Positions 1 to 64,000 of a stretch of DNA of 64,000 nucleotides are shown one piece after another. The stretch comes from Methanocella arvoryzae MRE50 (GTDB taxonomy: Archaea > Halobacteriota > Methanocellia > Methanocellales > Methanocellaceae), in the NCBI RefSeq assembly GCF_000063445.1, contig NC_009464.1, positions 1,860,001 through 1,924,000 of the forward strand, written 5' to 3'. Every line of letters begins with the position of its first letter. Positions within the stretch are counted from its first letter, which is position 1. The translations under genes were made by a program, and so were the position numbers. The notes below the pieces were generated by a model. The model searched no databases and was not told the DNA's origin. It saw only the letters and a list, made by a program, of their open reading frames with translations.

Positions 1-17
1 CTCTTCCGCCCTCAGAT

Positions 18-1112
18 GTGAATCATAAGTGTGTTGGTTTAAAGTCTTTATCTCGGGTGTTTAATGCATACTTCCAGTTCAGTAGGGCTGGTTGGTATTT
101 CCTCCTATTGATCTGGTGTGCGTTGGAGAAGACTAGTATGGAGGATTTGTCTGAAAAATTGTTTTTCAGCAGCGATCAACTCTTTGTATTCTTGGGGCGG
201 ATGAGTATTGAAGAGATCACTTGCGGGGTGAACCTGCTTCTGTATCATTCTTTCAAGTTGTTATGGAAAAGAGCGGTTCAGTATTGTCCGGATATCGTGG
301 ATTCACCGGTCCTCTTGGCTATTGATACTACGGATAAACGGTATTATGGAGTCGATAATGAATATGTGCATCGTACTTTGAAGATGGAGGGGCGGAAGAA
401 GAAACGGGTTAGTGTTCTCCGGTATGCCTCGATCAGTATCGTGACGAAGAACTTTAAATTCACTTTGGGGGTTACGCCTAAAAAGAGGGATGAACCCCTG
501 GACCGGGTGGTGGAACGACTTTTAAAGTTGGTCCCGGAGGAACTCAGTGTTTTCGCAGTGCTCATGGATAAAGGATTCTACCTGAGCAGTGTTATGAAAA
601 CAGTGGACAAGCAGGGTTACAAGTACATTATACCGGTGAAACAGTATGGTAGCATGTCCCTCCTGTACCGGTTGTTAGAGCTTACCGGAGTGTCTCATTG
701 GAAGTACACGATGCGTGGTGGGGAGTCTTTGGAGTACACGTATGACGTGTACCTCGAGGATCTTGGAATTGAAGCGTACTGTGGCTTCGCTACCAACCTC
801 CCGGTAACCAGGATGAGTTTCACAATTCTTGCTGAAGCGTACGCTAACCGTTGGAATATTGAGAACGGGTATAAAGAGACTAAGGAGTACACGATAAAAA
901 CAAACAGTCGGAATCACGGTTACCGCACCTTAGTATTCGGTTTAAGCCACCTAATCCTGAACCTGCACGGCATCATGAAAAAGACACATCAAAAAGCAAA
1001 GATCACTGTTAACCAGATGAAAAACATGCTGAAACAATTTTTGGAAAGAATTTTACAACTACCTAAGAGACCAGACAACATGATCTCAAAACACCTAAAA
1101 GTTGCCTGGTAA
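18..1112 (+). CDS. ISH3/IS4-type DDE transposase (5' end may lie outside window)
   Basis: This looks like a DDE transposase that moves an insertion sequence. Candidate catalytic residues are D103 in AIDTTDK, D184 in MDKGF and E282 in the C-terminal Y-x2-R-x3-E-x3-K signature (YANRWNIENGYK), as in IS4/ISH3-related transposases. The frame opens with GTG only 17 bases from the window edge, so the true start and the left terminal repeat may be missing. I could not identify a right terminal repeat. Codon use is AT-richer than in the neighbours, which fits a mobile origin. The frame is intact. The assignment to ISH3 rather than another IS4 relative is inferred from motif spacing. Confidence 0.75.
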   Translation: MNHKCVGLKSLSRVFNAYFQFSRAGWYFLLLIWCALEKTSMEDLSEKLFFSSDQLFVFLGRMSIEEITCGVNLLLYHSFKLLWKRAVQYCPDIVDSPVLLAIDTTDKRYYGVDNEYVHRTLKMEGRKKKRVSVLRYASISIVTKNFKFTLGVTPKKRDEPLDRVVERLLKLVPEELSVFAVLMDKGFYLSSVMKTVDKQGYKYIIPVKQYGSMSLLYRLLELTGVSHWKYTMRGGESLEYTYDVYLEDLGIEAYCGFATNLPVTRMSFTILAEAYANRWNIENGYKETKEYTIKTNSRNHGYRTLVFGLSHLILNLHGIMKKTHQKAKITVNQMKNMLKQFLERILQLPKRPDNMISKHLKVAW

Positions 1113-1261
1113 CAGCCAACCGGATAGCTCAGGCTATCAACAAAAACCTATTAAACCCCCAATTTTTAACACCGACTCGTAAATAAGCCCGCCCCCGGAT
1201 AAGCACACCAATCCCACCCCACACAAACCACACCCACCCAACCACCACCACACACCACGTG

Positions 1262-1330
1262 GATACTGGGAATCTGTCACAATCCGTGGATTCTGTGAGG
1301 ACTAGCACAGCGCATTGTTCGTTATCTTTC
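1262..1330. repeat. partial CACAGATT-family repeat, next to a G-poor low-complexity tract
   Basis: This stretch repeats words of the large element at 19377-19662: AATCCGTGGA, TCTGTGAGGA and TAGCACAGCGCA followed by GTTCGTT. Only one arm is present. Just upstream, about 1195-1258, the top strand is nearly free of G and rich in CCA/CAC words. No coding capacity is seen in 1113-1350. Confidence 0.6.
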
Positions 1331-1350
1331 CCCCAAGCCTTAAAAGGGCA

Positions 1351-2106
1351 TTAAAATTTCCGGGCTATTGTTATGAACCCGGTGTGCCCCACTCTGGTCG
1401 AAGGTCTGGTCCCGCGCTTGCTGTACTCCATCTCGTGCTCGCTGACGGTGATGGTGAAAATATCCTGGAACCCCTCTGTTTCCACTGCAGCTCTCACTGC
1501 GGAGGCCTGTTCGAAAAACGGGGAATATGTTGCGAGGAATCCGCCCGTGCGGAGGAGTTTGCGGGCTCCCGGGACTGCCAGGGCTGCGTCCTGCAGGTCC
1601 AGCGTGATCACGTCGAACACGAGGCCTTCGCCCTGGAGCTTCTCCATCTCCTGGAGGATGTCGGCGTGCCTGACTTCCACGTTGTGCAGGCCCGCCTTCT
1701 GCATGTTCTTGCGGGCGTTGGCGGCGAACTGCTCGCTGGCCTCGCAGGTGATGACCTTTCTGGCGATGATCCCCATGTAGGCGGCAAGCACGCCCGAGCC
1801 GGTGCCCGCGTCCAGCACCACGTCCGTGGGGCATAGCCCTGTATAGGCGATGATAGCCCCTATGTCCTTGGGCATGACGGGGGCGCCCGTCCGTTTCATG
1901 TGCCTGAACAGGTCCGGCGCCCTCGGCCTGACGACCGTGAACCCGACGCCCTTGTGAGATGCTATTGTGTCGCCCCACTCCCTCCCCGGGACGGCTTTCA
2001 GGTCTACGATGCCCAGGTCGGTATGCATGGGCTTCTCGTCGCCCGCCACCGCGAAATATTCCCTGCCTTCGGCCCTTAAGAGGATTTGCTCGCCATTTTC
2101 GATCAT
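1351..2106 (-). CDS. trmI: tRNA (adenine-N1) methyltransferase, TrmI family
   Basis: This is an SAM-dependent methyltransferase of the TrmI family, which makes N1-methyladenosine at position 58 (and 57 in some archaea) in the T loop of tRNA. The N-terminal part forms the small beta domain seen in this family. Motif I is LDAGTGSG at about residues 98-105, and the acidic motif II follows at CEAS. The TLDLQDA segment fits the catalytic region. At 251 residues the length is normal. It lies 84 bp downstream of the NAC gene in the same direction, so the two may be cotranscribed. Family is clear; the exact tRNA position is inferred. Confidence 0.85.
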   Translation of the reverse strand: MIENGEQILLRAEGREYFAVAGDEKPMHTDLGIVDLKAVPGREWGDTIASHKGVGFTVVRPRAPDLFRHMKRTGAPVMPKDIGAIIAYTGLCPTDVVLDAGTGSGVLAAYMGIIARKVITCEASEQFAANARKNMQKAGLHNVEVRHADILQEMEKLQGEGLVFDVITLDLQDAALAVPGARKLLRTGGFLATYSPFFEQASAVRAAVETEGFQDIFTITVSEHEMEYSKRGTRPSTRVGHTGFITIARKF

Positions 2107-2135
2107 GAGTATACCGTAATAGAAAAGTTCAGGTA

Positions 2136-2165
2136 AACGCTACGCGGCACTAGCAGCGTAGCGTT
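2136..2165. other. 10-bp perfect hairpin between NAC and trmI
   Basis: The arms AACGCTACGC and GCGTAGCGTT are exact reverse complements with a 10-base loop. There is no T run beside it, so it is not a typical archaeal terminator. It could shape the 3' end of the NAC message or the leader of trmI. Confidence 0.5.
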
Positions 2166-2190
2166 CGTCGACCCTCAGCGCGAAGCGCCC

Positions 2191-2598
2191 TCACTGGCCC
2201 CCGGCCAGCTTCATGATGGCTTCCGCGAGGTCTCCTTTCGCCTCGACCAGCGCTTGTCTGGCCATTTCCCGGCTGACTTTGGCCTGGGTGGCCACGAGGG
2301 TGACGTCGTCCTCGGGGATCTCCGCCGGCTTCGCCTCTTCGACGGGCTTGCCTGCGGCTGCCGCCTGCTCGGCGATGCTCAGCGTCTTTTCCTCCGGAGT
2401 GCCGACGATCTGGTAAGACTTGGCGCCTTTAGCGTCCATGACTGTGACCTGCGCGTCGTTGAAGACGATCTCCTTGTCGCCTGTCCTGATAATGACCTGC
2501 TTTACGTCCTCGATCTCGTACATGTCGATGCCGAGGGCCCTCATCTGTTTCTGTAGCTGCTTGGGGTTGATGCCCCTGCCGCCCATGCCCGGAAACAT
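2191..2598 (-). CDS. nac: nascent polypeptide-associated complex protein (archaeal NAC)
   Basis: Archaeal NAC binds the ribosome exit tunnel as a homodimer and contacts emerging chains. The protein has the basic N-terminal part (GRGINPKQLQKQMR), a NAC beta-barrel domain from roughly residue 20 to 80, and a C-terminal UBA domain (VSREMARQALVEAKGDL). The start MFPGMGG is chosen because AGGTGA lies 7 bases ahead of it, although an in-frame ATG exists 33 bp upstream. The length of 135 residues is usual. The neighbouring trmI also acts in translation. Confidence 0.9.
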   Translation of the reverse strand: MFPGMGGRGINPKQLQKQMRALGIDMYEIEDVKQVIIRTGDKEIVFNDAQVTVMDAKGAKSYQIVGTPEEKTLSIAEQAAAAGKPVEEAKPAEIPEDDVTLVATQAKVSREMARQALVEAKGDLAEAIMKLAGGQ

Positions 2599-2756
2599 AA
2601 GTAATTCACCTGCTGTGCTTATTGGTGGCATGTGATAAATAAGTTTTTTACGATACTTGCGCTCGTTCCGGGTACCGTCGCCGGGAAACGTGGCCGGAGT
2701 GCCTTGCCGCTCATAACAGGTTATTGATTTTTATCTCCGCAGGAAAACCACTATTC

Positions 2757-2966
2757 ATGGGCGCGAAGGGACGTCCGTCGGTGGTGAAGCGGGATTTCGA
2801 TAAGGCGACGGAGTGCTTCAACTGCGGTAAGGAGGCCATCCAGCGCATCGATCTCAGGCCTGACGAGATTATCGTGACCTGCATGAACTGCGGCGCTGCC
2901 AGGCACTACCGCCTCAGCGGGGTCTACATCGGGGAGACCTTCGGCGAGGATGCAGCAAGAGGCTGA
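2757..2966 (+). CDS. small CxxC...CxxC zinc-ribbon-like protein
   Basis: This 69-residue protein carries two CxxC knuckles, CFNC and CMNC, about 27 residues apart, a spacing that suits a single zinc ribbon. I recognise no named family. The next gene downstream begins with the same arrangement (ATECFNCGKEAIQ here, ETACFNCHKGAIQ there, and xCxNCxAxRHY in both), so the two are tandem paralogs. The start MGAKGRPS is preferred over an upstream TTG because the frame before it is unlike the paralog. A role in nucleic acid binding or as a small regulator is only a guess. Confidence 0.7.
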   Translation: MGAKGRPSVVKRDFDKATECFNCGKEAIQRIDLRPDEIIVTCMNCGAARHYRLSGVYIGETFGEDAARG

Positions 2967-3057
2967 CCGGGCGTGCGCATGCCAGGCGGTCAAAAAACTA
3001 CGCTTCCGGCGGGACACTGTTTTATACTTCAGGGTATCACGTATCAAGGAGATCGTT

Positions 3058-3444
3058 ATGATGGACCAGCCGATGACTGGAGAGCGGTGGGATATAGAGA
3101 AGGAAACGGCGTGCTTCAACTGCCACAAGGGCGCCATTCAGTTGATAGAGATCACCCCTGTGGAGACGGTGATCACCTGTACAAACTGTATGGCAGAGCG
3201 CCACTACACGATACACAAAGTCGAGGTGCCGGATACGCCTCCGGAGGCGTTCGAGGACGAGGCGTTCCGCCTCCGCCACGACATCTGGAACTTCCGGTAT
3301 ACTGGTAAATGCGTCAATTGCGGTAACTGCGTGGACAACGAGGTGAACGTGGACGAGCGGCGGGTCCGGACGTTGTGTCCGGAATGCTACTTCACACGAC
3401 TGTATGAGTTCAACATGTTCAGCGAATCCCGGTCCAGGCGATAG
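3058..3444 (+). CDS. CxxC-rich protein, extended paralog of the upstream zinc-ribbon gene
   Basis: This 128-residue protein starts with the same zinc-ribbon unit as its upstream neighbour (CFNC and CTNC) and adds a second cysteine cluster near the C terminus (CVNCGNC, then CPEC). It could therefore bind two zinc ions. AAGGAG stands 6 bases before the ATG and a TATA-like TTTATACTT lies about 38 bases upstream, so it has its own promoter. A second ATG follows at once, so the start is uncertain by one codon. The function is unknown. The tandem arrangement suggests duplication followed by fusion to an extra metal-binding module. Confidence 0.75.
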   Translation: MMDQPMTGERWDIEKETACFNCHKGAIQLIEITPVETVITCTNCMAERHYTIHKVEVPDTPPEAFEDEAFRLRHDIWNFRYTGKCVNCGNCVDNEVNVDERRVRTLCPECYFTRLYEFNMFSESRSRR

Positions 3445-3466
3445 CTCTGATGGCGCCGAGACCTGG

Positions 3467-3760
3467 ATGATCGTCATGGACCCCGAGGCCGGGGTGAGGC
3501 CTGCCACCGTGATCTGTGCGGGCTGGCTCTCTCATCTGCCTCTCAGGTTCAAGGAGACGTGCTTCGGGCTGCTCGCCGAGGGCGACCGGGAGATCATCAG
3601 GGGCTTCCTTAGCGCGCTCAGGCTGGCTTACCCTTCCGGGCTGATCTTCAGGCGCCGGTGGTATTCCATCGGGGATACTGCTATCTGCAGGAAGACTTTT
3701 GCTGAGACCCGCCCCCTTCGCCGGGCCGCCGATCAAATCAGGCACCACTGCCAGTCATAG
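3467..3760 (+). CDS. hypothetical protein, about 97 residues
   Basis: An open frame begins 22 bp after the CxxC-rich gene, with MIVMDPEAGVRPATVICAG near the start. It has no membrane segment or familiar motif. Sequence character (ordinary archaeal codon use and a plausible globular composition with Cys, Trp and Tyr) favours a real gene, but no clear ribosome binding site is seen. It may be translated through coupling to the upstream gene. I do not recognise a family. Confidence 0.45.
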   Translation: MIVMDPEAGVRPATVICAGWLSHLPLRFKETCFGLLAEGDREIIRGFLSALRLAYPSGLIFRRRWYSIGDTAICRKTFAETRPLRRAADQIRHHCQS

Positions 3761-3835
3761 GCTTCGACCACAGGCAACTATGGGGGTCATCTTTATTTCG
3801 CTTTAGCGCTTATTGGAAAGGTAGTGTGATAACGT

Positions 3836-4759
3836 TTGAAGCTGCGACTCACTGATCTTGCCGGGCCTGTCGGCATGGGAATCTTCATGCTGGTAGTGCA
3901 AATCCTCTCGCTGCTGCTTGTAGCTCCGCTGACCGACTATTATGACCTGAAGGCCTTCGAGAACCCGCAGAGCGTCTGGAACCCGGTCTTCTACATCGTC
4001 CTCATCATCCTCTTCAGCGCAGTCCTGCTCCTCATCATCAAGTTCAACATGAAGTGGATTATCCAGCTCTTCATGATCTTCGCCGTCTTCTCCACCCTCA
4101 TATACGTGCTCTTCGGCATGGGCACGATGCTGCTGCCGCCACCACAGTACGGCTGGGAGATCATCCTCGCGGCTTCCATCATCATCTCCATCCTGCTCAC
4201 GGCCCTCATGGTCGTCTACCCTGAGTGGTACATCGTCGACGCGGTGGGAATCATGGTCGCGGCCGGGGCCAGCGCCCTGTTCGGCATATCCCTCTCGGTC
4301 ATCCCCACCATCATCCTGCTCGTCCTGCTCGCGGTGTACGACTTCATCGCGGTGTACAAGACCAAGCACATGATCAAGCTCGCCGAAGGCGTCATGGACC
4401 TGAAGCTGCCCATCCTGTTCGTGCTGCCCCGCAAGCTCAGCTACTCGTACGTCCGGAGCAGAACGCAGAAGCTGGAGCCTGGCAAGGAACGGGAAGCCTA
4501 CTTCATGGGGCTGGGCGACGCGGTCATGCCCACCGTGCTCGCGGTATCGGCCAGCGCCTTCCTTGAAGCGCCGAAGGTCCTGGGGTTCGCCAACGTGCCC
4601 GCCATCGGCGTAATCTTAGGCACCCTGGTCAGCTACGCGGTCCTCATGTACTTCGTGATGAAGGGCAAGCCTCAGGCCGGCCTGCCTTTCCTGTGCACTG
4701 GCGCCATAGCCGGGTTCCTGCTGGGCTGCCTCGCTGCGGGGATCAACCCCTTCTTTTAA
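3836..4759 (+). CDS. presenilin/signal-peptide-peptidase-type intramembrane aspartyl protease
   Basis: This polytopic membrane protein of 307 residues has about nine hydrophobic segments. It carries the two catalytic motifs of the presenilin/SPP family: YD at Y168-D169 (AVYDFIAVY) and GxGD at 225-228 (MGLGDAV). A C-terminal AGLPFL at about 281-286 takes the place of the PAL motif. Archaeal homologs of this family (the DUF1119 group, structurally known from a Methanoculleus protein) cleave transmembrane helices. The start is a TTG preceded by GTGAT at short spacing. It faces the Nog1-like gene convergently. Natural substrates are not known. Family assignment is strong because both aspartates and spacing fit. 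Confidence 0.9.
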   Translation: MKLRLTDLAGPVGMGIFMLVVQILSLLLVAPLTDYYDLKAFENPQSVWNPVFYIVLIILFSAVLLLIIKFNMKWIIQLFMIFAVFSTLIYVLFGMGTMLLPPPQYGWEIILAASIIISILLTALMVVYPEWYIVDAVGIMVAAGASALFGISLSVIPTIILLVLLAVYDFIAVYKTKHMIKLAEGVMDLKLPILFVLPRKLSYSYVRSRTQKLEPGKEREAYFMGLGDAVMPTVLAVSASAFLEAPKVLGFANVPAIGVILGTLVSYAVLMYFVMKGKPQAGLPFLCTGAIAGFLLGCLAAGINPFF

Positions 4760-4775
4760 ACCATTTTAAACTGTA

Positions 4776-4800
4776 TAAAAAAGCGGCCGCGATCCGGCCG
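4776..4800 (-). terminator. possible terminator of the Nog1-like gene
   Basis: On the minus strand a CGGCC/GGCCG stem is followed by six T residues, directly after the end of the GTPase gene. The region sits between convergent genes. An AT-rich tail on the plus strand could end the protease message as well. Confidence 0.45.
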
Positions 4801-4805
4801 TGACT

Positions 4806-5873
4806 TTACTTTTTGTCTTCGCCGGCTTCTTCTGTCTTGACTTTCCTCTTCTTGCGGGAAGGGGGAATCTGGTGGACCTCTTCTTCCTGCTCCCTCTTCT
4901 TTTCCTCTGGCGGCTTCGGCTTCAGTATCTCTTCGAGCATATCGGCGAGCCGGTCCCTCACGGCGAGCACGCCCTCGCCTTTCAGCGTCGACATTTCCAT
5001 GTCCGCGTCGGCTTTCGAGTGCTCCACGTCGATCTTGTTGGCCACGGTGAGCACCGGCATCTTCACGGTGTCCCGGACTTCTTCGAGCAGCTTCATCTGC
5101 TCTTCGAGGGTGAACCCGCAGGTTTCGCTCGGGTCGATGATGAAGAGCAGCACGTGGCCGACGTGACGGAGCGCGGCGATCGCCTGGAGCTCGATGTCAT
5201 TTCGTTTCTCCAGGGGGCGGTCGAGCAGCCCGGGCGTGTCGATTACCTGATACCTGATGCGGTTTCTGGTGAAGTGGCCGATGATGATGCCTTTTGTGGT
5301 AAATGGGTACTGGGCGATCTCCGGCCTCGCCCCGGTGACCGCGGCGGTGAAGCTGGACTTGCCCACGTTGGGGTAGCCGGCCACGACTATGGTGGGCTCA
5401 TCCTTGATGTCGGGAAGCTGCCTTAACTTATTCCGGGCGTCGTTCAGGAAGCGCAGGTCCTTGTCCACGTCGTAGACGATGGACGCCATCCGGGCGAACG
5501 CCTGCTTTCTCAGCAGTACGGGATCCTGGCTCTTCCGGATCATGCCCACGTACTTGCGGGAAATCTCCCTCGTCTTCTCCGAGGCCCAGCTCACAGAGGC
5601 GAGCCTCTTCCGCAGCTCGTCCACGCCTACGAGGATGTCGGTGAGGTCCCTGTAGAATGGCTCGATCCTCTCCAGGTTCGGCCAGTCCTTGACGGCGTTG
5701 CGCAGGTTGTCCCCGAGAATGTTGCCCGCTGTCAGCACCATCGACTCCTCGATCTCTTTCTTATCCGTGTATTCTCCGCCAATCTTGCCTCTGCCGGCCC
5801 GGACAGAGCGGGAGAACGCCTTGTCCACCAGCTCGTCGGCGGTTAGTATGGTGCTGATCTTTTCAAATATCAT
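4806..5873 (-). CDS. Nog1-like GTP-binding protein (Obg/Era superfamily)
   Basis: This is a GTPase of the NOG1 branch, implicated in large ribosomal subunit assembly in eukaryotes and presumed similar in archaea. A helical N-terminal domain (residues 1-155) is followed by a G domain. Its G1 is GYPNVGKSS at 166-174, G3 is DTPG at 212-215 and G4 is NKID at 279-282. The C terminus is a highly charged Lys/Glu tail, which often marks RNA or ribosome contact. The length of 355 residues matches archaeal members. It is transcribed convergently with the presenilin-like gene. Confidence 0.88.
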   Translation of the reverse strand: MIFEKISTILTADELVDKAFSRSVRAGRGKIGGEYTDKKEIEESMVLTAGNILGDNLRNAVKDWPNLERIEPFYRDLTDILVGVDELRKRLASVSWASEKTREISRKYVGMIRKSQDPVLLRKQAFARMASIVYDVDKDLRFLNDARNKLRQLPDIKDEPTIVVAGYPNVGKSSFTAAVTGARPEIAQYPFTTKGIIIGHFTRNRIRYQVIDTPGLLDRPLEKRNDIELQAIAALRHVGHVLLFIIDPSETCGFTLEEQMKLLEEVRDTVKMPVLTVANKIDVEHSKADADMEMSTLKGEGVLAVRDRLADMLEEILKPKPPEEKKREQEEEVHQIPPSRKKRKVKTEEAGEDKK

Positions 5874-5993
5874 AAGTGATCACTCTGCTTCGCTCGCCTA
5901 TCCTCTTCATGCAGGTTGTATTTATAATGAGTAGTACCGTACAGGCAACATATAATATAGCTGCCGGATTATGATAGTCCTTTGTGAAACTTT

Positions 5994-6033
5994 TTATTCG
6001 GCCCGGCGCTGTGCACAGCGCCGGGCCGAATAA
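5994..6033. repeat. perfect 40-bp palindrome
   Basis: Twenty bases on each side of the centre GTG|CAC pair without a mismatch; the half site is CGGCCCGGCGCTGTG preceded by TTATT. Outside it a weaker inverted match continues (ATAGTC...GAAAC on the left and GTTTC...GACTAT on the right), giving about 85 bp of potential cruciform. It lies between two divergently oriented genes and is not followed by a T run. It may be a palindromic repeat element rather than an operator. Confidence 0.85.
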
Positions 6034-6137
6034 TATGTTTCAAGAATGACTATAATATGATCGGGGCGGCATGCACCTGTGGTAGCGACCCCGGCCAGTG
6101 TAACCGATTTGCCGCCTGTAACCGAGGGGATTGTGTA

Positions 6138-6377
6138 ATGGAAGAAAGGGAAATCAATATGGGCAGCGGCTGGAAGATGACCATCCGCATGGACGTGGAC
6201 AAGTATGGCAAACAGTTCATCGAGATAGCCAAGGTCCGGAAGGAAATGAAGATCGGCCGGTTCAAGCTCAACCCCCGGTACGCCCGCAAGCTCGGGGAGG
6301 AGCTGATCCGCATCGGCGACGAGCTGGAGAAAGGCGGCGGCCTCGAGGAAGACGCCGGGGAGTCCGGGGAAGACTAA
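6138..6377 (+). CDS. small hypothetical protein, 79 residues
   Basis: The protein is short, charged and soluble, with segments WKMTIRMDVDKYG and IEIAKVRKEMKIGRF followed by an acidic tail rich in Glu and Gly. I know no family for it. The chosen ATG follows GAGGGGATTG at good spacing. An in-frame ATG 81 bp upstream starts inside DNA next to the long palindrome and is less likely. The pattern of alternating strands and a helix (KLNPRYARKLGEELIRIGDEL) suggests a small folded domain. Confidence 0.65.
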   Translation: MEEREINMGSGWKMTIRMDVDKYGKQFIEIAKVRKEMKIGRFKLNPRYARKLGEELIRIGDELEKGGGLEEDAGESGED

Positions 6378-6391
6378 CCCCATTTCCCGTT

Positions 6392-7054
6392 TTACGTGCG
6401 CTTCTGGTAGACGCCCTTCTTACCGGGCTTCTCCACCTTCTCGATGATCTTCTTTTCCATCAGCCTGTCCCGGATCAGCGGGAAGTAGAACAGCCTGAAA
6501 GTCGGGAAGGGCACGCCAATCTGGCCTCTGTCATACCCTTCTTCGATCGTCTTGATCGTGATGGGCTTGCCGGTGTCGAACTTGCCGACCACGAAGTCGA
6601 AGGCGTTCACCAGCGGCTCGGGCTTGATCTTCTTGTACTTGTCGTGGCTGAGGTACCAGTTGATGTCGCTCTGCACGTCGTACTCCGTGGCCAGCGTGTC
6701 TACCTCTTTGCCGCCTATCCTGACATGATCGACAGCCTTGATCTTCCTGGGCCTGCCTCTGCCGCGCTTGACCTCCGGCCTGACCTGTTTAGCGCCCGAC
6801 TCGATGGTTTTCAGCCGGTCCTGAAGTGCGTTTATTTTCCCCTCTATGTTGCTGAGGGTGCCTTGAAAGCTTTGAAGGACCCTCTCTTCACTGGTCGTGC
6901 CGGCTTCCATGGCCTGCCGTAAAACATTGTTCAGGTGAGTGGAAAATTTTTCCTTGCCTTTCGTCCTCTCGAGCCAGTCTGCAACATCTCTGTCAATCGT
7001 GCCGCCGATGTGGACTTTCCTGGATAGCCTCGCATTTGCTGCCATAGCAATCAT
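6392..7054 (-). CDS. putative DNA-binding protein with RHH-like N terminus and AT-hook-like motif
   Basis: The first 50 residues (RKVHIGGTIDRDVADWLER, then a helical stretch) resemble a ribbon-helix-helix fold. A heptad-like coiled coil follows (about 55-90), then a basic GRGRPRK motif like an AT hook. The C-terminal half is globular, with IKTIEEGYDRGQIGVP, and could be a second wing-type domain. The combination suggests a chromatin-like or regulatory protein. No named family is recognised. A TATA-like TTTATATAATA lies about 15-25 bases ahead of the start on this strand, consistent with a leaderless or nearly leaderless message. Confidence 0.65.
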   Translation of the reverse strand: MIAMAANARLSRKVHIGGTIDRDVADWLERTKGKEKFSTHLNNVLRQAMEAGTTSEERVLQSFQGTLSNIEGKINALQDRLKTIESGAKQVRPEVKRGRGRPRKIKAVDHVRIGGKEVDTLATEYDVQSDINWYLSHDKYKKIKPEPLVNAFDFVVGKFDTGKPITIKTIEEGYDRGQIGVPFPTFRLFYFPLIRDRLMEKKIIEKVEKPGKKGVYQKRT

Positions 7055-7390
7055 TATATTGTCAACTTTTTATTATATAAATATATGGCATGCGATCGCA
7101 TTATTTATTACCGGTCACATAATAGAAAAATCTAACCTATGCGGGCTTATTTTATCGTAAATATGTTAACTCCGGCGGTGTGAGCCTGTCACGGCCCGGT
7201 AAAGATTGCCAGCGCCAGCGAACCCGGGTAAGGGCTCTAGTTCCAGACAGGTACGTTAATACCACCAGGCCACAGCAGTCCGATTTTTTCAGCCGTGGCC
7301 CCCTGCCGGCGGGCTACGTGCCGGATAAAATATTTATATAAACGGCTTGTTAACTTAGCACCATAACGATTGTTACAGGAGCATTTTCTC
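7055..7390. other. intergenic region between divergent genes
   Basis: The left part holds the TATA-rich promoter of the RHH-like gene, and AAAATATTTATATAAAC near 7327-7342 is the likely TATA box of the signal peptidase gene. The GC-rich middle (about 7180-7320) contains no gene I can support; a structured RNA there cannot be excluded. Confidence 0.5.
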
Positions 7391-7951
7391 ATGGCCGGCT
7401 TACGTGACTGGATAAAAAAATTCAAGGAAAAGCATCCTGAAATTTACAGCTTCGCTCAGGACCTCATCTTCTCGCTGGCCATCGTGGCGTTGATCGCGCT
7501 GATCCTCTATGCGTACGCGGGCACCTGGCCCCCTGAGGCGGCCGTCATCGGCACGAGCATGCTGCCTAACCTGCAGGCCGGTGATCTGGTCCTGCTGCAG
7601 AGCATCGAGCGCTCTCCGGTCAAAACCTACGAAGAGTCCATCGCCACCGACTATATCACATATAACGGGTACGGCGACGTGATCGTGTATTACCCACACG
7701 GGGACACTTCCCGGTCCATGATCATTCACAGGGCAATCCGGTGGGTCAACGAGTCCGAGCCCATGTGGCCCGGCGGCCCGGCGGCCCCTCACGAAGGCTA
7801 CATCACCCTGGGCGACAACAACCGGGGCGTCTACGACCAGGCCGGCAGCGTCAGCTATAACGATCCTGTGAGGAAAGAGTGGGTCCACGGGGTCGTGAAG
7901 TTCAGGGTGCCCTACCTCGGGTATCTCAAGACGCTGGCTCCGAACCTGTAA
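7391..7951 (+). CDS. signal peptidase I, archaeal Sec11 type
   Basis: This is a membrane-anchored serine protease that removes signal peptides outside the membrane. One transmembrane segment covers about residues 24-42. The nucleophile lies in IGTSMLPNL (S56) and the partner histidine in IIHRAI (H113). A histidine in place of the bacterial lysine is typical of the Sec11/ER-type enzymes of archaea. The later GDNN segment is also family-typical. The chosen ATG follows CAGGAG by 9 bases; an upstream TTG in frame would overlap that site. The length is 186 residues. Confidence 0.88.
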   Translation: MAGLRDWIKKFKEKHPEIYSFAQDLIFSLAIVALIALILYAYAGTWPPEAAVIGTSMLPNLQAGDLVLLQSIERSPVKTYEESIATDYITYNGYGDVIVYYPHGDTSRSMIIHRAIRWVNESEPMWPGGPAAPHEGYITLGDNNRGVYDQAGSVSYNDPVRKEWVHGVVKFRVPYLGYLKTLAPNL

Positions 7952-7978
7952 ATTAGCGATAATCCACGATCAGGGGCT

Positions 7979-8644
7979 CTAAACCCATCCTTTCTGTACC
8001 CAGTACAGGTAGTCGTGGGCCCACTTTTCCTTGTTGGCCTTGATCGACTCTCCGAACACTTCCCGGTTCCTCCTGTGGACAGCCTCCTGCTCGGGGTAGG
8101 TACGCCGCTCCCGGATCGCTATTACCAGGTCTTTGCCCAGGAGGTATGCTTGTTCGACGGCATCGTTGATCGAGCCGGGGTGCTGGCCTATGGCGGCTAC
8201 GGCTTTGCCTACGACGGTGGCTCCGCAGCTGACCAGGAACTTGTTCATGTAGTCTGCGACCAGTTCAGCGCCGCTGCTGCCCGTGGTGCACACCGCCATG
8301 CCGTGCTTGCCGCTGAACTGCTGGCAGTGGATGGCATCGCTCATGCGGTCCATCAGCGTCTTCATCTGGCCGGTGACGCCGTCCATGTACGACGGGCTGC
8401 CCAGGATGAGGCCGTCTGCCTTGAGCATCTTCTCCATCACGTAGGAAAAATCGTCGTCCTGCTCGCACCTGCCCCGGCGGTAGCAGGCGCCGCAGCCCTT
8501 GCAAAAGCCGATCCGCAGCCGGGTGGCATCGATGATCTCGGTATCCGCCCCCTCCTGACAGGCTCCTTCGATGGCGGCTTCCATGAGCCGCAGCGTCGAG
8601 CTGTTCTTGCCCCGTGGGCTGCCGATGATGCCGGTGACCTTCAT
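7979..8644 (-). CDS. iron-sulfur flavoprotein (Isf family)
   Basis: This NADPH-dependent FMN reductase-fold protein begins MKVTGIIGSPRGKNSSTL, which forms the flavin phosphate loop. It carries a compact cluster motif CX2CX2CX5C (C48, C51, C54, C60) characteristic of Isf proteins, which pass electrons from ferredoxin to small oxidants such as O2 or H2O2 in methanogens. SPSYMDGVTGQMKTLMDR matches the family. An in-frame ATG 33 bp upstream is less likely because the flavodoxin fold starts at MKV. A second family member is encoded at 53217. The electron partner is not shown by context. Confidence 0.85.
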   Translation of the reverse strand: MKVTGIIGSPRGKNSSTLRLMEAAIEGACQEGADTEIIDATRLRIGFCKGCGACYRRGRCEQDDDFSYVMEKMLKADGLILGSPSYMDGVTGQMKTLMDRMSDAIHCQQFSGKHGMAVCTTGSSGAELVADYMNKFLVSCGATVVGKAVAAIGQHPGSINDAVEQAYLLGKDLVIAIRERRTYPEQEAVHRRNREVFGESIKANKEKWAHDYLYWVQKGWV

Positions 8645-8741
8645 ACTTATAAAAGTAGACTTCTGCGCATATAGCACTTATGGTGCCGGCATACTCCGAA
8701 TTATGTGCAACTCTGATAAAATAAGGCTTCTGTGACGGCCT

Positions 8742-9158
8742 TCAGGCCATCACTTCCTTGCTGAACGGCTCGAGCTTACCGATCATACTCTTGTACTTCC
8801 TGATGCCGTCTGCCAGCCCGTTGTCCTCTGAGAGGACGTGTACCTGGTCGATGACGTCGTCTTCGGACTTCGCGTTGGCGAAGTGCAGCGTGGTCTCTCC
8901 CCCGCTCTCGATCAGCACGAACTTGCCGTTCATAATCGTCACCAGTCCGCATGCCTGTAACGGCGTCGGGGCGATCTCTTCCAGCACGTCGTCGTCCCCG
9001 GTGCAGACGTAGACGCCTCTGGTGTTTAGCCTGTCGGAGAACTTGACCACTTTGATACTTTCGATCTGCTTGACGCTCTGCTCGAGATCCTTGCGGATGT
9101 TCTCAGTGATGTTATATGTCAGTACAGTCCTGGGGGTGGTAGCAAATTGGGTCATCAT
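8742..9158 (-). CDS. hypothetical protein, about 138 residues
   Basis: This soluble protein has no recognised family. Alternating strands and helices (TPRTVLTYNITENIRKDLEQ, GVYVCTGDDDVLEE, FVLIESGGETTLHFAN) suggest a compact alpha/beta fold. The ATG chosen follows GGAGAAGG on the minus strand; a TTG 33 bp upstream also keeps the frame open. It lies head to head with the PAS-GAF gene across a long AT-rich spacer. Confidence 0.6.
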   Translation of the reverse strand: MMTQFATTPRTVLTYNITENIRKDLEQSVKQIESIKVVKFSDRLNTRGVYVCTGDDDVLEEIAPTPLQACGLVTIMNGKFVLIESGGETTLHFANAKSEDDVIDQVHVLSEDNGLADGIRKYKSMIGKLEPFSKEVMA

Positions 9159-9586
9159 GGCTTTAACCTTCTCCGATTTTACGGATTTCAAGTCATAGGT
9201 GTCCCCTTATGTTCTTTAAACCTGTGTTATCGCATCACGGAAAAGACACTGGCCCTCCGCGGTTGTGATCGTTATAGCGTGCGTTTTCCGCGGAAAATGC
9301 AGGTTTGAGGCCTACGCATGCCGATTATTGAAATCGGCTTACGTCTCCCCTATTTTAATTATATTAATCATATTATAATTATGTTCATATACGTGCTGCT
9401 GAGGATTGTAGTTCGAAGGTAGCACAGTAACTGGCGCTGGTGAAAAGGATAACACCACAGTTATTAGCCTTGGGTGCAGATCACCTTATAAAATATAATA
9501 AATTCATCATTAAATTTTGTGAATGAATAATAAATGGTCTTATTAAACCACTTATCAGCATTAACATTACCAGTGGAGTGTCTGAC
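9159..9586. other. intergenic region with small hairpins
   Basis: This spacer between divergent genes holds TTTTCCGCGGAAAA (a perfect 14-base palindrome near 9283-9296), a GCCGATT/AATCGGC hairpin near 9322-9340, and AT-rich stretches (for example CACCTTATAAAATATAATAAA near 9482) that supply a TATA box for the PAS-GAF gene. No gene is supported here. Confidence 0.5.
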
Positions 9587-10579
9587 ATGAAATACGACGT
9601 AGAAACAAGAGAGGGCATTACTCGCGAAAAGGGTGCTGCGAAGCCGGGAGAAAGGGCGGGCCAAACGGGATGCGAGGACCGGGTGCGATTCCTGGAGGGC
9701 ATACTGGGCAATACCGACGACGGAATCATCGCCCTCGATCACTCAGGAACCGTATCTTACATGAACCCGGCCGCATCCAGGATGTTCGGCTTCAGCTCAC
9801 CCGACGAGGGCATCAAAATGATGAGGGACCCGGCGGTCTTCGAAGCCCGGTACTCTGACGGGCGGGCAGTGCCTGCCAGCGACGTCCCCCTCGCCCGGGC
9901 GGGCAGAGGCATGGATTACCGGGACGAAGAGCTGATCATGAAGCGCAGAGATACCGGCAGGGAGTTCACAGGCTCCTACTCCAGCCATCCCGTCCGGGAT
10001 GAAAGCGGCAGGCTGCTCTCCAGTGTGGTGACAGTCCGCGACCTCTCGGGAAGGACGGGAGCGACCACACGGGGAGTCACAAATCTGCCGGCGATGCTGA
10101 GCACCATCGCTGCCAGCATCCCCCGGGTCGTCATGGCCAACCGGTGCGACATAGTCCTGTACGACGAAAAGGACCGCTCCTTCACTCCTGTCGAGGCGAT
10201 GTGGCCGGAACGGGAAACGGAAAAAGGGACAAGGCGCGAAGACCGCATGACCTGCATCTCAGCGGAAGACGAGCAGTTGTTCACCCGGAGGGTGATGGAG
10301 ACGAAGAAGCCCCTGATAGTAGAGGACACCAAGGAAAATCCTCTGTGCACAGCAAACCGGCACATGATCGAGCGGCTGGGCATCAAGTCCGTGGTAGTCC
10401 TGCCTCTCATGGACCGGGAACACTTCCTCGGCTCGATGATCCTCGACTCTAACCTGAGCGCCAGAGACTTCTCCGACCAGAGCATGGATACTCTCAACCT
10501 GATCGCGAGGACCGTATCCGCGATGATCGCCGAGGCTAAGGAACGGGAGGGGAAACCCGCCGCAACAGCCCACAGATAA
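9587..10579 (+). CDS. PAS-GAF sensory protein without output domain
   Basis: A PAS domain (about residues 30-150, GILGNTDDGIIALDHSGTVSY at its beginning) is followed by a GAF domain (about 165-320, including IVLYDEKDRSF and VVLPLMDREHFLGSMILDS). There is no kinase, HTH or cyclase domain, so it probably binds a ligand or cofactor and acts through protein contacts. The chosen ATG stands 8 bases after GTGGAG; a GTG three codons earlier is possible. No partner kinase is adjacent. The nearest histidine kinase is about 23 kb away and need not be related. Confidence 0.8.
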   Translation: MKYDVETREGITREKGAAKPGERAGQTGCEDRVRFLEGILGNTDDGIIALDHSGTVSYMNPAASRMFGFSSPDEGIKMMRDPAVFEARYSDGRAVPASDVPLARAGRGMDYRDEELIMKRRDTGREFTGSYSSHPVRDESGRLLSSVVTVRDLSGRTGATTRGVTNLPAMLSTIAASIPRVVMANRCDIVLYDEKDRSFTPVEAMWPERETEKGTRREDRMTCISAEDEQLFTRRVMETKKPLIVEDTKENPLCTANRHMIERLGIKSVVVLPLMDREHFLGSMILDSNLSARDFSDQSMDTLNLIARTVSAMIAEAKEREGKPAATAHR

Positions 10580-10674
10580 CTGCCCGGCCTTGTCTGTCGT
10601 CCCCGGTATCATCGCCATGCACTTATATAGCTCAAACGACATATCTGCATAAGAATATTTCAGGAGCATTATAC

Positions 10675-11379
10675 ATGGCAAAGCTTACTGTATTAGCGAT
10701 CGGTGCCCACGCCGATCCTTTTGATATGCCGTACCAGTGCGGCGGCACGCTGGCAAAGCTCGCCAAAGCAGGAAACAGAGTAATATGCGTGTCTTCCTGC
10801 GAAGAGAACCAGGAAGAGGCAACCCGGGTAGCCACAGTCCTGGGCTGCGAAACCATGTTCCTCGACCTCGAGGAGGGCGAGATCCAGAACGACACCGAGA
10901 CCGTACACAAGATCGTCGAGCTTATCCGGTCGACAAGGCCCGACATAGTGATCACCCACCAGCCCACCGACTACAACCCGGACCACCGGGCCCTGTCCCA
11001 GGCAGTCCTGGGCGCCTGCCTGCTCGCGAGGGTGGGAGAGGTCAAGACCAGGCATGAGCCCTACAAGGTGCCCTGCCTGTACTACTCCGAGACCTCAAGC
11101 GGGGTAAACTCCACTGCAGACATCTACGTCGACATCGGGAGCACCTTCGAGACCAAGATCAAGGCGCTGAAAGAACACAAGAGCCTGTACGAGAAAGAGG
11201 GCGTCGAACACCTCGGCAGCATAGAGCACCTCATCGAGCGGGAGGAAGCCACCGCGAGGTACAGGGGCATGCAGGTCGAGATCGAGTACGCAGAGGCCTT
11301 CTCCCGGGCGGTCAACTACCGGGTCATGCGCGCGTTCAGCACGCTGCCCTTCCCGGATGTGGAAGTCCATAACGAGTAA
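10675..11379 (+). CDS. PIG-L/LmbE-family zinc-dependent deacetylase
   Basis: The family removes N-acetyl groups from sugars or related substrates using zinc. The N terminus AIGAHADPFDMPYQCGGTL corresponds to the AHPDD metal motif, here AHAD with alanine in place of proline and PF after the aspartate. The second motif HQPTDYNPDHRA supplies further ligands. The protein has 234 residues. AGGAGC lies 9 bases ahead of the ATG, with TTATATAG further up. The substrate is unknown. The altered first motif leaves one canonical aspartate missing, so catalytic competence should not be assumed. Confidence 0.82.
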   Translation: MAKLTVLAIGAHADPFDMPYQCGGTLAKLAKAGNRVICVSSCEENQEEATRVATVLGCETMFLDLEEGEIQNDTETVHKIVELIRSTRPDIVITHQPTDYNPDHRALSQAVLGACLLARVGEVKTRHEPYKVPCLYYSETSSGVNSTADIYVDIGSTFETKIKALKEHKSLYEKEGVEHLGSIEHLIEREEATARYRGMQVEIEYAEAFSRAVNYRVMRAFSTLPFPDVEVHNE

Positions 11380-11394
11380 CCCTCAAAGCTGCTC

Positions 11395-11620
11395 AGGAGT
11401 GGCGTACAGGGTAACCATTTGAGGAGATCTTGCTGATGAGTGGTGTACAGGGGAACCATTCGAGAAGCCATTGATGATGAGTGGTGTACAGGGGAACCTT
11501 TTGGTAAAAGGTTCCCCTTGCACCCCTCCAAAACAACCTTTTTTAATGCCCTTCGGGCTTGCTTCGGTGTCGAGTGTCAGGAAAACCTTTTTTGGAAAAA
11601 GGTTTTCCGACGGCCTTTCG
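11395..11620. repeat. tandem GGTGTACAGGGGAACC units and two hairpins beside tRNA-Arg
   Basis: Three imperfect copies of a unit of about 40-47 bases start with GAGTGGYGTACAGGG and AACC. The last runs into a perfect-looking hairpin (GGGGAACCTTTT / AAAAGGTTCCCC). A second hairpin, GGAAAACCTTTTT / AAAAAGGTTTTCC, follows near 11579-11608. The block fills the space between a plus-strand gene and a minus-strand tRNA that converge, so it may end both transcripts. Confidence 0.75.
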
Positions 11621-11633
11621 AAAAACTTTAAAG

Positions 11634-11705
11634 CGCCCCGACTGGGATTCGAACCCAGGTCTAAAGCTCCGCAGGCTTCAAGGATATCCACTACCCTATC
11701 GGGGC
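11634..11705 (-). tRNA. tRNA-Arg (anticodon GCG)
   Basis: On the minus strand the acceptor stem GCCCCGA pairs with TCGGGGC. The T arm contains GGTTCGAATCC between CCTGG-type stem strands. The anticodon stem GAAGC/GCTTT encloses the loop CTGCGGA, which gives anticodon GCG and reads CGC and CGU arginine codons. No intron is seen and CCA is not encoded. It is followed by the hairpin block that also faces the PIG-L gene. Confidence 0.88.
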
Positions 11706-12260
11706 ACGTCTCTGTAAAACGGCGCGGAAGTTGCGTTCCACATAATGTGCTCATCATTACATAAACTTATCGCCGCCATGGCGCAGGCGGGGGATATGGC
11801 CTGGGACCGCTCTGGGGGGTGCTCTGGCAAGCATCCCGGGCTGCTCAAGTCCCCCTGATATTATTCGGTAATAACACGAAACAAGCCTAATTTTTAGCAT
11901 GTTAATGATATAAGCCTTAATAAGTGGTACTTTAAAGGAATCAGACGTACGATAAAGCTACAATTGCCCATCCGAGCTACTGTAAAGTTTTAAAATTTCT
12001 GCAATGGCAAGTATCGTTTTATATTCACCTGACTATTAACAGCTTGTAGTGCGAAGGGCGCGGACCGCTCATACTCGCGCAAGGCAACCGTATAAAGGCA
12101 ATCGCGCGGCTGTCTTTAGTATACCCCCGAATTAACCCCCAGATGCGAGCGCGGCGGGCCCCGCATTACTTTGCACAATTCTTACGATCACGATTCAGTT
12201 CCAAATTTTGGAGGGGTATTTGCAGCAGGCCTCATCAAGAGGCCTGCGAAAAAACTTCTT
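11706..12260. other. intergenic region, no gene supported
   Basis: About 550 bases upstream of the tRNA and downstream of the minus-strand DUF2225 gene. A strong stem GCAGGCCTC/GAGGCCTGC at 12225-12247 lies just after the DUF2225 stop and could protect or end its message. TATA-like sequences (TTTTATATTC near 12017) occur, and GC-rich words around 12045-12115 could belong to an unrecognised RNA. No open frame here looks coding. Confidence 0.45.
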
Positions 12261-12908
12261 TTACAGTATGTCCTTCGGGTCTGCGAGCTGACGCTCTGCG
12301 ATCTCGGCCACTTTCGGGTCTCCGCCGCCGATCCTGACGGTCTCTATGGCCTTCCTGTACCACTCTTTTGCCATATCCGGGTTCCCGAGGCGCCGGTACA
12401 GGTCGCCCAGGATATACGTGTAGAGCGCCTTATTTTCTCCCTGCGCCTCCCCTGCCTGAATGCCCCTCTCGAAGAACTCCGCCGCCCTGGCGAGGAAAAA
12501 TTTCTCCTTTTCCGGCTCGTTTCTGGTACGGTGGCACCACGCGCCCATCTGGTATATCCGGCCCAGCGCCAGCGGGGTGGCGCCCTGCCATTCGGCGCAT
12601 AGCGCCACGAGGTAATAGTGCCCGTTAGTCTCGATCTTTCTGGCCCTGACCTCAGGGGTGATGACGTCGGCCACCTTCTGCCTGAACTCCTCGGTGAAAG
12701 CCTGCGGGGAGGCAAAGTCACCGTCGAAGCCGGAGAAGCCGCAGTTCGTGCAGGTGTGGGCGAAGTTGCAGACCGGCTGCGCTCCGGCGGCCTCCCGGTA
12801 GAAATCGGAGTGGAGCGGCCCGAAAGAGTTGCTGGATGTGACCAGATTGGTCTCGAACACGTTGTTGCAGAGCGGACAGGTAAAGGTATGAGGCTGAACG
12901 GTGGTCAT
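12261..12908 (-). CDS. DUF2225-like protein: zinc ribbon plus TPR-like helices
   Basis: The N terminus carries a CxxC pair (C11, C14; TCPLCNNVFET) and a second knuckle in HTCTNCGFSGF, as in DUF2225 proteins. The C-terminal half forms TPR-like helices (ALYTYILGDLYRRLGNPDMAKEWYRKA). The length of 215 residues is usual. Such proteins are widespread but without a settled function; zinc binding and protein-protein contact are inferred. It has its own AT-rich upstream region shared with the divergent regulator gene. Confidence 0.75.
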   Translation of the reverse strand: MTTVQPHTFTCPLCNNVFETNLVTSSNSFGPLHSDFYREAAGAQPVCNFAHTCTNCGFSGFDGDFASPQAFTEEFRQKVADVITPEVRARKIETNGHYYLVALCAEWQGATPLALGRIYQMGAWCHRTRNEPEKEKFFLARAAEFFERGIQAGEAQGENKALYTYILGDLYRRLGNPDMAKEWYRKAIETVRIGGGDPKVAEIAERQLADPKDIL

Positions 12909-13089
12909 GCCATGAATTTAAGTTTCTAAGGGTTAAAAACCTATGCAGCCGCCCCGGTGAAGCGCACAGTGGCGGTCTGAAGGGCCTGATGCGTGCAAGC
13001 ACATGTAGATTCCGAATTCGTGAAACCATCACGATTATTCATTAATTTTTTATACCTTAAGCATCTAATCTAAACACTAGTGGTCATCA

Positions 13090-13998
13090 GTGGACGCGCT
13101 CGACTTCCGTATACTGGGTCTCTTGCTTAGAAACGCCCGGCTCTCCTATGAGTCCATGGCTGCCGAGTTAGGGGTGTCCGAAGGCGTCATCATCAACCGC
13201 GTCTTCCTGATGTGGGATGCAGGCGTGATCAGCGAGTACCGCACCAGGGTCAGCCCCCTGCTGTTCGGCTGCAGGCCGGCGATTGTCCTGGCGGAGGCTT
13301 ACCGCTCCTACTGTAAGCAGAAAGACGTCAGGGCGCTGCGCACCGTCGACCGGATCACCCAGATCGTGGAGACCACGAGCAAAATCTATTCGGCATACGT
13401 CCTGTTCCGGGATGATCAGGACCTCAGGGACACGGTGGACCTGATCCGGGCGAAGGTCAGCCCGTCGAGGATTACAAGTATTCTCCAGCCGCACGAGCCT
13501 GTGCCATCTGTGCAGTTGACAGGCCAGGACTGGAAGATCGTGGAGTATCTCATGGACGACCCCCGGGCAGCGGAGGATAAGATGGCCCGGGACCTCGGAG
13601 TTCCGGAGCGATCGCTGAACCGGCGCATGGAAAAGCTCCTGACCGGAGGCGCGTTCTCCCACACGATCGTCATCCAGCCCGGCATGTTCCAGGGCATGAC
13701 CTCTAACCGCCTCTACATCGTTTTCAAGGGCGGGGACGAGCACGATCGAAAGACTATCGTAGACAGCATCGAGAACAAGTGGAACATGCTGCGCCTGGAC
13801 GCGCCGGACGGCGTCGTCATCGACGTGTATGGCAAGACAAGGAAGGACATCTACGACGACCTCAAAAACCTCAAAAGCCACGAAGCGGTCGGGGAGACGT
13901 TCTACACACTGCCCTCCCGCATAGTCTCAAACGATCTGCTGGTGAGGCGGAAGGTCATCGAGGCGGTGTTCAGCACCGATTCGCTCCGGGGGCTATAG
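13090..13998 (+). CDS. Lrp/AsnC-like transcription regulator with two winged-helix regions
   Basis: The first 60 residues (LDFRILGLLLRNARLSYES, then AAELGVSEGVIINRVF) form an Lrp-type winged helix. A second one lies near 145-205 (WKIVEYLMDDPRAAEDK, ARDLGVPERSLNRRM). The rest resembles the ligand-binding alpha/beta modules linked to such domains. A GTG start follows a TATA-like TTTTTTATACC about 40 bases upstream. Duplicated HTH-ligand modules are common in methanogen regulators. The target is unknown; nothing nearby shows a clear shared operator. Confidence 0.75.
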   Translation: MDALDFRILGLLLRNARLSYESMAAELGVSEGVIINRVFLMWDAGVISEYRTRVSPLLFGCRPAIVLAEAYRSYCKQKDVRALRTVDRITQIVETTSKIYSAYVLFRDDQDLRDTVDLIRAKVSPSRITSILQPHEPVPSVQLTGQDWKIVEYLMDDPRAAEDKMARDLGVPERSLNRRMEKLLTGGAFSHTIVIQPGMFQGMTSNRLYIVFKGGDEHDRKTIVDSIENKWNMLRLDAPDGVVIDVYGKTRKDIYDDLKNLKSHEAVGETFYTLPSRIVSNDLLVRRKVIEAVFSTDSLRGL

Positions 13999-14104
13999 CC
14001 GCCGGCGGTTCCCGGCAACTTTGCGGCTAAAGACACATAATTCGTAAATCGTCTGCTTGCTGTAATATAACCAGGCCGGTAGATACCTGTGCAGGTGATT
14101 TATC

Positions 14105-14227
14105 ATGGAAGACCACATCGCTCCAGACGGATCAGGCCTGACTTGCAAGTGCGGAGAGCCACTCAAGGAGGGCCGCTGCCCCGGATGCGGCATGGCCCCG
14201 GATGACTGCAAGTGCCAGCACAAGTAA
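14105..14227 (+). CDS. 40-residue zinc-ribbon miniprotein
   Basis: A very short gene with a textbook ribosome binding site: AGGTGATTT stands directly ahead of the ATG. The product has seven cysteines, arranged CKCG, CPGCG and DDCKC, enough for one or two zinc sites. It ends HK and contains no hydrophobic segment. TGTAATATAACC about 35 bases upstream may be the promoter. It is too short for most gene finders. Function is unknown; small zinc-ribbon proteins of this kind often bind nucleic acid or larger partners. Confidence 0.8.
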   Translation: MEDHIAPDGSGLTCKCGEPLKEGRCPGCGMAPDDCKCQHK

Positions 14228-14265
14228 TGGGGTAACCGGCGGGCCCGGCCGGGCCCGTCCTTATC

Positions 14266-14706
14266 TCAGTAATCGTCGACCATGTGGCCGGTGTACTTCG
14301 GGGTGGAGTTGATGTCTCGGGCCTGCAGGTACTCGTAAAGCCTGCGGTCGAGGCTGTCGAAGCCAACCAGATACGTGGCTGACTGGTCGATCATCAGGGA
14401 AAAGAAGCCCTCCTCCTCGGCGAAGGCTATGACTGGCTTCCCCGCCGAGAAAGCATATCCCATCTCCCAGATAGTACCGGCATCCCTGCCGTCGAGTACG
14501 GCGAATACTCCGTCGCTCCTCCGGATCTCCTCGCACAGGAGCCTGAACCGCCGGCTTTTCTCTTCCGGCTTCCTCAGGTCTATCCTCTGGTTCCTGTGAG
14601 ATGTACTATATACCTCGAAGCCCAGGTCTTCCAGCCTGGCCTTCACTTTATCCAGCCTCTCTACCTCTTCGTCGTCGAAAAACGGCCCTGCCAGGAATAG
14701 TCTCAT
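14266..14706 (-). CDS. nucleoside 2-deoxyribosyltransferase-like protein
   Basis: The product of 146 residues begins MRLFLAGPFFDDEE, the substrate loop of the family, and continues with SDGVFAVLDGRDAGTIWEMGYAF, which holds the catalytic-type aspartates and glutamate. Family members exchange or hydrolyse bases on nucleosides or nucleotides. The frame stays open far upstream, but the MRLFLAGP start matches the fold, and the palindromic operator lies just ahead of it. It is divergent from the FmdE-ABC operon and could share its control region. Confidence 0.82.
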   Translation of the reverse strand: MRLFLAGPFFDDEEVERLDKVKARLEDLGFEVYSTSHRNQRIDLRKPEEKSRRFRLLCEEIRRSDGVFAVLDGRDAGTIWEMGYAFSAGKPVIAFAEEEGFFSLMIDQSATYLVGFDSLDRRLYEYLQARDINSTPKYTGHMVDDY

Positions 14707-14730
14707 AATATCATCGAGTATCGTTTGATT

Positions 14731-14761
14731 ATTTAACACGTTTTTTATAAACGTGTTAAAT
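14731..14761. promoter_or_regulatory. 13-bp-arm palindromic operator over a TATA box
   Basis: ATTTAACACGTTT and AAACGTGTTAAAT are exact reverse complements separated by five bases (TTTAT). A TATA-like TTTTTTATAAA spans the centre. The site lies between the deoxyribosyltransferase-like gene and the FmdE-ABC transporter operon. A dimeric repressor binding here would block TBP. A metal-responsive DtxR- or Fur-type regulator is an inference from the operon content. Confidence 0.75.
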
Positions 14762-14808
14762 CGTATGAAAATAGTAAGATTTAAGCTTTTGCAAGACGAG
14801 TTATCCGC

Positions 14809-15249
14809 ATGCACGACATGCCAGGCTGTAAATATACGCACATGGACAGGGAGTACTCCATCGAAGATCTGGCCGCCTTCCACGGTCACCTCGGCCCGTA
14901 CATCGTCCTCGGATACCGCATCGGCCGGTACGCTAGAGAGTATTTCTGCGACGACGCTTTCCAGATGCACGCCGTGGTCGGCTGCTCTGGCACTCCGCCT
15001 CAGTCGTGCCTCGCCGACGGCGTCCAGATCGGCAGCGGCTGCACCACTGGCAAGAGGAACCTCGAGCTGCGGGTCAGCGACTCGATCGCGTGCGAGTTTA
15101 CATCCGCCGAAGGGAAGAAGATGGTGATCAGGCCGAAGCCTTTGAAGTTCCCTCCCCGGGGCGAGGACTACTTCCACCAGATCGAGCAGCTTGCCGTCGA
15201 CATGTACCGCATGGACGACACAGAGCTGTTCGAAGTCAGCTCCCAGTAG
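14809..15249 (+). CDS. FmdE-family protein leading a metal ABC transporter operon
   Basis: The sequence matches the FmdE domain: HGHLGPYIVLGYRIG near residue 25, then VVGCSGTPPQSCLADGVQ and IGSGCTTGKRN. FmdE proteins were named from formylmethanofuran dehydrogenase operons, but many stand alone and are thought to bind metal. Conserved histidines and cysteines (H25, H27 and the C-rich turns) could bind it. The gene is 12 bp ahead of an ABC ATPase, permease and binding protein of the zinc/manganese type, which supports a metal-handling role. In-frame ATGs at codons 4 and 12 are alternatives for the start; no strong ribosome binding site decides. Confidence 0.8.
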   Translation: MHDMPGCKYTHMDREYSIEDLAAFHGHLGPYIVLGYRIGRYAREYFCDDAFQMHAVVGCSGTPPQSCLADGVQIGSGCTTGKRNLELRVSDSIACEFTSAEGKKMVIRPKPLKFPPRGEDYFHQIEQLAVDMYRMDDTELFEVSSQ

Positions 15250-15261
15250 GCAAGGTCCTCC

Positions 15262-15999
15262 ATGATCGAGCTGGACGGCATCTACACGGCTTACGAGGGC
15301 GGCGATCGGCCCGTCATCAGAGACCTCTCGCTGCGGATCGGCAAAGGCGAGTTCGTGATCATCGGCGGCCCCAACGGCGCGGGCAAGACCACGCTGCTCG
15401 AGTCGATCAACGGCATGGTCAGGGTTACCCATGGAAGTGCCAGGGTATGCGGGATCGACGTCCGCAGGGCGGGCTGCGAAGTGAGGAAACGAGTCGGGTA
15501 CGTCATCCAGAACTTTTCCTTCGATCCGTTCACTCCCTTCACAGTGGAGCAGGCCGTCATGATGGGCCGGTACGGCAGGCTGGGCATGTTGCGTCGCCCG
15601 GGAAAGGCAGACTTTGACGCCGCCGAGCGTGCCATCCGGCTCGTGGGCATCGAAGACCTGACGCACAAGCCGATCGGAACCTTGAGCGGCGGCCAGCAGC
15701 AGAAGACGCTGATCGCCCAGAACCTGGCCAAAGAGCCGGACGTCCTACTGCTGGACGAGCCTTTCAGCAACCTCGACTTTCAGGCGAGGGAGTTCGTTTC
15801 CGGCATCCTGAGCGGCCTGGTGGAGAAAGGCACGCCGGTAGTGATTGTCTCTCACGCGTTCGACGACCTGCCGGACCGGGACATCCGTATGATCATCATG
15901 GAGGACGGCCAGGTCAAGGGCGACATTACCTGCGCCCCCGCCGAAGTGAAGGACGTGGTCCGTTTCTCGATCGGCCGCTCAGCCGTGGCGGTGAACTGA
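15262..15999 (+). CDS. ABC transporter ATPase, metal uptake (ZnuC-like)
   Basis: This nucleotide-binding subunit powers import by the permease encoded next. Walker A is GPNGAGKTT at 36-44, the signature LSGGQ at 141-145 and Walker B LLLDEP at 162-167. A histidine switch occurs in IVSHAF. The size of 245 residues is normal. The permease begins 3 bp after the stop, so translation is probably coupled. The nature of the permease and binding protein points to zinc, manganese or a related ion. Confidence 0.9.
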   Translation: MIELDGIYTAYEGGDRPVIRDLSLRIGKGEFVIIGGPNGAGKTTLLESINGMVRVTHGSARVCGIDVRRAGCEVRKRVGYVIQNFSFDPFTPFTVEQAVMMGRYGRLGMLRRPGKADFDAAERAIRLVGIEDLTHKPIGTLSGGQQQKTLIAQNLAKEPDVLLLDEPFSNLDFQAREFVSGILSGLVEKGTPVVIVSHAFDDLPDRDIRMIIMEDGQVKGDITCAPAEVKDVVRFSIGRSAVAVN

Positions 16000-16001
16000 A
16001 G

Positions 16002-16832
16002 GTGCTCGAGTTTCTCATCCCCAACAACATCGTCTGCCACGCGGTAGAGGCGATGATCTTCGCGTCGATCTCCTGTAGCATCCTGGGGGTCATCATCGCG
16101 AGGATGAACATCTCCTCCGTGGGCTTCACCATGTCCCACGCCGCCTTCGCGGGAGCGGCGATCGGCCTGTTTCTGGGCATGGACTCGATCCTGACCGCAG
16201 TCATTTTCAGCCTGGGCGTCGCTGCCCTGATCGGGCCGGTCAGTGAGAGGGCGAAGATGTCGGCCGACACCACGCTGGGCGTCCTCTTCGCGATGTCAAT
16301 GGCGGTCGCTGTTTTCTTTATCTCGTACATGCAGTACTCCGGCAAAGGCATCTCGGCCGGAGGGCTCCTGTTCGGCGATCTGATCTCCCTCTACCGGGAA
16401 GAGATCTATCTGCTGGGGCTGGTCTCCCTGCTAACCGTGCTGTTCATCGTGGTCTTCTACAAGGAAATCCTGTCACTGATGTTCCACATGAAGATCGCAG
16501 AGGCTTCCGGCATCCGCACGAAGCTGGTCTACTACGCCCTCCTCTTCATCATCGCCGTCTCCGTCGCGCTGAGCATCAACATCGTAGGCGGCCTGATCAT
16601 CTACGTCTGGCTCGTGGTACCGGCCGCGATCGCCTACCAGTTCTGCTTCAACGTCCGGGGCATGTTCATCGTGGCCCCGCTGGTGGCACTGGCGGTTAGC
16701 ATACCCGGAGTGTTCGCGGGGTTTGAGTACAACCTGCCGATCGGGCCCCTCATTGGGATGGCCTTCACTTTCGTATTTGCGCTGTCTGTAATACTATCTA
16801 CAAAAAGACGGATAACCTGTAATAAGAATTAA
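16002..16832 (+). CDS. ABC-3 family metal transporter permease (ZnuB-like)
   Basis: This integral membrane protein of 276 residues has about eight or nine hydrophobic segments and family-typical stretches such as GFTMSHAAFAGAAIG near residue 45 and ADTTLGVLFAMSMAVAVFF near 88. In ABC-3 proteins the equivalent region carries the substrate path. It starts with GTG immediately after the ATPase gene. The C terminus ends with a basic stretch in the cytoplasm. Together with the neighbours it forms a complete importer. Confidence 0.9.
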   Translation: MLEFLIPNNIVCHAVEAMIFASISCSILGVIIARMNISSVGFTMSHAAFAGAAIGLFLGMDSILTAVIFSLGVAALIGPVSERAKMSADTTLGVLFAMSMAVAVFFISYMQYSGKGISAGGLLFGDLISLYREEIYLLGLVSLLTVLFIVVFYKEILSLMFHMKIAEASGIRTKLVYYALLFIIAVSVALSINIVGGLIIYVWLVVPAAIAYQFCFNVRGMFIVAPLVALAVSIPGVFAGFEYNLPIGPLIGMAFTFVFALSVILSTKRRITCNKN

Positions 16833-16858
16833 ATATTAAGTGTTACTACTTCATATGT

Positions 16859-17893
16859 ATGATACACTGGCGATTATCCTCAATTCTATTGATGGTGCTG
16901 CTATCGATCTCACTGATAGCTCCTGCCTGCTCTGCCCAGCAGGCAGACGAGATGATAGCTCCTGTCTGCTCTGCCCAGCAGGCAGACGAGAAACTAAAAG
17001 TCGTGTGCACGACCTCAGTTCTCCAGGACCCCGTCCAGTTCATCGGCGGGGAGAAAGTCGAGGCCATCTCGGTGGCCGACCCGACGATGTGCCCGCACCT
17101 CCAGGCAGACATCCTGCCCAACCGGCTCCAGCTCAACAGAGAGTTCATCCGGACGGCCGACCTGTTCGTGGCTTACGGCGATAACAACGACGTATCGTAC
17201 AATATGCCCGCGGTCAACGACTTCATGAAGGCCAACGGCTACGGTAACGTTACCTGGGTGGAGTCAGCCGCCCCGGGCGCCGGCTGGAACACTCCGGAGA
17301 AGTCGAAAGCCCTTGCAGCAGAAGTGAAGGGCTGGCTCGTCGCCGAAGACCCGGCTAACCAGGACTACTACGAGCAGCGGTACGTCGAATACGTGAAAAC
17401 GTTCGACGCCGCCGGCCCGACCGCCGAAGAGCGGGAGCAGCTCGGCCAGACCGAGGTCATCGTCATGTTCTGGCAGAAAGACCCGGTCGAGAACTGGCTC
17501 GGCATGAAAGTGGTCAACTTCTTCGCCCCCGAGTTCGTCATGAACGGCACCAAGACTCCGGCGAAATTGGTTGATGACATCAACGCGAACCCCGAGAAGT
17601 ACCGGAATGTAAAATATGTTATCGAGAACATGCAGTCCACCGAGCTCGCCAAGGGCGTGGAGGAGGCGCTGAAAGACAAGGGCATCAACGCGAAACGGGT
17701 GATCTTCACCAACTTCCCGGGCTCGGTGCCTGACACGACGACCATGGCCGATGTGCTCAAGTACAACAAGCTGCTGGTTTTAGAGCAGGAAAGGACCCCT
17801 GCTGCCGCTGAAACGACGCCCGCAGGCGCCGTAGCGATCCTCGCCGGACTTGCTGCCGGCAGTCTTGCAGCCGCCGGCAAACGTCGCCGTTAG
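16859..17893 (+). CDS. TroA/ZnuA-like metal-binding protein with C-terminal anchor
   Basis: A signal peptide (SSILLMVLLSISLIAP) precedes a TroA-like fold that begins KLKVVCTTSVLQDPVQFIGG. A histidine in MCPHLQADI sits where family members place their first metal ligand. The usual His-rich loop is absent, so the bound ion may differ from zinc. The C terminus (TPAGAVAILAGLAAGSLAAAGKRRR without the last residues, i.e. a hydrophobic helix plus basic tail) resembles PGF-CTERM-type archaeosortase signals. Thirteen codons at the signal cleavage region occur twice in tandem (16915-16953 and 16954-16992), giving IAPxCSAQQADE two times. Confidence 0.82.
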   Translation: MIHWRLSSILLMVLLSISLIAPACSAQQADEMIAPVCSAQQADEKLKVVCTTSVLQDPVQFIGGEKVEAISVADPTMCPHLQADILPNRLQLNREFIRTADLFVAYGDNNDVSYNMPAVNDFMKANGYGNVTWVESAAPGAGWNTPEKSKALAAEVKGWLVAEDPANQDYYEQRYVEYVKTFDAAGPTAEEREQLGQTEVIVMFWQKDPVENWLGMKVVNFFAPEFVMNGTKTPAKLVDDINANPEKYRNVKYVIENMQSTELAKGVEEALKDKGINAKRVIFTNFPGSVPDTTTMADVLKYNKLLVLEQERTPAAAETTPAGAVAILAGLAAGSLAAAGKRRR

Positions 17894-17970
17894 CAGTTGC
17901 GCTGCCATCCTCTTCTTTTTTAGCTCCCAATCTATAATAGCAGGTACGCCTATATCTCTCTGATAAAAGG

Positions 17971-19311
17971 ATGTTTCAGATGCCCGACTCTACCTTCGAA
18001 GAGCTGTTTGAAAACAAACGATGGGGAGAGCTGCGGGACTACCTGAACAGCCTCGACAGAGTAGAGCTGAGCGACCTGTTCCGGGACATAGACCCCCGCC
18101 AGATGGTGCCTGCCTTCAGGCTTCTCCCCAAAGATAAGGCACTGCAGCTCTTCGAGCTGATGGACGTGGAGGACCAGGCCCGGCTCATCGACATGATGGG
18201 CGACCCCGAGACGATCAAGCTGGTGGAGAGCCTGGACCCTGATGATCGGGCCCGCCTGTTCGAGGAACTGCCCGCCATCGTCACCAAGAAGCTCCTGCGG
18301 GCGCTCAGCCCTGAGGCGAGGGAGTCGGTCAACCTGATCCTGGGCTACCCCGAGGGCACCGCCGGCAGGATCATGTCCTCGAGATACCTGTCAGCAAAAG
18401 CGAGCAGGACCGCCGGATATGTGCTATCCACCCTCCACGCCACGCCCCTCCGGCCCGACGAGATGCAGGTGATCTTCGTCACCGACGACCAGCGCGTCTA
18501 CAAGGGCTACGTGACTCTGGGCAGCCTGATCAAAGCAAAGCCCGACATGCTCATGGGAGACCTCGCGAGAGACCCGGAAGCCTTCGTGTACACCTCGGAA
18601 ACCAGGGCCGAGGCGGCCAGGATCGTAGTTGACTACGACCTTCCTGCGATCGCGGTGGTGGACAGCGAAAAGAGGCTGGTGGGGACGGTGACCTTCGACG
18701 ACGTCCTCGACGTCATAGAGGAAGAGACCACCGAGGACTTCCAGAAGCTGGGTTCCGTCGGCGTCATCAAGACGAGCCTGAAAGACGCGAGCACCTGGCT
18801 CCTCTACCAGAAGCGGGTGCCCTGGCTGCTCATCCTCGTCATCATGAACGTCTTCACCGGCGCGGCCATCGCCATGTACGAGGGGAGTATCTCCGCAGCA
18901 GTAGTCCTCGTCTTCTTCATGCCCCTGATCGTCGCCAGCGCCGGCAACGCCGGAGCACAGTCCGCCACACTGGTCGTACGTGCCCTCGCTACGGGAGACG
19001 TGATAGTGAAGGACTGGCTGGCACTGCTGGTCAAAGAGACCATGGTGGCGCTACTGATCGGCATGACCCTCGCCATCGTCGTCTCCCTCCTCGGCCTGTA
19101 CCGCGGCGGCCCCGACCTCGCCGTCGTCATCGGCCTCAGCATGATAGCCGTCGTCGTCATCGGCTCCCTCATCGGCATGTCCCTGCCCTTCCTCCTGACC
19201 CGCTTCCACCTCGACCCCGCATCGTCAAGCGTGCCACTCGTCACCTCCATCGCGGACGTCATCGGGGTGTTTGTGTACCTGAGTTTCGCTACGTGGTATT
19301 TGAAGCTGTGA
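17971..19311 (+). CDS. mgtE: magnesium transporter MgtE
   Basis: MgtE is a Mg2+-selective channel gated by cytoplasmic Mg2+. The sequence shows the N domain of helical repeats (1-125; LLPKDKALQLFELM, MMGDPETIKL), the paired CBS region (about 130-255), a linking helix and five membrane segments from about 280. TGAAIAMYE, FMPLIVASAGNAGAQSATL and SIADVIGVFVYLSFA match conserved pore helices. The length of 446 residues is typical. It follows the metal ABC operon by 77 bp and may be transcribed separately. The repeat element beyond it separates it from a convergent gene. Confidence 0.93.
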   Translation: MFQMPDSTFEELFENKRWGELRDYLNSLDRVELSDLFRDIDPRQMVPAFRLLPKDKALQLFELMDVEDQARLIDMMGDPETIKLVESLDPDDRARLFEELPAIVTKKLLRALSPEARESVNLILGYPEGTAGRIMSSRYLSAKASRTAGYVLSTLHATPLRPDEMQVIFVTDDQRVYKGYVTLGSLIKAKPDMLMGDLARDPEAFVYTSETRAEAARIVVDYDLPAIAVVDSEKRLVGTVTFDDVLDVIEEETTEDFQKLGSVGVIKTSLKDASTWLLYQKRVPWLLILVIMNVFTGAAIAMYEGSISAAVVLVFFMPLIVASAGNAGAQSATLVVRALATGDVIVKDWLALLVKETMVALLIGMTLAIVVSLLGLYRGGPDLAVVIGLSMIAVVVIGSLIGMSLPFLLTRFHLDPASSSVPLVTSIADVIGVFVYLSFATWYLKL

Positions 19312-19376
19312 GGGCTGTAAGAGATCGGGAAGACGAACGCTGTGCCGTGCGTTCTCTGGTTGCTTGGGTATGGTGT

Positions 19377-19662
19377 GACAGCAAGACGAACGCTGCGCTG
19401 TGCAAAACCTCACAGATGCCACAGATTGAAACAGAATCCACAGATTTCGACCGATTGCACAGATGACGCTCGATTCCACAGATTAACTAAAATTTTCTGA
19501 TCGAGTGCTTTTATGATTGCTATCAGTGTTCGAATAGTATTAGAGTATTCCTTCTGTGATATCGAGTAGTAATCTGTGGATTCAGCAGAGGGAATCTGTG
19601 GAATCAATCGCAATCCGTGGAATCTGTGAGGATTAGCACAGCGCAGCGTTCGTTTTGCTGTC
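19377..19662. repeat. CACAGATT-family inverted repeat element
   Basis: The ends are near-perfect inverted repeats of 27 bases, one mismatch apart: GACAGCAAGACGAACGCTGC on the left and its complement on the right. Inside the left arm CCACAGATT-type words recur; the right arm carries AATCTGTGG words. The central 90 bases are AT-rich and not repeated. Partial copies of the tip occur near 19328-19345 and 19683-19704, and halves lie near 1262 and 56340. The element fills the gap between convergent mgtE and the CooC-like gene; no gene is supported from 19312 to 19772. Confidence 0.85.
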
Positions 19663-19772
19663 TCGGGGGAGCCTATGTGATCAGGTGAGGCGCAGTGCAG
19701 CGTTCGTGTACGTTCACCCACACAGAAACAACCTCCTATTCACAGTACAGTTACCACGAGACCTCCTGAAAA

Positions 19773-20555
19773 TTACTTGCTCTGGTAGTGATCTCTTTCG
19801 AGCATATCCGCCAGATCATCGATCTCTTTTACGGCCATGGTAAGCTCGCTGCCCGTGACCGAGGCCTTCAGCAGGCTCTTGTCCGCAGGCAATACGGCTG
19901 CCACGTCCTCGCTGCCCAGGGCCTGGATGATCGTTTCTCTGGTCTCGGCGTCAGCCTTGTTCACTACAAATAGAGTCCGGCTGACGTGGCCCGAGGCCAT
20001 GTCCCGGATCTGCTTTGCCAGCACCACCGACTCGTAAGCGGGCTCCACCACGGCGATGACGTAGTCGAAGCCTTTCTCGACCGACCGCCCGAAATGCTCT
20101 ACGCCGGCGGCCGTATCCATAATGACGACATCTCTGATGTCGTCGACGTCCTTCTCGTCCATGATCAGGTTGTCGAAGAACTGCCTGGAAAGAGTGCCGA
20201 TCGGACAGGCGCAGCCTTCCCCGAACTTCTGGATCTTGCCCACGGAGAGGAGCCTGATACCGTCTTTCTCCCCCGCCATGTCAGCCGGGATGTCCTCGAA
20301 CTTCCACTTCGAGTCGAAGATGCTCTTTCCCGATAGCCGGGCGCCCTGGGCTCGTTTGCCGTACTCCGCTTTACCGCCGAGCTGTGCCAGGAGGCTGTCG
20401 TGCCCTTTCATGCCGAGGTATAAGGGAAGCCCGAGGTTGGACTCGTCCATATCCACTACCAGCACTCTCCGGCCCCGCCGGGCCATGCTCTTCGCCAGCA
20501 GCGCCGTGATCGTGCTCTTGCCGCTGCCGCCCTTTCCGCATATGGCGATCTTCAT
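19773..20555 (-). CDS. cooC: CooC-like nickel-insertion ATPase
   Basis: This MinD-type P-loop ATPase has the deviant Walker A KGGSGKST at 8-15 with the signature lysine, and DMDESNLGLPLYLG after it. CACPIGTLSR carries the CxC pair that binds metal at the dimer interface in CooC. VVIMDTAAGVEHFGR is the Walker B region. CooC proteins help load nickel into CO dehydrogenase or acetyl-CoA synthase. No CODH subunit is encoded in the window, so this member acts from a distance or serves another nickel enzyme. The length of 260 residues is typical. Confidence 0.88.
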   Translation of the reverse strand: MKIAICGKGGSGKSTITALLAKSMARRGRRVLVVDMDESNLGLPLYLGMKGHDSLLAQLGGKAEYGKRAQGARLSGKSIFDSKWKFEDIPADMAGEKDGIRLLSVGKIQKFGEGCACPIGTLSRQFFDNLIMDEKDVDDIRDVVIMDTAAGVEHFGRSVEKGFDYVIAVVEPAYESVVLAKQIRDMASGHVSRTLFVVNKADAETRETIIQALGSEDVAAVLPADKSLLKASVTGSELTMAVKEIDDLADMLERDHYQSK

Positions 20556-20615
20556 ATCGAGATTCTACGATGATGCGGGTAAAAAATTTTTCGCACCTGC
20601 AATCATGCCTCTCGT

Positions 20616-20990
20616 TCACCGCACTATAATAACTTCAGTATCCGGTTCTCCCCCGTGGAGGTTACAGTTCACTACCGCCCGGAGATTCACGTCCCTGTCG
20701 AAGCTGCCCGTATATGTGACCGACCACTCTTCAGCCCTTTCAAAGTTACTATTGTCATAAGTCCACTCTTTCAGCAGCCTGTCACCGTCGTAAAGCTTCA
20801 CGCTGTCCACGTAATGCCCCGGCGCCGAGTCCTCGTGATGCACATTCAGCTTTACCTGAACGGTCTCCCCGGGCCTCGCCGTATCCGGAGCGTCCACGTC
20901 TACTTCAGCCCTGTCAGCGCTGGCTATGCCCGAGGCTGCCAGCAAGAGTACAAGTGCCAGGCATGGCAGTAAAATCCATTTCCATCCCAT
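20616..20990 (-). CDS. secreted desulfoferrodoxin (superoxide reductase)-like protein
   Basis: A signal peptide (WKWILLPCLALVLLLAASGIASA) precedes about 100 residues that resemble the neelaredoxin/desulfoferrodoxin iron domain: VKLNVHHEDSAPGHYVDSVKLY, then RAVVNCNLHGG. The late C-x2-H followed by G and the early His pair match positions that hold the Fe(His)4Cys site of superoxide reductase. The N-terminal histidines of the classic E-K-H segment are not obvious, so activity is unsure. The start MGWKW is chosen since GTGATC lies just upstream. It may defend the cell surface against oxygen species, but structural use of the fold is possible. Confidence 0.65.
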   Translation of the reverse strand: MGWKWILLPCLALVLLLAASGIASADRAEVDVDAPDTARPGETVQVKLNVHHEDSAPGHYVDSVKLYDGDRLLKEWTYDNSNFERAEEWSVTYTGSFDRDVNLRAVVNCNLHGGEPDTEVIIVR

Positions 20991-21146
20991 TCTGATCACT
21001 GGTTGAAGATTGTGCCGGGACGGGAAAAGAGTGCCCGACAGATCGGGCGGAACAAGTTGCATGTAAACCCGTGAACGTGGCCGATCGCTGCGCTGGCGTC
21101 ACATATTCCCGGCACCTCCTTGCTCATGTGGCCCATGGTTACATTA

Positions 21147-21430
21147 GAAGTTGACCCCGCATAGGTCGAAAACGCCGCCAAGCTCGCCAAGGTCTTTGTG
21201 ATCAGGATCAGAATATCGCCAAAAAACTTGGCGTTCCATGAAAAATTGGCTCTTGGCGCTCTTGGCTCCTTGGCGAGCCTGGCGGTATTTTCGACTCACA
21301 CAGGGCCAACTATTAATTTTTCATAGCCTCTACCTGAATACCACATTTTTCATAAGGCGAGTGCTTGGCCTCTTGGCGTGCCTGGCGGTATTTTCGACTC
21401 ACGCAGGGCCAACTTTCATTTTTTCATACC
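21147..21430. repeat. CGCCAAG-family inverted repeat element, copy 1
   Basis: The left arm contains GGTCGAAAACGCCGCCAAGC and CTCGCCAAGG. The right arm repeats the complement (CTTGGCGAGCCTGGCGGTAT, TTTCGACTCAC, AGGGCCAACT). A second right-type arm follows at about 21364-21423. The words CGCCAAG or CTTGGCG recur every 9-12 bases. The unit GCGTTCCATGAAAAATT in the middle is shared with the copies near 28300 and 54600. No gene is supported from 20991 to 21841. Confidence 0.85.
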
Positions 21431-21467
21431 CCTACTTGATAATACCCTTTTCGTCCATGAATCTTTC

Positions 21468-21700
21468 CTGAACCATTTTTGACAGTTCCTTTGCCCGGAT
21501 ATTCGCCTGTTGAACGCCTGCGAATGCAGGCGTTCTCAAGGCGATTTCCAACAATCGATTTTCCCCTCCCAATCCTCCGGCTCCTAACCTTCCTCCTCTC
21601 AGACCTCCTGACCTCCCTGACCTCCCCCTGAGAAAAGTCTCCAAGATCTCCGGGCACTCCCCGACCTCTCATTTTGCCGGGTACGGATACGCAAGCCGGG
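21468..21700 (-). repeat. GGAGGTC-family repeat, single-arm copy
   Basis: Read on the minus strand this matches 27713-27945 over most of its length: CCCGGCAAAATG, AGGTC words about every 10 bases, then a hairpin GAACGCCTGC/GCAGGCGTTC, and GGAACTGTC. The top strand is a pyrimidine tract with CCTCCTGACCTCCCTGACCT. It appears to lack the long opposite arm present in the other copy. Confidence 0.8.
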
Positions 21701-21841
21701 CGACAACGACATAATCAGTATGTCGTTCGACGATGGCGACCGCTTGTTCAACTGTTTTAGGGCGCGGGAATATTGAGAATCTGTGATCTTTATGCTACGG
21801 ACTGCTTCCAGTCGGCTACACAAGAACGATTATGATGGCGT

Positions 21842-22244
21842 TCAGGGGGCTGTCTGGCTCAGGGTAGTATTACTCGCGCTCACCGCGAGGCTTCTCGCAT
21901 TCTGCAGAAATCGCAGCGTTTTCTCGTCCTTTACCTCCTCGATGGACGTGACAGCCCCATCTTTGAGGTCGATGCTGACATTGTATGTTTTACCATGAGC
22001 GTCATAGTACAGGTAGGCGTAGGTTCCCTCCCCAATTATGCCGCTGACTTTACTGCCGTTACCTATCAGTTCTCTGAACCGTGAATCATTTCTTGCGATT
22101 TCATCGGCCAGGCCACCCCAGTGTACTCTTGAAGTTGCTGGATTCGTCCTTTTCACCTGTATCGTTAGCGCAATAACTCAATATGGCGATACCAGCCGCT
22201 ATGGTAATTATCGCTGCAATGACGTGGATATATCCTGTTTTCAT
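21842..22244 (-). pseudogene. frameshifted membrane-anchored PepSY-like protein
   Basis: From the ATG at 22244 one frame encodes a signal or anchor (MKTGYIHVIAAIITIAAG, then AILSYCAND) but stops after about 47 codons. The neighbouring frame continues from near GGTGAAAAGG with SRVHWGGLADEIARND and EGTYAYLYYDAHGKTYNVS, like a PepSY-type domain. Joining the two by one frame change would give a single plausible exported lipoprotein-like product. The break could be a real mutation, programmed slippage at the GAAAAGG run, or a sequence error. An independent GTG start for the second part is possible but would lack export signals. Confidence 0.6.
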
Positions 22245-22399
22245 ATTTACGCCTGAATACTATCCGGTAATATTTTGATTTGTGTGCCGTAGAATACTTA
22301 AGCGTTATGGCCTTACCGATCGACGATACTTCGCTCGCCGGCTCTCGTGAGCCTGTAAGGGCAGAGAGTAGTTCTCCAGATAAAAAAAGAGGCGCATAG

Positions 22400-23542
22400 T
22401 TATTGGCGCCCCTGCTGCTTGACGATTCTCGCTATATCGGTGCCGACGTCTGACGTTCCCGCAGAGCCGCCGAGGTCGTATGTCCTGATCTTCTTCTCTT
22501 TCAGGTTCTGCTCGATGGCGTCGACGATGCCTGCTGCCGCCTGCTTTTCTCCCAGGTGCTCCAGCAGCATGGCGCCGGCCCAGATCGTCGCTATGGGGTT
22601 GACCTTGTTCAGACCCTTATATTTAGGAGCGGAGCCGCCCATGGGCTCGAACATGCTGGTGCCCTCCGGATTAATATTGCCCCCGGGGGCGAGGCCGAGG
22701 CCGCCCTGGATCATGGCGCCGAGGTCGGTGATGATGTCGCCGAACATGTTAGGGGACACGACTACGTCGAAGAACTCGGGGTTCTTGACGAACCACATAG
22801 TTACGGCGTCTACGTAGTTGAAGTCCGTCTTAACATCGGGATATTTCGCCGCTGTATCGGTGAAGACTTCTCTCCAGAACCCGTAGATGTCCGTCAGGAC
22901 GTTCGCCTTGTCCACGCTGGACAGGTGCTTCTTCGGCCTCGAGTTTGCGAGATCGAAGGAGTACTCGATGATCCGCTTCGCGCCCTCCTTAGAGACGACG
23001 CCGAGCTGGTAGGCGATCTCGTCGCTGTCGGTCTCCACGTCGAGGCCGAACTTGACGGAGTACATCTGCCTGATGACCTCGAGTTCCTGCTTGCTGGTGC
23101 CCTTCTTGCTCCGGCCGCCGATGCCCACGTAGAAGTCCTCGGTGTTCTCTCTCACCACGTAGAAATCGATGTCTGCCGCGGTCTTGCCCTTCAGCGGGGT
23201 CTCCACGCCTTCCATGAGCTTGACCGGCCTGAGATTCACGTACTGGTCGTAGTAGAACCTCATGGTGAGGAGGATGCCTTTCTCCAGCACGCCAGGCTTG
23301 ACTTTCCTGTCGTCGCCGATCGAGCCGAGGAAGATCGCCCTGTACTTCGAGAGCTCCTTGAGCGAGGATTCGCTGATCGTCTCCCCGGTCTTCACATAGT
23401 GATCAGCGCTGAACGGCATGTCGATCCACTCGACGTCGAAGTTGTAGACTTCCTGGGCTGCTGCGATTACTTTACGGCCCTCTGCTATCACTTCGGGGCC
23501 GATGCCGTCGCCGGCGATGACCGGTACTTTATAGGAAACCAT
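22400..23542 (-). CDS. leuB: 3-isopropylmalate dehydrogenase-family enzyme
   Basis: This beta-decarboxylating dehydrogenase shows [11 protein letters not shown] at the start, [13 protein letters not shown] and the metal site [16 protein letters not shown]...NPIATI fits the coenzyme region. It oxidises 3-isopropylmalate in leucine synthesis. The leuC-leuD neighbours support that, but methanogens also use sister enzymes for homoisocitrate in coenzyme B synthesis, which sequence alone does not fully exclude. Its ATG overlaps the leuD stop by one base, so translation is likely coupled. The length of 380 residues is usual. Confidence 0.85.
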
Positions 23543-24093
23543 TATTGAGCCCCCTTCTTGCCGGCCGGCTTCTTCTTGCCCGCCGCAGCCGCCGCTTTCT
23601 TCGCCGGCTTCTTCCTGGAGTCGACCATCTTGCGGGCGTACTCGATCAGCCCGCCGCTCTGGACGATCTCCGCCAGGAACTCGGGCACCGGGGTGACCCT
23701 GTACTTCTCCTTCTTTGTCTTATTCAGGATGACGCCCTTCTTCTCGTCGATCTCAAGAACGTCGCCCTCCGATATTTTATCGGTGTCGGGGCACTCCAGC
23801 AGGGTGACGCCGATGTTGATGGAGTTCCTGAAGAATATTCTCGCAAAAGACTTCGCGATGACGCACCTGACTCCGGCGCCTTTCAGCGCCAGCGGGGCGT
23901 GCTCTCTCGAAGAGCCGCAGCCGAAGTTCTCTCCCGCGACGATGACGTCGCCCGGCTTCACTTTTTCCCGGAACTCCGGCCTGACGCCCTCGAAGGCGTG
24001 CTTCGCCAGCTCTCTGGGATCGTTGATGATGAGGAAACGGCCGGGGATCACTGCGTCGGTGTCCACGTCGTCTCCGAACTTCCAGACCTTCAT
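23542..24093 (-). CDS. leuD: isopropylmalate isomerase small subunit with Lys/Ala-rich tail
   Basis: The small (swivel) subunit starts [18 protein letters not shown] and contains [14 protein letters not shown], the core of the family. The specificity loop reads GRFLIIND; homoaconitase subunits that act on longer chains carry an arginine there (YLRT), so isopropylmalate isomerase is favoured. The last 24 residues are a low-complexity Lys/Ala/Pro extension ([17 protein letters not shown]) not usual in the family. A GTG nine bases upstream overlaps the leuC stop; ATG is chosen because family members start there. Confidence 0.85.
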
Positions 24094-24098
24094 GTTTC

Positions 24099-25376
24099 TC
24101 ACACGCTCCTCGGGTCGGTGATCTTGCCTTTAATCGCAGAGGCCGCCGCGGTTGCGGGCGAGCTCAGGTACACGAACGCGTCCGCGCTGCCCTGCCTGCC
24201 CTTAAAATTCCTGTTCGAGGTGGAAAGGCCTACCTCTCCCGGCCCGAGCAGCCCGAAGGAGCCGCCCATGCACGGCCCGCAGCACGGGTTCTCGACCATA
24301 GCGCCGGCGGTCATGAACTGGTCGATCAGGCCAGCTCTCAGGGCCTTCATGTATTCGGTCCTCGACGCCGGGATGACGATCATCCGCACGCCTCTGGCAA
24401 CGGGTTTAGACCCCATGATCTCGGCCGCTATCTTGAGGTCCTCGAACCGGCCGTTGGTGCAGCTGCCCAGGAACACCTGGTCGATCTTCTTGCCCTCTAC
24501 CTCAGAGATGTCGACCACGTTGTCCACGTTGTGGGGGCAGGCGACCTGCGGGGGCATCTCCGAGAGATCGTACTCCCGTACGTCGGCATATTTCGCGCCT
24601 TCGTCGCTCTTCATGTTCTTGTCGAGCTTGTAGCCCTTGACCCTGGCCTTCACGTACTCCTCTGTCTTCTTATCCGGCTCGACGATGCCGGCCTTGCCGC
24701 CCATCTCGATGGCCATGTTGCTGATCGTCATCCGCTGGGAGATGTCGAGGCTCTCGATGACCTCGCCGGCGTACTCGCAGGCCTTATAGCGTGCGCCATC
24801 CGCGCCGACGTCTCCGATGAGCTTGAGTATGACGTCCTTGCTGCTCACACGATCGTCCAGCCTGCCGTTGACCTCGAACCTGATGGTCTCGGGCACCTTG
24901 AACCAGAGCTTGCCCAGCGCAAAGGCGGCGGCCATGTCTGTGGAGCCGATGCCCGTGGCGAAGGCGCCGAGCGCGCCGTAGGCGCACGTATGCGAGTCGG
25001 AGCCCACGACCAGCATGCCCGGCTCTACGTGGCCCTTCTCCGGCATGACCTGGTGGCAGACGCCCTCGAAGACGTCGTAGAAGTGCCTGATCTTCTGGTC
25101 TTTCGCGAACTTGCGCAGCATGATGTGGTTCTGCGCCGCCGCGAGAGAGTCCGCGGGCACCTGGTGGTCGAAGAGGATGACGATCTTCTCAGGATCCCAC
25201 ACCTTCTTCTCTTCCTGGTTCTTCACGATCTCGTAGAAGCCCTCTACGGCGAGCGGCCCGGTGATGTCGTGAGTCATCGCCCGGTCTATGTCGGCCAGCA
25301 CGAAATCGCCGGCCTTCACGCTCTTCCCGGAGGCCCTGCCGAAGATCTTTTCAGTGATTGTCAGCTTGGTGGCCAT
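24099..25376 (-). CDS. leuC: isopropylmalate isomerase large subunit
   Basis: This aconitase-family large subunit binds a [4Fe-4S] cluster through cysteines in FLGSCTNGR and [35 protein letters not shown] is the family signature (cited in parts: [10 protein letters not shown] and GIGSTDM). With the small subunit it converts 2-isopropylmalate to 3-isopropylmalate. The start [10 protein letters not shown] is used; a longer frame upstream lacks similarity. It is the first gene of a three-gene operon leuC-leuD-leuB and is divergent from the TetR gene, with two operator-like sites between them. Confidence 0.87.
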
Positions 25377-25502
25377 AATGATTACACTGGCTAGTTGCTC
25401 TGTGCCCTTTATAAATCTACCCATGGACTAAAGTGACTTTACAGTGTAAATAAGTTATAATTATATCCTAAATCGCAGTACGCAAAGCTATATATGCAAA
25501 AG

Positions 25503-25533
25503 TGACCATAAGTCATCATATGACCATTGGTCA
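25503..25533. promoter_or_regulatory. two TetR-type operator palindromes
   Basis: TGACCATAAGTCA (imperfect) and TGACCATTGGTCA (perfect palindrome) lie with centres 18 bp apart. They sit just after a TATA box (AGCTATATATGC near 25487) and before the TetR start codon. The position fits autorepression. The leuC promoter on the other strand is close enough to be affected. Confidence 0.75.
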
Positions 25534-25560
25534 TGAAATGATCGAGGATTGCAGGGCGTG

Positions 25561-26217
25561 ATGATCGTGGGGACCACGGCAGAGCGAAAGGAGAAGGAAA
25601 AAGAAGAGCGCCGCGCTTCCATCGTCGACGCGGCCGAGCGGCTGTTCTCTGTGAAGGGCTACGACAGCGTCAGGATGGACGATGTGGCAAAAGAGGCTAA
25701 GCTGGCCAAGGGCACGCTTTACCTGTACTTCGAGAACAAGGAGGCGCTGTACATCGCAGTCGTCCTCCGGGGGGTCGCCCTCCTTGGAGAGATGATCGGA
25801 GCGGCCATGGCCCGGGAGAAGAAGGGGATCAGCAAGACCTACGCAGGCGGGCTGGCCTACTACGAGTTCTCCAGGAAATACCCCTTCTACTTCGGCATGC
25901 TGCTCGACGCCCAGCAGCGCAGCGCAGTCGGCACTCTGAGCGAGACCGTCCGGGACGAGTTCCTCCATGCCAAGCACCGGGCTCTGCAGACCACCGTCGA
26001 GGCGGTGAGGGTCGGAATAGCGGACGGCACCATCCGCCCGACGGCAGAGCCCCGCAAGACTGCGCTGCTCCTTATGGAAGCCACGACCGCCATGATCCGG
26101 ACCTCCCACGAGGTCCATGTTACCAGGGGCAGTCCGACAGCGACGAGGGATGAGATCGTCTACTTCACCCTGGACATGCTGCGGCAGGCCATCGAGAATA
26201 AAGAGAAGTACCGGTGA
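25561..26217 (+). CDS. TetR-family transcriptional repressor
   Basis: The N-terminal HTH is clear: RRASIVDAAERLFSVKGYD, VRMDDVAKEAKLAKGTLYLY and FENKEALY. The C-terminal two thirds are helical ligand-binding sequence with many small residues. The length is 218 residues from the ATG. An upstream TTG in frame is less likely. Two palindromes immediately ahead suggest that it represses itself. Neighbours are leuCDB (divergent) and RPA (same strand), so no efflux or enzyme partner is evident. Confidence 0.88.
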   Translation: MIVGTTAERKEKEKEERRASIVDAAERLFSVKGYDSVRMDDVAKEAKLAKGTLYLYFENKEALYIAVVLRGVALLGEMIGAAMAREKKGISKTYAGGLAYYEFSRKYPFYFGMLLDAQQRSAVGTLSETVRDEFLHAKHRALQTTVEAVRVGIADGTIRPTAEPRKTALLLMEATTAMIRTSHEVHVTRGSPTATRDEIVYFTLDMLRQAIENKEKYR

Positions 26218-26352
26218 AGGCCGTCGCATGCAGGGCTATCTTTAATGAGTGCGATGCAGACCTCCTCAGCCGCCGGCTTTTTTTACATTTTTCAGGCCCG
26301 CATCGACAACATTAATATACTCTAAGGCTTACTTTCAGCGAGTGACTTGAGC

Positions 26353-27471
26353 ATGTCCGATACCCTTGACATCTACGAAAAGCTGGGCGGTAAGATTTCC
26401 CAGAAGGAATTTAGCAAGCTGGTAGACGAGAAGATGGAGGCAATGGGAGGCCTCTGTGACGAGCGCACGGCAGCCATGCTGGTGGCGCACGACCTGGGAG
26501 TCGAGGGAGCGGCAGCCATCAAGATCAAGGACATCACCCTGGACAAGCGGAACGCTGAGTTCGTGGGCAAGATCACCGGCGCCTTCCCGCCCCGGGAGTT
26601 CACCCGCCAGGATGGCACCGCAGGCAGGGTCACCAACATCCTCGTGGCCGACGAGACCGGGGAAATACGGGTAGTACTGTGGGACGACCTCGCAGATTTA
26701 ATAAAGACCGGCGACCTCAAGGAAGGCGACGTCATCCGGGTCAAGGGATACATCAAGGAGGGCCAGCAGGGCCTGGAAGTCAGCATCGGCCGGGGCGGCG
26801 GGCTTATGAAGGATGACGCCAAGATCACCGTCAAGGACTCCATGAGCAAGATCAAGGACCTCAAGGCCGGGCTGGGCAACGTGTCCGTAAAGGGAGTCAT
26901 CTTGTCCCGGCAGGAGCCCCGGACCTTCACCCGGAAGGACGGCTCCACCGGCAGCCTCGCTTCCTTAATGCTGGGCGACGACACCGGCAAGATCCGCGTG
27001 ACTGTGTGGGACACCAAGATCGCCGAACTCGACCCCTTCCAGCCCGGGGAGAGCATCGAGCTATTACATGCTTATACCAGAGAGTCCTTCAACGGCGGCG
27101 TCGAGCTGCAGGTCGGCAGCCGGGGCATCATAAGAAAGGCAGAGAAGCCAGTGCAGTACGAGGAAGAGGTCACCAAGATCGGCGAGATCGTGCCGGACCA
27201 GTACTATAATGTCAAGGGTACGGTTACGGGCATCGACGGCGTCAGGGAGTTCACCACCAAGGACGGCAAGCCCGGGCGCCTGTGCGGCGTGCACATCTCC
27301 GACGAGTCCGGCCGCATCAGAGTCGTCTTCTGGGGCGAGCTGGCCAACGTCGCAGAAGCGCTGTCCGTGGGCGACAAGATTATTGTAACTGATGCCCAGG
27401 CCAGGGTCAACATGAAGCAGGAGATCGAGCTTTCGGCGAACTGGCGCAGCACGGTCCGGAAGATCGAGTGA
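26353..27471 (+). CDS. rpa: replication protein A-like ssDNA-binding protein, three OB folds
   Basis: The protein shows three related OB-fold blocks, near 68-155, 172-258 and 285-370. Each contains REFTRQDGTAG-like or TFTRKDGSTG-like strands followed by GxIRVxxW. A helical N-terminal segment precedes them (YEKLGGKISQKEF). There is no C-terminal zinc finger. Archaeal RPA forms of this type bind single-stranded DNA during replication and repair. The ATG after GAGTGACTTGAGC is chosen; a TTG two codons upstream is possible. An AATATACTC TATA-like sequence lies about 40 bases upstream. Confidence 0.87.
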   Translation: MSDTLDIYEKLGGKISQKEFSKLVDEKMEAMGGLCDERTAAMLVAHDLGVEGAAAIKIKDITLDKRNAEFVGKITGAFPPREFTRQDGTAGRVTNILVADETGEIRVVLWDDLADLIKTGDLKEGDVIRVKGYIKEGQQGLEVSIGRGGGLMKDDAKITVKDSMSKIKDLKAGLGNVSVKGVILSRQEPRTFTRKDGSTGSLASLMLGDDTGKIRVTVWDTKIAELDPFQPGESIELLHAYTRESFNGGVELQVGSRGIIRKAEKPVQYEEEVTKIGEIVPDQYYNVKGTVTGIDGVREFTTKDGKPGRLCGVHISDESGRIRVVFWGELANVAEALSVGDKIIVTDAQARVNMKQEIELSANWRSTVRKIE

Positions 27472-27597
27472 TTTAACTTATTGTGACGTGACGCCTGTAC
27501 GCCGGCGTCACTCAATGCAATTGTCTATTTTCCTTTTTGAGTCCGACGACCATCGGATGATGTAAAAAGTATCTGTAACTTTTTGGATATTCGTCAT

Positions 27598-27945
27598 TCA
27601 ATCCTCCGGAGCCTCCGGTTCCTCACTGTCCTCCTCTCTGATCTCCTGACCTCTCTGACCTCTCCCCGAGATCGTTCTCTCTGATCTCCGGAGCCTCCGA
27701 AACCTCCATGTCAGCCCGGCTTGCGCACACGTACCCGGCAAAATGTGAGGTTGGGGAGTGCACGGAGGTCTGAGAGACTTTTCAAGCTGGGAGGTCCGGG
27801 AGGTCAGGAGGTCTGAGAGGAGGACAGTGAGGGGCCGGAGGAAAGGGGAGGGAAAATCGGCTGTCGTGAATCGCCTTGAGAACGCCTGCATTCGCAGGCG
27901 TTCAAAAGGCGAACATCCTGGCAAGGAACTGTCCAAAATGTTTTG
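27598..27945 (+). repeat. GGAGGTC-family inverted repeat element
   Basis: The left arm is a pyrimidine tract (CCTCACTGTCCTCCTCTC, GATCTCCTGACC). The right arm, starting near 27780, is its complement (GGTCAGGAGGTC, GAGAGGAGGACAGTGAGG), so the two form a stem of about 50 bp with a few mismatches. GGAGGT words recur about every 10 bases. A GAACGCCTGC/GCAGGCGTTC hairpin at 27880-27903 and a tail with GGAACTGTCC follow. The single-arm relative is at 21468-21700. The element lies between convergent genes. No gene is supported from 27472 to 28533. Confidence 0.85.
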
Positions 27946-27965
27946 GGATAGACCATACTTCAAGT

Positions 27966-28160
27966 AGAGTCATTCTTGAAACTTTTCTTACTGTCAGGTA
28001 CCGTTTACACAAAGTACACAAGGTACGCGAAGTACGCAAAGTTTTACTATAAGATCATATTACCGCATGCCTTTTTACCGTACTTTGAGAACTTCGCGTA
28101 CTTCGGGTACTTCGTGTAAATGGTACGGGCACTCGTACAAAATGTTCCAGTAATGACTCG
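27966..28160. repeat. GTACGCGAAG-family inverted repeat element
   Basis: Words such as ACACAAAGTACACAAGGTAC and GCGAAGTACGCAAAG in the left arm are matched by the complement CTTCGCGTACTTCGGGTAC and TTCGTGTAAATGGTAC on the right. The outer ends GAGTCATTCTTGAAAC and CCAGTAATGACTCG also pair. The period of the GTAC/AAG words is about 9 bases. A related short tract is at 54733-54765 (GCGCCCTTGCGTCTTTGCG). Confidence 0.8.
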
Positions 28161-28206
28161 TGGATGAAAAGGGAATTTTCAAGTAATGGGATATTAAAAA
28201 TTTAAC

Positions 28207-28400
28207 GTTTGCCCTGAAAGGGTCGAAAATACCGCCAAGACCGCCAAGGTGCCAGGCTCGCCAAGCTATATTTAGCTATTCGTAACAATCCTGATCGAAG
28301 AGCCCCTGGCGTTCCATTAAAAAATGGCTCTTGGCGGGCTTGGCCTCTTGGCGTGCCTGGCGGCCCTATACCCATAGCCGATATAACGCATTTTTCGCAG
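28207..28400. repeat. CGCCAAG-family inverted repeat element, copy 2
   Basis: GGTCGAAAATACCGCCAAGA and CCGCCAAGGTGCCAGGCTCG on the left face CTTGGCGGGCTTGGCCTC and TTGGCGTGCCTGGCGG on the right. The centre shares CTGGCGTTCCAT and AAAATGGCTCTTGGC with copies 1 and 3. It stands directly beside the GTACGCGAAG element. Confidence 0.85.
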
Positions 28401-28533
28401 GCTTCTGATCGATGAGCGGCAGTACGCTCAAGTCTGAACAATGAAAAAATTTTTCATGTGACTATACTTCGTGTCATATGTACGAGCACATATTTAAAAA
28501 CGTAAAGTGTTGACTTCTCTTACGTTCTCTTTC

Positions 28534-29217
28534 TCAATAACTCCTATAGTAGCCGGTATCGGACTGGTTATTGCGATACCTGGTCAGGTTCGCCTTGTCG
28601 TAGACACCAAGATTTGTAACGGTCCAGGTGGTGTTGATAATCGTAGTATATGCATACGAGGCTCCTGCAAATGAGCCGTTACCCTTGCTGATCTCAGTAG
28701 TAACAGGCGAAACCCATTCTTCCCCGGGCTTCAACGTAACAGACGCATTACCGTAGTTAGCGAAAATAGTTCCATCTCTTGCGATATTCTGGATGGTAAA
28801 GCCGGATTCACCCGCATATGGAAGGTTGTAAACACCTTTTATCAGCAGGCCAGATCTGACCGCATTCGGAGCGATGCTACGCTTAGAAGTCGTGCCATAC
28901 AGTACCTGGAAGCTGTCGTTGACCTCGGGGTAGTAGCCTTCGTCGATGGATGACGGGAGACCGGATGAGCTTGCAGTCGTGCCATCATAATAAAAGGCGG
29001 ACGGTGGCGGGATGCTCATGGGGTATGGGTATGTTCCCTTGATTAGATTACTGTCGACCAGCAGGTGTTCCTCGACTGCCACGTACATATCTTGAGGCAG
29101 GGTTTTCTCTCCGATATTCTGTGGTTGTGCATCCTGGCTACCTGAGATACATCCGCTCAATGTAAGCATGCATGCGATAAGTAATAACAAAAGTAAGTTG
29201 GTAATGCTTCGGGCCAT
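28534..29217 (-). CDS. secreted lipoprotein, tandem paralog 2
   Basis: A lipoprotein signal peptide ends in the lipobox LSGC. The mature part is rich in Tyr, Asn, Ser and Gly and contains YVAVEEHLLVDSNLIKGTYP, YYPEVNDSFQVLYGTT and a C-terminal TTWTVTNLGVYDKANLTRY. The upstream neighbour encodes a protein with the same blocks, so the pair arose by duplication. No domain family is recognised. Exposure on the outer membrane face through a lipid anchor is inferred from the lipobox. The two genes are 23 bp apart and probably cotranscribed. Confidence 0.8.
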   Translation of the reverse strand: MARSITNLLLLLLIACMLTLSGCISGSQDAQPQNIGEKTLPQDMYVAVEEHLLVDSNLIKGTYPYPMSIPPPSAFYYDGTTASSSGLPSSIDEGYYPEVNDSFQVLYGTTSKRSIAPNAVRSGLLIKGVYNLPYAGESGFTIQNIARDGTIFANYGNASVTLKPGEEWVSPVTTEISKGNGSFAGASYAYTTIINTTWTVTNLGVYDKANLTRYRNNQSDTGYYRSY

Positions 29218-29240
29218 TATTACTCACCTGTCCGCTCTTC

Positions 29241-29918
29241 TTAATACGGCATGTAAAATCCGGTATCTGACTGGTTATTATGATATTTCGTAAGGTTCGC
29301 CTTATCGAAGACTCCCAGGTTCGTCACAGTCCAGGTCGTGTTGTATACGGCAGTGTACTGATAAGGGGTTTCCCCAAAAGCCATTCCGCTATCTGTTCTG
29401 GCCTCGCTGTATGTAGGGGATACCCATTTGTCGCCAGCCTTTAAAACGATCGAAGTGTTATTGTAACTAGCGTATATCGTCCCGTCGCTGTCTACTCTTT
29501 GTAGCTTAAAGCCAGATTCTCCAGTGTATGGGAAGTGATATACACCTTTGATTCTCAAGCCGACCATGGTATTCCAGTAAGTTACGTCCTTTGCGAAGGT
29601 CGTGCCGTACAGGACATTAAAACTTTCATTGACCTCCGGGTAGTAATTATATCTTGATGTTAGCCCCGGATCAATGATGCCATCATAGCTGTATATCACG
29701 GACAAATTTATGTGCGGCGGAAATGGGTACGTGCCATTGATCAGCTTGCTGCTGACCTGTAGATGTTCCTCGATAGCCACGTACTTGTCCTGTGGCAGCG
29801 ATAGTTGCTCGTTGCCCTGCGGTGATGTGATCTGGCTGTCATAGGTACATCCGCTGACGGCAAGCGTGCCGGCTATCAGCACCAGCACGATCCATAATGC
29901 CTGCCACCCTGACTTCAT
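29241..29918 (-). CDS. secreted lipoprotein, tandem paralog 1
   Basis: The signal peptide (WQALWIVLVLIAGTLAVSGC) ends in lipobox VSGC. The mature region aligns with the downstream gene through YVAIEEHLQVSSKLINGTYP, YYPEVNESFNVLYGTT, GESGFKL and NTTWTVTNLGVFDKANL. The start MKSGW is chosen because it begins a proper signal peptide; the frame is open 81 bp further upstream. Many NxT/NxS sites (for example NNTS, NQSD) could be glycosylated at the cell surface. The function is unknown. Confidence 0.8.
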   Translation of the reverse strand: MKSGWQALWIVLVLIAGTLAVSGCTYDSQITSPQGNEQLSLPQDKYVAIEEHLQVSSKLINGTYPFPPHINLSVIYSYDGIIDPGLTSRYNYYPEVNESFNVLYGTTFAKDVTYWNTMVGLRIKGVYHFPYTGESGFKLQRVDSDGTIYASYNNTSIVLKAGDKWVSPTYSEARTDSGMAFGETPYQYTAVYNTTWTVTNLGVFDKANLTKYHNNQSDTGFYMPY

Positions 29919-30008
29919 ATGGTATCTAACTATTAACGGCTTACTATATAACACCTTATTATATCCACTGTTGTTCTCGACAGTAAAGCAAATAGGCATG
30001 TAGGTACT

Positions 30009-30473
30009 ATGATCAGGCCGACCAGTATGGCAGACGTCACTTACTTAGAGCTGGGCCCGGAGTCCCTGGAATTAATCCGCCCCCTGTGGGAGAAGCTGAA
30101 CGTTCATCACCTGGTGCGCTCCCCCGGCTTCCGCCAGCACTACGAGCAGATGACCTTCGACGTCCGCAAGGCTGATCTTCTGAAGAAGGAGCGGCTCAGA
30201 GTCATCATCGCCATCTGCAACCGGGCGCCCGTCGGCTATTGCGTCTGCACCGTTGCAGGGGACACGGGGGAGGTCGACTCTATCTTTGTCGAGGACGCCT
30301 ATCGTCGCAGTGGCATAGGGGAGCAGCTCATGTACCGGGCGCTGGCCTGGCTGAAAGCCGCCGGCCCGGAGAAGATCATCGTGGCAGTCGCAGCCGGCAA
30401 CGAGGCGGCGATCCCGTTTTACGAGTCCTTCGGCTTCATGCCCCGGATGACTGTGCTTCAGCTGATACAGTAA
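30009..30473 (+). CDS. GNAT-family N-acetyltransferase
   Basis: Motif A of acetyl-CoA binding is visible in VDSIFVEDAYRRSGIGEQL (R/Q-x-x-G-x-G type). AAGNEAAIPFYESFGF is the family's C-terminal motif. The length of 154 residues is standard for a single GNAT domain. The start codon overlaps a short upstream TACTATGATCAGG context without a strong ribosome binding site, so a leaderless message is possible. The acyl acceptor cannot be deduced from its neighbours. Confidence 0.87.
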   Translation: MIRPTSMADVTYLELGPESLELIRPLWEKLNVHHLVRSPGFRQHYEQMTFDVRKADLLKKERLRVIIAICNRAPVGYCVCTVAGDTGEVDSIFVEDAYRRSGIGEQLMYRALAWLKAAGPEKIIVAVAAGNEAAIPFYESFGFMPRMTVLQLIQ

Positions 30474-30521
30474 CCACGATTGTGAAACTATTTATCTCAG
30501 ATATCATATGGAACTAGTGAT

Positions 30522-30929
30522 ATGGCTTCTGAATGGCTGGTCTACCTGGTCATCATTGTCCTGCTCATGATCGACTTCATCCTGATCGCGGGGATGGTTA
30601 TTCTGGGCGCTCTGGTCGCAGGGTACTTTCTGGTCAACGCTGTCAAAGACTTTCTTCAGGAGATCGTCAACCAGCTCATCAGGGACATTCTGGCCATACT
30701 GCAGGGCTACATCGGGGACAGGCCGGGGAAAGCGGCTGGCTATACCAGCTTCGGGCTGTATGTGGTGAAAAAAATTTACGGGCTGGTCTACTGGGTCTAC
30801 AACCTGGCGCAGAAGGCGATCACGGCGGCGATCATTCTCGGCGCCGGGGCGCTGGGGGCGGCTGGGGTTATGACCTTCGCGATGATCAACGCCCTGCTCG
30901 TGTATATCGTATACGTTTACCTGCTGTAG
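30522..30929 (+). CDS. small polytopic membrane protein
   Basis: This protein of 135 residues has a long hydrophobic N-terminal region (YLVIIVLLMIDFILIAGMVI), a polar middle (FLQEIVNQLIRDILAILQGY and IGDRPGKAAG) and two further hydrophobic stretches at the C terminus. No family is recognised. AGTGAT stands close to the ATG. The last codons overlap the end of the convergent hydrolase gene by 13 bp. Confidence 0.7.
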   Translation: MASEWLVYLVIIVLLMIDFILIAGMVILGALVAGYFLVNAVKDFLQEIVNQLIRDILAILQGYIGDRPGKAAGYTSFGLYVVKKIYGLVYWVYNLAQKAITAAIILGAGALGAAGVMTFAMINALLVYIVYVYLL

Positions 30930-31756
30930 CTTACAAGCTCGGGGAGCCCTTTCAGGAATTCCATCATCATGGCGTTGAACTGCTCTGGGTTGTCCTGGTT
31001 TGAGCAGTGGCCCGCGTCGGGTATGACGACGTATTTGCTCCGGGGCTCCCGGAGGGACCATTCTTTCATCGCGGCCTTGATGTTGCCCAGCTTATCATGT
31101 TCTCCTCTAATCAACAGCAGCGGGCATCCGGTGCGGTAGCCGGGCTCCGGGTGGACGCAGCCGGAGACTCCGCTCATGATGTTGATGATCTCGGCTTTGG
31201 AGAGGCGGCCGAAGGTCTCCCGAAGGTATGCTCTGGTCGACTCTTTCACCGCGGATCCGTCCGCCATGCTTTTGATGAGGCTGCCGTACGGGTACAGGCT
31301 CATTATGGCGGGTGTCAGCTTTAGAAGCAGTTTTTCAGCCCGGGAGAGCTTCTGGAAGATGTAGGTGCCGTCCACGATGATCATGGCCCTGACCATTCCG
31401 GGGTGCCTGAACTCAAGCTCCTGGATGATGTAGGTGCCGTTGGACTGGCCGAGGAAGATGGCGTTGTTCCGGCCCGTCTCTTTCAGGATGCTGACGATGT
31501 CCTCTACCGCGTCGGGGACGCTGAAAGGGCCTGCGAGGGGTCTGGAAAGCCCGTGGCCTCTGACGTCCACTCGCACGATCTGGTAGTCCTGGATCAGGCA
31601 GGGGATCTGCATGTCGAACTGCCGGTGGTCGGCACAGGCGCCGTGGATGAGGATGATCAGCGGCTTGCTGCTGTTCCCGGAAACCCAGTAGTGCACGTCG
31701 CATCCGGGCCTGCTTATCGTCTTCTCTGTTTCGTCGGGCTGCGTTTTCTGTTCCAT
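30917..31756 (-). CDS. alpha/beta-hydrolase fold protein
   Basis: The oxyanion loop reads ILIHGACADHRQF, the nucleophile elbow GQSNGTYII with the serine in G-Q-S-N-G, an acidic residue is offered by IRGEHDKLG, and the histidine by DAGHCSNQDNP. The catalytic triad is therefore complete. The length of 279 residues fits esterases and related hydrolases. No export signal is present. Nothing in the neighbourhood defines its substrate. The next gene upstream on this strand is separated by 16 bp, so it might be the last gene of the two-component operon. Confidence 0.87.
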   Translation of the reverse strand: MEQKTQPDETEKTISRPGCDVHYWVSGNSSKPLIILIHGACADHRQFDMQIPCLIQDYQIVRVDVRGHGLSRPLAGPFSVPDAVEDIVSILKETGRNNAIFLGQSNGTYIIQELEFRHPGMVRAMIIVDGTYIFQKLSRAEKLLLKLTPAIMSLYPYGSLIKSMADGSAVKESTRAYLRETFGRLSKAEIINIMSGVSGCVHPEPGYRTGCPLLLIRGEHDKLGNIKAAMKEWSLREPRSKYVVIPDAGHCSNQDNPEQFNAMMMEFLKGLPELVSYSR

Positions 31757-31772
31757 TGCCGGCCACCTTGTA

Positions 31773-33854
31773 TTATCCGGTGAATTCCTGTGTTTCGGTC
31801 CTGAGTATGTTATACTGCCGTTCTTCCAGAGTCAGCGGGTCCATGCAGAGGAGGACGACGCAGTCGCTCTGCATGATCCTGTCGTTGAGGAACTGGACGA
31901 GCTTTAGTACTGCCTCAAAGCCGTTGCGGGTCATGAGGTACTCCATGCCGTCGATGAGGACGAGGCCATTGTGAGTGCCTGTGATGAACTTGCCGAGCGT
32001 CGCTCCCAGGCCGGTGAGGTTGTCCGGCCTCATGGTGATCTCTCCGCCGGGGTCGTCCCCGCCGGTGAGCCAGACGATGGGAGTCTTTTCCAGGCCGTAC
32101 TTCTCCCGGACCTTCTTCGGGTTCTGCCTCGTTATACATAAACCCTGGATGTTGTGTTTCACCTGATCTGCAAATACCTCCATATACTGGTGGCCGGCAC
32201 GCCGGTCGAAGAGGTATATGTTCCCTTTTTCGAAGTGGTACCGCTGGGCGGTGTCGACGGCTTTTTCCATCAGGGGGGTGATTTTGAGGCCCGTGATCGC
32301 GGACAGGTCCTTGAGGGTCACTATGAACCCGTTCTTCCGGCCGTCCCGGATGATGGTGGACGTCGAGATGTTCAGGGTGATCGCGGAGCCGTCCTTGCAC
32401 TTGAAGTCCCGGACGTAGTTTCTGTTCTCGCCCCGGTCGACGCCTGCCTCGTCAGGGAGGAGCGAGGTGATGTGCCGGCCCTTGACCTCGGCGGGCGTGT
32501 ATTTCAGCAGGCGGGAGGCGCTCTTGTTGAAGGAGACGATGAAGCCGCCCATGTCCACGGTGAGCACGGCGTCGGGGGACTCGTCGATGATGTCCGCGAG
32601 ATAGCGGCTGGTGTCCTGCACATTTTTGAACAGCCGGTAGTTTTCCACAGCGATGCCGATCTGGGCTCCGGCGCCGATGAGCATGGCTGCCCGGTCACAG
32701 CCCTCTACGGCCTTGCAGTCGCCGGACACGTGGAATGCCATGAGGCCCAGCAGGTTTCCTCTGGCCGTAATGGGCACTACTGTGGCAACGATAGAGTCCT
32801 CGAAGATAGACTGGACACCTGTGGAGACTGTGCCCAGGGGTATGGCGACGTCGTGGAGCACCTGCCTGCAGCGGATGGCTTTCTCTGACCCCGGCTTTGC
32901 CACGATGGCCGCGAGCTGTGCGTAGCGCTCCTGAGTTTCGAAGAGGTACAGCACGCCGAAGTCTGCCTCCAGCAGTTCCACCGACTCTTTCAGGGCTTCG
33001 TTGAGCATTTCCTCGATGCTTCCGGACCGGTTGATGGCAGTGGTGATCGCGTTGTAGACTTCGAGGTCGCGGTTCTTACGCCGCAGGGCTTCTACCGCCC
33101 GCTTGCGTTCGGTGGTGTCGCTGAAGATGACGACCACGCCCGTCGTGCTGCCTCCTTCGGCGGCCTTGATCGGGGCGGCCTTGCAGTAGACTGGCGTCTC
33201 TTTTCCATCTCTTCCTATGAGCAGGACGTTAGGGGGAATCTCAGTTTCGCCCCCGCCCAGCAGCTCTCCCACCGATTCGTCAAGGGGCTTTCCGGCCTCT
33301 GAGGTGATCCTGAAGACGTCGGTCAGCCTGCGGCCCATGGCTGCGCCCTGCATCCAGCCGGTGAGCGTTTCGGCGACCGGGTTCATGAACTTGATCTCGC
33401 CCCTGTCGTCCGTCGCAATCACGCCGTCGCCGATGCTCTTGAGGGTGGTGGCCAGCCAGCGCTCGCTGTCTTTCACCCGGGAGTCCATACGGGACTTGTA
33501 CAGGGCCATCTCGATGTTGGTGAGCATCTCCCGCTCTTCGAAGGGCTTGAGGATGTACCCGAACGGCTCGGTCAGCTTGGCCCGCTGCAGGGTGCTGGCG
33601 TCCGCGTAGGCGGTGATGTAGATGAGGGGAATGTTGTAGAGCTCCTTGATCTTTCCGGCGGCGTCGATGCCGTCCATCTCCCCGCCCAGGAAGATGTCCA
33701 TGAGAATCAGGTCCGGGCGGATGCGGCCTGCCTTCTCCACCGCTTCCTCCCCTGACGAGGCCGTTTCGGGCACTTCGTACCCCAGGCTTACCAGCCTGCT
33801 CTGCAGGTCCATCGCCACGATGTGTTCATCTTCTACTACCAGAATCTTTACCAT
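31773..33854 (-). CDS. response regulator with PAS, GAF, PAS and DUF835 domains
   Basis: The N-terminal receiver domain (ILVVEDEHIVAMDLQSRL) holds the phospho-acceptor D53 in LILMDIF. A PAS domain (about 130-250), a GAF domain (about 265-415), a second PAS (about 420-535) and a C-terminal DUF835 domain follow, the last with NIYLFDRRAGHQYMEVFADQ and GLVLIDGMEYLMTRN. DUF835 is largely archaeal and of unknown output. GGTGAGCGT stands before the ATG, 4 bp after the kinase stop, so kinase and regulator form one operon and probably one phosphorelay. Confidence 0.85.
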   Translation of the reverse strand: MVKILVVEDEHIVAMDLQSRLVSLGYEVPETASSGEEAVEKAGRIRPDLILMDIFLGGEMDGIDAAGKIKELYNIPLIYITAYADASTLQRAKLTEPFGYILKPFEEREMLTNIEMALYKSRMDSRVKDSERWLATTLKSIGDGVIATDDRGEIKFMNPVAETLTGWMQGAAMGRRLTDVFRITSEAGKPLDESVGELLGGGETEIPPNVLLIGRDGKETPVYCKAAPIKAAEGGSTTGVVVIFSDTTERKRAVEALRRKNRDLEVYNAITTAINRSGSIEEMLNEALKESVELLEADFGVLYLFETQERYAQLAAIVAKPGSEKAIRCRQVLHDVAIPLGTVSTGVQSIFEDSIVATVVPITARGNLLGLMAFHVSGDCKAVEGCDRAAMLIGAGAQIGIAVENYRLFKNVQDTSRYLADIIDESPDAVLTVDMGGFIVSFNKSASRLLKYTPAEVKGRHITSLLPDEAGVDRGENRNYVRDFKCKDGSAITLNISTSTIIRDGRKNGFIVTLKDLSAITGLKITPLMEKAVDTAQRYHFEKGNIYLFDRRAGHQYMEVFADQVKHNIQGLCITRQNPKKVREKYGLEKTPIVWLTGGDDPGGEITMRPDNLTGLGATLGKFITGTHNGLVLIDGMEYLMTRNGFEAVLKLVQFLNDRIMQSDCVVLLCMDPLTLEERQYNILRTETQEFTG

Positions 33855-33858
33855 ACGC

Positions 33859-35610
33859 TCACCCGGGTTCCCTCATTTCCTTATGTGTTATCTCTTTGAA
33901 GGTTATCTTAAATGTTGTTCCTGTATCCTGCCCGAGCTCGATGGTGCCTTCTAACTGATCGACAAGCGTGTTGACCAGCTGCAGGCCGAGGGACGGGGAG
34001 TCGCGGAAATCCAGTATTCGCGGCAGGCCGACGCCGTCGTCGCCTACAGTAAGCGTGTACAGGGACCCTGTCTTCTCCATGCGGATCAGAATATTGCCCT
34101 GGCGGCCGTCTTTGAAAGCGTACTTGAGCGAGTTGCTGGCCAGCTCGTTGATGATGAGGCCGCAGGGTATGGCCAGGTCGATGTCGAGGGCGATGTCTTC
34201 GATGTCTATATCGACTGAGATGCCGGGGCCGGGAGCATACGATTTGACGAGGTGGCTCATGAGGCCGGAGACGTACCCGCCGAAGTCGATACGGGAGAGG
34301 TTACTGGACTGGTAGAGCTTCTCGTGGATCAGGGCCATGGACCTGATCCGGTTCTGGCTTTCGGTGAAGGCGGCTGCGCTTTCCTTGCTGCTGGTGCCGG
34401 CCTGGAGGCTGAGGAGGCTGGAGATGATCTGCAGGTTGTTCTTGACACGGTGGTGGATCTCCTTGAGGAGCACCTCCTTTTCCTGGAGCGAATGCCGAAT
34501 CTGTTCCTCTGCCTTTTTCCGCTCCCACATCTCGGCCTGCAGCGACTCGTGGGACCGTTTCAGCTCCTCCCCTCTCCGCCTGAGCTCGGTAATGTCCCTC
34601 ATGACAATCAGGCGCCCGGCCTGCCCGGATCCTGCGCTCTGCAGCGGCGATATCCTGATATCCAGCCACTTCGGTCCTCCCTGGCCATCCATCAGGATCT
34701 CCGCCGGGGCACCGATAGCCCCATCAGTACAACAGCGGCTCAGGTCCGGCCACTGCTTCAGTACTTCTGCGGCGGGCTTTCCAATATCCCCGTCCCGGGC
34801 ACCCGTTAGCTCACGCGCCGCAGGGTTAATCTCCACGACCAGGCCCTCGTCGTTGATCACGATCACTCCGTCGCACATGCTGGCGATCAGCTTTTCCCGG
34901 GCCACAGGGACTATGTCGAAGAGCCGTTTCTGGAAAATGAGCCAGGCTAACAGGAATCCCGTAACGGTCATTGCCACCGGGGTCAAGTCCGCGTCCACTA
35001 ACGGGGCGCCCGTGATGGCGTACGGCATACTTCCTGCCCACATGGCGGCGACGCATGCCAGTATTGTCATGATCAGGAGGCGCTCCCGACCGGTAGAGCG
35101 AATTGCCGTTATCGCCAGAATACAATAGCCAAGGAAGAGTAAAGCATAGGAGTACGCTGTGTGGATCCAGTACACGATCCCGTGCTGGTAGATCGGGGTG
35201 GCCTCCGGCGCATTTGAGGCGAGCGTGACCTGAGGCCATACCAGCCCATGCCACCCGTTGGTCAGCACGAAAGCGAGCGTGACCAGGGGGATAATGCAGA
35301 GCAGCGTAGTTTTGCCGCCGGTGATCCACTCCCTGTGCCTGCTGTAGTCCAGGGCGAAGAGCACCCATAGCGGGCCGATGAAGACGACACTCAGGTAGGA
35401 TAGCTGGGTGCAGATGATTTTTGCCTGCAGGTCAGGCGAGACCATCTTCAGAGCGCCGGCAAGAGACCATTCGGCGGCACACGCCATCAGGAGGATGAAA
35501 TACACCGCCCCCGGCGAAGCCCTCCGCCGCCAGACGTACGCTGCCAGAACTGCCGAGATGATGGCGCAGATCACCAGCACGACTATGTATGGCGAAAAGT
35601 AGAAGATCAT
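33859..35610 (-). CDS. membrane histidine kinase (7TM-PAS-HisKA_2-HATPase)
   Basis: The N-terminal 230 residues form about seven membrane helices like the HisKA_7TM sensor. A PAS domain follows (VREKLIASMCDGVIVINDEG region), then a coiled stretch and the dimerisation helix EIHHRVKNNLQIISS, in which the histidine of H-R-x-K-N-N is phosphorylated. The ATPase part shows the N box GLIINELASNSLKYAF and the G box DDGVGLP. HxxKNN kinases are common in methanogens. The start MIFYFSPYIV begins the first helix; a longer frame exists upstream. It precedes its probable partner regulator. Confidence 0.87.
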   Translation of the reverse strand: MIFYFSPYIVVLVICAIISAVLAAYVWRRRASPGAVYFILLMACAAEWSLAGALKMVSPDLQAKIICTQLSYLSVVFIGPLWVLFALDYSRHREWITGGKTTLLCIIPLVTLAFVLTNGWHGLVWPQVTLASNAPEATPIYQHGIVYWIHTAYSYALLFLGYCILAITAIRSTGRERLLIMTILACVAAMWAGSMPYAITGAPLVDADLTPVAMTVTGFLLAWLIFQKRLFDIVPVAREKLIASMCDGVIVINDEGLVVEINPAARELTGARDGDIGKPAAEVLKQWPDLSRCCTDGAIGAPAEILMDGQGGPKWLDIRISPLQSAGSGQAGRLIVMRDITELRRRGEELKRSHESLQAEMWERKKAEEQIRHSLQEKEVLLKEIHHRVKNNLQIISSLLSLQAGTSSKESAAAFTESQNRIRSMALIHEKLYQSSNLSRIDFGGYVSGLMSHLVKSYAPGPGISVDIDIEDIALDIDLAIPCGLIINELASNSLKYAFKDGRQGNILIRMEKTGSLYTLTVGDDGVGLPRILDFRDSPSLGLQLVNTLVDQLEGTIELGQDTGTTFKITFKEITHKEMREPG

Positions 35611-35662
35611 GTCCGCTCTCCCCCTGTCAGAGAACTGTATAGGCACCTTCCTGTATACCCGA

Positions 35663-35833
35663 TCACGGCTGTTCCTCCCGGCCACGCCGCCGGATACATC
35701 CCTGGTACCCTGCCGCCGTTCTGCTCCTGTCTCTCACCGTATTCGCCCTGGTTTGAGACACTCCGTACCCTGGCAGGATCACGCCAGCAATAGTAAAGGG
35801 CATAATGGCCAGTGTACCAGTAAGCAGCTTCAT
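35663..35833 (-). CDS. possible small secreted peptide of 56 residues
   Basis: An ATG after GGGTGGAAA opens a short frame with a signal-peptide-like start (MKLLTGTLAIMPFTIAGVIL) and a basic C terminus (GCIRRRGREEQP). It ends just before the kinase start. A competing frame on the same strand runs through the region and overlaps the kinase gene, so the evidence is weak. Confidence 0.3.
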   Translation of the reverse strand: MKLLTGTLAIMPFTIAGVILPGYGVSQTRANTVRDRSRTAAGYQGCIRRRGREEQP

Positions 35834-36229
35834 TTTCCACCCGGGATGTCAGCGCAGGCAACGGGATGCTAAACCGGCTTACTCGCGCGAATAACTCTTG
35901 TTTCACCCACTATTAAAATAAACATAACCTACCTAACCAGTAATTACAAATTGATATTCTTATAGTCTATTTATTCCTGAAACTTTTATGACGGCCCGGC
36001 AGAGTGTGTCCACAGGAGAACTATCAAGAGTATGCCTGCCTGTCAGCCGCCCTGCCCGGACCCGCCTTCTTCTTTTTTTCCGGGCTGAGAAAGTATACAT
36101 AGATCGCCCACCCGCTAGATGATACAGAGGCCTGTATGTGGGGGCGGCGTAATACTTTCAATGCGCTTACGATAACGTTCTATATACACAGGCGATATTT
36201 TATTTAATTAATAGCCGTGAGGTTACAAA
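35834..36229. other. intergenic region upstream of radA
   Basis: This region contains TTCCTGAAACTTTTATGACG near 35976, similar to the outer arms of the repeats at 5994 and 27966, followed by CGGCCCGG. TTCTATATACAC near 36178 and an AT-rich stretch to 36213 are likely radA promoter elements. The middle part contains no supported gene. Confidence 0.45.
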
Positions 36230-37201
36230 ATGGCAGAGAAACTAACCATAGAAGACTTACCTGGCGTGGGGCCTGCTACCGCCGAAAAACTCAAAGAGGC
36301 AGGATATACATCCATCGAGGCGATCGCTGTCGCATCGCCGTCGGAGCTGGCAGCCGCAGCGGAGGTCGGCGAGAACACCGCCTCCAAGATCGTGGCCGCA
36401 GCCAAGAAATGCTCCAACATCGGCGGCTTCGAGACCGGCGACACCGTGTTCGAGAGGCGCAAAGCCGTAGGCAAGCTCAAGACCAACTGCAACTCCTTAG
36501 ATGATCTGCTCGGAGGCGGGGTGGAGACGCAGTCGATCACCGAGTTTTACGGCGAGTTCGGAAGCGGCAAGACCCAGGTAGCCCACCAGCTGGCAGTCAA
36601 TGTGCAGCTCCCCCCTGAACAGGGCGGGCTGGGCGGCTCAGTGGTGATGATCGACACCGAGAACACCTTCAGGCCGGAGCGTATCGCTCAGATGGTCAAG
36701 GGCCTCAAAGGCGGAGAAGACCTCGATCCGGAGGACTTCCTGAAGAACATCCACGTGGCCAGGGCGTACAACTCCAACCACCAGATTCTCTTAGTGGAGA
36801 GCGCCTCTGAGCTGGCGGAGAAGATGAGGGACTCCGACAGACCTGTAAAATTAATAATCGTGGACTCGCTGACCGCGCATTTCAGGAGCGAATACGTGGG
36901 CCGTGGAACTTTAGCGGACAGGCAGCAAAAACTGAATAAGCACATGCACGACCTGATGCGGTTCGGCGATATCAACAACGCCGCCATCGTCGTCACCAAC
37001 CAGGTGCAGGCCAAGCCGGACGCGTTCTTCGGCGACCCGACGAGGCCTATTGGTGGGCATATTGTAGGGCACACAGCCACGTTCCGTCTGTACTTGAGGA
37101 AGTCGAAGGGCGAGAAGAGGATCGCAAGGCTGGTCGACAGCCCGAACCTGCCCGAGGGCGAGGCGATCTTCTCGGTGACGACCGAGGGACTGAGGGACTG
37201 A
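36230..37201 (+). CDS. radA: DNA repair and recombination protein RadA
   Basis: RadA is the archaeal Rad51/RecA recombinase that forms filaments on single-stranded DNA. The N-terminal helix-hairpin-helix domain begins [19 protein letters not shown]. The core has Walker A GEFGSGKT at 108-115 and Walker [28 protein letters not shown] matches the L2-to-C-terminal region of archaeal RadA. GAGGT stands 8 bases ahead of the ATG. The length of 323 residues is standard and no intein is present. A T-rich tract follows the stop (37216-37229). Confidence 0.97.
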
Positions 37202-37275
37202 AAAAAGTTCAGTCTCTTTCTTTTTTATTATCACTTCAGCTTGAAGCAAAACCAGATATCTTTGACTTACACCGT

Positions 37276-37560
37276 TCCCTTCGCGGTTCGGCGCCCGTTC
37301 TTTCAGTTCTCTCAGTTATCAATACTTCTCTTCGCGGTTCGGCGCCTGTCTGATGACGGGCTACTCGTCGTTTCGGGTGCTTCAATGTCCTAGCCGCGCT
37401 CGCACCCTCGTCATTCAGCAGAGCTCGCAGATTCGCTTGCTCGCTCCGCTCAATGGTTTCGCAAGCGCTAAGCAATGCCGCCTACGGCAGGCATCCATTG
37501 CCAGGCCATCTCCGCATCCTGCCCTGATGAGCAGGACTGGTGCCTGAAACGCCTCGCCGA
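37276..37560 (+). repeat. GC-rich repeat flanking the restriction island, left copy
   Basis: CTTCGCGGTTCGGCGCC occurs twice (37279 and 37330). The block GCCGCGCTCGCACCCTCGTC at 37393-37412 is found as its exact reverse complement at 46966-46985. TTCGCAAGCGCTAAGC, GCCGCCTACGGCAGGC and TCCATT also recur in inverted order beyond the island. The repeat sits between convergent radA and the HD-domain gene. No gene is supported from 37202 to 37591. Confidence 0.85.
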
Positions 37561-37591
37561 CCACGATTAAATTATCGGAGTTAAGTTAGTG

Positions 37592-38887
37592 TTACTCTAA
37601 AACCTCATCTGCAACATCAAGAGTATATTTCTTAATATCCTCTCGGTGTTTGCCATCACAAAATACGTAAAACCTGTCAAGGGGATCCGAATCCATAGTG
37701 AACGGGGATATATTGCTAAGATATTCTATATTCTTGTCATTAAACGATATATACACAGGTAACTGGTTATCCTTGAGAATCTGGTATGTTGAGTTATACA
37801 ATGGATTATTTATCTGCTGGATGAATACGATGATAGAGTCCTTATCGCAGCCACATTTACTTGCAAGAGCCTCTTCCAGTCTCCTAAAATCATTTTCTTT
37901 CATCTGTGATATCCTATAACGCAATACCGAGTCTTCGATGTTGATGAGACTCCTATCGAATCCTCTTTTATAGAGTTTTCTATTCATTATCTTGCTGATT
38001 ATCTCTTTTGAAGTACTCTTTATGTCCGATGACATGATCCGATAAAACAAGTTATAGTCATCATATGACAGGTAGTTTTCAATAAATCGTCGATTTGAGA
38101 AAGTCAGCGAATCGCCATCGATTATTTTGTCTCTTACAGCGATTTCCACAGCTCTCTGCATCATCTTCTCAGCAATTAGCTTCACATGATGGAAGTATAC
38201 TTGGGTATACATCAGGTAACGTGCCATCCGGAAATTTTCAAGCGCATCCTTACCTTTTTCGTGAATGGTGAAGAACGATTTAGACCCTTTCCTGACGGGT
38301 TTAATTGTATATAAAATCCGGTCGATATCGTAATGACCGTATTCTACTCCGATATGGTAAGAATCTCTTCTGAGGTAATCTAAGCGATCGGCATCGACAT
38401 TACCGGAAATAATCTGCTTCATTGGTGAATCTTTTTTCTCGGCCAATAATTTGATAACTTGTGTTCTTTTATCACCAATCACTTCAGTTATGTCCGCATC
38501 ATTATCTATGATCTGTTGCCCGATATACTCGTGATCAACCTTTTGCTTATGGCCGGAAGTCTTATTCACACTATTGATGACCGCTTCAAAACTATGGGAC
38601 ATAGGCCCATGGCCAACATCGTGTAACAAAGCCGCATATCTTACAATCTCAGTTTCATCAGGGTTGAGGTTTAGACGATCAGCCATCTGCCCTGCAACAT
38701 GCAAAACACCGATAGAATGCTCGAAACGTGTATGACACGCACCAGGGTATACAAGGTGAGCGTCTCCCAGCTGTTTTATTCTTCGGAGTCTCTGGAAAAT
38801 CGGCGTATTTACAAGTCGGACTTCATCCTGAGTAAGGCCAACATATCCATATAATGGATCTCTGACTATCTTGTAATAGCCGCTCAT
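37592..38887 (-). CDS. HD-domain phosphohydrolase (YwfO/SAMHD1-like)
   Basis: The HD superfamily metal site is complete: RFEHSIGVLHVAG (H57), LLHDVGHGPMSHSFE (H89-D90) and VDADRLDYLRRDS (D165-D170). The protein of 431 residues belongs to the dNTPase-like group that includes bacterial YwfO and eukaryotic SAMHD1, which cleave nucleotides. It overlaps the following YwgA-like gene by 4 bp, so the pair is translationally coupled. As I recall, ywfO and ywgA are also neighbours in Bacillus subtilis. Its place at the edge of a restriction island suggests, but does not show, an antiviral role. Confidence 0.85.
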   Translation of the reverse strand: MSGYYKIVRDPLYGYVGLTQDEVRLVNTPIFQRLRRIKQLGDAHLVYPGACHTRFEHSIGVLHVAGQMADRLNLNPDETEIVRYAALLHDVGHGPMSHSFEAVINSVNKTSGHKQKVDHEYIGQQIIDNDADITEVIGDKRTQVIKLLAEKKDSPMKQIISGNVDADRLDYLRRDSYHIGVEYGHYDIDRILYTIKPVRKGSKSFFTIHEKGKDALENFRMARYLMYTQVYFHHVKLIAEKMMQRAVEIAVRDKIIDGDSLTFSNRRFIENYLSYDDYNLFYRIMSSDIKSTSKEIISKIMNRKLYKRGFDRSLINIEDSVLRYRISQMKENDFRRLEEALASKCGCDKDSIIVFIQQINNPLYNSTYQILKDNQLPVYISFNDKNIEYLSNISPFTMDSDPLDRFYVFCDGKHREDIKKYTLDVADEVLE

Positions 38888-39456
38888 ATTCCTGATGCTT
38901 TAACCTGTATCGAGCCGATTAGATCGAACGCATTTTCGACATCGTCTTCAGAAAGTTGCCAGCCATACTCTTCAGAAATCACTGATATGTCCGATATGGA
39001 TAACGCAGTTCCATCCTGGCAAGTTAATGTATTGAAAAGATAGTGCACTTTAGCTGCTCGTGATAGCCGACCAATATCCAAATCAGATTCTTGCTTGCAT
39101 ATCTCGACGATCTTTTTAATTTCTTCGCACTCTTCCGGGTACTTCTTCTTGATCATGTCGAGAACCTTTTTACCGTCGTCGGAAAGCTTGTATTTATAAG
39201 TCTTCCAGTCTTCGGAACCGTGCAATTTTTTACTCTCTTTGTAATCTATCTCTTCCGTTAGAAAGTGCAAAGATACCAGAGACTGTGTGGCACCTGCGAC
39301 CTCAGCGCTATACGGACCATAATAATACGGCTGATAACACGCGTTTATTTCTGTAGCCTGCGATTCAAAGTATACCAGCTTCTGGATCGCCGTACGGCCG
39401 CTGACCGTCCCGCCAGCCGCATCTATCGTTAATAAAATTGCATCCATCGGGTCCAT
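38884..39456 (-). CDS. YwgA-like protein, partner of the HD-domain gene
   Basis: The sequence (AILLTIDAAGGTVSGRTAIQKLVYFES, then YYYGPYSAEVAGATQSL) resembles YwgA and, more distantly, the SocA/Panacea domain that appears in antitoxins. A winged-helix fold is likely in the first 80 residues; the C-terminal part is helical. The ATG chosen follows TAGGAAGCC; an upstream ATG 21 bp away and one 9 bp further in are alternatives. Tight coupling to the HD gene suggests that the two work as one module, perhaps with this subunit restraining the nucleotidase. Confidence 0.7.
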   Translation of the reverse strand: MDPMDAILLTIDAAGGTVSGRTAIQKLVYFESQATEINACYQPYYYGPYSAEVAGATQSLVSLHFLTEEIDYKESKKLHGSEDWKTYKYKLSDDGKKVLDMIKKKYPEECEEIKKIVEICKQESDLDIGRLSRAAKVHYLFNTLTCQDGTALSISDISVISEEYGWQLSEDDVENAFDLIGSIQVKASGI

Positions 39457-39682
39457 ATGGCTTCCTATCCTACCCATATTATATTATGAGTACATAAGTG
39501 TATTCGTCCGATCTTTTGAACATGAGCCATATGCAGGCCGAAAATATTCCGATTATTCTATGAAACAAAACTCCTTAAAAACGATTCTATATCAAAGTAA
39601 ACTAATAGCTTGATAGTCCTCCGTTAACAACCTATAAATACTATAATGTTATATTATCTATTGCAATAGACAAAGTGATAAT

Positions 39683-40267
39683 ATGCCATCTAATGAAATA
39701 CCAAAAATGTCAATCGGCAACTTAGTCGTCTCGGTAAAGTCTGGGATTTCTTCCTATTACACCAATGGGGGCGACTTAGTGGTACCGATGGTTAACATCA
39801 AAGACCTCCAGGATGGCAATATCATCACTCGCTCGGTCGATAAAGTCAAGATCAAGGATACGAAGCTACTTGCTAAAAACATCTTGAGTAAAGACGATAT
39901 CGTCGTAAGCATCAAAGGCCAGAACTACAAGGCTGCAGTGGCTGGGAGCGAACATGAAGGCTATGCGATTAGCTCCAACCTGATCGCGTTCACGCTAAAT
40001 GATAGAATCCTGCCGGAGATCGTGGAGGCATACCTGAACAGCCCTTATGGTCAGCGAGAACTGAGGGCAAGAGCAAGCGGTTCAACTATGCCTGGGCTGA
40101 ACACCAGAACGCTACTCGAAGTGGCTGTGCCAGTACCTCCTCCGGATAAGCAGGCGAGTATTGCCGGGTACCTGAGACTGGCACGGGAACGCAGGAAACT
40201 ACTGGATAGAGAGCAGATGATCTTAGAACAGCTAAAAAATACTATTATAGGAGATGTCATGGAATGA
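39683..40267 (+). CDS. half-size HsdS-like specificity subunit (one target recognition domain)
   Basis: The protein of 194 residues contains one target recognition domain (SSYYTNGGDLVVPMVNIKDL to GSTMPGLNTRTLLEVAVPVP) and one helical conserved region (DKQASIAGYLRLARERRKLL). Normal HsdS subunits have two of each. The stop overlaps the hsdM start by 4 bp (ATGA). It may dimerise to replace the full HsdS or modulate specificity. TTATATTATC about 33 bases upstream is a plausible promoter. Whether it is a degenerate remnant or functional cannot be told from sequence; the frame is intact. Confidence 0.75.
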   Translation: MPSNEIPKMSIGNLVVSVKSGISSYYTNGGDLVVPMVNIKDLQDGNIITRSVDKVKIKDTKLLAKNILSKDDIVVSIKGQNYKAAVAGSEHEGYAISSNLIAFTLNDRILPEIVEAYLNSPYGQRELRARASGSTMPGLNTRTLLEVAVPVPPPDKQASIAGYLRLARERRKLLDREQMILEQLKNTIIGDVME

Positions 40268-41763
40268 GCGAGAAACTGACGTTTGAGACGATGAAGGCAA
40301 AGGTCTGGGAGGCTGCCGATATTCTGCGAGGCTCCATAGACTCGGCAGACTACAAGAATTACATCTTCGGCATGCTGTTCCTGAAGAGGCTGTCCGATGT
40401 ATTCGAGGAAGAGGCGGAGAAGATCGAGAAGGAGACTGGCGACAAAGACGCCGCCTGGAACGATCCTGACGAGCACCAGTTCTTCGTGCCAGAAAAGGCC
40501 CGCTGGTCGGAGCTCAAGAAATCGTCTTCCAATATCGGCGACAAGCTGAACAAAGCTTGTGAGGCCATCGAAGATAAAAACAACGTCCTCGAAGGGCTGC
40601 TCGCCTCGATCGACTTCAACACAGACAAGCTCGGCGAACCCAAGCAGCGCGACGCCACGCTCTCCCAGCTCATCCAGCACTTCTCCAAAATCCCCATGCG
40701 GAACTCCGACTTTGCCGAGCCCGACATGCTAGGCAGGGTCTACGAGTACCTGATAGAAAAGTTCGCCGATGATGCCGGCAAGAAGGGCGGAGAATTCTAT
40801 ACACCACGGATGGTAGTTAAGCTCATCGTCGAATTGTTAGAGCCGAAAGAGGGGATGCGCATTTGTGACCCTACCTGCGGCTCTGGCGGCATGCTCATCG
40901 AATCGGCCCACTACGTAGAGCAGCATGGCGGCAACTCCAAGAACCTATCGCTATTCGGCCAGGAGAAGAACATCGGCACCTGGGGCATCTGTAAGATGAA
41001 CATGGTTCTCCACGGCTATGTCGATGTAAACATTGAGAAGGGCGACACGATCAGAGACCCCAAGCACGTCAAGGACGGACAGCTGATGCTATTCGATCGC
41101 GTCATAGCAAACCCCCCGTTCAGCCTCGATAAATGGGGCCGGGAGGAAGCGGAAAAGGATGGCTTTGGCCGATTCAGCTACGGCATACCGCCCAAGACCA
41201 AGGGCGACTTCGCCTTCGTTGAGCACATGATCGCCACCCTTAACAGCAAAGGCAAGCTCGGCGTAGTTGTTCCCCACGGTGTTTTATTCAGAGGAGCGGC
41301 CGAGGGCAAAATCCGGGAAGGCATCATCAAAGACGACCTCATCGAGGCGATCATAGGCTTGCCGACAAACCTCTTTTATGGGACAGGCATTCCCGCAGCT
41401 ATCCTAATTATGAACAGGGATAAGCCCGCCGAGAGAAAGGGCAAGATCATCATCGTCAACGCCGTCGATGAGTATCAGGAGGGCAAGAACCAGAACTATC
41501 TCCGAGATCAGGATATAGAGAAGATCGTCCGAGCTGTCAGGGAATATATTGATATTGACAAGTATAGTAGGATTGTCTCATTGGACGAGATCAAGGAGAA
41601 CGACTACAACCTCAACATTTCCCGGTATGTCGACACTACTATGGAAGAGCCTCCGATCGATATTAAGGCTGTGCTGAAAGAGCTGAAGGAGATCGAGGTG
41701 CGACGTGCGGAGATCGGGAAGAAGATGGATGCTTACCTTAAGGAGCTGGGGTATGTCGAGTAA
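40264..41763 (+). CDS. hsdM: type I restriction-modification methyltransferase subunit HsdM
   Basis: HsdM transfers methyl groups from SAM to adenine N6 in the sequence chosen by HsdS. The N-terminal helical domain spans about 1-150. The SAM motif is CDPTCGSGGML (202-209 core) and the catalytic motif IV is NPPF at 283-286. GIPAAILIMNRDK is a later conserved block. The length of 499 residues is standard. The gene overlaps both neighbours, consistent with a single transcript for half-hsdS, hsdM, hsdS and hsdR. Confidence 0.95.
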   Translation: MSEKLTFETMKAKVWEAADILRGSIDSADYKNYIFGMLFLKRLSDVFEEEAEKIEKETGDKDAAWNDPDEHQFFVPEKARWSELKKSSSNIGDKLNKACEAIEDKNNVLEGLLASIDFNTDKLGEPKQRDATLSQLIQHFSKIPMRNSDFAEPDMLGRVYEYLIEKFADDAGKKGGEFYTPRMVVKLIVELLEPKEGMRICDPTCGSGGMLIESAHYVEQHGGNSKNLSLFGQEKNIGTWGICKMNMVLHGYVDVNIEKGDTIRDPKHVKDGQLMLFDRVIANPPFSLDKWGREEAEKDGFGRFSYGIPPKTKGDFAFVEHMIATLNSKGKLGVVVPHGVLFRGAAEGKIREGIIKDDLIEAIIGLPTNLFYGTGIPAAILIMNRDKPAERKGKIIIVNAVDEYQEGKNQNYLRDQDIEKIVRAVREYIDIDKYSRIVSLDEIKENDYNLNISRYVDTTMEEPPIDIKAVLKELKEIEVRRAEIGKKMDAYLKELGYVE

Positions 41764-43102
41764 TGGGGATACAAAGGCTCTATCCTATTATCTCGAACAT
41801 AGAAAAACAGATGATGGGTACAAAGAAACGCCGATGGGACGAATACCGGAAGAGTGGAGCATCGTAAGTATAAAGAACATAGTTGAGAAAACAGAGCAGA
41901 TCGACCCTCAAAAACAGCCTGACAAGTATTTCAAATATATAGATGTCTCAAGCGTCTCTAATGAGAGTTTAAAGGTTGTATCTGTAAACGAGTTTAAAGG
42001 AATAAATGCTCCAAGTCGTGCTCGGAGAATAGTACGAACCGACGATATTATCTTTGCAACCATACGACCGAATCTGAAAAGAGTAGCCATAATATGTGAT
42101 GATCTAGAAGGTCAACTATGCTCAACAGCATTTTGTGTACTTCGGTGTATGAAAAACATTGCAGAGCCTTATTTCGTATTTCAAACTGTTACTACTGATA
42201 GATTTATTGGTAAATTATGCGATTTGCAATGTGGTTCAGGATATCCTGCTGTTACCGATAATGACCTACTCGATCAGCAAATATTACTTCCACCAATTAG
42301 CGAGCAGCGCAAGATCGCCGCCATCCTTGGCACTCTGGACTCTCTGATCGAGGAGACCGACCGTGTTGTAGCCCGAACTGGGCAATTAAAGAAAGGGTTG
42401 ATACAGGAGTTCCTGACGGAAGGTATGGGAAATGTAGAGCTTGAAGATACTGCCCTCGGCATGATTCCCAAGCACTGGAAATGTGTGCCGTTTGCTACCT
42501 TATCTCTCACATATAAGAATGGTATATATAAGCACGATAAATACTATGGCTCCGGGTACCCCTGCATCAGGATGTATAACATTGCGGATGGTACTGTAAA
42601 TACTATCAATTCCCCGCTTTTAAACGTCACAGATGCCGAGTTAAAGGAATATGAGCTTGCTGAAGGTGACCTATTAATTAACAGGGTAAACAGCCGTGAT
42701 CTTGTCGGTAAAGCAGGTATTGTGCCTGCAGGATTGGGTCATGTCACATTCGAAAGTAAAAATATCCGTGTCCGACTCAACCGCTCGATGATACTCCCTG
42801 AGTTCATGGGTCTATTCATCCAGAGTTCTATGTACCGCAATCAGGTTAATAAATTCGTGAAATCGGCGATCGCTCAATCGACGATTAACCAGGACGACCT
42901 CGATAATATATTGGTTCCGTTGCCTCCGAAAGACGAGCAAGAAAAAATCGCATCGGTTATCAGGGAAATCAATAGTAAAATAACTTGGGAAATTCGATAC
43001 CGTGAGCGTATAGAGCTTGTTAAAAAAGCACTCATGCAAGACCTCCTCACCGGCAGAATCCGCGTAAAACCCGACACTATTGCACCGGAGGCGACCCCTT
43101 AA
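41753..43102 (+). CDS. hsdS: type I restriction-modification specificity subunit HsdS
   Basis: The protein has two target recognition domains, each followed by a conserved helical region (PPISEQRKIAAILGTLDSLIEE near 180-200 in parts, and PPKDEQEKIASVIREINSK near the C terminus). Each recognition domain reads half of a bipartite DNA target. The start ATGTCGAGT is preceded by AAGGAGC and overlaps hsdM by 11 bp. The gene is AT-richer than hsdM and hsdR, which is common for exchangeable specificity subunits. The length is 449 residues. The recognised sequence cannot be predicted by eye. Confidence 0.93.
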   Translation: MSSNGDTKALSYYLEHRKTDDGYKETPMGRIPEEWSIVSIKNIVEKTEQIDPQKQPDKYFKYIDVSSVSNESLKVVSVNEFKGINAPSRARRIVRTDDIIFATIRPNLKRVAIICDDLEGQLCSTAFCVLRCMKNIAEPYFVFQTVTTDRFIGKLCDLQCGSGYPAVTDNDLLDQQILLPPISEQRKIAAILGTLDSLIEETDRVVARTGQLKKGLIQEFLTEGMGNVELEDTALGMIPKHWKCVPFATLSLTYKNGIYKHDKYYGSGYPCIRMYNIADGTVNTINSPLLNVTDAELKEYELAEGDLLINRVNSRDLVGKAGIVPAGLGHVTFESKNIRVRLNRSMILPEFMGLFIQSSMYRNQVNKFVKSAIAQSTINQDDLDNILVPLPPKDEQEKIASVIREINSKITWEIRYRERIELVKKALMQDLLTGRIRVKPDTIAPEATP

Positions 43103-43103
43103 A

Positions 43104-46064
43104 ATGTCCGACTCCGAAATCCTCGAAGTCGAAGATCCCGCCCTGGAAGTCCTCACCCGACACCTGGGCTGGAAGGAGATGTTCGCGAAGGACATCGACC
43201 GACTGCGCACGTCGCTTAAAGAGACAGTCATTACCCCGATGCTCATCGCCGCAATCAAGCGGCTGAACCCATGGATCAGTACAGACAACGCCAACCGTGT
43301 CGCCCGGGACATCTCGAACGTTCAGGCCACGTCAGTATTGGAGGCAAACGAGAAGATCCACGCGATGCTGGAGCGGGGCGTCACTGTCGTGCAGGACAAG
43401 AACGACGGCCTCGGCATCAAAAGCCACGATGTCTTTCTCATTGACTTCGAGAACCCGGAGCGCAACGAGTTCGTGGCTGTCCGGCAGTTCAGAGTGCAGC
43501 ACTACAAAGATATAATTCCTGACATCACTCTGTTCATCAATGGCATACCTCTCGTGCTTATAGAGTGTAAGAGCCCGAAGATCCAGAACCCGATGGATGA
43601 GGGAATCAGGCAAATCTGCCGGTACCAGGAGATGGAGGATGCGGACCGGAACATGGGCGCTCCCAGGCTGTTCCATACGGTGCAAATCGTCGCCTCCACC
43701 TTCAAGCACAAGACTAAGTACGCGACAAACTATACTCCACGGCGAGACTGGTCGATCTGGCGGGAGCCGTTCCCCTTTACCTTAGACGACCTCGCGAAGA
43801 AGCTCGGCAGGCCGCCTACCGAGCAGGATATATTCCTCTATGGCGTCTGCTCTAAAGAGAACCTGCTGGATATCATCCGCACTTTCGTTGTCTTCGAGCG
43901 GGAGAGCGGCAGGACTGTCAAAAAGATCGCCAAGTACCAGCAGTACCGGGCAGTCAGGAACATCCTGCGGGGCATATCACGGGAAAAGCGCAAGGGTGGT
44001 GTCGTATGGCACTGGCAGGGCAGCGGTAAGAGCCTGACCATGCTCTGGACGTCTGTGAAGCTAAGGCTAAACAAAGAGTTGGAGAACCCGACCATCGTCA
44101 TCATCACTGATCGGACTGATCTTGACGACCAGATCTTCAGCACGTTCAAGCGGTGCGGCTTCCCCAATCCTGTGAAGGCAAAATCGTCGAAGCACCTGCA
44201 GGAACTGTTGCGTGACCCTGTAGGGCAGACGATCATGACTACGGTCCAGAAGTTCCAGGATGCGGCAGACATGTACCCGGTGCTCACCGAGAATGACAAC
44301 ATCTTCGTCCTGGTGGATGAAGCACACCGCACCCAATACCGGTCGCTGGCAGCGAACATGCGCCGTGCTATTAAGAACGGCTGCTTCATCGGCTTCACCG
44401 GCACGCCCATCTTCAAGCGTGACCGGGACACCTTCGACAAGTTCGGGCCATACCTCGACCGTTATGATCATAACCAGTCTGTACAGGATGAAGTCACCGT
44501 CCCTATCTTATACGAGAGCCGAATGCCCGAGCTGAGCGTGAGCGGCAAATCTCTCGATGCTTTATTTGATCGTATCTTCAGGGACTATTCCCCGGAAGAC
44601 CGGGAACGGATCAAACAGAAGTACGCTACTACAGCAGCGATAGCTATGGCTACGCCACGTATCAACGCGATATGTCTTGACATTATCCAGCACTATGAAA
44701 GCCATATTCTGCCAAATGGCTTCAAGGCCCAGATAGTTGCCGAGAACAGGGAGATGGCAGTCAAGTACAAGAGAACTCTGGACAGCCTCGGAGCGCCATC
44801 GAGCGAGGTACTGATCACAGTCGGCCACAACGAGTCGAACCTGATGGAGTTCCAGAAGTCAAAAGAAGAGGAGAAGGAGGTCATCCGCCGCTACAAGGAA
44901 GAGGCCGACCCGAAAATCCTCGTGGTATGCGACAAGCTTCTGACCGGGTTCGATGCTCCGGTCGAGCAGGTCATGTACCTCGATAGCCCGCTGCGTGAGC
45001 ATACGCTGTTACAGGCAATGGGTCGTGTCAACCGGAAGCGGGAGGGCAAGAACTTCGGCATCGTCATCGATTACTGGGGCGTTTCAGAAGACCTGCAGGA
45101 AGCCCTGCACATGTACAGTGCCGAGGAGCGGCAGGGCATGATCCTGACCAACTATAAAGTGGAGATTCTGCCCCGGCTGGAAATGGCATACAGGAGCGCG
45201 ATCACTTTCTTCGACGCCGCGAAGGCGACACAGAAGCCGGGAGAGACGCTCGATGAGGCATGCGTCAGGTATCTGGCTCCCGAAGATCGCAGGGCTGCAT
45301 TTGATCAGCGGTTCAAGCTATTCTCCAGGTACATGGACATGCTGCTGCCAGATCCCCGGGCGCTTGACTTCATGCATGATCTGAAATGGATGGCCGGCAT
45401 CCGCATGACTGCCCGTAACGTCTACCGTGAAGAGCAGACACCGCTGGACGGCTGCAGCGAGAAAGTTCGCAAGCTGATCGATGAGCACATCAAAGTCGAA
45501 GGCATTACTACCCTCGTGGAGGCAGTACCGATCTTTTCCCAGAAGTTCGATGAAGAGATCGACAAGCTCGGCTCTGCTGAGTCTAAAGCCAGCTACATCG
45601 AGCATGCGATCAGGCATGAGATCAACGTGAAGATGGGTGATGATCCGGTATTCTTCGAATCTTTAAGGATTCGCCTTGAGCGTATTATAAAGGACTACAT
45701 CGAAGGAAGGATAAACTCAGCCGTACAGCTCCAGCTATTAAGAGATCTTCTCGATAGTACTCGGGCACCAGAAAAGAGAGCTTCTGAGATGGGGCTTGAG
45801 CCAGACGTAGTCCCATTCTACTCCCTGCTGGCCGAAAAGTTCGATAATGTCGAGGCTATGAAACAGGTTGCCGGTGATATATATTCGACATTGAAGACCT
45901 TTGCAGTCGTAGACTGGCAGCATAAGGAGGATACCAAACGCGAAATGCGGAAAAGCATCAAGCGAAAACTGAAGGATGTCCAGTATCCTCCTGAACAAAT
46001 TCAAGATATGATTGCTAAGATCATGGACCTCGCCGCCCGGAGGCTATCCGGCTATGGAAACTGA
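43104..46064 (+). CDS. hsdR: type I restriction endonuclease subunit HsdR
   Basis: HsdR translocates DNA with ATP and cleaves it at a distance from the site. The nuclease core shows D140 and E154-C-K156 (PDITLFINGIPLVLIECK). The motor has Walker A GSGKS at 306-310, the DEAH box VDEAH at 404-408 and GFTGTP. LLQAMGRVNRKREGK is motif VI. The C-terminal helical domain extends to 986 residues. GGAGGCGA precedes the chosen ATG, one base after the hsdS stop. The frame is complete, so the island probably encodes an active system. Confidence 0.95.
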   Translation: MSDSEILEVEDPALEVLTRHLGWKEMFAKDIDRLRTSLKETVITPMLIAAIKRLNPWISTDNANRVARDISNVQATSVLEANEKIHAMLERGVTVVQDKNDGLGIKSHDVFLIDFENPERNEFVAVRQFRVQHYKDIIPDITLFINGIPLVLIECKSPKIQNPMDEGIRQICRYQEMEDADRNMGAPRLFHTVQIVASTFKHKTKYATNYTPRRDWSIWREPFPFTLDDLAKKLGRPPTEQDIFLYGVCSKENLLDIIRTFVVFERESGRTVKKIAKYQQYRAVRNILRGISREKRKGGVVWHWQGSGKSLTMLWTSVKLRLNKELENPTIVIITDRTDLDDQIFSTFKRCGFPNPVKAKSSKHLQELLRDPVGQTIMTTVQKFQDAADMYPVLTENDNIFVLVDEAHRTQYRSLAANMRRAIKNGCFIGFTGTPIFKRDRDTFDKFGPYLDRYDHNQSVQDEVTVPILYESRMPELSVSGKSLDALFDRIFRDYSPEDRERIKQKYATTAAIAMATPRINAICLDIIQHYESHILPNGFKAQIVAENREMAVKYKRTLDSLGAPSSEVLITVGHNESNLMEFQKSKEEEKEVIRRYKEEADPKILVVCDKLLTGFDAPVEQVMYLDSPLREHTLLQAMGRVNRKREGKNFGIVIDYWGVSEDLQEALHMYSAEERQGMILTNYKVEILPRLEMAYRSAITFFDAAKATQKPGETLDEACVRYLAPEDRRAAFDQRFKLFSRYMDMLLPDPRALDFMHDLKWMAGIRMTARNVYREEQTPLDGCSEKVRKLIDEHIKVEGITTLVEAVPIFSQKFDEEIDKLGSAESKASYIEHAIRHEINVKMGDDPVFFESLRIRLERIIKDYIEGRINSAVQLQLLRDLLDSTRAPEKRASEMGLEPDVVPFYSLLAEKFDNVEAMKQVAGDIYSTLKTFAVVDWQHKEDTKREMRKSIKRKLKDVQYPPEQIQDMIAKIMDLAARRLSGYGN

Positions 46065-46779
46065 CTGTATTCAATTTGGAACTACAACAATTCAGTACGA
46101 GTTAATCAGGAGCAGGCGCAGGAAAAATGCAACGATCACTGTCCTTCCAGATAGGACTGTGCAGATCGCTGTTCCACAGGATACTAATAGAGATCAGGCG
46201 CAGTCCCTGATGATAAAAAAAGCCCCTTGGGTGATTAAAAAAATCGATATGTTTCAGTGTATCAGCCCTGAAGTTGCCAGTAAAGAGTATGTGAGCGGTG
46301 AAACGTTTCTATACCTTGGCAGGCAGTACCGGTTAAAAATACTAAAAACTAAATCAGAGTCATCCGCAAAACTAGTAGGCAAATACTTATATGTCAGTGT
46401 TCCAGAAAGTGTTAGATCAGATAAGAGCGAGTATGCTAAAAAATTAGTATACGAGTGGTACCGGACACATGCTGCCGAAAAAATTAAAGAAGTCATTAAC
46501 TTTTATTGTAAAAGATCAAATCTGCCAGTGCCTGCATTCGTTGTTAAGAATCAATTAAAGCGATGGGGTAGCTGTACTGCTAAGAATCAATTGATCTTTA
46601 ACACAAGAATTGCTATGGCTCCTGTCTCTCAGCTTGAATATGTTGTTGCACATGAGCTTTGCCACATGAGATTTAGAGATCATTCACCGAAGTTTTGGAG
46701 TATGTTAAAGTCTGTCATGCCTGAATATGAGAAACGGAAAGAAGCACTGAAAAATGATGGATGGAAATACGAATTTTAA
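46054..46779 (+). CDS. DUF45/YgjP-like zinc metalloprotease, island copy
   Basis: This protein has the family's metal motif HELCH at 200-204 with a third ligand H210 in RDHSPKFW. KRWGSCTAKNQLIFN is the most conserved block. Its 241 residues match YgjP/DUF45 proteins, often found beside type I restriction genes. The ATG overlaps the hsdR stop by 11 bp, so it is the last gene of the operon. A paralog lies 1.1 kb downstream outside the repeat boundary. Its substrate and role in restriction are unknown. Confidence 0.87.
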   Translation: METDCIQFGTTTIQYELIRSRRRKNATITVLPDRTVQIAVPQDTNRDQAQSLMIKKAPWVIKKIDMFQCISPEVASKEYVSGETFLYLGRQYRLKILKTKSESSAKLVGKYLYVSVPESVRSDKSEYAKKLVYEWYRTHAAEKIKEVINFYCKRSNLPVPAFVVKNQLKRWGSCTAKNQLIFNTRIAMAPVSQLEYVVAHELCHMRFRDHSPKFWSMLKSVMPEYEKRKEALKNDGWKYEF

Positions 46780-46819
46780 TGATCAAGCAAATGGGACAAT
46801 TCCCTTCTAATATTTAGCG

Positions 46820-47050
46820 TTCGACGGAGGTTTTTAGGGTCTGCCCGGAGCGAAGCGGAGGGGTGCGGAGGCGGCGGGGTAATGGACGCCTGCCGTAGGC
46901 GGCGTCGCTTAGCGCTTGCGAAGGAGGTTCGACTGGCGCAGCCGAAGGCGTAGCCAGGTCGTACCGACGAGGGTGCGAGCGCGGCCCCGACGGCGTAGCA
47001 CCCTAAAAACTGGAGTAGGCCGACCCGAAGGGTCGGACGTCGAACCGCGA
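46820..47050 (-). repeat. GC-rich repeat flanking the restriction island, right copy
   Basis: In inverted orientation this carries the same ordered blocks as 37276-37560: TCGCGGTTCG, the exact 20-base GCCGCGCTCGCACCCTCGTC, TTCGCAAGCGCTAAGC, GCCGCCTACGGCAGGC and TCCATT. Small self-complementary words (GACCCGAAGGGTCGG, CTGGCGCAGCCGAAGGCGTAGCCAG) add hairpin potential. It lies between the convergent DUF45 and surface-protein genes. Confidence 0.85.
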
Positions 47051-47075
47051 GGATGACGGTTTATACATTAGCTTA

Positions 47076-47699
47076 TTACTCTGGCATCCCCAAAATTGAT
47101 TTAAAGAAGCTCACGATGCCGTTAATGAAATCGTCTAAGGGCGATCCACCGCTCTCCTCTTCCCCTGCAGGCCCGCTTTCGACTTCGGGACTCATATCCG
47201 GCGCCGTGTGGACGATAGTCTCGTTTGTCCGGGCGGGCTCAGGCGTAGGAGTTACTGTGGCCACTTTCGTGTTGTCAGTTGATGTAGAGTTATCTTTCGC
47301 ATTCAGGGCCGGCCACGGGGTGACCATCGGGTAGTGGATGTAATCGGGTATGTAAACGTTCGACTCGTTCAGGGCTCCCGCGGACACCCTGAACTTCTTA
47401 TGCCAGGCGTACCCGTCCACCTGAACGATAACCGAGTAGTTACCCGGGTCCAGCTCTGTATACGTATATGTCCCGTTTCCGTCCGTTGCGGTAAGCCCGG
47501 TGACGATGCCCTGATCGTCGCACAGGTATACGTCAGCGTCAGGCACGAGGTTGCCGATGGAATCGTAGATCGTGCCGGTGACGGTGCCTGAATTGCCGGC
47601 CGCCTGCGCGGAAACTGCAGCCGTAGCCGCGCCGTATGCGGCTAAGACAATAGTGGCCAGAATTAGCAGGCCTGTAATCAGCTTTCGGGTTTCCATCAT
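47076..47699 (-). CDS. exported protein with carboxypeptidase-regulatory-like beta domain
   Basis: A signal peptide (LITGLLILATIVLAAYGAA) precedes one CarboxypepD-regulatory-like beta-sandwich (GTVTGTIYDSIGNLVPDADV, TATDGNGTYTYTELDPGNY). A Thr/Pro/Glu-rich linker follows, and the C terminus ends in a short amphipathic helix (FINGIVSFFKSILGM). Such proteins usually stay at the archaeal surface, the sandwich serving as a spacer or binding module. Two adjacent ATGs make the start uncertain by one codon. No function can be assigned. Confidence 0.78.
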   Translation of the reverse strand: MMETRKLITGLLILATIVLAAYGAATAAVSAQAAGNSGTVTGTIYDSIGNLVPDADVYLCDDQGIVTGLTATDGNGTYTYTELDPGNYSVIVQVDGYAWHKKFRVSAGALNESNVYIPDYIHYPMVTPWPALNAKDNSTSTDNTKVATVTPTPEPARTNETIVHTAPDMSPEVESGPAGEEESGGSPLDDFINGIVSFFKSILGMPE

Positions 47700-47870
47700 G
47701 GCGCTGTCCCCCTGATACCATCAGGTAAGCGGGTAATGCATAAGAAGCTAATCTTACCAATTTGAGACTACTTTTGTGAAAGTTATCCGGCTCTGGTACC
47801 CATATTGTATCAAATTCAGGCCGCAGACCTCTATACTTTTTATGTTATCAGAAGCGTATAGTATAGCGAT

Positions 47871-48599
47871 ATGGGCCTATCCACATCTGAACCTGGCAGC
47901 ATCCGGTACGGCGCCGAGACTATCAGCTTTTCCATAGTCCGCAGCCCCCGGCGGAAGACGGCCTGCATCACTGTGTACCCTTCAGGCGAGGTGAGGCTGA
48001 CGGTGCCCGCCCGGACCAGCGAGGCCCAGGCCCGGCGGTACGTGGAGCAGAAGGCCGGGTGGGTGCTCGGCAAGCTCAAAGCCTTCGAAGCGCAGGGCGC
48101 CCGGGACGTGAAGAAGCGGTACGTCGACGGAGAAATCTTCCTATTTCTCGGCCGGGAGTACGCGCTGCAAATTTCCCGGGGGCCCGAGCCCCTGGTGACG
48201 CTCGGGGATAAGACGCTGAACGTGTTCGTCCAGGACCCGGGTGACAGGGAGGCGATCAGGTCGGCGGTATTCGGGTGGTACCGTTTCCAGGCCGAAACTT
48301 ATCTCCGGGAGCCCGTGGCCTCCTACGCGAGGGCGCTCGACGTTTTCCCGCCCCCATTCAAGGTGAAGAACCAGTCGAAGCGGTGGGGCAGCTGCACGGC
48401 GAAAAACCTGCTCAACTTCAACCTGAAGATCGTCATGGCTCCCCTGGAGCAGCTGGAATATGTGGCCGCCCATGAAGTCTGCCACATTAAGGTGAAAGAC
48501 CATTCCCCCCGGTACTGGGCTGTCCTGAAGTCGATCATGCCGGACTGCGACACGAGAAAGAAGGCGCTGAAAACTGAGGGGTGGAAATATGAATTATAG
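47871..48599 (+). CDS. DUF45/YgjP-like zinc metalloprotease, second copy
   Basis: HEVCH at 201-205 with H211 in KDHSPRYW forms the metal site, and SKRWGSCTAKNLLNFN matches the island paralog at 46054. The two proteins align along their whole length, but this one is GC-rich like the host genome while the island copy is AT-rich. That suggests an ancestral chromosomal gene here and an acquired relative in the island. TTTTATGTTATC about 30 bases upstream may be the promoter. The length is 242 residues. Confidence 0.87.
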   Translation: MGLSTSEPGSIRYGAETISFSIVRSPRRKTACITVYPSGEVRLTVPARTSEAQARRYVEQKAGWVLGKLKAFEAQGARDVKKRYVDGEIFLFLGREYALQISRGPEPLVTLGDKTLNVFVQDPGDREAIRSAVFGWYRFQAETYLREPVASYARALDVFPPPFKVKNQSKRWGSCTAKNLLNFNLKIVMAPLEQLEYVAAHEVCHIKVKDHSPRYWAVLKSIMPDCDTRKKALKTEGWKYEL

Positions 48600-48669
48600 T
48601 GACGGGCCGGCCTTTCGGGTGCTAACGTTCGTCCAGATCGGCCCGACATTTGCTGGTATGTGATAATCG

Positions 48670-48969
48670 TTATTCCAGGGGAGGCTTGCGCCAGTCAGGC
48701 AGGCTTTTGACGCCCTGCATGATGGGCCTGTACTCCGGGTCTTCGGCGCGCTTTTTGCGCATGTATTCCCGCTGATATGCAGTCTTGTCGAAGGCCGACT
48801 GGCCGATGAAGGCTTTCAGTTCCCTGACCAGGCGGTCCAGGTCTCTGGTGTCCTGGCTGATGTCGCTGTCGCCGGCTTTGATCCGGGCTTTAATGGCCTC
48901 GGTCCTGGCGCTGATCTCCTCGAGCTTGTCCAACATGGCCTGTTTAACTTTCCCTTCTCTGCCTGTCAT
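48670..48969 (-). CDS. small helical hypothetical protein, 99 residues
   Basis: The protein is charged and largely helical (VKQAMLDKLEEISARTEAIK, DTRDLDRLVRELKAF), with a conserved-looking C terminus (YQREYMRKKRAEDPEYR). It may form a coiled coil. No family is known to me. The start MTGREGK is chosen since the frame further upstream is rich in His and Arg and runs into an inverted repeat. Two operator-like repeats lie ahead of it. Confidence 0.6.
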   Translation of the reverse strand: MTGREGKVKQAMLDKLEEISARTEAIKARIKAGDSDISQDTRDLDRLVRELKAFIGQSAFDKTAYQREYMRKKRAEDPEYRPIMQGVKSLPDWRKPPLE

Positions 48970-49050
48970 GATAATCCGGCGGTGGTGCTTTCGCCGCGTT
49001 CGGTGTGAGTGAATATGCCTGTGAGTTGTGGGACTTAGTATAAAATAACA

Positions 49051-49079
49051 GTCTGACAATTTTAGGCGGATTGTCAGAC
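49051..49079. promoter_or_regulatory. 10-bp inverted repeat, candidate operator
   Basis: GTCTGACAAT and ATTGTCAGAC are exact reverse complements, nine bases apart. A TATA-like element (TAGTATAAAATAAC, 49037-49050) lies beside it, on the side of the minus-strand gene. The arrangement fits control of that gene. Confidence 0.65.
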
Positions 49080-49105
49080 GGGCGGTATTTGAGTCTTACA
49101 CGCCT

Positions 49106-49152
49106 TAGTTGTTAGACTAACTATAAATATTTGTCTGTTAGTCTAACAACTA
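49106..49152. promoter_or_regulatory. 16-bp inverted repeat framing a TATA box
   Basis: TAGTTGTTAGACTAAC and GTTAGTCTAACAACTA are perfect reverse complements separated by TATAAATATTTGTCT. The spacer contains a strong TATA box. Each arm is itself nearly palindromic (GTTAGACTAAC). A regulator bound to both arms would enclose the promoter. The rest of 48970-49313 shows no gene. Confidence 0.75.
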
Positions 49153-49313
49153 TGTGCAGCACCGTGAAAGTTATAGCGGTTACCCGATAATCGATCGAAC
49201 TGCCTGCGACGTGGCCTTTCACCTGGTTTCCTGCAACTGCTCGCCTGCTGGCCGTAGAAAGAGCGGGAATGCTAGATTATCTCGTGCGCACTTGTTTCCG
49301 GTGAGGCTTCAAA

Positions 49314-49565
49314 ATGATTCTCAGGATACTGTTAGGCGCCGTCATCGGCGCGGTGTTCGGCTATATCGTAGGGTGGATCATCGAGATGTTCCCCAACTTC
49401 AACTCGGCGCTGCTCAGCGGCATCACCGCGCTGACGGGGATCGGCGGGGTGAGAACTCCGGCATTGCTTGCCGCTTTAGGCTTCATCCTCGGCATCCTGG
49501 GCGGGCTGCTGAACGGTCTGGCAGCGCATAGTCGTAGAAAAGATCGGTACAGGATACTGCGGTGA
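49314..49565 (+). CDS. small glycine-rich membrane protein, 83 residues
   Basis: Two hydrophobic segments (ILLGAVIGAVFGYIVGWII and LLAALGFILGILGGLLNGLA) with GxxxG spacing suggest helices that pack closely in the membrane. The C terminus is basic (HSRRKDRYRILR). GGTGAGG stands 7 bases before the ATG. A terminator-like hairpin follows the gene. No family is recognised. Confidence 0.7.
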   Translation: MILRILLGAVIGAVFGYIVGWIIEMFPNFNSALLSGITALTGIGGVRTPALLAALGFILGILGGLLNGLAAHSRRKDRYRILR

Positions 49566-49577
49566 CCGGCCAACAAT

Positions 49578-49607
49578 AAAGGCGACCGCGAGGTTCCCGC
49601 CTTTTTA
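49578..49607 (+). terminator. hairpin terminator after the small membrane protein
   Basis: AAAGGCG and CGCCTTT form a stem that is followed by TTA; the loop is 13 bases. It begins 12 bp after the upstream stop codon. No gene is seen between here and 49842 apart from the mcrD promoter (TTTAATATTTG near 49744). Confidence 0.6.
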
Positions 49608-49842
49608 TACAGCTTTCGCGGGATGATTCTCTGTCTCATCCCGGTCACCAGGTTGGGGCGCAGCCCCTCTCCTTCGCCAGCCCGAGGGTGCCCAGAGGAG
49701 TCTCTGCTTCTCTGCCATGGGCAAAGTACATGCTCATGAACCGTTTAATATTTGTACCGGGGCAGCTAATGTAAATGTTCCGGGAGGCCGGCGTGAGATA
49801 CTGCGGGCGTCTTCGGATTTACTTTCATAACGGAGGTCCAAT

Positions 49843-50343
49843 ATGTCCAGATTCAACACACCAATATCCGGCAAGAGGAACGAGAAAGGGCTGATGCAGA
49901 TCGAGGTTTTCCCGCTCAGGGTGCTCAACGTGGAGACGGCGCAGAAGCTGATCGACGAGCTGAACAAGATCGACGGCATCACGAGGATGGTCGTGCACGG
50001 CCCCCGGCTGCCAAGGGAGAACCCCGACGACCTGCTGGAAGGCAAGTTCGGCGCCACGGACAAGAAGTACCTGAACATCAAGGGCGAGCAGGTGGAGCTC
50101 ACGGTGCAGGTCGGCAGGATCTGGATCGAGATCACCGACACGCCGGTCATCGAACAGGTCCGCGCCGCGGCGGAGAAGACGCTGCCCTTCCCGTTCGAGA
50201 TGTACGAGGGAGTGTACATACGGACGAAGAAGACGCTCAGCGACTACGTGCGCAAGGGCGGAAACGTCGACGACATCAGCGTTGGTCTGTTCGACCCCAA
50301 GGCCAAGGCCAGGTCTTCGTGCTGTAGCACGAAGGGCGACTAA
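49843..50343 (+). CDS. mcrD: methyl-coenzyme M reductase operon protein D, free-standing
   Basis: The sequence follows McrD: IEVFPLRVLNVETAQKLI, GITRMVVHGPRLPRENP, VELTVQVGRIWIEI and VYIRTKKTLSDYV. McrD is normally encoded inside the mcrBDCGA operon and binds or helps activate methyl-coenzyme M reductase. Here no other mcr gene is present within many kilobases. CGGAGGTCC stands 6 bases before the ATG. The C terminus adds a cysteine pair (SSCCSTKGD) as in several homologs. The gene confirms a methanogenic host. The length is 166 residues. Confidence 0.9.
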   Translation: MSRFNTPISGKRNEKGLMQIEVFPLRVLNVETAQKLIDELNKIDGITRMVVHGPRLPRENPDDLLEGKFGATDKKYLNIKGEQVELTVQVGRIWIEITDTPVIEQVRAAAEKTLPFPFEMYEGVYIRTKKTLSDYVRKGGNVDDISVGLFDPKAKARSSCCSTKGD

Positions 50344-50430
50344 AAAATTTTTCTGCGGCCGCCGGCCCCCGGTCGGGATTCCGGCTACCGCCATCCATTT
50401 ATAGCCCTAAATATATTGCTTGCTCCGGAG

Positions 50431-51513
50431 ATGACCATTGTGGATCCAACACTTAAAAAACTGGGCTGGAACGCCTTTTTTGGACAGAATTTCAGACAAT
50501 ACGCCGGAGCGTACGAGCCGGGCCGGGTCTCGACCGTGCACAAAACCGGTTACCTTGTATATACTAAAGACGGAGAAGTCCGGGCAAGAGCTGCGGGCAG
50601 CCTCCGCCAGAACGGCGATCAGCCTGCCACTGGTGACTGGGTAGCCCTCTCTAGAGACGCTACTGGCACGGCAACCATCCACGCCATCCTGCCCCGGAAG
50701 AGCAAGTTTTCCCGGAAGGACGCTGGCCGGGTCACGGGCGAGCAGGTGCTCGTCACCAACATCGACACCGTCTTCCTCGTCACTTCGCTCAATAAGGACT
50801 TCAACCTGAGGCGGCTGGAGCGCTACCTCGCCATCGCCAGGGATAGCGGCGCGGAGCCGGTCGTGATCCTGAGCAAGGCCGACATCTGCGATGATGTGGC
50901 CTCGAGAATCGCCGCCGTCAAGGAAATCGCCCCCGACGTCGCGGTACACGCCATCAGTTCCGCCGAAAACCGGGGCCTGGAGCAGCTCTCGGCGTATCTG
51001 CAGGAAGGCCGCACCGTCGCACTCCTTGGCTCGTCGGGCGTCGGCAAGTCCACCCTCGTCAACGCCCTCGAAGGCCGGGAGGTCCAGAAGACCGGCGATA
51101 TCCGGGAGGACGACAGCCGGGGCAGGCACGTCACCACCGAGCGTACTCTCATTATGCTGGAGAAAGGCGGCATCATCATCGACAATCCCGGCATGAGGGA
51201 GCTGCAGCTCTGGGACGCCGGGGACGGGCTGCTGAGCCAGTTCGCCGACATCGAAGCGCTCGGGAAACAGTGCAAGTTCTCCGACTGCAGGCACGAGACC
51301 GAGCCCGGCTGCGCTATCAAAAAGGCGCTCAGCGACGGCACCCTCTCAGTCGTCCGGCTGGAAAGCTACCGCAAACTCCAGAAAGAGCAGCTCGCCATCG
51401 AGCGGAAGAAGAACCCTGCACTGATGGCCGAGGAGCGGAAGAAGTGGAAGAAGATCGGCCAGCTGGGAGAGGCTATCCGGAAGAGCAAGGAGCGCGGGGA
51501 TTACAGAAGCTGA
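50431..51513 (+). CDS. rsgA: RsgA-like circularly permuted GTPase
   Basis: The G motifs occur in permuted order: G4 SKAD at 148-151, then G1 GSSGVGKST at 200-208 and G3 DNPG at 251-254. An OB-like domain precedes them. The C-terminal zinc module CX4CXHX5C (C281, C286, H288, C294) matches RsgA. In bacteria RsgA matures the small ribosomal subunit; a copy in an archaeon suggests gene transfer or a related archaeal role. The start is unclear: ATG with no leader, or a GTG nine bases on that follows GGAGATGA. Confidence 0.88.
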   Translation: MTIVDPTLKKLGWNAFFGQNFRQYAGAYEPGRVSTVHKTGYLVYTKDGEVRARAAGSLRQNGDQPATGDWVALSRDATGTATIHAILPRKSKFSRKDAGRVTGEQVLVTNIDTVFLVTSLNKDFNLRRLERYLAIARDSGAEPVVILSKADICDDVASRIAAVKEIAPDVAVHAISSAENRGLEQLSAYLQEGRTVALLGSSGVGKSTLVNALEGREVQKTGDIREDDSRGRHVTTERTLIMLEKGGIIIDNPGMRELQLWDAGDGLLSQFADIEALGKQCKFSDCRHETEPGCAIKKALSDGTLSVVRLESYRKLQKEQLAIERKKNPALMAEERKKWKKIGQLGEAIRKSKERGDYRS

Positions 51514-51534
51514 TCCCCGCCTCGCAGGGACTTT

Positions 51535-51876
51535 TCACTCGTGCTCGATCCGGTCGGCCATGTGCTCTTTGCCCCAGTTGTACATCTGCTCGACGATCGG
51601 CATCAGCGACCTGTATCGCTCTGTCAGCGTGTACTCCACTCTGGGCGGCACCTCCGGGTACACTTTCCTGGCTATGAGCCCGTCGTTTTCCAGCTCGCGC
51701 AATTGCTTCGTCAGCATCCTCTGGGTGATGTTAGGCTTATAGGCCGAGAGCTCTTCCTCGATCTGCCCGAACCTGAGCGTCCCGTCTCTCAAAGCCCAGA
51801 GGATCAAGGGTTTCCACCTGCCGCTGAGAATGTCTGCGGTCGCCTCGACCGGGCCGTGGTACTTCTTCTTTTGCAT
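51535..51876 (-). CDS. HxlR-family winged-helix regulator
   Basis: The HxlR fold is evident: ATADILSGRWKPLILWAL, LRFGQIEEEL, ITQRMLTKQLRELENDGL and RVEYTLTERYRSL. These 113-residue proteins bind DNA as dimers and often answer to aldehydes or redox stress. The gene is divergent from a 4-oxalocrotonate tautomerase-like gene followed by a decayed MFS gene, a context typical of a regulator and its detoxification targets. The TATA-bearing inverted repeat between them is a candidate operator. Confidence 0.9.
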   Translation of the reverse strand: MQKKKYHGPVEATADILSGRWKPLILWALRDGTLRFGQIEEELSAYKPNITQRMLTKQLRELENDGLIARKVYPEVPPRVEYTLTERYRSLMPIVEQMYNWGKEHMADRIEHE

Positions 51877-51914
51877 GGACAGTTTCCCCTGTCATCTACC
51901 ACTATACAGGCTGG

Positions 51915-51954
51915 TAGTATATACCACATTGTATTCTGTTTTCGCTATATACTA
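51915..51954. promoter_or_regulatory. TAGTATATA/TATATACTA inverted repeat between divergent genes
   Basis: Nine-base arms, exact reverse complements 22 bases apart, each include a TATA-like core. They may be the two TATA boxes of back-to-back promoters, or HxlR binding sites, or both. The spacing fits transcription in both directions. Confidence 0.5.
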
Positions 51955-52033
51955 TCGGTGTGTAGTAGGTATGGCGACGGAAGATCGATCACACGCAGCC
52001 CGAAAATGCATGAAACAATGGAGGAATGAACTA

Positions 52034-52222
52034 ATGCCAATTATTACACTGGAAATGGGGCCGCTGACGACCGAACAGAAGGAGAAGCTCATCGTCGCCT
52101 TCACCCGGGACGTCTGCGAAGTGACCGGAATGCCGGCCGAGGCGATGGTGGTGCTCATACGGGAGCTCCCCCGCGAAAACATGGGCGTGGCGGGCCAGCA
52201 AGTGTCGAAGATCAGGCGCTAA
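52034..52222 (+). CDS. 4-oxalocrotonate tautomerase-family protein
   Basis: The protein of 62 residues starts MPIITLEMG, exposing the catalytic Pro1 after Met removal. It continues with TTEQKEKLIVAFTRDVCEV and VVLIRELPRENMGVAG, as in the tautomerase superfamily. GGAGG lies 8 bases ahead of the ATG. Substrates in archaea are unknown. With the divergent HxlR gene it may belong to a small stress operon that once included the MFS transporter downstream. Confidence 0.9.
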   Translation: MPIITLEMGPLTTEQKEKLIVAFTRDVCEVTGMPAEAMVVLIRELPRENMGVAGQQVSKIRR

Positions 52223-52298
52223 GGGAAAAGTTCCGGGTATCTGTCTGTACTGTCGTCCGGGCTCTCTCCAGACTATTTTTAAAAAGTGCCACATAAAG

Positions 52299-52672
52299 GT
52301 GGAATACTTGCAAAGGGACAGTAAAGTACTCCTGATACTGGTCATGGGGATGCTGATGGCCTCCATCGACGCGACTATCGTGGTCCTGGCGCTGCCGGCT
52401 ATAACCGCCAGCCTCCACACGAGCCGTTCGCTTTCGATCTGGGTGATCGTCATGTACCTCCCGTCGTGTCCGTGGCGACCACGCAGTTGGGCAGGCTCAG
52501 CGACCTGTTCGAGCTGGTCATCGAGTTCTTCACCAGGCTCAACTATGCGCTGCTGGCCGGGCTGCACGCTCTGTTAGCCGCCATCGATCGGACGGCGGCA
52601 TTGTCAGCTGCCTGCCACACGAGGTGCTGTGTACGTCCGCATCCCGTAAGTGGCACTGATAGGGGGGACTGA
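52299..52672 (+). pseudogene. remnant of an MFS multidrug transporter (DHA2 type)
   Basis: The first 50 codons encode a typical first membrane helix (VLLILVMGMLMASIDATIVV) and ITASLHTSRSLSIWVIVMYL. Then the frame is lost. The neighbouring frame continues the family motif as VSVATTQLGRLSDLF, but the sequence soon degenerates and most of the transporter (normally over 400 residues) is missing. A TATA-like TATTTTTAAAAAG remains upstream. The gene is clearly broken by a frameshift and a deletion. Confidence 0.75.
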
Positions 52673-52771
52673 CCTCTTTCCTCCAGCACCGGAAAGTCTA
52701 TATCGCCGCACACATATGGATTGGTACGTACATATACAAACTAATCTCTCGGTGGAACTGGTGATCTAAAA

Positions 52772-53119
52772 ATGGAGATGGACAAGCTCGAGCAGGAGAA
52801 CACCGCAGCCACGGTCTTTTCGTACCTCATCCGGGGGCTGTCGAACGGCAACAAAGAATCAGTCAAGGCGGAGCTCGTGCAGAAGATGACGCCTATAAAG
52901 GAACTCTACAGCCTGTCGGACGAGATATACCCGCTCTACATCGACCAGTGCATGGAAAAGAAAAAGTTCCTCAAGGTGCAGGACGCCATCGAGGCGTTCG
53001 GCAGCGCCATAGACGCAGGCAAGATCAAGAGCAGCGATGAGCGTATCATCATGGCCTGGATCGGCGAGATCATGCGGCAGAACAAGACGACCGGCAACGT
53101 CAAGACCAAGCGCCGGTAA
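52772..53119 (+). CDS. helical hypothetical protein, 115 residues
   Basis: The product is soluble and predicted helical throughout (TAATVFSYLIRGLSNGNKES, VQDAIEAFGSAIDAGKIKS, IIMAWIGEIMRQNK). GGTGATC directly ahead of the ATG is an excellent ribosome binding site, which supports a real gene. I recognise no family. It precedes the flavoprotein pair by about 100 bp but has no obvious link to it. Confidence 0.7.
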   Translation: MEMDKLEQENTAATVFSYLIRGLSNGNKESVKAELVQKMTPIKELYSLSDEIYPLYIDQCMEKKKFLKVQDAIEAFGSAIDAGKIKSSDERIIMAWIGEIMRQNKTTGNVKTKRR

Positions 53120-53216
53120 ACTTTTTTCCGCCAGGGGCAGATGAGAAACTTTATTGTCCTCCTGCCCATAACTACTTTTTAACGATCCGGCGAAAATTGC
53201 CGCCCGAGGAACACTT

Positions 53217-53822
53217 ATGAAAGTTTTTGGCATCTGCGGCAGCCCCCGGCTGGGAGGCACCGACTATGCGGTCAACTACGCGCTTAATCTCCTTAGAGAG
53301 AAGGGCTGTGAGACCAGGTACTTCCACGTGAGGGGCAAGGACATCAAGTTCTGCATCCACTGCGATTACTGCGTCAGGGAGAAGAAAGGCTGCGTTCACA
53401 AGGACGGGCTGGCCGAGTACTATGAAGGCATGATGTGGGCTGACGGCATCATCATAGGCACGCCCTGCTACCACGGCATGCTGAGCGGCCAGGTCAAGAC
53501 GCTGATGGACCGATCCCGGGCCATCCTGGCGAAGGACCCCGAGATCCTGAAAGGCAAGATCGGCATGGGCCTCGCAGTAGGCGGCGACCGGGCCGGCGGC
53601 CAGGAGATCGCCCTCCAGCAGATCCACGAATACTACATACTCAACGAGATGATCCCCTCCGGCGGAGGCAGCTTCGGGGCCAACCTCGGCGGGGCGCTGT
53701 GGTCGCAGGACCGGGGCGCAGAGGGCATCGCGGCCGACGAGTACGGGCTGAAGACGGTGCGTAAGACAGTTAAGCGGTTTTATGATCTAATGGAGAAGAC
53801 GAGAGGTAATTCCGATGGTTAA
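53217..53822 (+). CDS. iron-sulfur flavoprotein (Isf family), upstream of AfpA
   Basis: The flavin loop GICGSPRLGGTDYAV is followed by the compact cluster motif CX2CX2CX6C (C46, C49, C52, C59; KFCIHCDYCVREKKGC). TPCYHGMLSGQVKTLMDRS fits the NADPH-dependent FMN reductase fold. The stop overlaps the start of the AfpA gene by 8 bp, so the two are made together and may exchange electrons. A second family member at 7979 is more distant. The length of 201 residues is standard. Confidence 0.87.
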   Translation: MKVFGICGSPRLGGTDYAVNYALNLLREKGCETRYFHVRGKDIKFCIHCDYCVREKKGCVHKDGLAEYYEGMMWADGIIIGTPCYHGMLSGQVKTLMDRSRAILAKDPEILKGKIGMGLAVGGDRAGGQEIALQQIHEYYILNEMIPSGGGSFGANLGGALWSQDRGAEGIAADEYGLKTVRKTVKRFYDLMEKTRGNSDG

Positions 53823-54378
53823 GATAGCATGGGGCATCACAGGATGCGGGGATAAAATCGAAGAAATCGCCCACATGATGGTCGATCTCAAAAGGCAGTA
53901 CGACCTGAACGTGGACATCTACATCTCCAAGAACGCGAAGCTTGTGCTGAAATGGTACAAGCTCTGGCAGATGCTGGAGAACGAGTTCTACGACATAAGA
54001 GTAGAGGTCGACGCCAACTCCCCATTCCTGGTCGGAAAACTGCAGACCGGCCACTACGACATGTTCCTCGTCGCCCCCGTCACCGCCAACTCCACGGCCA
54101 AAATAGCGCACGGCATCTCCGACACGCTGATCACCAACGCAGTATCCCAGGGCGCCAAGGCAAGAGTGCCCATCTACCTGTACCCGCCCGACAATAAGCC
54201 CGGCGAGCTGGAGACGATCTTACCGGGCGGTAAAAAATTGACGCTGTACATCCGGGATGTGGACGTGGAGAACGTGGACAGGATCAGGAAGATGGATTCA
54301 ATTACGGTGCTTGAGGATGTGGCGGATATCAGGCGGGTTATTGAGGACTTCATCAAGGCTCACCCGGAGGCAAAATAA
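53815..54378 (+). CDS. afpA: archaeoflavoprotein AfpA
   Basis: AfpA is an archaeal FMN protein of the flavoprotein/dihydromethanopterin reductase superfamily that accepts electrons from ferredoxin. The N terminus KIAWGITGCGDKIEEIAHMM and the core DMFLVAPVTANSTAKIAHGI match it, the latter contacting the flavin. The length of 187 residues is right. Coupling to an Isf gene is known from Archaeoglobus (AF1518/AF1519, as I recall). Reduction of oxygen species or of a pterin is a reasonable but unproven role. Confidence 0.88.
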   Translation: MVKIAWGITGCGDKIEEIAHMMVDLKRQYDLNVDIYISKNAKLVLKWYKLWQMLENEFYDIRVEVDANSPFLVGKLQTGHYDMFLVAPVTANSTAKIAHGISDTLITNAVSQGAKARVPIYLYPPDNKPGELETILPGGKKLTLYIRDVDVENVDRIRKMDSITVLEDVADIRRVIEDFIKAHPEAK

Positions 54379-54499
54379 CGGAAATACGATAAGCCCGGCG
54401 CCGGGCTGCCTGTTCTTAGTTCGCAAAGAGTAAGGTGATGATCGGAGTCTTGATCAGGCATAAGTGACGAAAACCTGGCAGTTCTCAGTTTCTGCGATA

Positions 54500-54775
54500 G
54501 TAAAGCCGCCAAGCTCGCCAAGAGGCCAGGCACGCCAAGCAATAATTAGTGATCGACGAGGTTCCGATCGAAAAAGTCCGTGGCGTGCCCGGCCTCTTGG
54601 CGTTCCATGAAAAATTAGCTCTTGGCGGGCTTGGCTCCTTGGCGTGCCTGGCGGTATTTTCGACCTATACAGGGCCAACTTTCAATTTTTCATAGCCTCT
54701 ACCTGAATATCCCATTATTCATATGACGAGTGCCTGGCGCCCTTGCGCCCTTGCGTCTTTGCGATTTAAAACCGA
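54500..54775. repeat. CGCCAAG-family inverted repeat element, copy 3
   Basis: AAAGCCGCCAAGCTCGCC and AAGAGGCCAGGCACGCCAAG on the left pair with CTTGGCGTGCCTGGCGG and the CTTGGC words on the right. The central GGCGTTCCATGAAAAATT and the tail TTTCATAGCCTCTACCTGAA are shared with copy 1. A related tract of TTGCGCCC/TTGCGTC words ends the element. It separates two plus-strand genes; no gene is supported in 54379-54863. Confidence 0.85.
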
Positions 54776-54863
54776 GGCCTCCCAGGGGCGAGCAATTCAT
54801 TTTTGTTAGCCACGAGTCCTAACCACCAGCTATTTTACATTCTCCGCCTCTCTATCTTCCATC

Positions 54864-55562
54864 ATGCGCGAAGGCAGCGGCTTCCCGGAAATCAAGGCGA
54901 TAGTAGTCGACATAGATGGCACTCTGACGGACATGAGCCGCCTCATCAGCCTCGAGGCCGTCGCCGCTATGCGGCAGATGCCGATCCCCGTCATCCTCTG
55001 CTCGGGGAATGTGATCTGCTTCGTCCGGGCTGCGGCCAAGCTGCTGGGCGCCAGCAACACGATGATCGGGGAGAACGGCGGCGTGGTACTCCACGGCTTC
55101 GATGCTAAGGCCATCGTGCTTGCCGACATCGAGGAGTGCCGCCGGGGCAAAGAGCTTTTACTAAAGGAATTCCCGGAACTGGAGTCGCTGGACGAGACCT
55201 ACCGGAAATCCGAGCTCGCCTTCCGCCGGGGCATCGACCTTGAAAAAGCCAGGAGCATCATCGCAGAGGACTACCCCGGCCTGGAGATCGTGGACACCCG
55301 GTTCGCCTTACACCTCAAGCATAGAAACGTCAACAAGGCCACCGGCATGCGCAAAATCGCCGAAATCCTCGGCATGTCCACGCAGAACTTCGCCGCCATG
55401 GGCGACTCGGAGAACGATTTACCGATGTTAAAAGAGGCCGGCATCGCCATCGCCGTCGGCAACGCGACGCCGGAGGTCAAGGCTGCGGCCGACTACGTGT
55501 GCCAGAAAAGCTACGGCGAAGGCGCCGCCGAAGGGTTCGAGTGGCTAAAAAGACAGCTGTGA
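54864..55562 (+). CDS. HAD phosphatase, archaeal phosphoglycolate phosphatase type
   Basis: Motif I is VVDIDGTLTD with D16 and D18, motif II VILCSGN, and the late motif AMGDSENDLPML supplies the magnesium-binding aspartates. A cap of the type IIB group lies between. Length and motifs match the archaeal phosphoglycolate phosphatase of the Thermoplasma type (TA0175), but related HAD enzymes hydrolyse sugar phosphates as well. The start codon has no strong ribosome binding site. The gene lies between two repeat elements. Confidence 0.87.
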   Translation: MREGSGFPEIKAIVVDIDGTLTDMSRLISLEAVAAMRQMPIPVILCSGNVICFVRAAAKLLGASNTMIGENGGVVLHGFDAKAIVLADIEECRRGKELLLKEFPELESLDETYRKSELAFRRGIDLEKARSIIAEDYPGLEIVDTRFALHLKHRNVNKATGMRKIAEILGMSTQNFAAMGDSENDLPMLKEAGIAIAVGNATPEVKAAADYVCQKSYGEGAAEGFEWLKRQL

Positions 55563-55587
55563 ATTAGACCACGACAGCAATCGCTTA

Positions 55588-55778
55588 TTCACCACAGAGG
55601 CACAGAGACGCACAGAGGTTCACAGAGTTATTGTTTTACCACAGAGGCACAGAGACGCACAGAGACTTTTATATTGATGCTTGATTTTAACCTATTATCG
55701 TGTAATCCTCTGTGCGTCTCTGTGATTCTCTGTGCCTCTGTGGTAAAATGGCTCTCTGTGCGTCTCTGTGGTGAATTC
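55588..55778. repeat. CACAGAG-family inverted repeat element
   Basis: The left half has two runs of ACCACAGAGGCACAGAGACG separated by a short spacer. The right half has two runs of the complement (CGTCTCTGTG, TCTCTGTGCCTCTGTGGT). CACAGAG recurs every 8-10 bases. The element ends with ATTCACC/GGTGAAT tips, 4-6 bp before the end of the pilin gene, between convergent genes. Confidence 0.9.
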
Positions 55779-55783
55779 TCAAA

Positions 55784-56257
55784 TCAGTCAGCTCTGACTA
55801 CTACCAGAGCGTTCTCGTTCTTGTAGGTGATGTACCCTGGGGCGGAAACTTCGAGGGTCATGTACCCGGAGTTCTGGTTGGGGTTGAGCACGATATCGTT
55901 GGTTTTTATCAAATAAGCCTGCCCTGTCTTGTTGGTCATGTCCGAGCCTGCGCCGCCCATGCCGTAGACGATTACGCTGGCCCCTTCGATCGGGTCGCCG
56001 GCGGCGTCTGTCACTTTAACCTTGCACGTCCACGTCTTGTTTACTTTACCGAAGCCTGCCTTGTCTACGATCAGCATGTTGCCCTGCTTGCCGCTCACCT
56101 CAATAATAGAGGCGGAGAGCGTCTTCTGGGGCTTGAAGCCGTTCAGGGCTGAAACCATTGCGGCTAGCGCAATGACTCCGATCACCAGTACCACTATCAG
56201 CCTTACAGGGAGGCCTTCCACCCCTGCCTCGTCCTTTAAGAATCCCTTCTTCCTCAT
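55784..56257 (-). CDS. type IV pilin-like protein with D-E-A-G-V-E-G-L-P leader motif
   Basis: A short basic N terminus (MRKKGFLKDEAGVEGLPVR) leads into one hydrophobic helix (LIVVLVIGVIALAAMV), the layout of a class III (prepilin) signal. The mature part is a beta-rich domain with a CarboxypepD-like segment (DAAGDPIEGASVIVYG). The pilin-like protein at 63572 shares the motif D-[DE]-A-G-[AV]-[DE]-x-L-P before its helix. GTGATG precedes the chosen ATG. It probably forms part of the fibre moved by the ATPase and T2SF protein next to it. Confidence 0.75.
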   Translation of the reverse strand: MRKKGFLKDEAGVEGLPVRLIVVLVIGVIALAAMVSALNGFKPQKTLSASIIEVSGKQGNMLIVDKAGFGKVNKTWTCKVKVTDAAGDPIEGASVIVYGMGGAGSDMTNKTGQAYLIKTNDIVLNPNQNSGYMTLEVSAPGYITYKNENALVVVRAD

Positions 56258-56339
56258 GAGCATCACTTGCAAATTATTGAAAATAAGTATTCAAGTATTG
56301 TATTTAAAAATTTGCATTTGTGTGAAACCAAGTATGCTA

Positions 56340-56392
56340 TCTCTGTGCAATCTGTGACCCTGGCACAGCGCAGCGATCGTCTTGCTGTCTCA
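56340..56392 (+). repeat. partial CACAGATT-family repeat
   Basis: TGTGCAATCTGTGACCCTGG and CACAGCGCAGCGATCGTCTT match the right tip of the element at 19377-19662, ending in GCTGTCT. Only this tip is present. It lies downstream of the T2SF gene. Confidence 0.65.
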
Positions 56393-56436
56393 TGACGTAT
56401 AAGCAACCATAAATGCATATCCTGGTGATACTCTCG

Positions 56437-58329
56437 TCACATCATGCCGCTGAACATGACCCCTGATACTACGGTAGTAAGCGTAAATACAGCCACTGAA
56501 AAGGGCAGTGTCGTCCCCACGCTGTACATGAACTCGTACTCGTCGTCGCCGTGCTCGATGCCGCTGACGAATCTCAGGAGGATGATCACGAGGAGCACGA
56601 TGTAGAGGCCGACGATGAGCATGAACTCGTCCGCAGAAACCAGGGGCGCCGTCACCTGGGGTACCATGGGGAAGTAGGCTTTGGCCGCCTCGGGCATATT
56701 CTGGAGATCGATGGCGGTTTCGGCGATGACGGCTGTCACTGCGCCTGAGAGGGCGAGGGTGACGCCTCCGATGAAGGGGGCGAAGGCGATGCAGGTCGTC
56801 CTGAGCATGCTGGTCATGGTGAACAGCATCTTCCTCACTTCCTGCTCGATAGCCTGCAGTTCTTTCAGGTGATCTGCGAGCACGATGACGGAGGTGCCGG
56901 CGACTTCGCCGCTCATGCCGGAGGTCTCGACAAGCATGTTGATGGTCGCCCTTATCCTGTCGGAGTAGACGTCGGAGAAGGCGCCGTAATCGGGGTCCAG
57001 CACGGCTTCGCTCAGCGTGGTTCTGAGGCACCGGATGTTGTAGGCTGCCCGGGCGTAGGCTTTGCCGATTGTCGTGCCGGTCACGATTCGGGCGGTGTAG
57101 GCGAACGCCTCTTCGGGGGACCGGCCTTCTGATATACGCCGCCCTAACACGAAAAGGGAGTCGGCAAACTCGCCTTCCATGGCTACGATCCGGTCCCTGA
57201 TGAGCTTGTATGGCCTGTAGGCGCAGTAGCAGTAGATCGATATGGCTGCGGTGATGCCCCATAGAATGAACGTCGTCCCGGGAAAGGGCAGGGCATCCAC
57301 AGGCAGGAAGAAGTAGAGGCTGGCTATAGCCGCCCCGAGGCCGATTCCTGTCAGCGCCCAGGCCCATTTTGGCGTCCCGGCCGCTTCCGGGTGGTCAGGT
57401 GGTATTTCCGGCGGGGCGAAGGCGGCAGGCCGCTTCAGCAGGATGCTGTGGGCGTACGCCAGCGTCACGAGGGGAAAGGCGAGGTCGTAGAGGAGAAATA
57501 GCTGTACGGCGTTCACTCTGATGCCCACCACGGCCGCTGCCGGCAGCATGGCTACCAGCGCGAGGGGTACCATGACGAAGATCGAATAGAGGATCAGCGT
57601 CGGGGCGTGGAGCGTGGAGGAGAACGTGCTCATGAGGGAGCGGGTGCCGTCGAGTATCACCTGCAATGCTCTGTTAAGGGATATGGTGCGCATTGCCACT
57701 TCCCGCTCCCCGGTCGAGCTTTTGATGATGAAGAGGGATCGTTTGAAGTGGTCGCTGAAGCCTGTGTTCTGCCCTGCCAGCGCGTCCAGCGCGTCGTCCA
57801 TGCTGTCGTAGGCCCGGATCTGCAGGTCCCACATGAGCTTTCTAATATCCCGGGCGAGCTGCCTTCTCGAGTTTTTGACGGTGAACCGTAAAGACCGCTC
57901 CATGTTGGGGTTGAGCTTCATGGCCATGACGATGTAGCTGACCACTTCGGGCATGTCGCCGAGGGAGTGGACCCGCATGTAGTAGGCCTGCCGTTTAGGG
58001 TATTCTCCCGCTATGACGAACGTCACCACCGGAATGATGCCTGCGCAGGCGATCACGATGCCTGCGGTGATGTTATCGAGCATTCCCGCTGTAAATGCTG
58101 TGAGTCCGGCCGCCAGTATCAGGGCGAACGAGGCGGCCGCTGCCATGATCGCCAGTGACAGCACCTCGACAGCTTCTGTCTCCATGCCGGTAAAGGCGAG
58201 CGCTTCCTCCATCTCAGGGCTGGTGCTGGCTTCTGCATAGCCGGCCAGCCTTTCCCTGCCTATAATCTGGCTTAAGAGGCGGCAGGATGCCTTGCACGCC
58301 TGCGGAAAGAGTCCCGGCGCAGATCTCAT
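56437..58329 (-). CDS. fused double T2SF (TadC/FlaJ-like) pilus membrane protein
   Basis: This platform protein of 630 residues contains two T2SF units: the first around 120-260 (LGDMPEVVSYIVMAMKLNP) and the second around 410-560 (EFADSLFVLGRRISEGRSPEE), each followed by membrane helices. Archaeal pili use such proteins to connect the ATPase with the pilin helices. The ATG overlaps the ATPase stop by 4 bp, which fixes the start and shows coupling. About eight to ten hydrophobic segments are seen. The gene order ATPase-T2SF is as in archaeal type IV pilus operons. Confidence 0.85.
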   Translation of the reverse strand: MRSAPGLFPQACKASCRLLSQIIGRERLAGYAEASTSPEMEEALAFTGMETEAVEVLSLAIMAAAASFALILAAGLTAFTAGMLDNITAGIVIACAGIIPVVTFVIAGEYPKRQAYYMRVHSLGDMPEVVSYIVMAMKLNPNMERSLRFTVKNSRRQLARDIRKLMWDLQIRAYDSMDDALDALAGQNTGFSDHFKRSLFIIKSSTGEREVAMRTISLNRALQVILDGTRSLMSTFSSTLHAPTLILYSIFVMVPLALVAMLPAAAVVGIRVNAVQLFLLYDLAFPLVTLAYAHSILLKRPAAFAPPEIPPDHPEAAGTPKWAWALTGIGLGAAIASLYFFLPVDALPFPGTTFILWGITAAISIYCYCAYRPYKLIRDRIVAMEGEFADSLFVLGRRISEGRSPEEAFAYTARIVTGTTIGKAYARAAYNIRCLRTTLSEAVLDPDYGAFSDVYSDRIRATINMLVETSGMSGEVAGTSVIVLADHLKELQAIEQEVRKMLFTMTSMLRTTCIAFAPFIGGVTLALSGAVTAVIAETAIDLQNMPEAAKAYFPMVPQVTAPLVSADEFMLIVGLYIVLLVIILLRFVSGIEHGDDEYEFMYSVGTTLPFSVAVFTLTTVVSGVMFSGMM

Positions 58330-60560
58330 CTGCTCTCCCGGATGGCGCTGCCCAGCCATTGTTTCCAGGAGGCCAGCGCTTCATTGTAGTCTATCGTGCC
58401 GTGCTCTCTGCGAATGGTCTCGCAGCACGCCCGGTATTTGTCCATGTGCCGGGCGTACATCGGGGCCTCCATGAGGTCCGGCCTGGCCTCTCCAGCAGCG
58501 GCTACCGCTCCTATCATTTCTCCCCGGGCTCTCACGCAGGCGGAGACCTGTTCCAGCGACAGCCCCCAGCGGACAGATATCGCCTGCAGTGCCTCAGATC
58601 GGCCGGTATCGATGCGGTCCATGGGCACGAGGGAGTCCCTGTCAGCGGCATACAAAAGCAGGTCGTTAAAGGCGCTTTCAGGGTCATCGTCTGCCGCTCG
58701 CTTGACGATCTCGGCCACCTGGGTCACTCTCCTCTCCCTGATCACGCTGCCTCCCGGCCGGACCGTGGAGCAGACCGCCACAGCGTCCGTGGCCCGAAAT
58801 GAGGCTGGCGGCACTCCTATGTCGTGGACCACCCGCTCGAACACGTCTCTGCAGGAGGCGCCGTGGATGGTGCCCATCACCGAGTTGCCCGAGGCGCCCA
58901 CACGCATCGCCTCGTAGAGGGAACGCGCTTCAGCCCCTCTGACCTCTCCGAGGACGATCGCCGAGTCTCCCAGCCTCAGCGTGGCCCTCAGCGCATCCGA
59001 TGCCTGGAACTCGGCCTCCGAGCCTGAAACCGCTGCTCTGGTGCCGATCCCCTGCACTTTCCACCCGCACCGCTGCATGTCCTCGATTGGCAGCTCCGGC
59101 GTGTCCTCGATAGCGAGGATCCGGTAGCTGCGGGCTATTTCCAGCATGAGCGCGGTGAGCAGCGACGTCTTGCCGGCGCCCCTGGAGCCTGTGATCAGCA
59201 TCGAGGCCTGGCCGTCTACCAGCACTGACAGCAATCCGGCTGCATACGGCGATAGCATCTTCCTGTTGACCAGCTGAGGCAGCGTCCACGGGGTCTTCTT
59301 GTGCCGGCGGAATGCGTAGGCGAGGCCTCTGGTCAGGGGGCTGCCGATGGCAGACACTCTGGTGTGGAACTCGCCGAGGTCCATGTCCAGCACCGGGCTG
59401 GCCTCGGAGAACGGCCTGCCCGAGATCGCCCTCAGCCGGGAGATCATCGAGTCCACGTCGCTTTCCGACAGGTATACGTTGCTGGTGCATTCCTCTCCGT
59501 CGACGACCACGTGTAACGGAGTCATGCCTACCGGGGCGTTGACGTATACGTCCTGGATGTGAGGGTCGTTGAGCAGGTCTTCGATGATGCCCAGCCCCGA
59601 CGTGTACTTGACGAAGGAGAAGGTCAGCCTCTCCAGCCTCGGCCTGTCCAGGTATATGCCGGCTTCCCTGGCCGCATCCACTATGGCTTCCCTGGCCTGT
59701 CTGGTGAAGAACGCCCGGGCCCCCGCGGGGTCCATGAAACCGTCGTCGTAAGGCCGGTGCTTGAGCAGGCGCTCCCTTGCCGCAACGATCACCGACAGGT
59801 CTTCTCCTCCCACCGCGTATTCCCACGGCACCACGAAGTAGAGCTTTTCCAGGCTGTCCGGCAGCCGGTATATGGAGATCTGGAGGAGGGGAGACAGGCC
59901 GTCGGTTCCCTCCACCTCGTAAGACCTCAGAAATGTGGAGCCGTCAGGGGGCTCGGAGAGGATGCGGGACCTGGAAAACCGGGGCCTGATGTACGGCACG
60001 ATCTTCGAATAGCTGACGTCCTCTATTTCCCTTGCCATGATGGCCAGGTCGCCCACGTAGGCGGCGTACCGGTCCACGCAGGGGCTGCACTGCCCGGTCC
60101 TGCCCGCCTCAAAGCTCTCCGTGTACAGGCTTTTGATCTCGATGGCGGCGTCGAGCGGGTCACGGTATGCCAGCGCTGACACTCTGCGGGTCTCGTTCTC
60201 CCGCCGGGGGTCGCACCTGCCACACCCGTACCTTGTGAAGGCCGAGGCGTGCAGCCTGACGTCCTCGCAAAACGCCGCCAGGCGAAGGATGGCTTCCAGA
60301 GACTCGTGAGCGTATTCCCTGACGAAGTCCCGCTCGAGCTGCAGGCGCTCGATCCCGCCCTTGCCCGCAAGCGCGGCCAGGATGCCTTCCCTGCACGCCG
60401 GATCGTTCATGGACGACCTCCCTTTGCACCGGGAGCAGTCTATGATCATCTCTGTGCCCGTCATGCCCGCCCTCGTCCGGGCCGTACAGGCCGTGCCTTT
60501 ACTCTCTTCAGCCCCTGCCAGTCCTGCTATCCGCCGGAGTAGCAGACCACTGTCAAACAT
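58326..60560 (-). CDS. secretion/pilus ATPase (TadA/PilB-like) with Cys-rich N terminus
   Basis: A type II/IV secretion ATPase of 744 residues. The C-terminal motor has Walker A GSRGAGKTS at 458-466, LAIEDTPELP, the Walker B-like LGEVRGAEA near 537-545 and the His box TIHGAS. The N-terminal 170 residues are unusual: they carry CSRC (42-45), CGRC (113-116), CSPC (158-161) and single cysteines, suggesting zinc or Fe-S sites. The start is set at MFDSG because further upstream the frame overlaps the DJ-1 gene on the other strand. It drives assembly with the T2SF protein. Confidence 0.87.
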   Translation of the reverse strand: MFDSGLLLRRIAGLAGAEESKGTACTARTRAGMTGTEMIIDCSRCKGRSSMNDPACREGILAALAGKGGIERLQLERDFVREYAHESLEAILRLAAFCEDVRLHASAFTRYGCGRCDPRRENETRRVSALAYRDPLDAAIEIKSLYTESFEAGRTGQCSPCVDRYAAYVGDLAIMAREIEDVSYSKIVPYIRPRFSRSRILSEPPDGSTFLRSYEVEGTDGLSPLLQISIYRLPDSLEKLYFVVPWEYAVGGEDLSVIVAARERLLKHRPYDDGFMDPAGARAFFTRQAREAIVDAAREAGIYLDRPRLERLTFSFVKYTSGLGIIEDLLNDPHIQDVYVNAPVGMTPLHVVVDGEECTSNVYLSESDVDSMISRLRAISGRPFSEASPVLDMDLGEFHTRVSAIGSPLTRGLAYAFRRHKKTPWTLPQLVNRKMLSPYAAGLLSVLVDGQASMLITGSRGAGKTSLLTALMLEIARSYRILAIEDTPELPIEDMQRCGWKVQGIGTRAAVSGSEAEFQASDALRATLRLGDSAIVLGEVRGAEARSLYEAMRVGASGNSVMGTIHGASCRDVFERVVHDIGVPPASFRATDAVAVCSTVRPGGSVIRERRVTQVAEIVKRAADDDPESAFNDLLLYAADRDSLVPMDRIDTGRSEALQAISVRWGLSLEQVSACVRARGEMIGAVAAAGEARPDLMEAPMYARHMDKYRACCETIRREHGTIDYNEALASWKQWLGSAIRESR

Positions 60561-60672
60561 ATTTACACCAGATTGTAAATAAGTGTCTGTCAAGGAATAA
60601 ATACGTTTGCAGGCGCGCATAACGCCGGGACTCTTCAAGTACCCGCGGCCGAAACTGTGATCAGGTGAAGAC

Positions 60673-61242
60673 ATGAACGAGCTAAAGGGCAGGAAGATCG
60701 TGATGATCGTTGGAGACGGGTTCGAGGACTCGGAGCTACTATATCCTCTGTACCGATTCAGGTACGAGGCGTGTGCCGACGTTACGGTGGCGGGGATCGA
60801 GAAAGGGCAGACTTTGAAGGGCAAACACGGCGTGCCCGTCACCAGTGAGGCAGCGATCAGAGACCTGGCTCCAGACGAGTTCGACGCGCTGGTCATCCCC
60901 GGAGGGCAGAGCCCGGACCATATCCGCATCTACCCGGAGGTGATCAAGTTCGTGCAGGACTTCGACAGGACCGGGAAAACGATAGCCGCAGTCTGCCACG
61001 GGCCTCAGATCCTGATCACCGCCCGCCTGCTGAAAGGCAAGGACGCGACGGCCTGGAAGTCTCTCAGGGTGGACATGGAGGACGCGGGAGCTAACTACAT
61101 CGATAAGCCGGTCGTCATCAGCCAGCAGTACATATTCTCCCGGCAGCCTTCGGACCTCGGGTTCTTCTGCGACGCTATCATACAGGCCATGTCCCCCGGG
61201 AAGAGCATGACTGCAGCGGAGATGGCAAGGGCACAGGCATGA
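60673..61242 (+). CDS. DJ-1/PfpI-family protein
   Basis: The family nucleophile C108 is in AAVCHGPQIL, with an acidic partner near E18 in GFEDSELLYP. ALVIPGGQSPDHIR is also typical. Members include intracellular proteases, glyoxalases and deglycase-like proteins; which activity applies is unknown. CAGGTGAAGAC precedes the ATG. The stop overlaps the next gene by 4 bp, so the two are coupled. It is divergent from the pilus ATPase. Confidence 0.88.
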   Translation: MNELKGRKIVMIVGDGFEDSELLYPLYRFRYEACADVTVAGIEKGQTLKGKHGVPVTSEAAIRDLAPDEFDALVIPGGQSPDHIRIYPEVIKFVQDFDRTGKTIAAVCHGPQILITARLLKGKDATAWKSLRVDMEDAGANYIDKPVVISQQYIFSRQPSDLGFFCDAIIQAMSPGKSMTAAEMARAQA

Positions 61243-61889
61243 TGTTCAAGGACCGGAAAGATGCAGGCCGAAAGCTGTCAGAGCGGCTGGCTCAGGAGCA
61301 GTGGGACCAGCCGGTGGTCTTCGCGATTCCCCGGGGAGGCGTGCCCATAGGGTGCGAGATCGCCAGAAAGCTCCGAGCTCCGCTGGACCTGATCATTCCC
61401 CGAAAGCTCCCTGTCCCGTACAATCCGGAGGCGGGCTTCGGGGCTGTGGCGCCGGACGGCACCATAGTGCTGAACGACGACCTCGTGTCGCAAATTGGCC
61501 TGGACCAGGACGAGATCAACTCCATCGCCATGGCGGTGCTCGACGAGGTGCAACGGCGGATAAGGGAGTACAGGCTCGGGCCGCCGATCGACCCTAAAGG
61601 CAGGGACGTCATAGTGGTCGACGATGGCCTGGCATCGGGGTACACGATGATCGCCGCGGTGAGGGCGCTGAAGAAGAAGGGCCCGAAAAAGGTCGTCGTC
61701 GCGGTGCCCTGCAGCCCGAGGACTTCCGTGGAGAGGCTGGAGGAGGAAGCGGACGAAGTCATCTGCCTGGCGGTGCAGGAGCAGGGATCGTTCGCGGTGG
61801 CCAGCTATTACCAGAAGTTCCCGGACCTGTCGGACGGAGAGGTGCTGGCAGACCTGGGCACATGCACGCTGGTGCCTCCAAAGAGCTGA
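61239..61889 (+). CDS. phosphoribosyltransferase-family protein
   Basis: The PRPP-binding loop is recognisable as VIVVDDGLASGYTMIAAVRA, and the N terminus has FAIPRGGVPIGCEIA with RKLPVPYNPEAGFGAV. This subgroup of type I phosphoribosyltransferases is often encoded beside stress or hydrolase genes and lacks an assigned base. The length of 216 residues is usual. Translation is coupled to the DJ-1 gene, suggesting a shared repair or salvage role. Confidence 0.87.
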   Translation: MMFKDRKDAGRKLSERLAQEQWDQPVVFAIPRGGVPIGCEIARKLRAPLDLIIPRKLPVPYNPEAGFGAVAPDGTIVLNDDLVSQIGLDQDEINSIAMAVLDEVQRRIREYRLGPPIDPKGRDVIVVDDGLASGYTMIAAVRALKKKGPKKVVVAVPCSPRTSVERLEEEADEVICLAVQEQGSFAVASYYQKFPDLSDGEVLADLGTCTLVPPKS

Positions 61890-61954
61890 TCCGCGCCCGG
61901 CAGCAATACGTGGCATAGAAACCTTTATTATTTTTCATTATGATGTAAATTAGT

Positions 61955-63106
61955 ATGCTGTATACAGGGCGCCACTACCTGCTGGGCAATGCCGGCGACG
62001 GCCGCTCTTCCCTGTACCTCGGCCGTTATCTCGCCCTGGACGGATCTCAGGGAGCGCCGGTGCTGCTGGACGTCAGGAAACCCCACGCGGTGGTGATCTG
62101 TGGCAAAAGGGGCTACGGTAAATCGTATACCATGGGAGTCCTCGTGGAGGAGTTCGCCGGCCTTCCCGAAGCGCTCCGCAGGAATTTTTCCGTCATCGTA
62201 GTCGACACCATGGGCATATTCGGCAGTATGGCCGGCCCCGGAGGCATCGGCGCCAGGGTCTTCACGCCGGCCCCGTTTTTAAGCGAGATGCCTGCCGGGG
62301 CGCTGCCCTTCGAAATACCCACCGGCTCTCTGTCTGTCTACGACTATTGCGAACTGCTGGGAATCGAGCCTCTAAGCCCCCATGGAGCTGTCCTGGCCAG
62401 CGCGATCTCGGAGAGCGACACGTTCAGCATCGAGTCGCTGATCGACCGTATCCACTCCTCAGCCGCCTCCCCCGGGGTGACCTCGGCAGTCTGCGGCCTC
62501 CTCTCCATGGCATCTTCCTGGAAACTGTTTTCCCCGCATGCGAGTTTTGCCTCTCTGCTCGAGCCGGGCAGCATCAACATCATCGACCTCAGCGGCTACG
62601 GCCACGACCCCGGAATTAAATCCTGTGCAGTTGCGTCGCTGGCCCGGGCGTTATACGACGTCCGGGTCAGGGCCAGGCGGCGGGAGAACGGGTCGAGGGA
62701 GGTGCCGCTGATCTGGATGCTGATCGATGAGGCGCACATGTTCCTGCAACCGGACTCCGGTGCAGGCCGGGTGCTGGTCAACGAGTGGCTGCGGCAGGGC
62801 AGGCAGCCCGGGCTTTCGCTGGTCCTGGCTACCCAGCGGCCGTCAGCGCTGGGCTACGATGTGCTGTCCCAGGCCGACGTGATCGTCTGCCACCGGCTGA
62901 CTTTGAGGGACGACGTGGAAGCGCTGGAACGGGCCAGGCCACTCTACGTCAAGGAGCCGGTTCGAGAAGCGCTGGCCAGGCTGGGGAACACGAGGGGTGC
63001 AGCCATAGTGGTGGACGACGCGACCGAGTCCTACCACGTGATCAAAGTCCGGCAGCGGAAGAGCCTGCACGGCGGCGGAGAGCCGGAAATCTATGGCGCT
63101 GACTGA
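61955..63106 (+). CDS. HerA/FtsK-superfamily ATPase linked to a pilin locus
   Basis: The P loop GKRGYGKS at 50-57 and Walker B WMLIDEAHMF (256-260 core), with the sensor ATQRPS at 291-296, place it with HerA/VirB4-type pumps. The N-terminal 45 residues form a HAS-barrel-like strand set. It has 383 residues, shorter than HerA itself. TTTATTATTTTTC about 28 bases before the ATG and no ribosome binding site suggest a leaderless message. It overlaps the prepilin peptidase gene by 14 bp, so it likely belongs to the same surface machine rather than to DNA repair. Confidence 0.82.
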   Translation: MLYTGRHYLLGNAGDGRSSLYLGRYLALDGSQGAPVLLDVRKPHAVVICGKRGYGKSYTMGVLVEEFAGLPEALRRNFSVIVVDTMGIFGSMAGPGGIGARVFTPAPFLSEMPAGALPFEIPTGSLSVYDYCELLGIEPLSPHGAVLASAISESDTFSIESLIDRIHSSAASPGVTSAVCGLLSMASSWKLFSPHASFASLLEPGSINIIDLSGYGHDPGIKSCAVASLARALYDVRVRARRRENGSREVPLIWMLIDEAHMFLQPDSGAGRVLVNEWLRQGRQPGLSLVLATQRPSALGYDVLSQADVIVCHRLTLRDDVEALERARPLYVKEPVREALARLGNTRGAAIVVDDATESYHVIKVRQRKSLHGGGEPEIYGAD

Positions 63107-63575
63107 ACTCCTGCCGATCGCGGCTGCAGGTATCCTGCTCGCCGTTGCCGCCTGTATCGATGTCAGGTCCGGTCGCATTCCCAACTGGCTGACGCTCCTC
63201 TCAATCCTGGCGGGCATGGCAATCCTGTCAGTAAAGTGCATATACGGGTATCCCGTATGGACAGCCGCGTTAACAGCCGGAGTCTCTCTCGCTCTGACGT
63301 ATCTGCTGTGGTTCACCGGGTCATGGGGCGGCGGAGACGCTAAGGCCTGCCTCGGCGCCCTGCTGCTCGTCAGCCCGGCCTTTCCAGTGCTGTTGTTCAT
63401 CATTGCCTTTTCCAGCGGCCTGGCCCTCATAGTCGCTGTCAGGTGGATGTACCGGCTGACCGACTCGAAAAACAGGCACCGCCATGATAGTGGCGGCCGG
63501 CAGCTGGGGCCATCGCTTCTGGCAGCCTTTATCCTCTCTGCCGGAGCCTGCTCAGTACTATCAGGGGGTTCATGA
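63093..63575 (+). CDS. prepilin peptidase (A24 family, FlaK/TadV-like)
   Basis: This membrane aspartyl protease of 160 residues has catalytic D23 (ACIDVRSGRIPNWLT) and D82 in the GxGD motif (SWGGGDAKA). Four or five hydrophobic segments follow. It cleaves leader peptides of pilins. The next gene encodes a pilin-like protein and overlaps by 4 bp, giving an evident enzyme-substrate pair. A second probable substrate is the pilin at 55784. Its C terminus is polar with a HRHDSGGR stretch. Confidence 0.88.
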   Translation: MALTELLPIAAAGILLAVAACIDVRSGRIPNWLTLLSILAGMAILSVKCIYGYPVWTAALTAGVSLALTYLLWFTGSWGGGDAKACLGALLLVSPAFPVLLFIIAFSSGLALIVAVRWMYRLTDSKNRHRHDSGGRQLGPSLLAAFILSAGACSVLSGGS

Positions 63576-64000
63576 TGACGGACGATGCCGGGGCGGACAC
63601 CCTTCCGATCGCGTTCATCGCCACTTTGCTCATCGCTGCAGCCATCGTCGGTATAGCCGCAGCCGGAATCAGGAACGTCTCTCCAGTTGTGGATACCGGC
63701 TCCGTCGACGCGCAGGCGGAAGCTCTGGCGGCAGACTGCAGGGCCTTATTGTCCTGCGCCCCGAGGTACCTTGACGACCCTGGGTCTCCGGCGGGGGCCA
63801 CTAAAATTGTGGAGCTTTCCCTTCCCGATTCCACCGAGTATTTCGGGCTCGGCTGCGATCCCGGGGGAGAAAGTGCCAGCGGAGGCATCATCTGCTATTC
63901 AGTGGCTGGCAGTAAAAAGACGATAGTCGTAGACGCAGGCGTATCGTTCAGGTCCGGGGGTGACGGGACGCTGTCCTCCGTGCTCGAGGCTGAGCATGTC
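63572..64000 (+). CDS. pilin-like (pseudopilin) protein, cut by the window edge
   Basis: The frame starts at ATGATG overlapping the peptidase stop and stays open to the edge, 143 codons. MMTDDAGADTLPIAF leads into one hydrophobic helix (IATLLIAAAIVGIAAAGI), then a soluble domain with several cysteines (ADCRALLSC, GLGCDPGG, GIICYS). The D-D-A-G-A-D-x-L-P leader matches the pilin at 55784. Its start ATG could be the first or second codon. Being last in the HerA-peptidase operon, it is the likely local substrate of the peptidase. Confidence 0.82.
   Translation, partial: MMTDDAGADTLPIAFIATLLIAAAIVGIAAAGIRNVSPVVDTGSVDAQAEALAADCRALLSCAPRYLDDPGSPAGATKIVELSLPDSTEYFGLGCDPGGESASGGIICYSVAGSKKTIVVDAGVSFRSGGDGTLSSVLEAEHV

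Follow-up and report, generated by a model that had tools for sequence, protein, structure and literature searches.

A split pilus locus in Methanocella arvoryzae suggests an archaeal type IV pilus with its own prepilin leader and a HerA-type ATPase

Introduction

Do pilus-like genes spread over both strands at one locus of Methanocella arvoryzae MRE50 encode a single machine, and if so, which kind of pilus is it and what would it do? The question arises at the right end of a stretch of 64,000 nucleotides (the window; bases 1,860,001–1,924,000, the genome being a single contig with 3,179,916 bases), where two pilin-like genes on opposite strands carry a shared leader and enclose genes for two ATPases, a membrane protein and a prepilin peptidase. 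An original prediction, made from the letters of the window, assigned these genes to a common machine and proposed that the leader may mark a separate class of pilins served by a peptidase of their own. We followed it up with profile and fold searches, phylogenetic trees, and comparisons of gene order and gene content among relatives. We consider it fairly probable that the locus encodes one type IV pilus-like machine, likely of archaeal subclade 4F, with a leader specific to its family and a HerA-type ATPase as one of its parts; a role in DNA uptake or transfer is the function that we tentatively favor.

Layout of the locus

The features are given in window coordinates, with arrows marking predicted cleavage sites.

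55784..56272, minus strand: pilin 1 (PIL1), leader ..FLKDEAG↓VEGLP, hydrophobic helix and Ig-like beta domain; DUF7382 family
56205..56233, minus strand: pilin 1 leader motif, DEAGVEGLPV
56437..58359, minus strand: TadC/PilC-like membrane platform (suggestive assignment), divergent; no Pfam T2SSF match
58326..60560, minus strand: PilB/VirB11-type motor ATPase with a Cys-rich N-terminus; Pfam T2SSE, 8e-20
60673..61242, plus strand: DJ-1/PfpI-family protein within the locus; same place in four Methanocellaceae
61239..61889, plus strand: phosphoribosyltransferase-domain protein within the locus; same place in four Methanocellaceae
61955..63106, plus strand: HerA-type ATPase (HERA); Pfam DUF87/HerA, 1e-13
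63093..63575, plus strand: small A24 prepilin peptidase, overlapping the end of the HerA gene; Pfam Peptidase_A24, 5e-11
63572..64000, plus strand: pilin 2 (PIL2), 174 aa, the last 97 bases of its full gene lying outside the window; leader MMTDDAG↓ADTLP; DUF7311-like
63581..63606, plus strand: pilin 2 leader motif, DDAGADTLP

Open reading frames for two pilin-like proteins, a PilB-type ATPase, an A24 peptidase and a HerA-like ATPase lie where the original prediction had placed them. An open reading frame is likewise present for the proposed T2SF platform, but it gave no Pfam T2SSF match. Its assignment as a platform draws on where the gene lies, on the protein's length and membrane segments, and on a weak, suggestive profile match to the genome's own other platforms (probability 9%, E 0.004); in nearly all relatives, the gene lies directly downstream of the ATPase gene. 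More pilins had been thought possible past the right edge of the window, and none was found there: the next gene to the right of pilin 2 is glnA, on the opposite strand.

The open reading frame of the motor ATPase extends from 58326 to 60929 (867 aa), whereas its relatives start near 60560, which makes a 744-aa protein beginning at 60560 the likely product. This form has nine cysteines in its first 161 residues (positions 25, 42, 45, 56, 98, 113, 116, 158, and 161); CxxC pairs in this region set it apart from its four genome paralogues, which have none there. In the tree, it separates from these four other pilus/archaellum ATPases of the genome with 100/100 support, and its clade spans Halobacteria, Methanosarcinales, Hadesarchaea, Woesearchaeota, Diapherotrites and others, and thus includes DPANN archaea.

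Leader and pilins

The recurrence of the leader at the two pilins is not due to chance. Searched as degenerate DNA through the whole 3.18-Mb genome, the pattern matched exactly twice, in the two pilin genes, and the reversed pattern matched nowhere, bearing out the shared leader that had been noticed. A tightened pattern, D-[DE]-x-[AG]-[VI]-E-G-L-P-[VI], yielded 29 matches across 295 Halobacteriota genomes, with 29/29 inside pilin-1 genes and none for its reversal. On this sequence evidence, the leader is a specific signature of this machine's pilins, and a text search for it can locate a pilin that is encoded far from the other machine genes. Within the signature, E-G-L-P is invariant in 10 aligned pilin 1 sequences from Methanocellaceae and Halobacteria. 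Taken together, the pilin-1 and pilin-2 families have an approximate consensus, [DN]-[DE]-x-[AGS]-x-[DE]/x-[GT]-[LIMVF]-P, with the helix next to it; one pilin 2 leader reads DETGVDSFP upstream of the ATG (L049), and in Methanosarcinales, one paralogue's leader is a residue shorter (DERAMELP, DERAIELP).

Cleavage of archaeal prepilins generally requires G, A or S at position −1 (PMC4371748), and the PilA sites cut by PibD in H. volcanii are DAVS, DSAV, and RAVS (PMC4371748, Table 1). With cleavage predicted as DDRA↓IEGLP and DEAG↓VEGLP, the leaders described here fit these published sites. The same sites make the premise of a classic archaeal signal of the basic-Gly-Gln type too narrow.

Class III prepilin features, namely a short charged leader and a helix, are present in both pilin families. 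The pilin 1 model (mean pLDDT 71) has a helix at residues 23–43 followed by an Ig-like beta domain. A fold search with this model returned nothing at E ≤ 0.001; its weak matches were mostly Ig-like domains, an archaeal pilus chain being among them (E 0.006). Pilin 1, duplicated in many genomes, is probably the major subunit, and pilin 2 probably the minor one. The full-length pilin 2 protein matches Pfam DUF7311 at 1e-5, just under the cut-off, a weak indication of homology; the haloarchaeal DUF7311 proteins are without the leader. We also considered the two pilins as homologues of each other and rejected this, the alignment being limited to 28 columns around the leader.

Peptidase

Two A24 enzymes are encoded in the genome, the small one in the locus and one of FlaK/PibD type at 880 kb. 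The small enzyme recurs only in three of four Methanocellaceae and in two Thermoplasmata MAGs. Machine-bearing Halobacteria, Methanosarcinales and families f30 and f31 have one A24 each, apart from two genomes with two (G236 and G157); the A24s of these relatives that were placed in the tree belong to the FlaK/PibD clade, none to that of the extra peptidase. Two Methanoperedens genomes have a second, very short A24, which lay outside the tree's sample. Since most machine-bearing relatives do without the small A24, genome comparison indicates that it is a lineage-limited accessory that is not conserved with the machine.

This distribution leaves a distinct pilin class with a dedicated peptidase, as the original prediction had it, very unlikely. 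In its favor, the Methanocellaceae enzyme and the HerA-adjacent peptidases of the two Thermoplasmata MAGs form a clade apart from PibD/FlaK (100/100), and a member of this clade is the only A24 found in one MAG (L141). Yet the leader does not keep company with the extra peptidase: Halobacteria, Methanosarcinales, f31 and others retain leader and machine without it, most relatives having an ordinary PibD/FlaK-type peptidase alone, and homologues of the two pilins are tied to different peptidases, an outcome that the original prediction had itself named as refuting it. Even within the genus, one genome (G029) has HerA directly followed by pilin 2, with both leaders present, and no small A24 orthologue was found in its locus or in its assembly (99% complete, 220 contigs). 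We reject the dedicated-peptidase class on distribution, on this same-genus species, and on the tree.

Evidence for one machine

The gene order is kept in 4/4 Methanocellaceae examined, including the DJ-1 and phosphoribosyltransferase genes. Other lineages have the genes in different arrangements. Two halobacterial genomes encode, in a row, pilin 1 (minus strand), HerA, a DUF7310 coiled-coil protein, a DUF7311 protein, the ATPase and the platform, with DUF7283–DUF7286 proteins after the platform. In other Halobacteria, HerA adjoins pilin 1, and the ATPase and platform lie elsewhere with DUF7310/DUF7311. Several Candidatus Methanoperedens genomes have HerA divergent from the ATPase-platform pair, others have this pair followed by two pilin-1 paralogues, and one contig (L138) combines both, with divergent HerA and two pilin-1 paralogues behind ATPase-platform. 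HerA is also divergent from ATPase-platform in Thermoplasmata MAGs, two of which have an A24 peptidase behind HerA. In two f30 genomes, pilin 2 and a coiled-coil gene are grouped with the platform and a pair of pilin-1 paralogues. A coiled-coil protein of Methanosarcinales matches the DUF7310 profile at E 2e-6, to be read in light of the false matches that coiled coils give.

Among 295 Halobacteriota genomes, orthologues of HerA were identified in 73, of the platform in 76 and of pilin 1 in 75, with all three together in 67. HerA was called where a match clearly exceeded the background of HerA proteins in general, and one strong fragment (G226) was also counted; pilin 1 was called from E values below 1e-10. 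Both cut-offs were of our choosing. Counted as both, first only, second only and neither, the pairs were distributed 71/2/5/217 for HerA-platform, 72/4/3/216 for platform-pilin 1, and 68/5/7/215 for HerA-pilin 1 (Fisher p 1e-52 to 1e-60, with genomes counted without correction for shared ancestry). Losses were also shared: the platform gene is split in G211 and contains several stops in G226, pilin 1 is absent from both, and HerA is a fragment in G226. HerA is not indispensable, since no orthologue of it accompanies the platform and pilin 1 in the f31 genomes or in a halobacterial genus (g88). Simple hitchhiking of the genes is made less plausible by their unlinked positions, by their recurrence in several lineages and by their joint decay. 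That they form one machine, often scattered in relatives, is strongly supported by these genome comparisons; the common machine of the original prediction is thus backed by synteny in four Methanocellaceae and by near one-to-one co-occurrence in the Halobacteriota sample.

Pilus type

The pilus is most likely of archaeal type IV pilus subclade 4F, a recognized but barely studied kind. Makarova 2016 (PMC4858521) characterizes 4F by an ATPase whose N-terminal domain is Cys-rich in methanomicrobia, a coiled-coil component in halobacteria (arCOG07564), presence in nanoarchaea, and a predicted dedicated major pilin (arCOG02981) that usually stands alone and tends to be duplicated in tandem. The paper cites M. 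arvoryzae RCIX949–RCIX952 as the pilin-ATPase link for 4F, a range that probably corresponds to this locus. Our gene set resembles this description in its Cys-rich ATPase (T2SSE 8e-20, nine Cys), in an ATPase clade common to halobacteria and nanoarchaea/DPANN, in a coiled-coil gene that immediately precedes the halobacterial machine genes (DUF7310, a candidate counterpart of arCOG07564), and in a pilin 1 that is often stand-alone and duplicated, as described for arCOG02981. Pilin 1 is probably the predicted major pilin of 4F. In contrast to our locus, no HerA gene, shared leader, DUF7311-type second pilin or extra peptidase is described for 4F in the main text, where HerA has two mentions, those seen being superfamily background (PMC4858521). 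We found no earlier description of a conserved HerA-type ATPase as a 4F component, the supplement of Makarova 2016 lying outside the search, and no mention of DUF7382, DUF7310, DUF7311 or DUF7283 in the literature searched.

Other pilus systems share single traits with the locus. Short A24 peptidases and D-E-x-G leaders are features of Tad/Flp and Epd pili, as is a T2SSE-type ATPase; however, Tad/Flp systems have two platform genes (TadB and TadC) in place of the one long gene here, and neither a secretin nor a TadZ gene was seen in this locus. The Haloferax PilA/PilB3-C3 pili have class III leaders, cut by PibD as noted above, but differ in the clade of their ATPase and platform and in a helix start unlike (V/I)EGLP.

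The HerA-type ATPase

At 383 aa, the HerA-type ATPase is shorter than full HerA. It has Walker A (GKRGYGKSYT), Walker B (DEAHMFL), RQGRQPG and ATQRP motifs, which are conserved from Methanocella to Thermoplasmata, with DEAQ for DEAH in one Thermoplasmata sequence. Among known folds, those nearest to its predicted structure (mean pLDDT 76) are HerA hexameric DNA translocases (TM about 0.58, E as low as 1e-15), and solved HerA DNA translocases are also the best match of its sequence profiles. The match to CedB/CedD is weak (E about 0.001–0.004). Inspection of the neighboring genes revealed no relaxase, nuclease (NurA) or DNA channel.

The characterized archaeal parallel is the combination of Ups pili with Ced (CedB/CedD), in which a type IV pilus and a HerA/VirB4-type ATPase act together to import DNA (PMC11868833, PMC9905601). 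It differs in that Ced has a VirB6-like CedA channel and a VirB2-like pilin alongside its VirB4-type ATPase, and neither of these two components, by which Ced and Ted systems are recognized, was found at this locus. We also looked for a ComEC partner (PF03772): the channel is absent from 295/295 Halobacteriota genomes, so that DNA would have to be moved by a different motor. Because it is missing across the whole phylum sample, this result is not particular to the present machine, and the ComEC candidate was set aside as uninformative.

Proposed machine and alternatives

In the proposed machine, the Cys-rich PilB-type ATPase and the TadC-like protein would polymerize pilin 1 together with pilin 2, in a presumed order of assembly. 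The leader D-[DE]-x-[AG]-[VI]-[DE]-x-L-P, the signature of the family, would lose the part before A/G to a class III peptidase. In most lineages this would be PibD/FlaK; in Methanocella the extra small A24 enzyme may also cleave it. The conserved LP would start the helix of the filament core. The dedicated HerA-type hexameric ATPase would be a part of the machine, presumably in physical contact with the pilus, and would move a substrate, putatively DNA, at the membrane, so that the pilus would serve DNA uptake or cell-to-cell DNA transfer. We tentatively favor DNA uptake or transfer as the function, with DNA as the presumed substrate. A bolder version, for which we hold out somewhat less hope, is a euryarchaeal DNA-uptake or exchange machine in which a 4F pilus and a dedicated HerA-type pump do the job of bacterial ComEC or of Ups and Ced in Sulfolobales.

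Several alternatives compete with parts of this model. HerA could be a second pilus motor or a regulator of assembly or retraction that handles no DNA, on a pilus for adhesion or twitching. Secretion ATPases are members of the FtsK-HerA superfamily, as is HerA (PMC4858521). Archaea lack PilT, and archaeal pili can retract in its absence (PMC11178785); the lack of DNA-processing genes seen beside HerA agrees with such a role. We nevertheless regard it as rather unlikely, given that the closest folds and profiles are DNA translocases, that all HerA motifs are kept, and that the one characterized archaeal pairing of this kind imports DNA (PMC11868833). A piston similar to type II systems, in which a short pseudopilus moves protein or DNA across the S-layer and no extended filament is made, would suit the many relatives in which these families are represented by just one or two pilins, and a locus with no archaellum-type filament genes. 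Such a piston is improbable in view of the dedicated major pilin predicted for 4F (arCOG02981; PMC4858521) and of the duplication of pilin 1 in many genomes, as is often seen in major pilins. HerA as an unrelated repair or defence protein merely near pilus genes is the least credible alternative. In Methanosarcinaceae, its gene does lie apart from all pilus genes, beside leucine-biosynthesis genes, and PADLOC gives weak matches to HerA and mad8; but its near one-to-one co-occurrence with the machine holds even where the genes are unlinked, and it adjoins pilus genes in four lineages (Methanocellaceae, Halobacteria, Methanoperedens, and Thermoplasmata).

How DNA crosses the archaeal membrane without ComEC is an open question outside the Ced and Ted systems. 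If the favored DNA-handling model is true, a machine of pilus and HerA pump spans halophiles, methanogens, ANME archaea and Thermoplasmata. The near-constant co-occurrence of HerA and pilus makes a DNA-handling role worth testing, and the locus offers a concrete five-gene set for deletion that is present in genetically tractable Methanosarcina and haloarchaea.

As a separate candidate, we considered identity with a known defence HerA and rejected it, the PADLOC matches being partial or weak only. ATPases of the HerA family also act in repair and defence.

The A24 peptidase clade to which the small enzyme of the Methanocella pilus locus belongs was also found in two Thermoplasmata MAGs (L139 and L141), in both cases encoded directly behind the HerA-type ATPase. 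In L141, this enzyme appears to be the sole A24 enzyme of the MAG. Very short A24 proteins (L228 and L229; frames of 128 and 133 aa) were observed in two Methanoperedens genomes, alongside an ordinary A24 enzyme.

A24 peptidases of the small-enzyme clade in Thermoplasmata MAGs
L139, 7878-8714: directly behind HerA
L141, 7124-7948: directly behind HerA

A second paralogue of pilin 1 was identified in Methanoperedens. Its N-terminus starts with MA-(I/T/G)-GLPIK, leaving the leader that characterizes the pilins of this machine almost missing, and the paralogue may therefore need little or no processing.

Second pilin-1 paralogue in Methanoperedens sequences
L142, 14871-15275
L152, 9246-9662
L154, 3801-4211
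L138, 12876-13292

Among the sampled Halobacteriota, a HerA orthologue was absent from five genomes despite the presence of the platform protein and pilin 1 (G208 and G218 of genome group f31; G215, G220, and G279 of halobacterial genus g88), providing natural test cases for the contribution of HerA.

Within the pilus locus, genes encoding a DJ-1/PfpI protein and a phosphoribosyltransferase (window 60673-61889) were retained in 4/4 Methanocellaceae examined. Elsewhere in the M. arvoryzae genome (2,160,000-2,179,000), a second pilus locus encodes a separate ATPase of its own together with a run of roughly five consecutive small pilin-like proteins. A short open frame at window 52299-52577, judged by eye to resemble the start of an MFS transporter, is probably broken by a frameshift.
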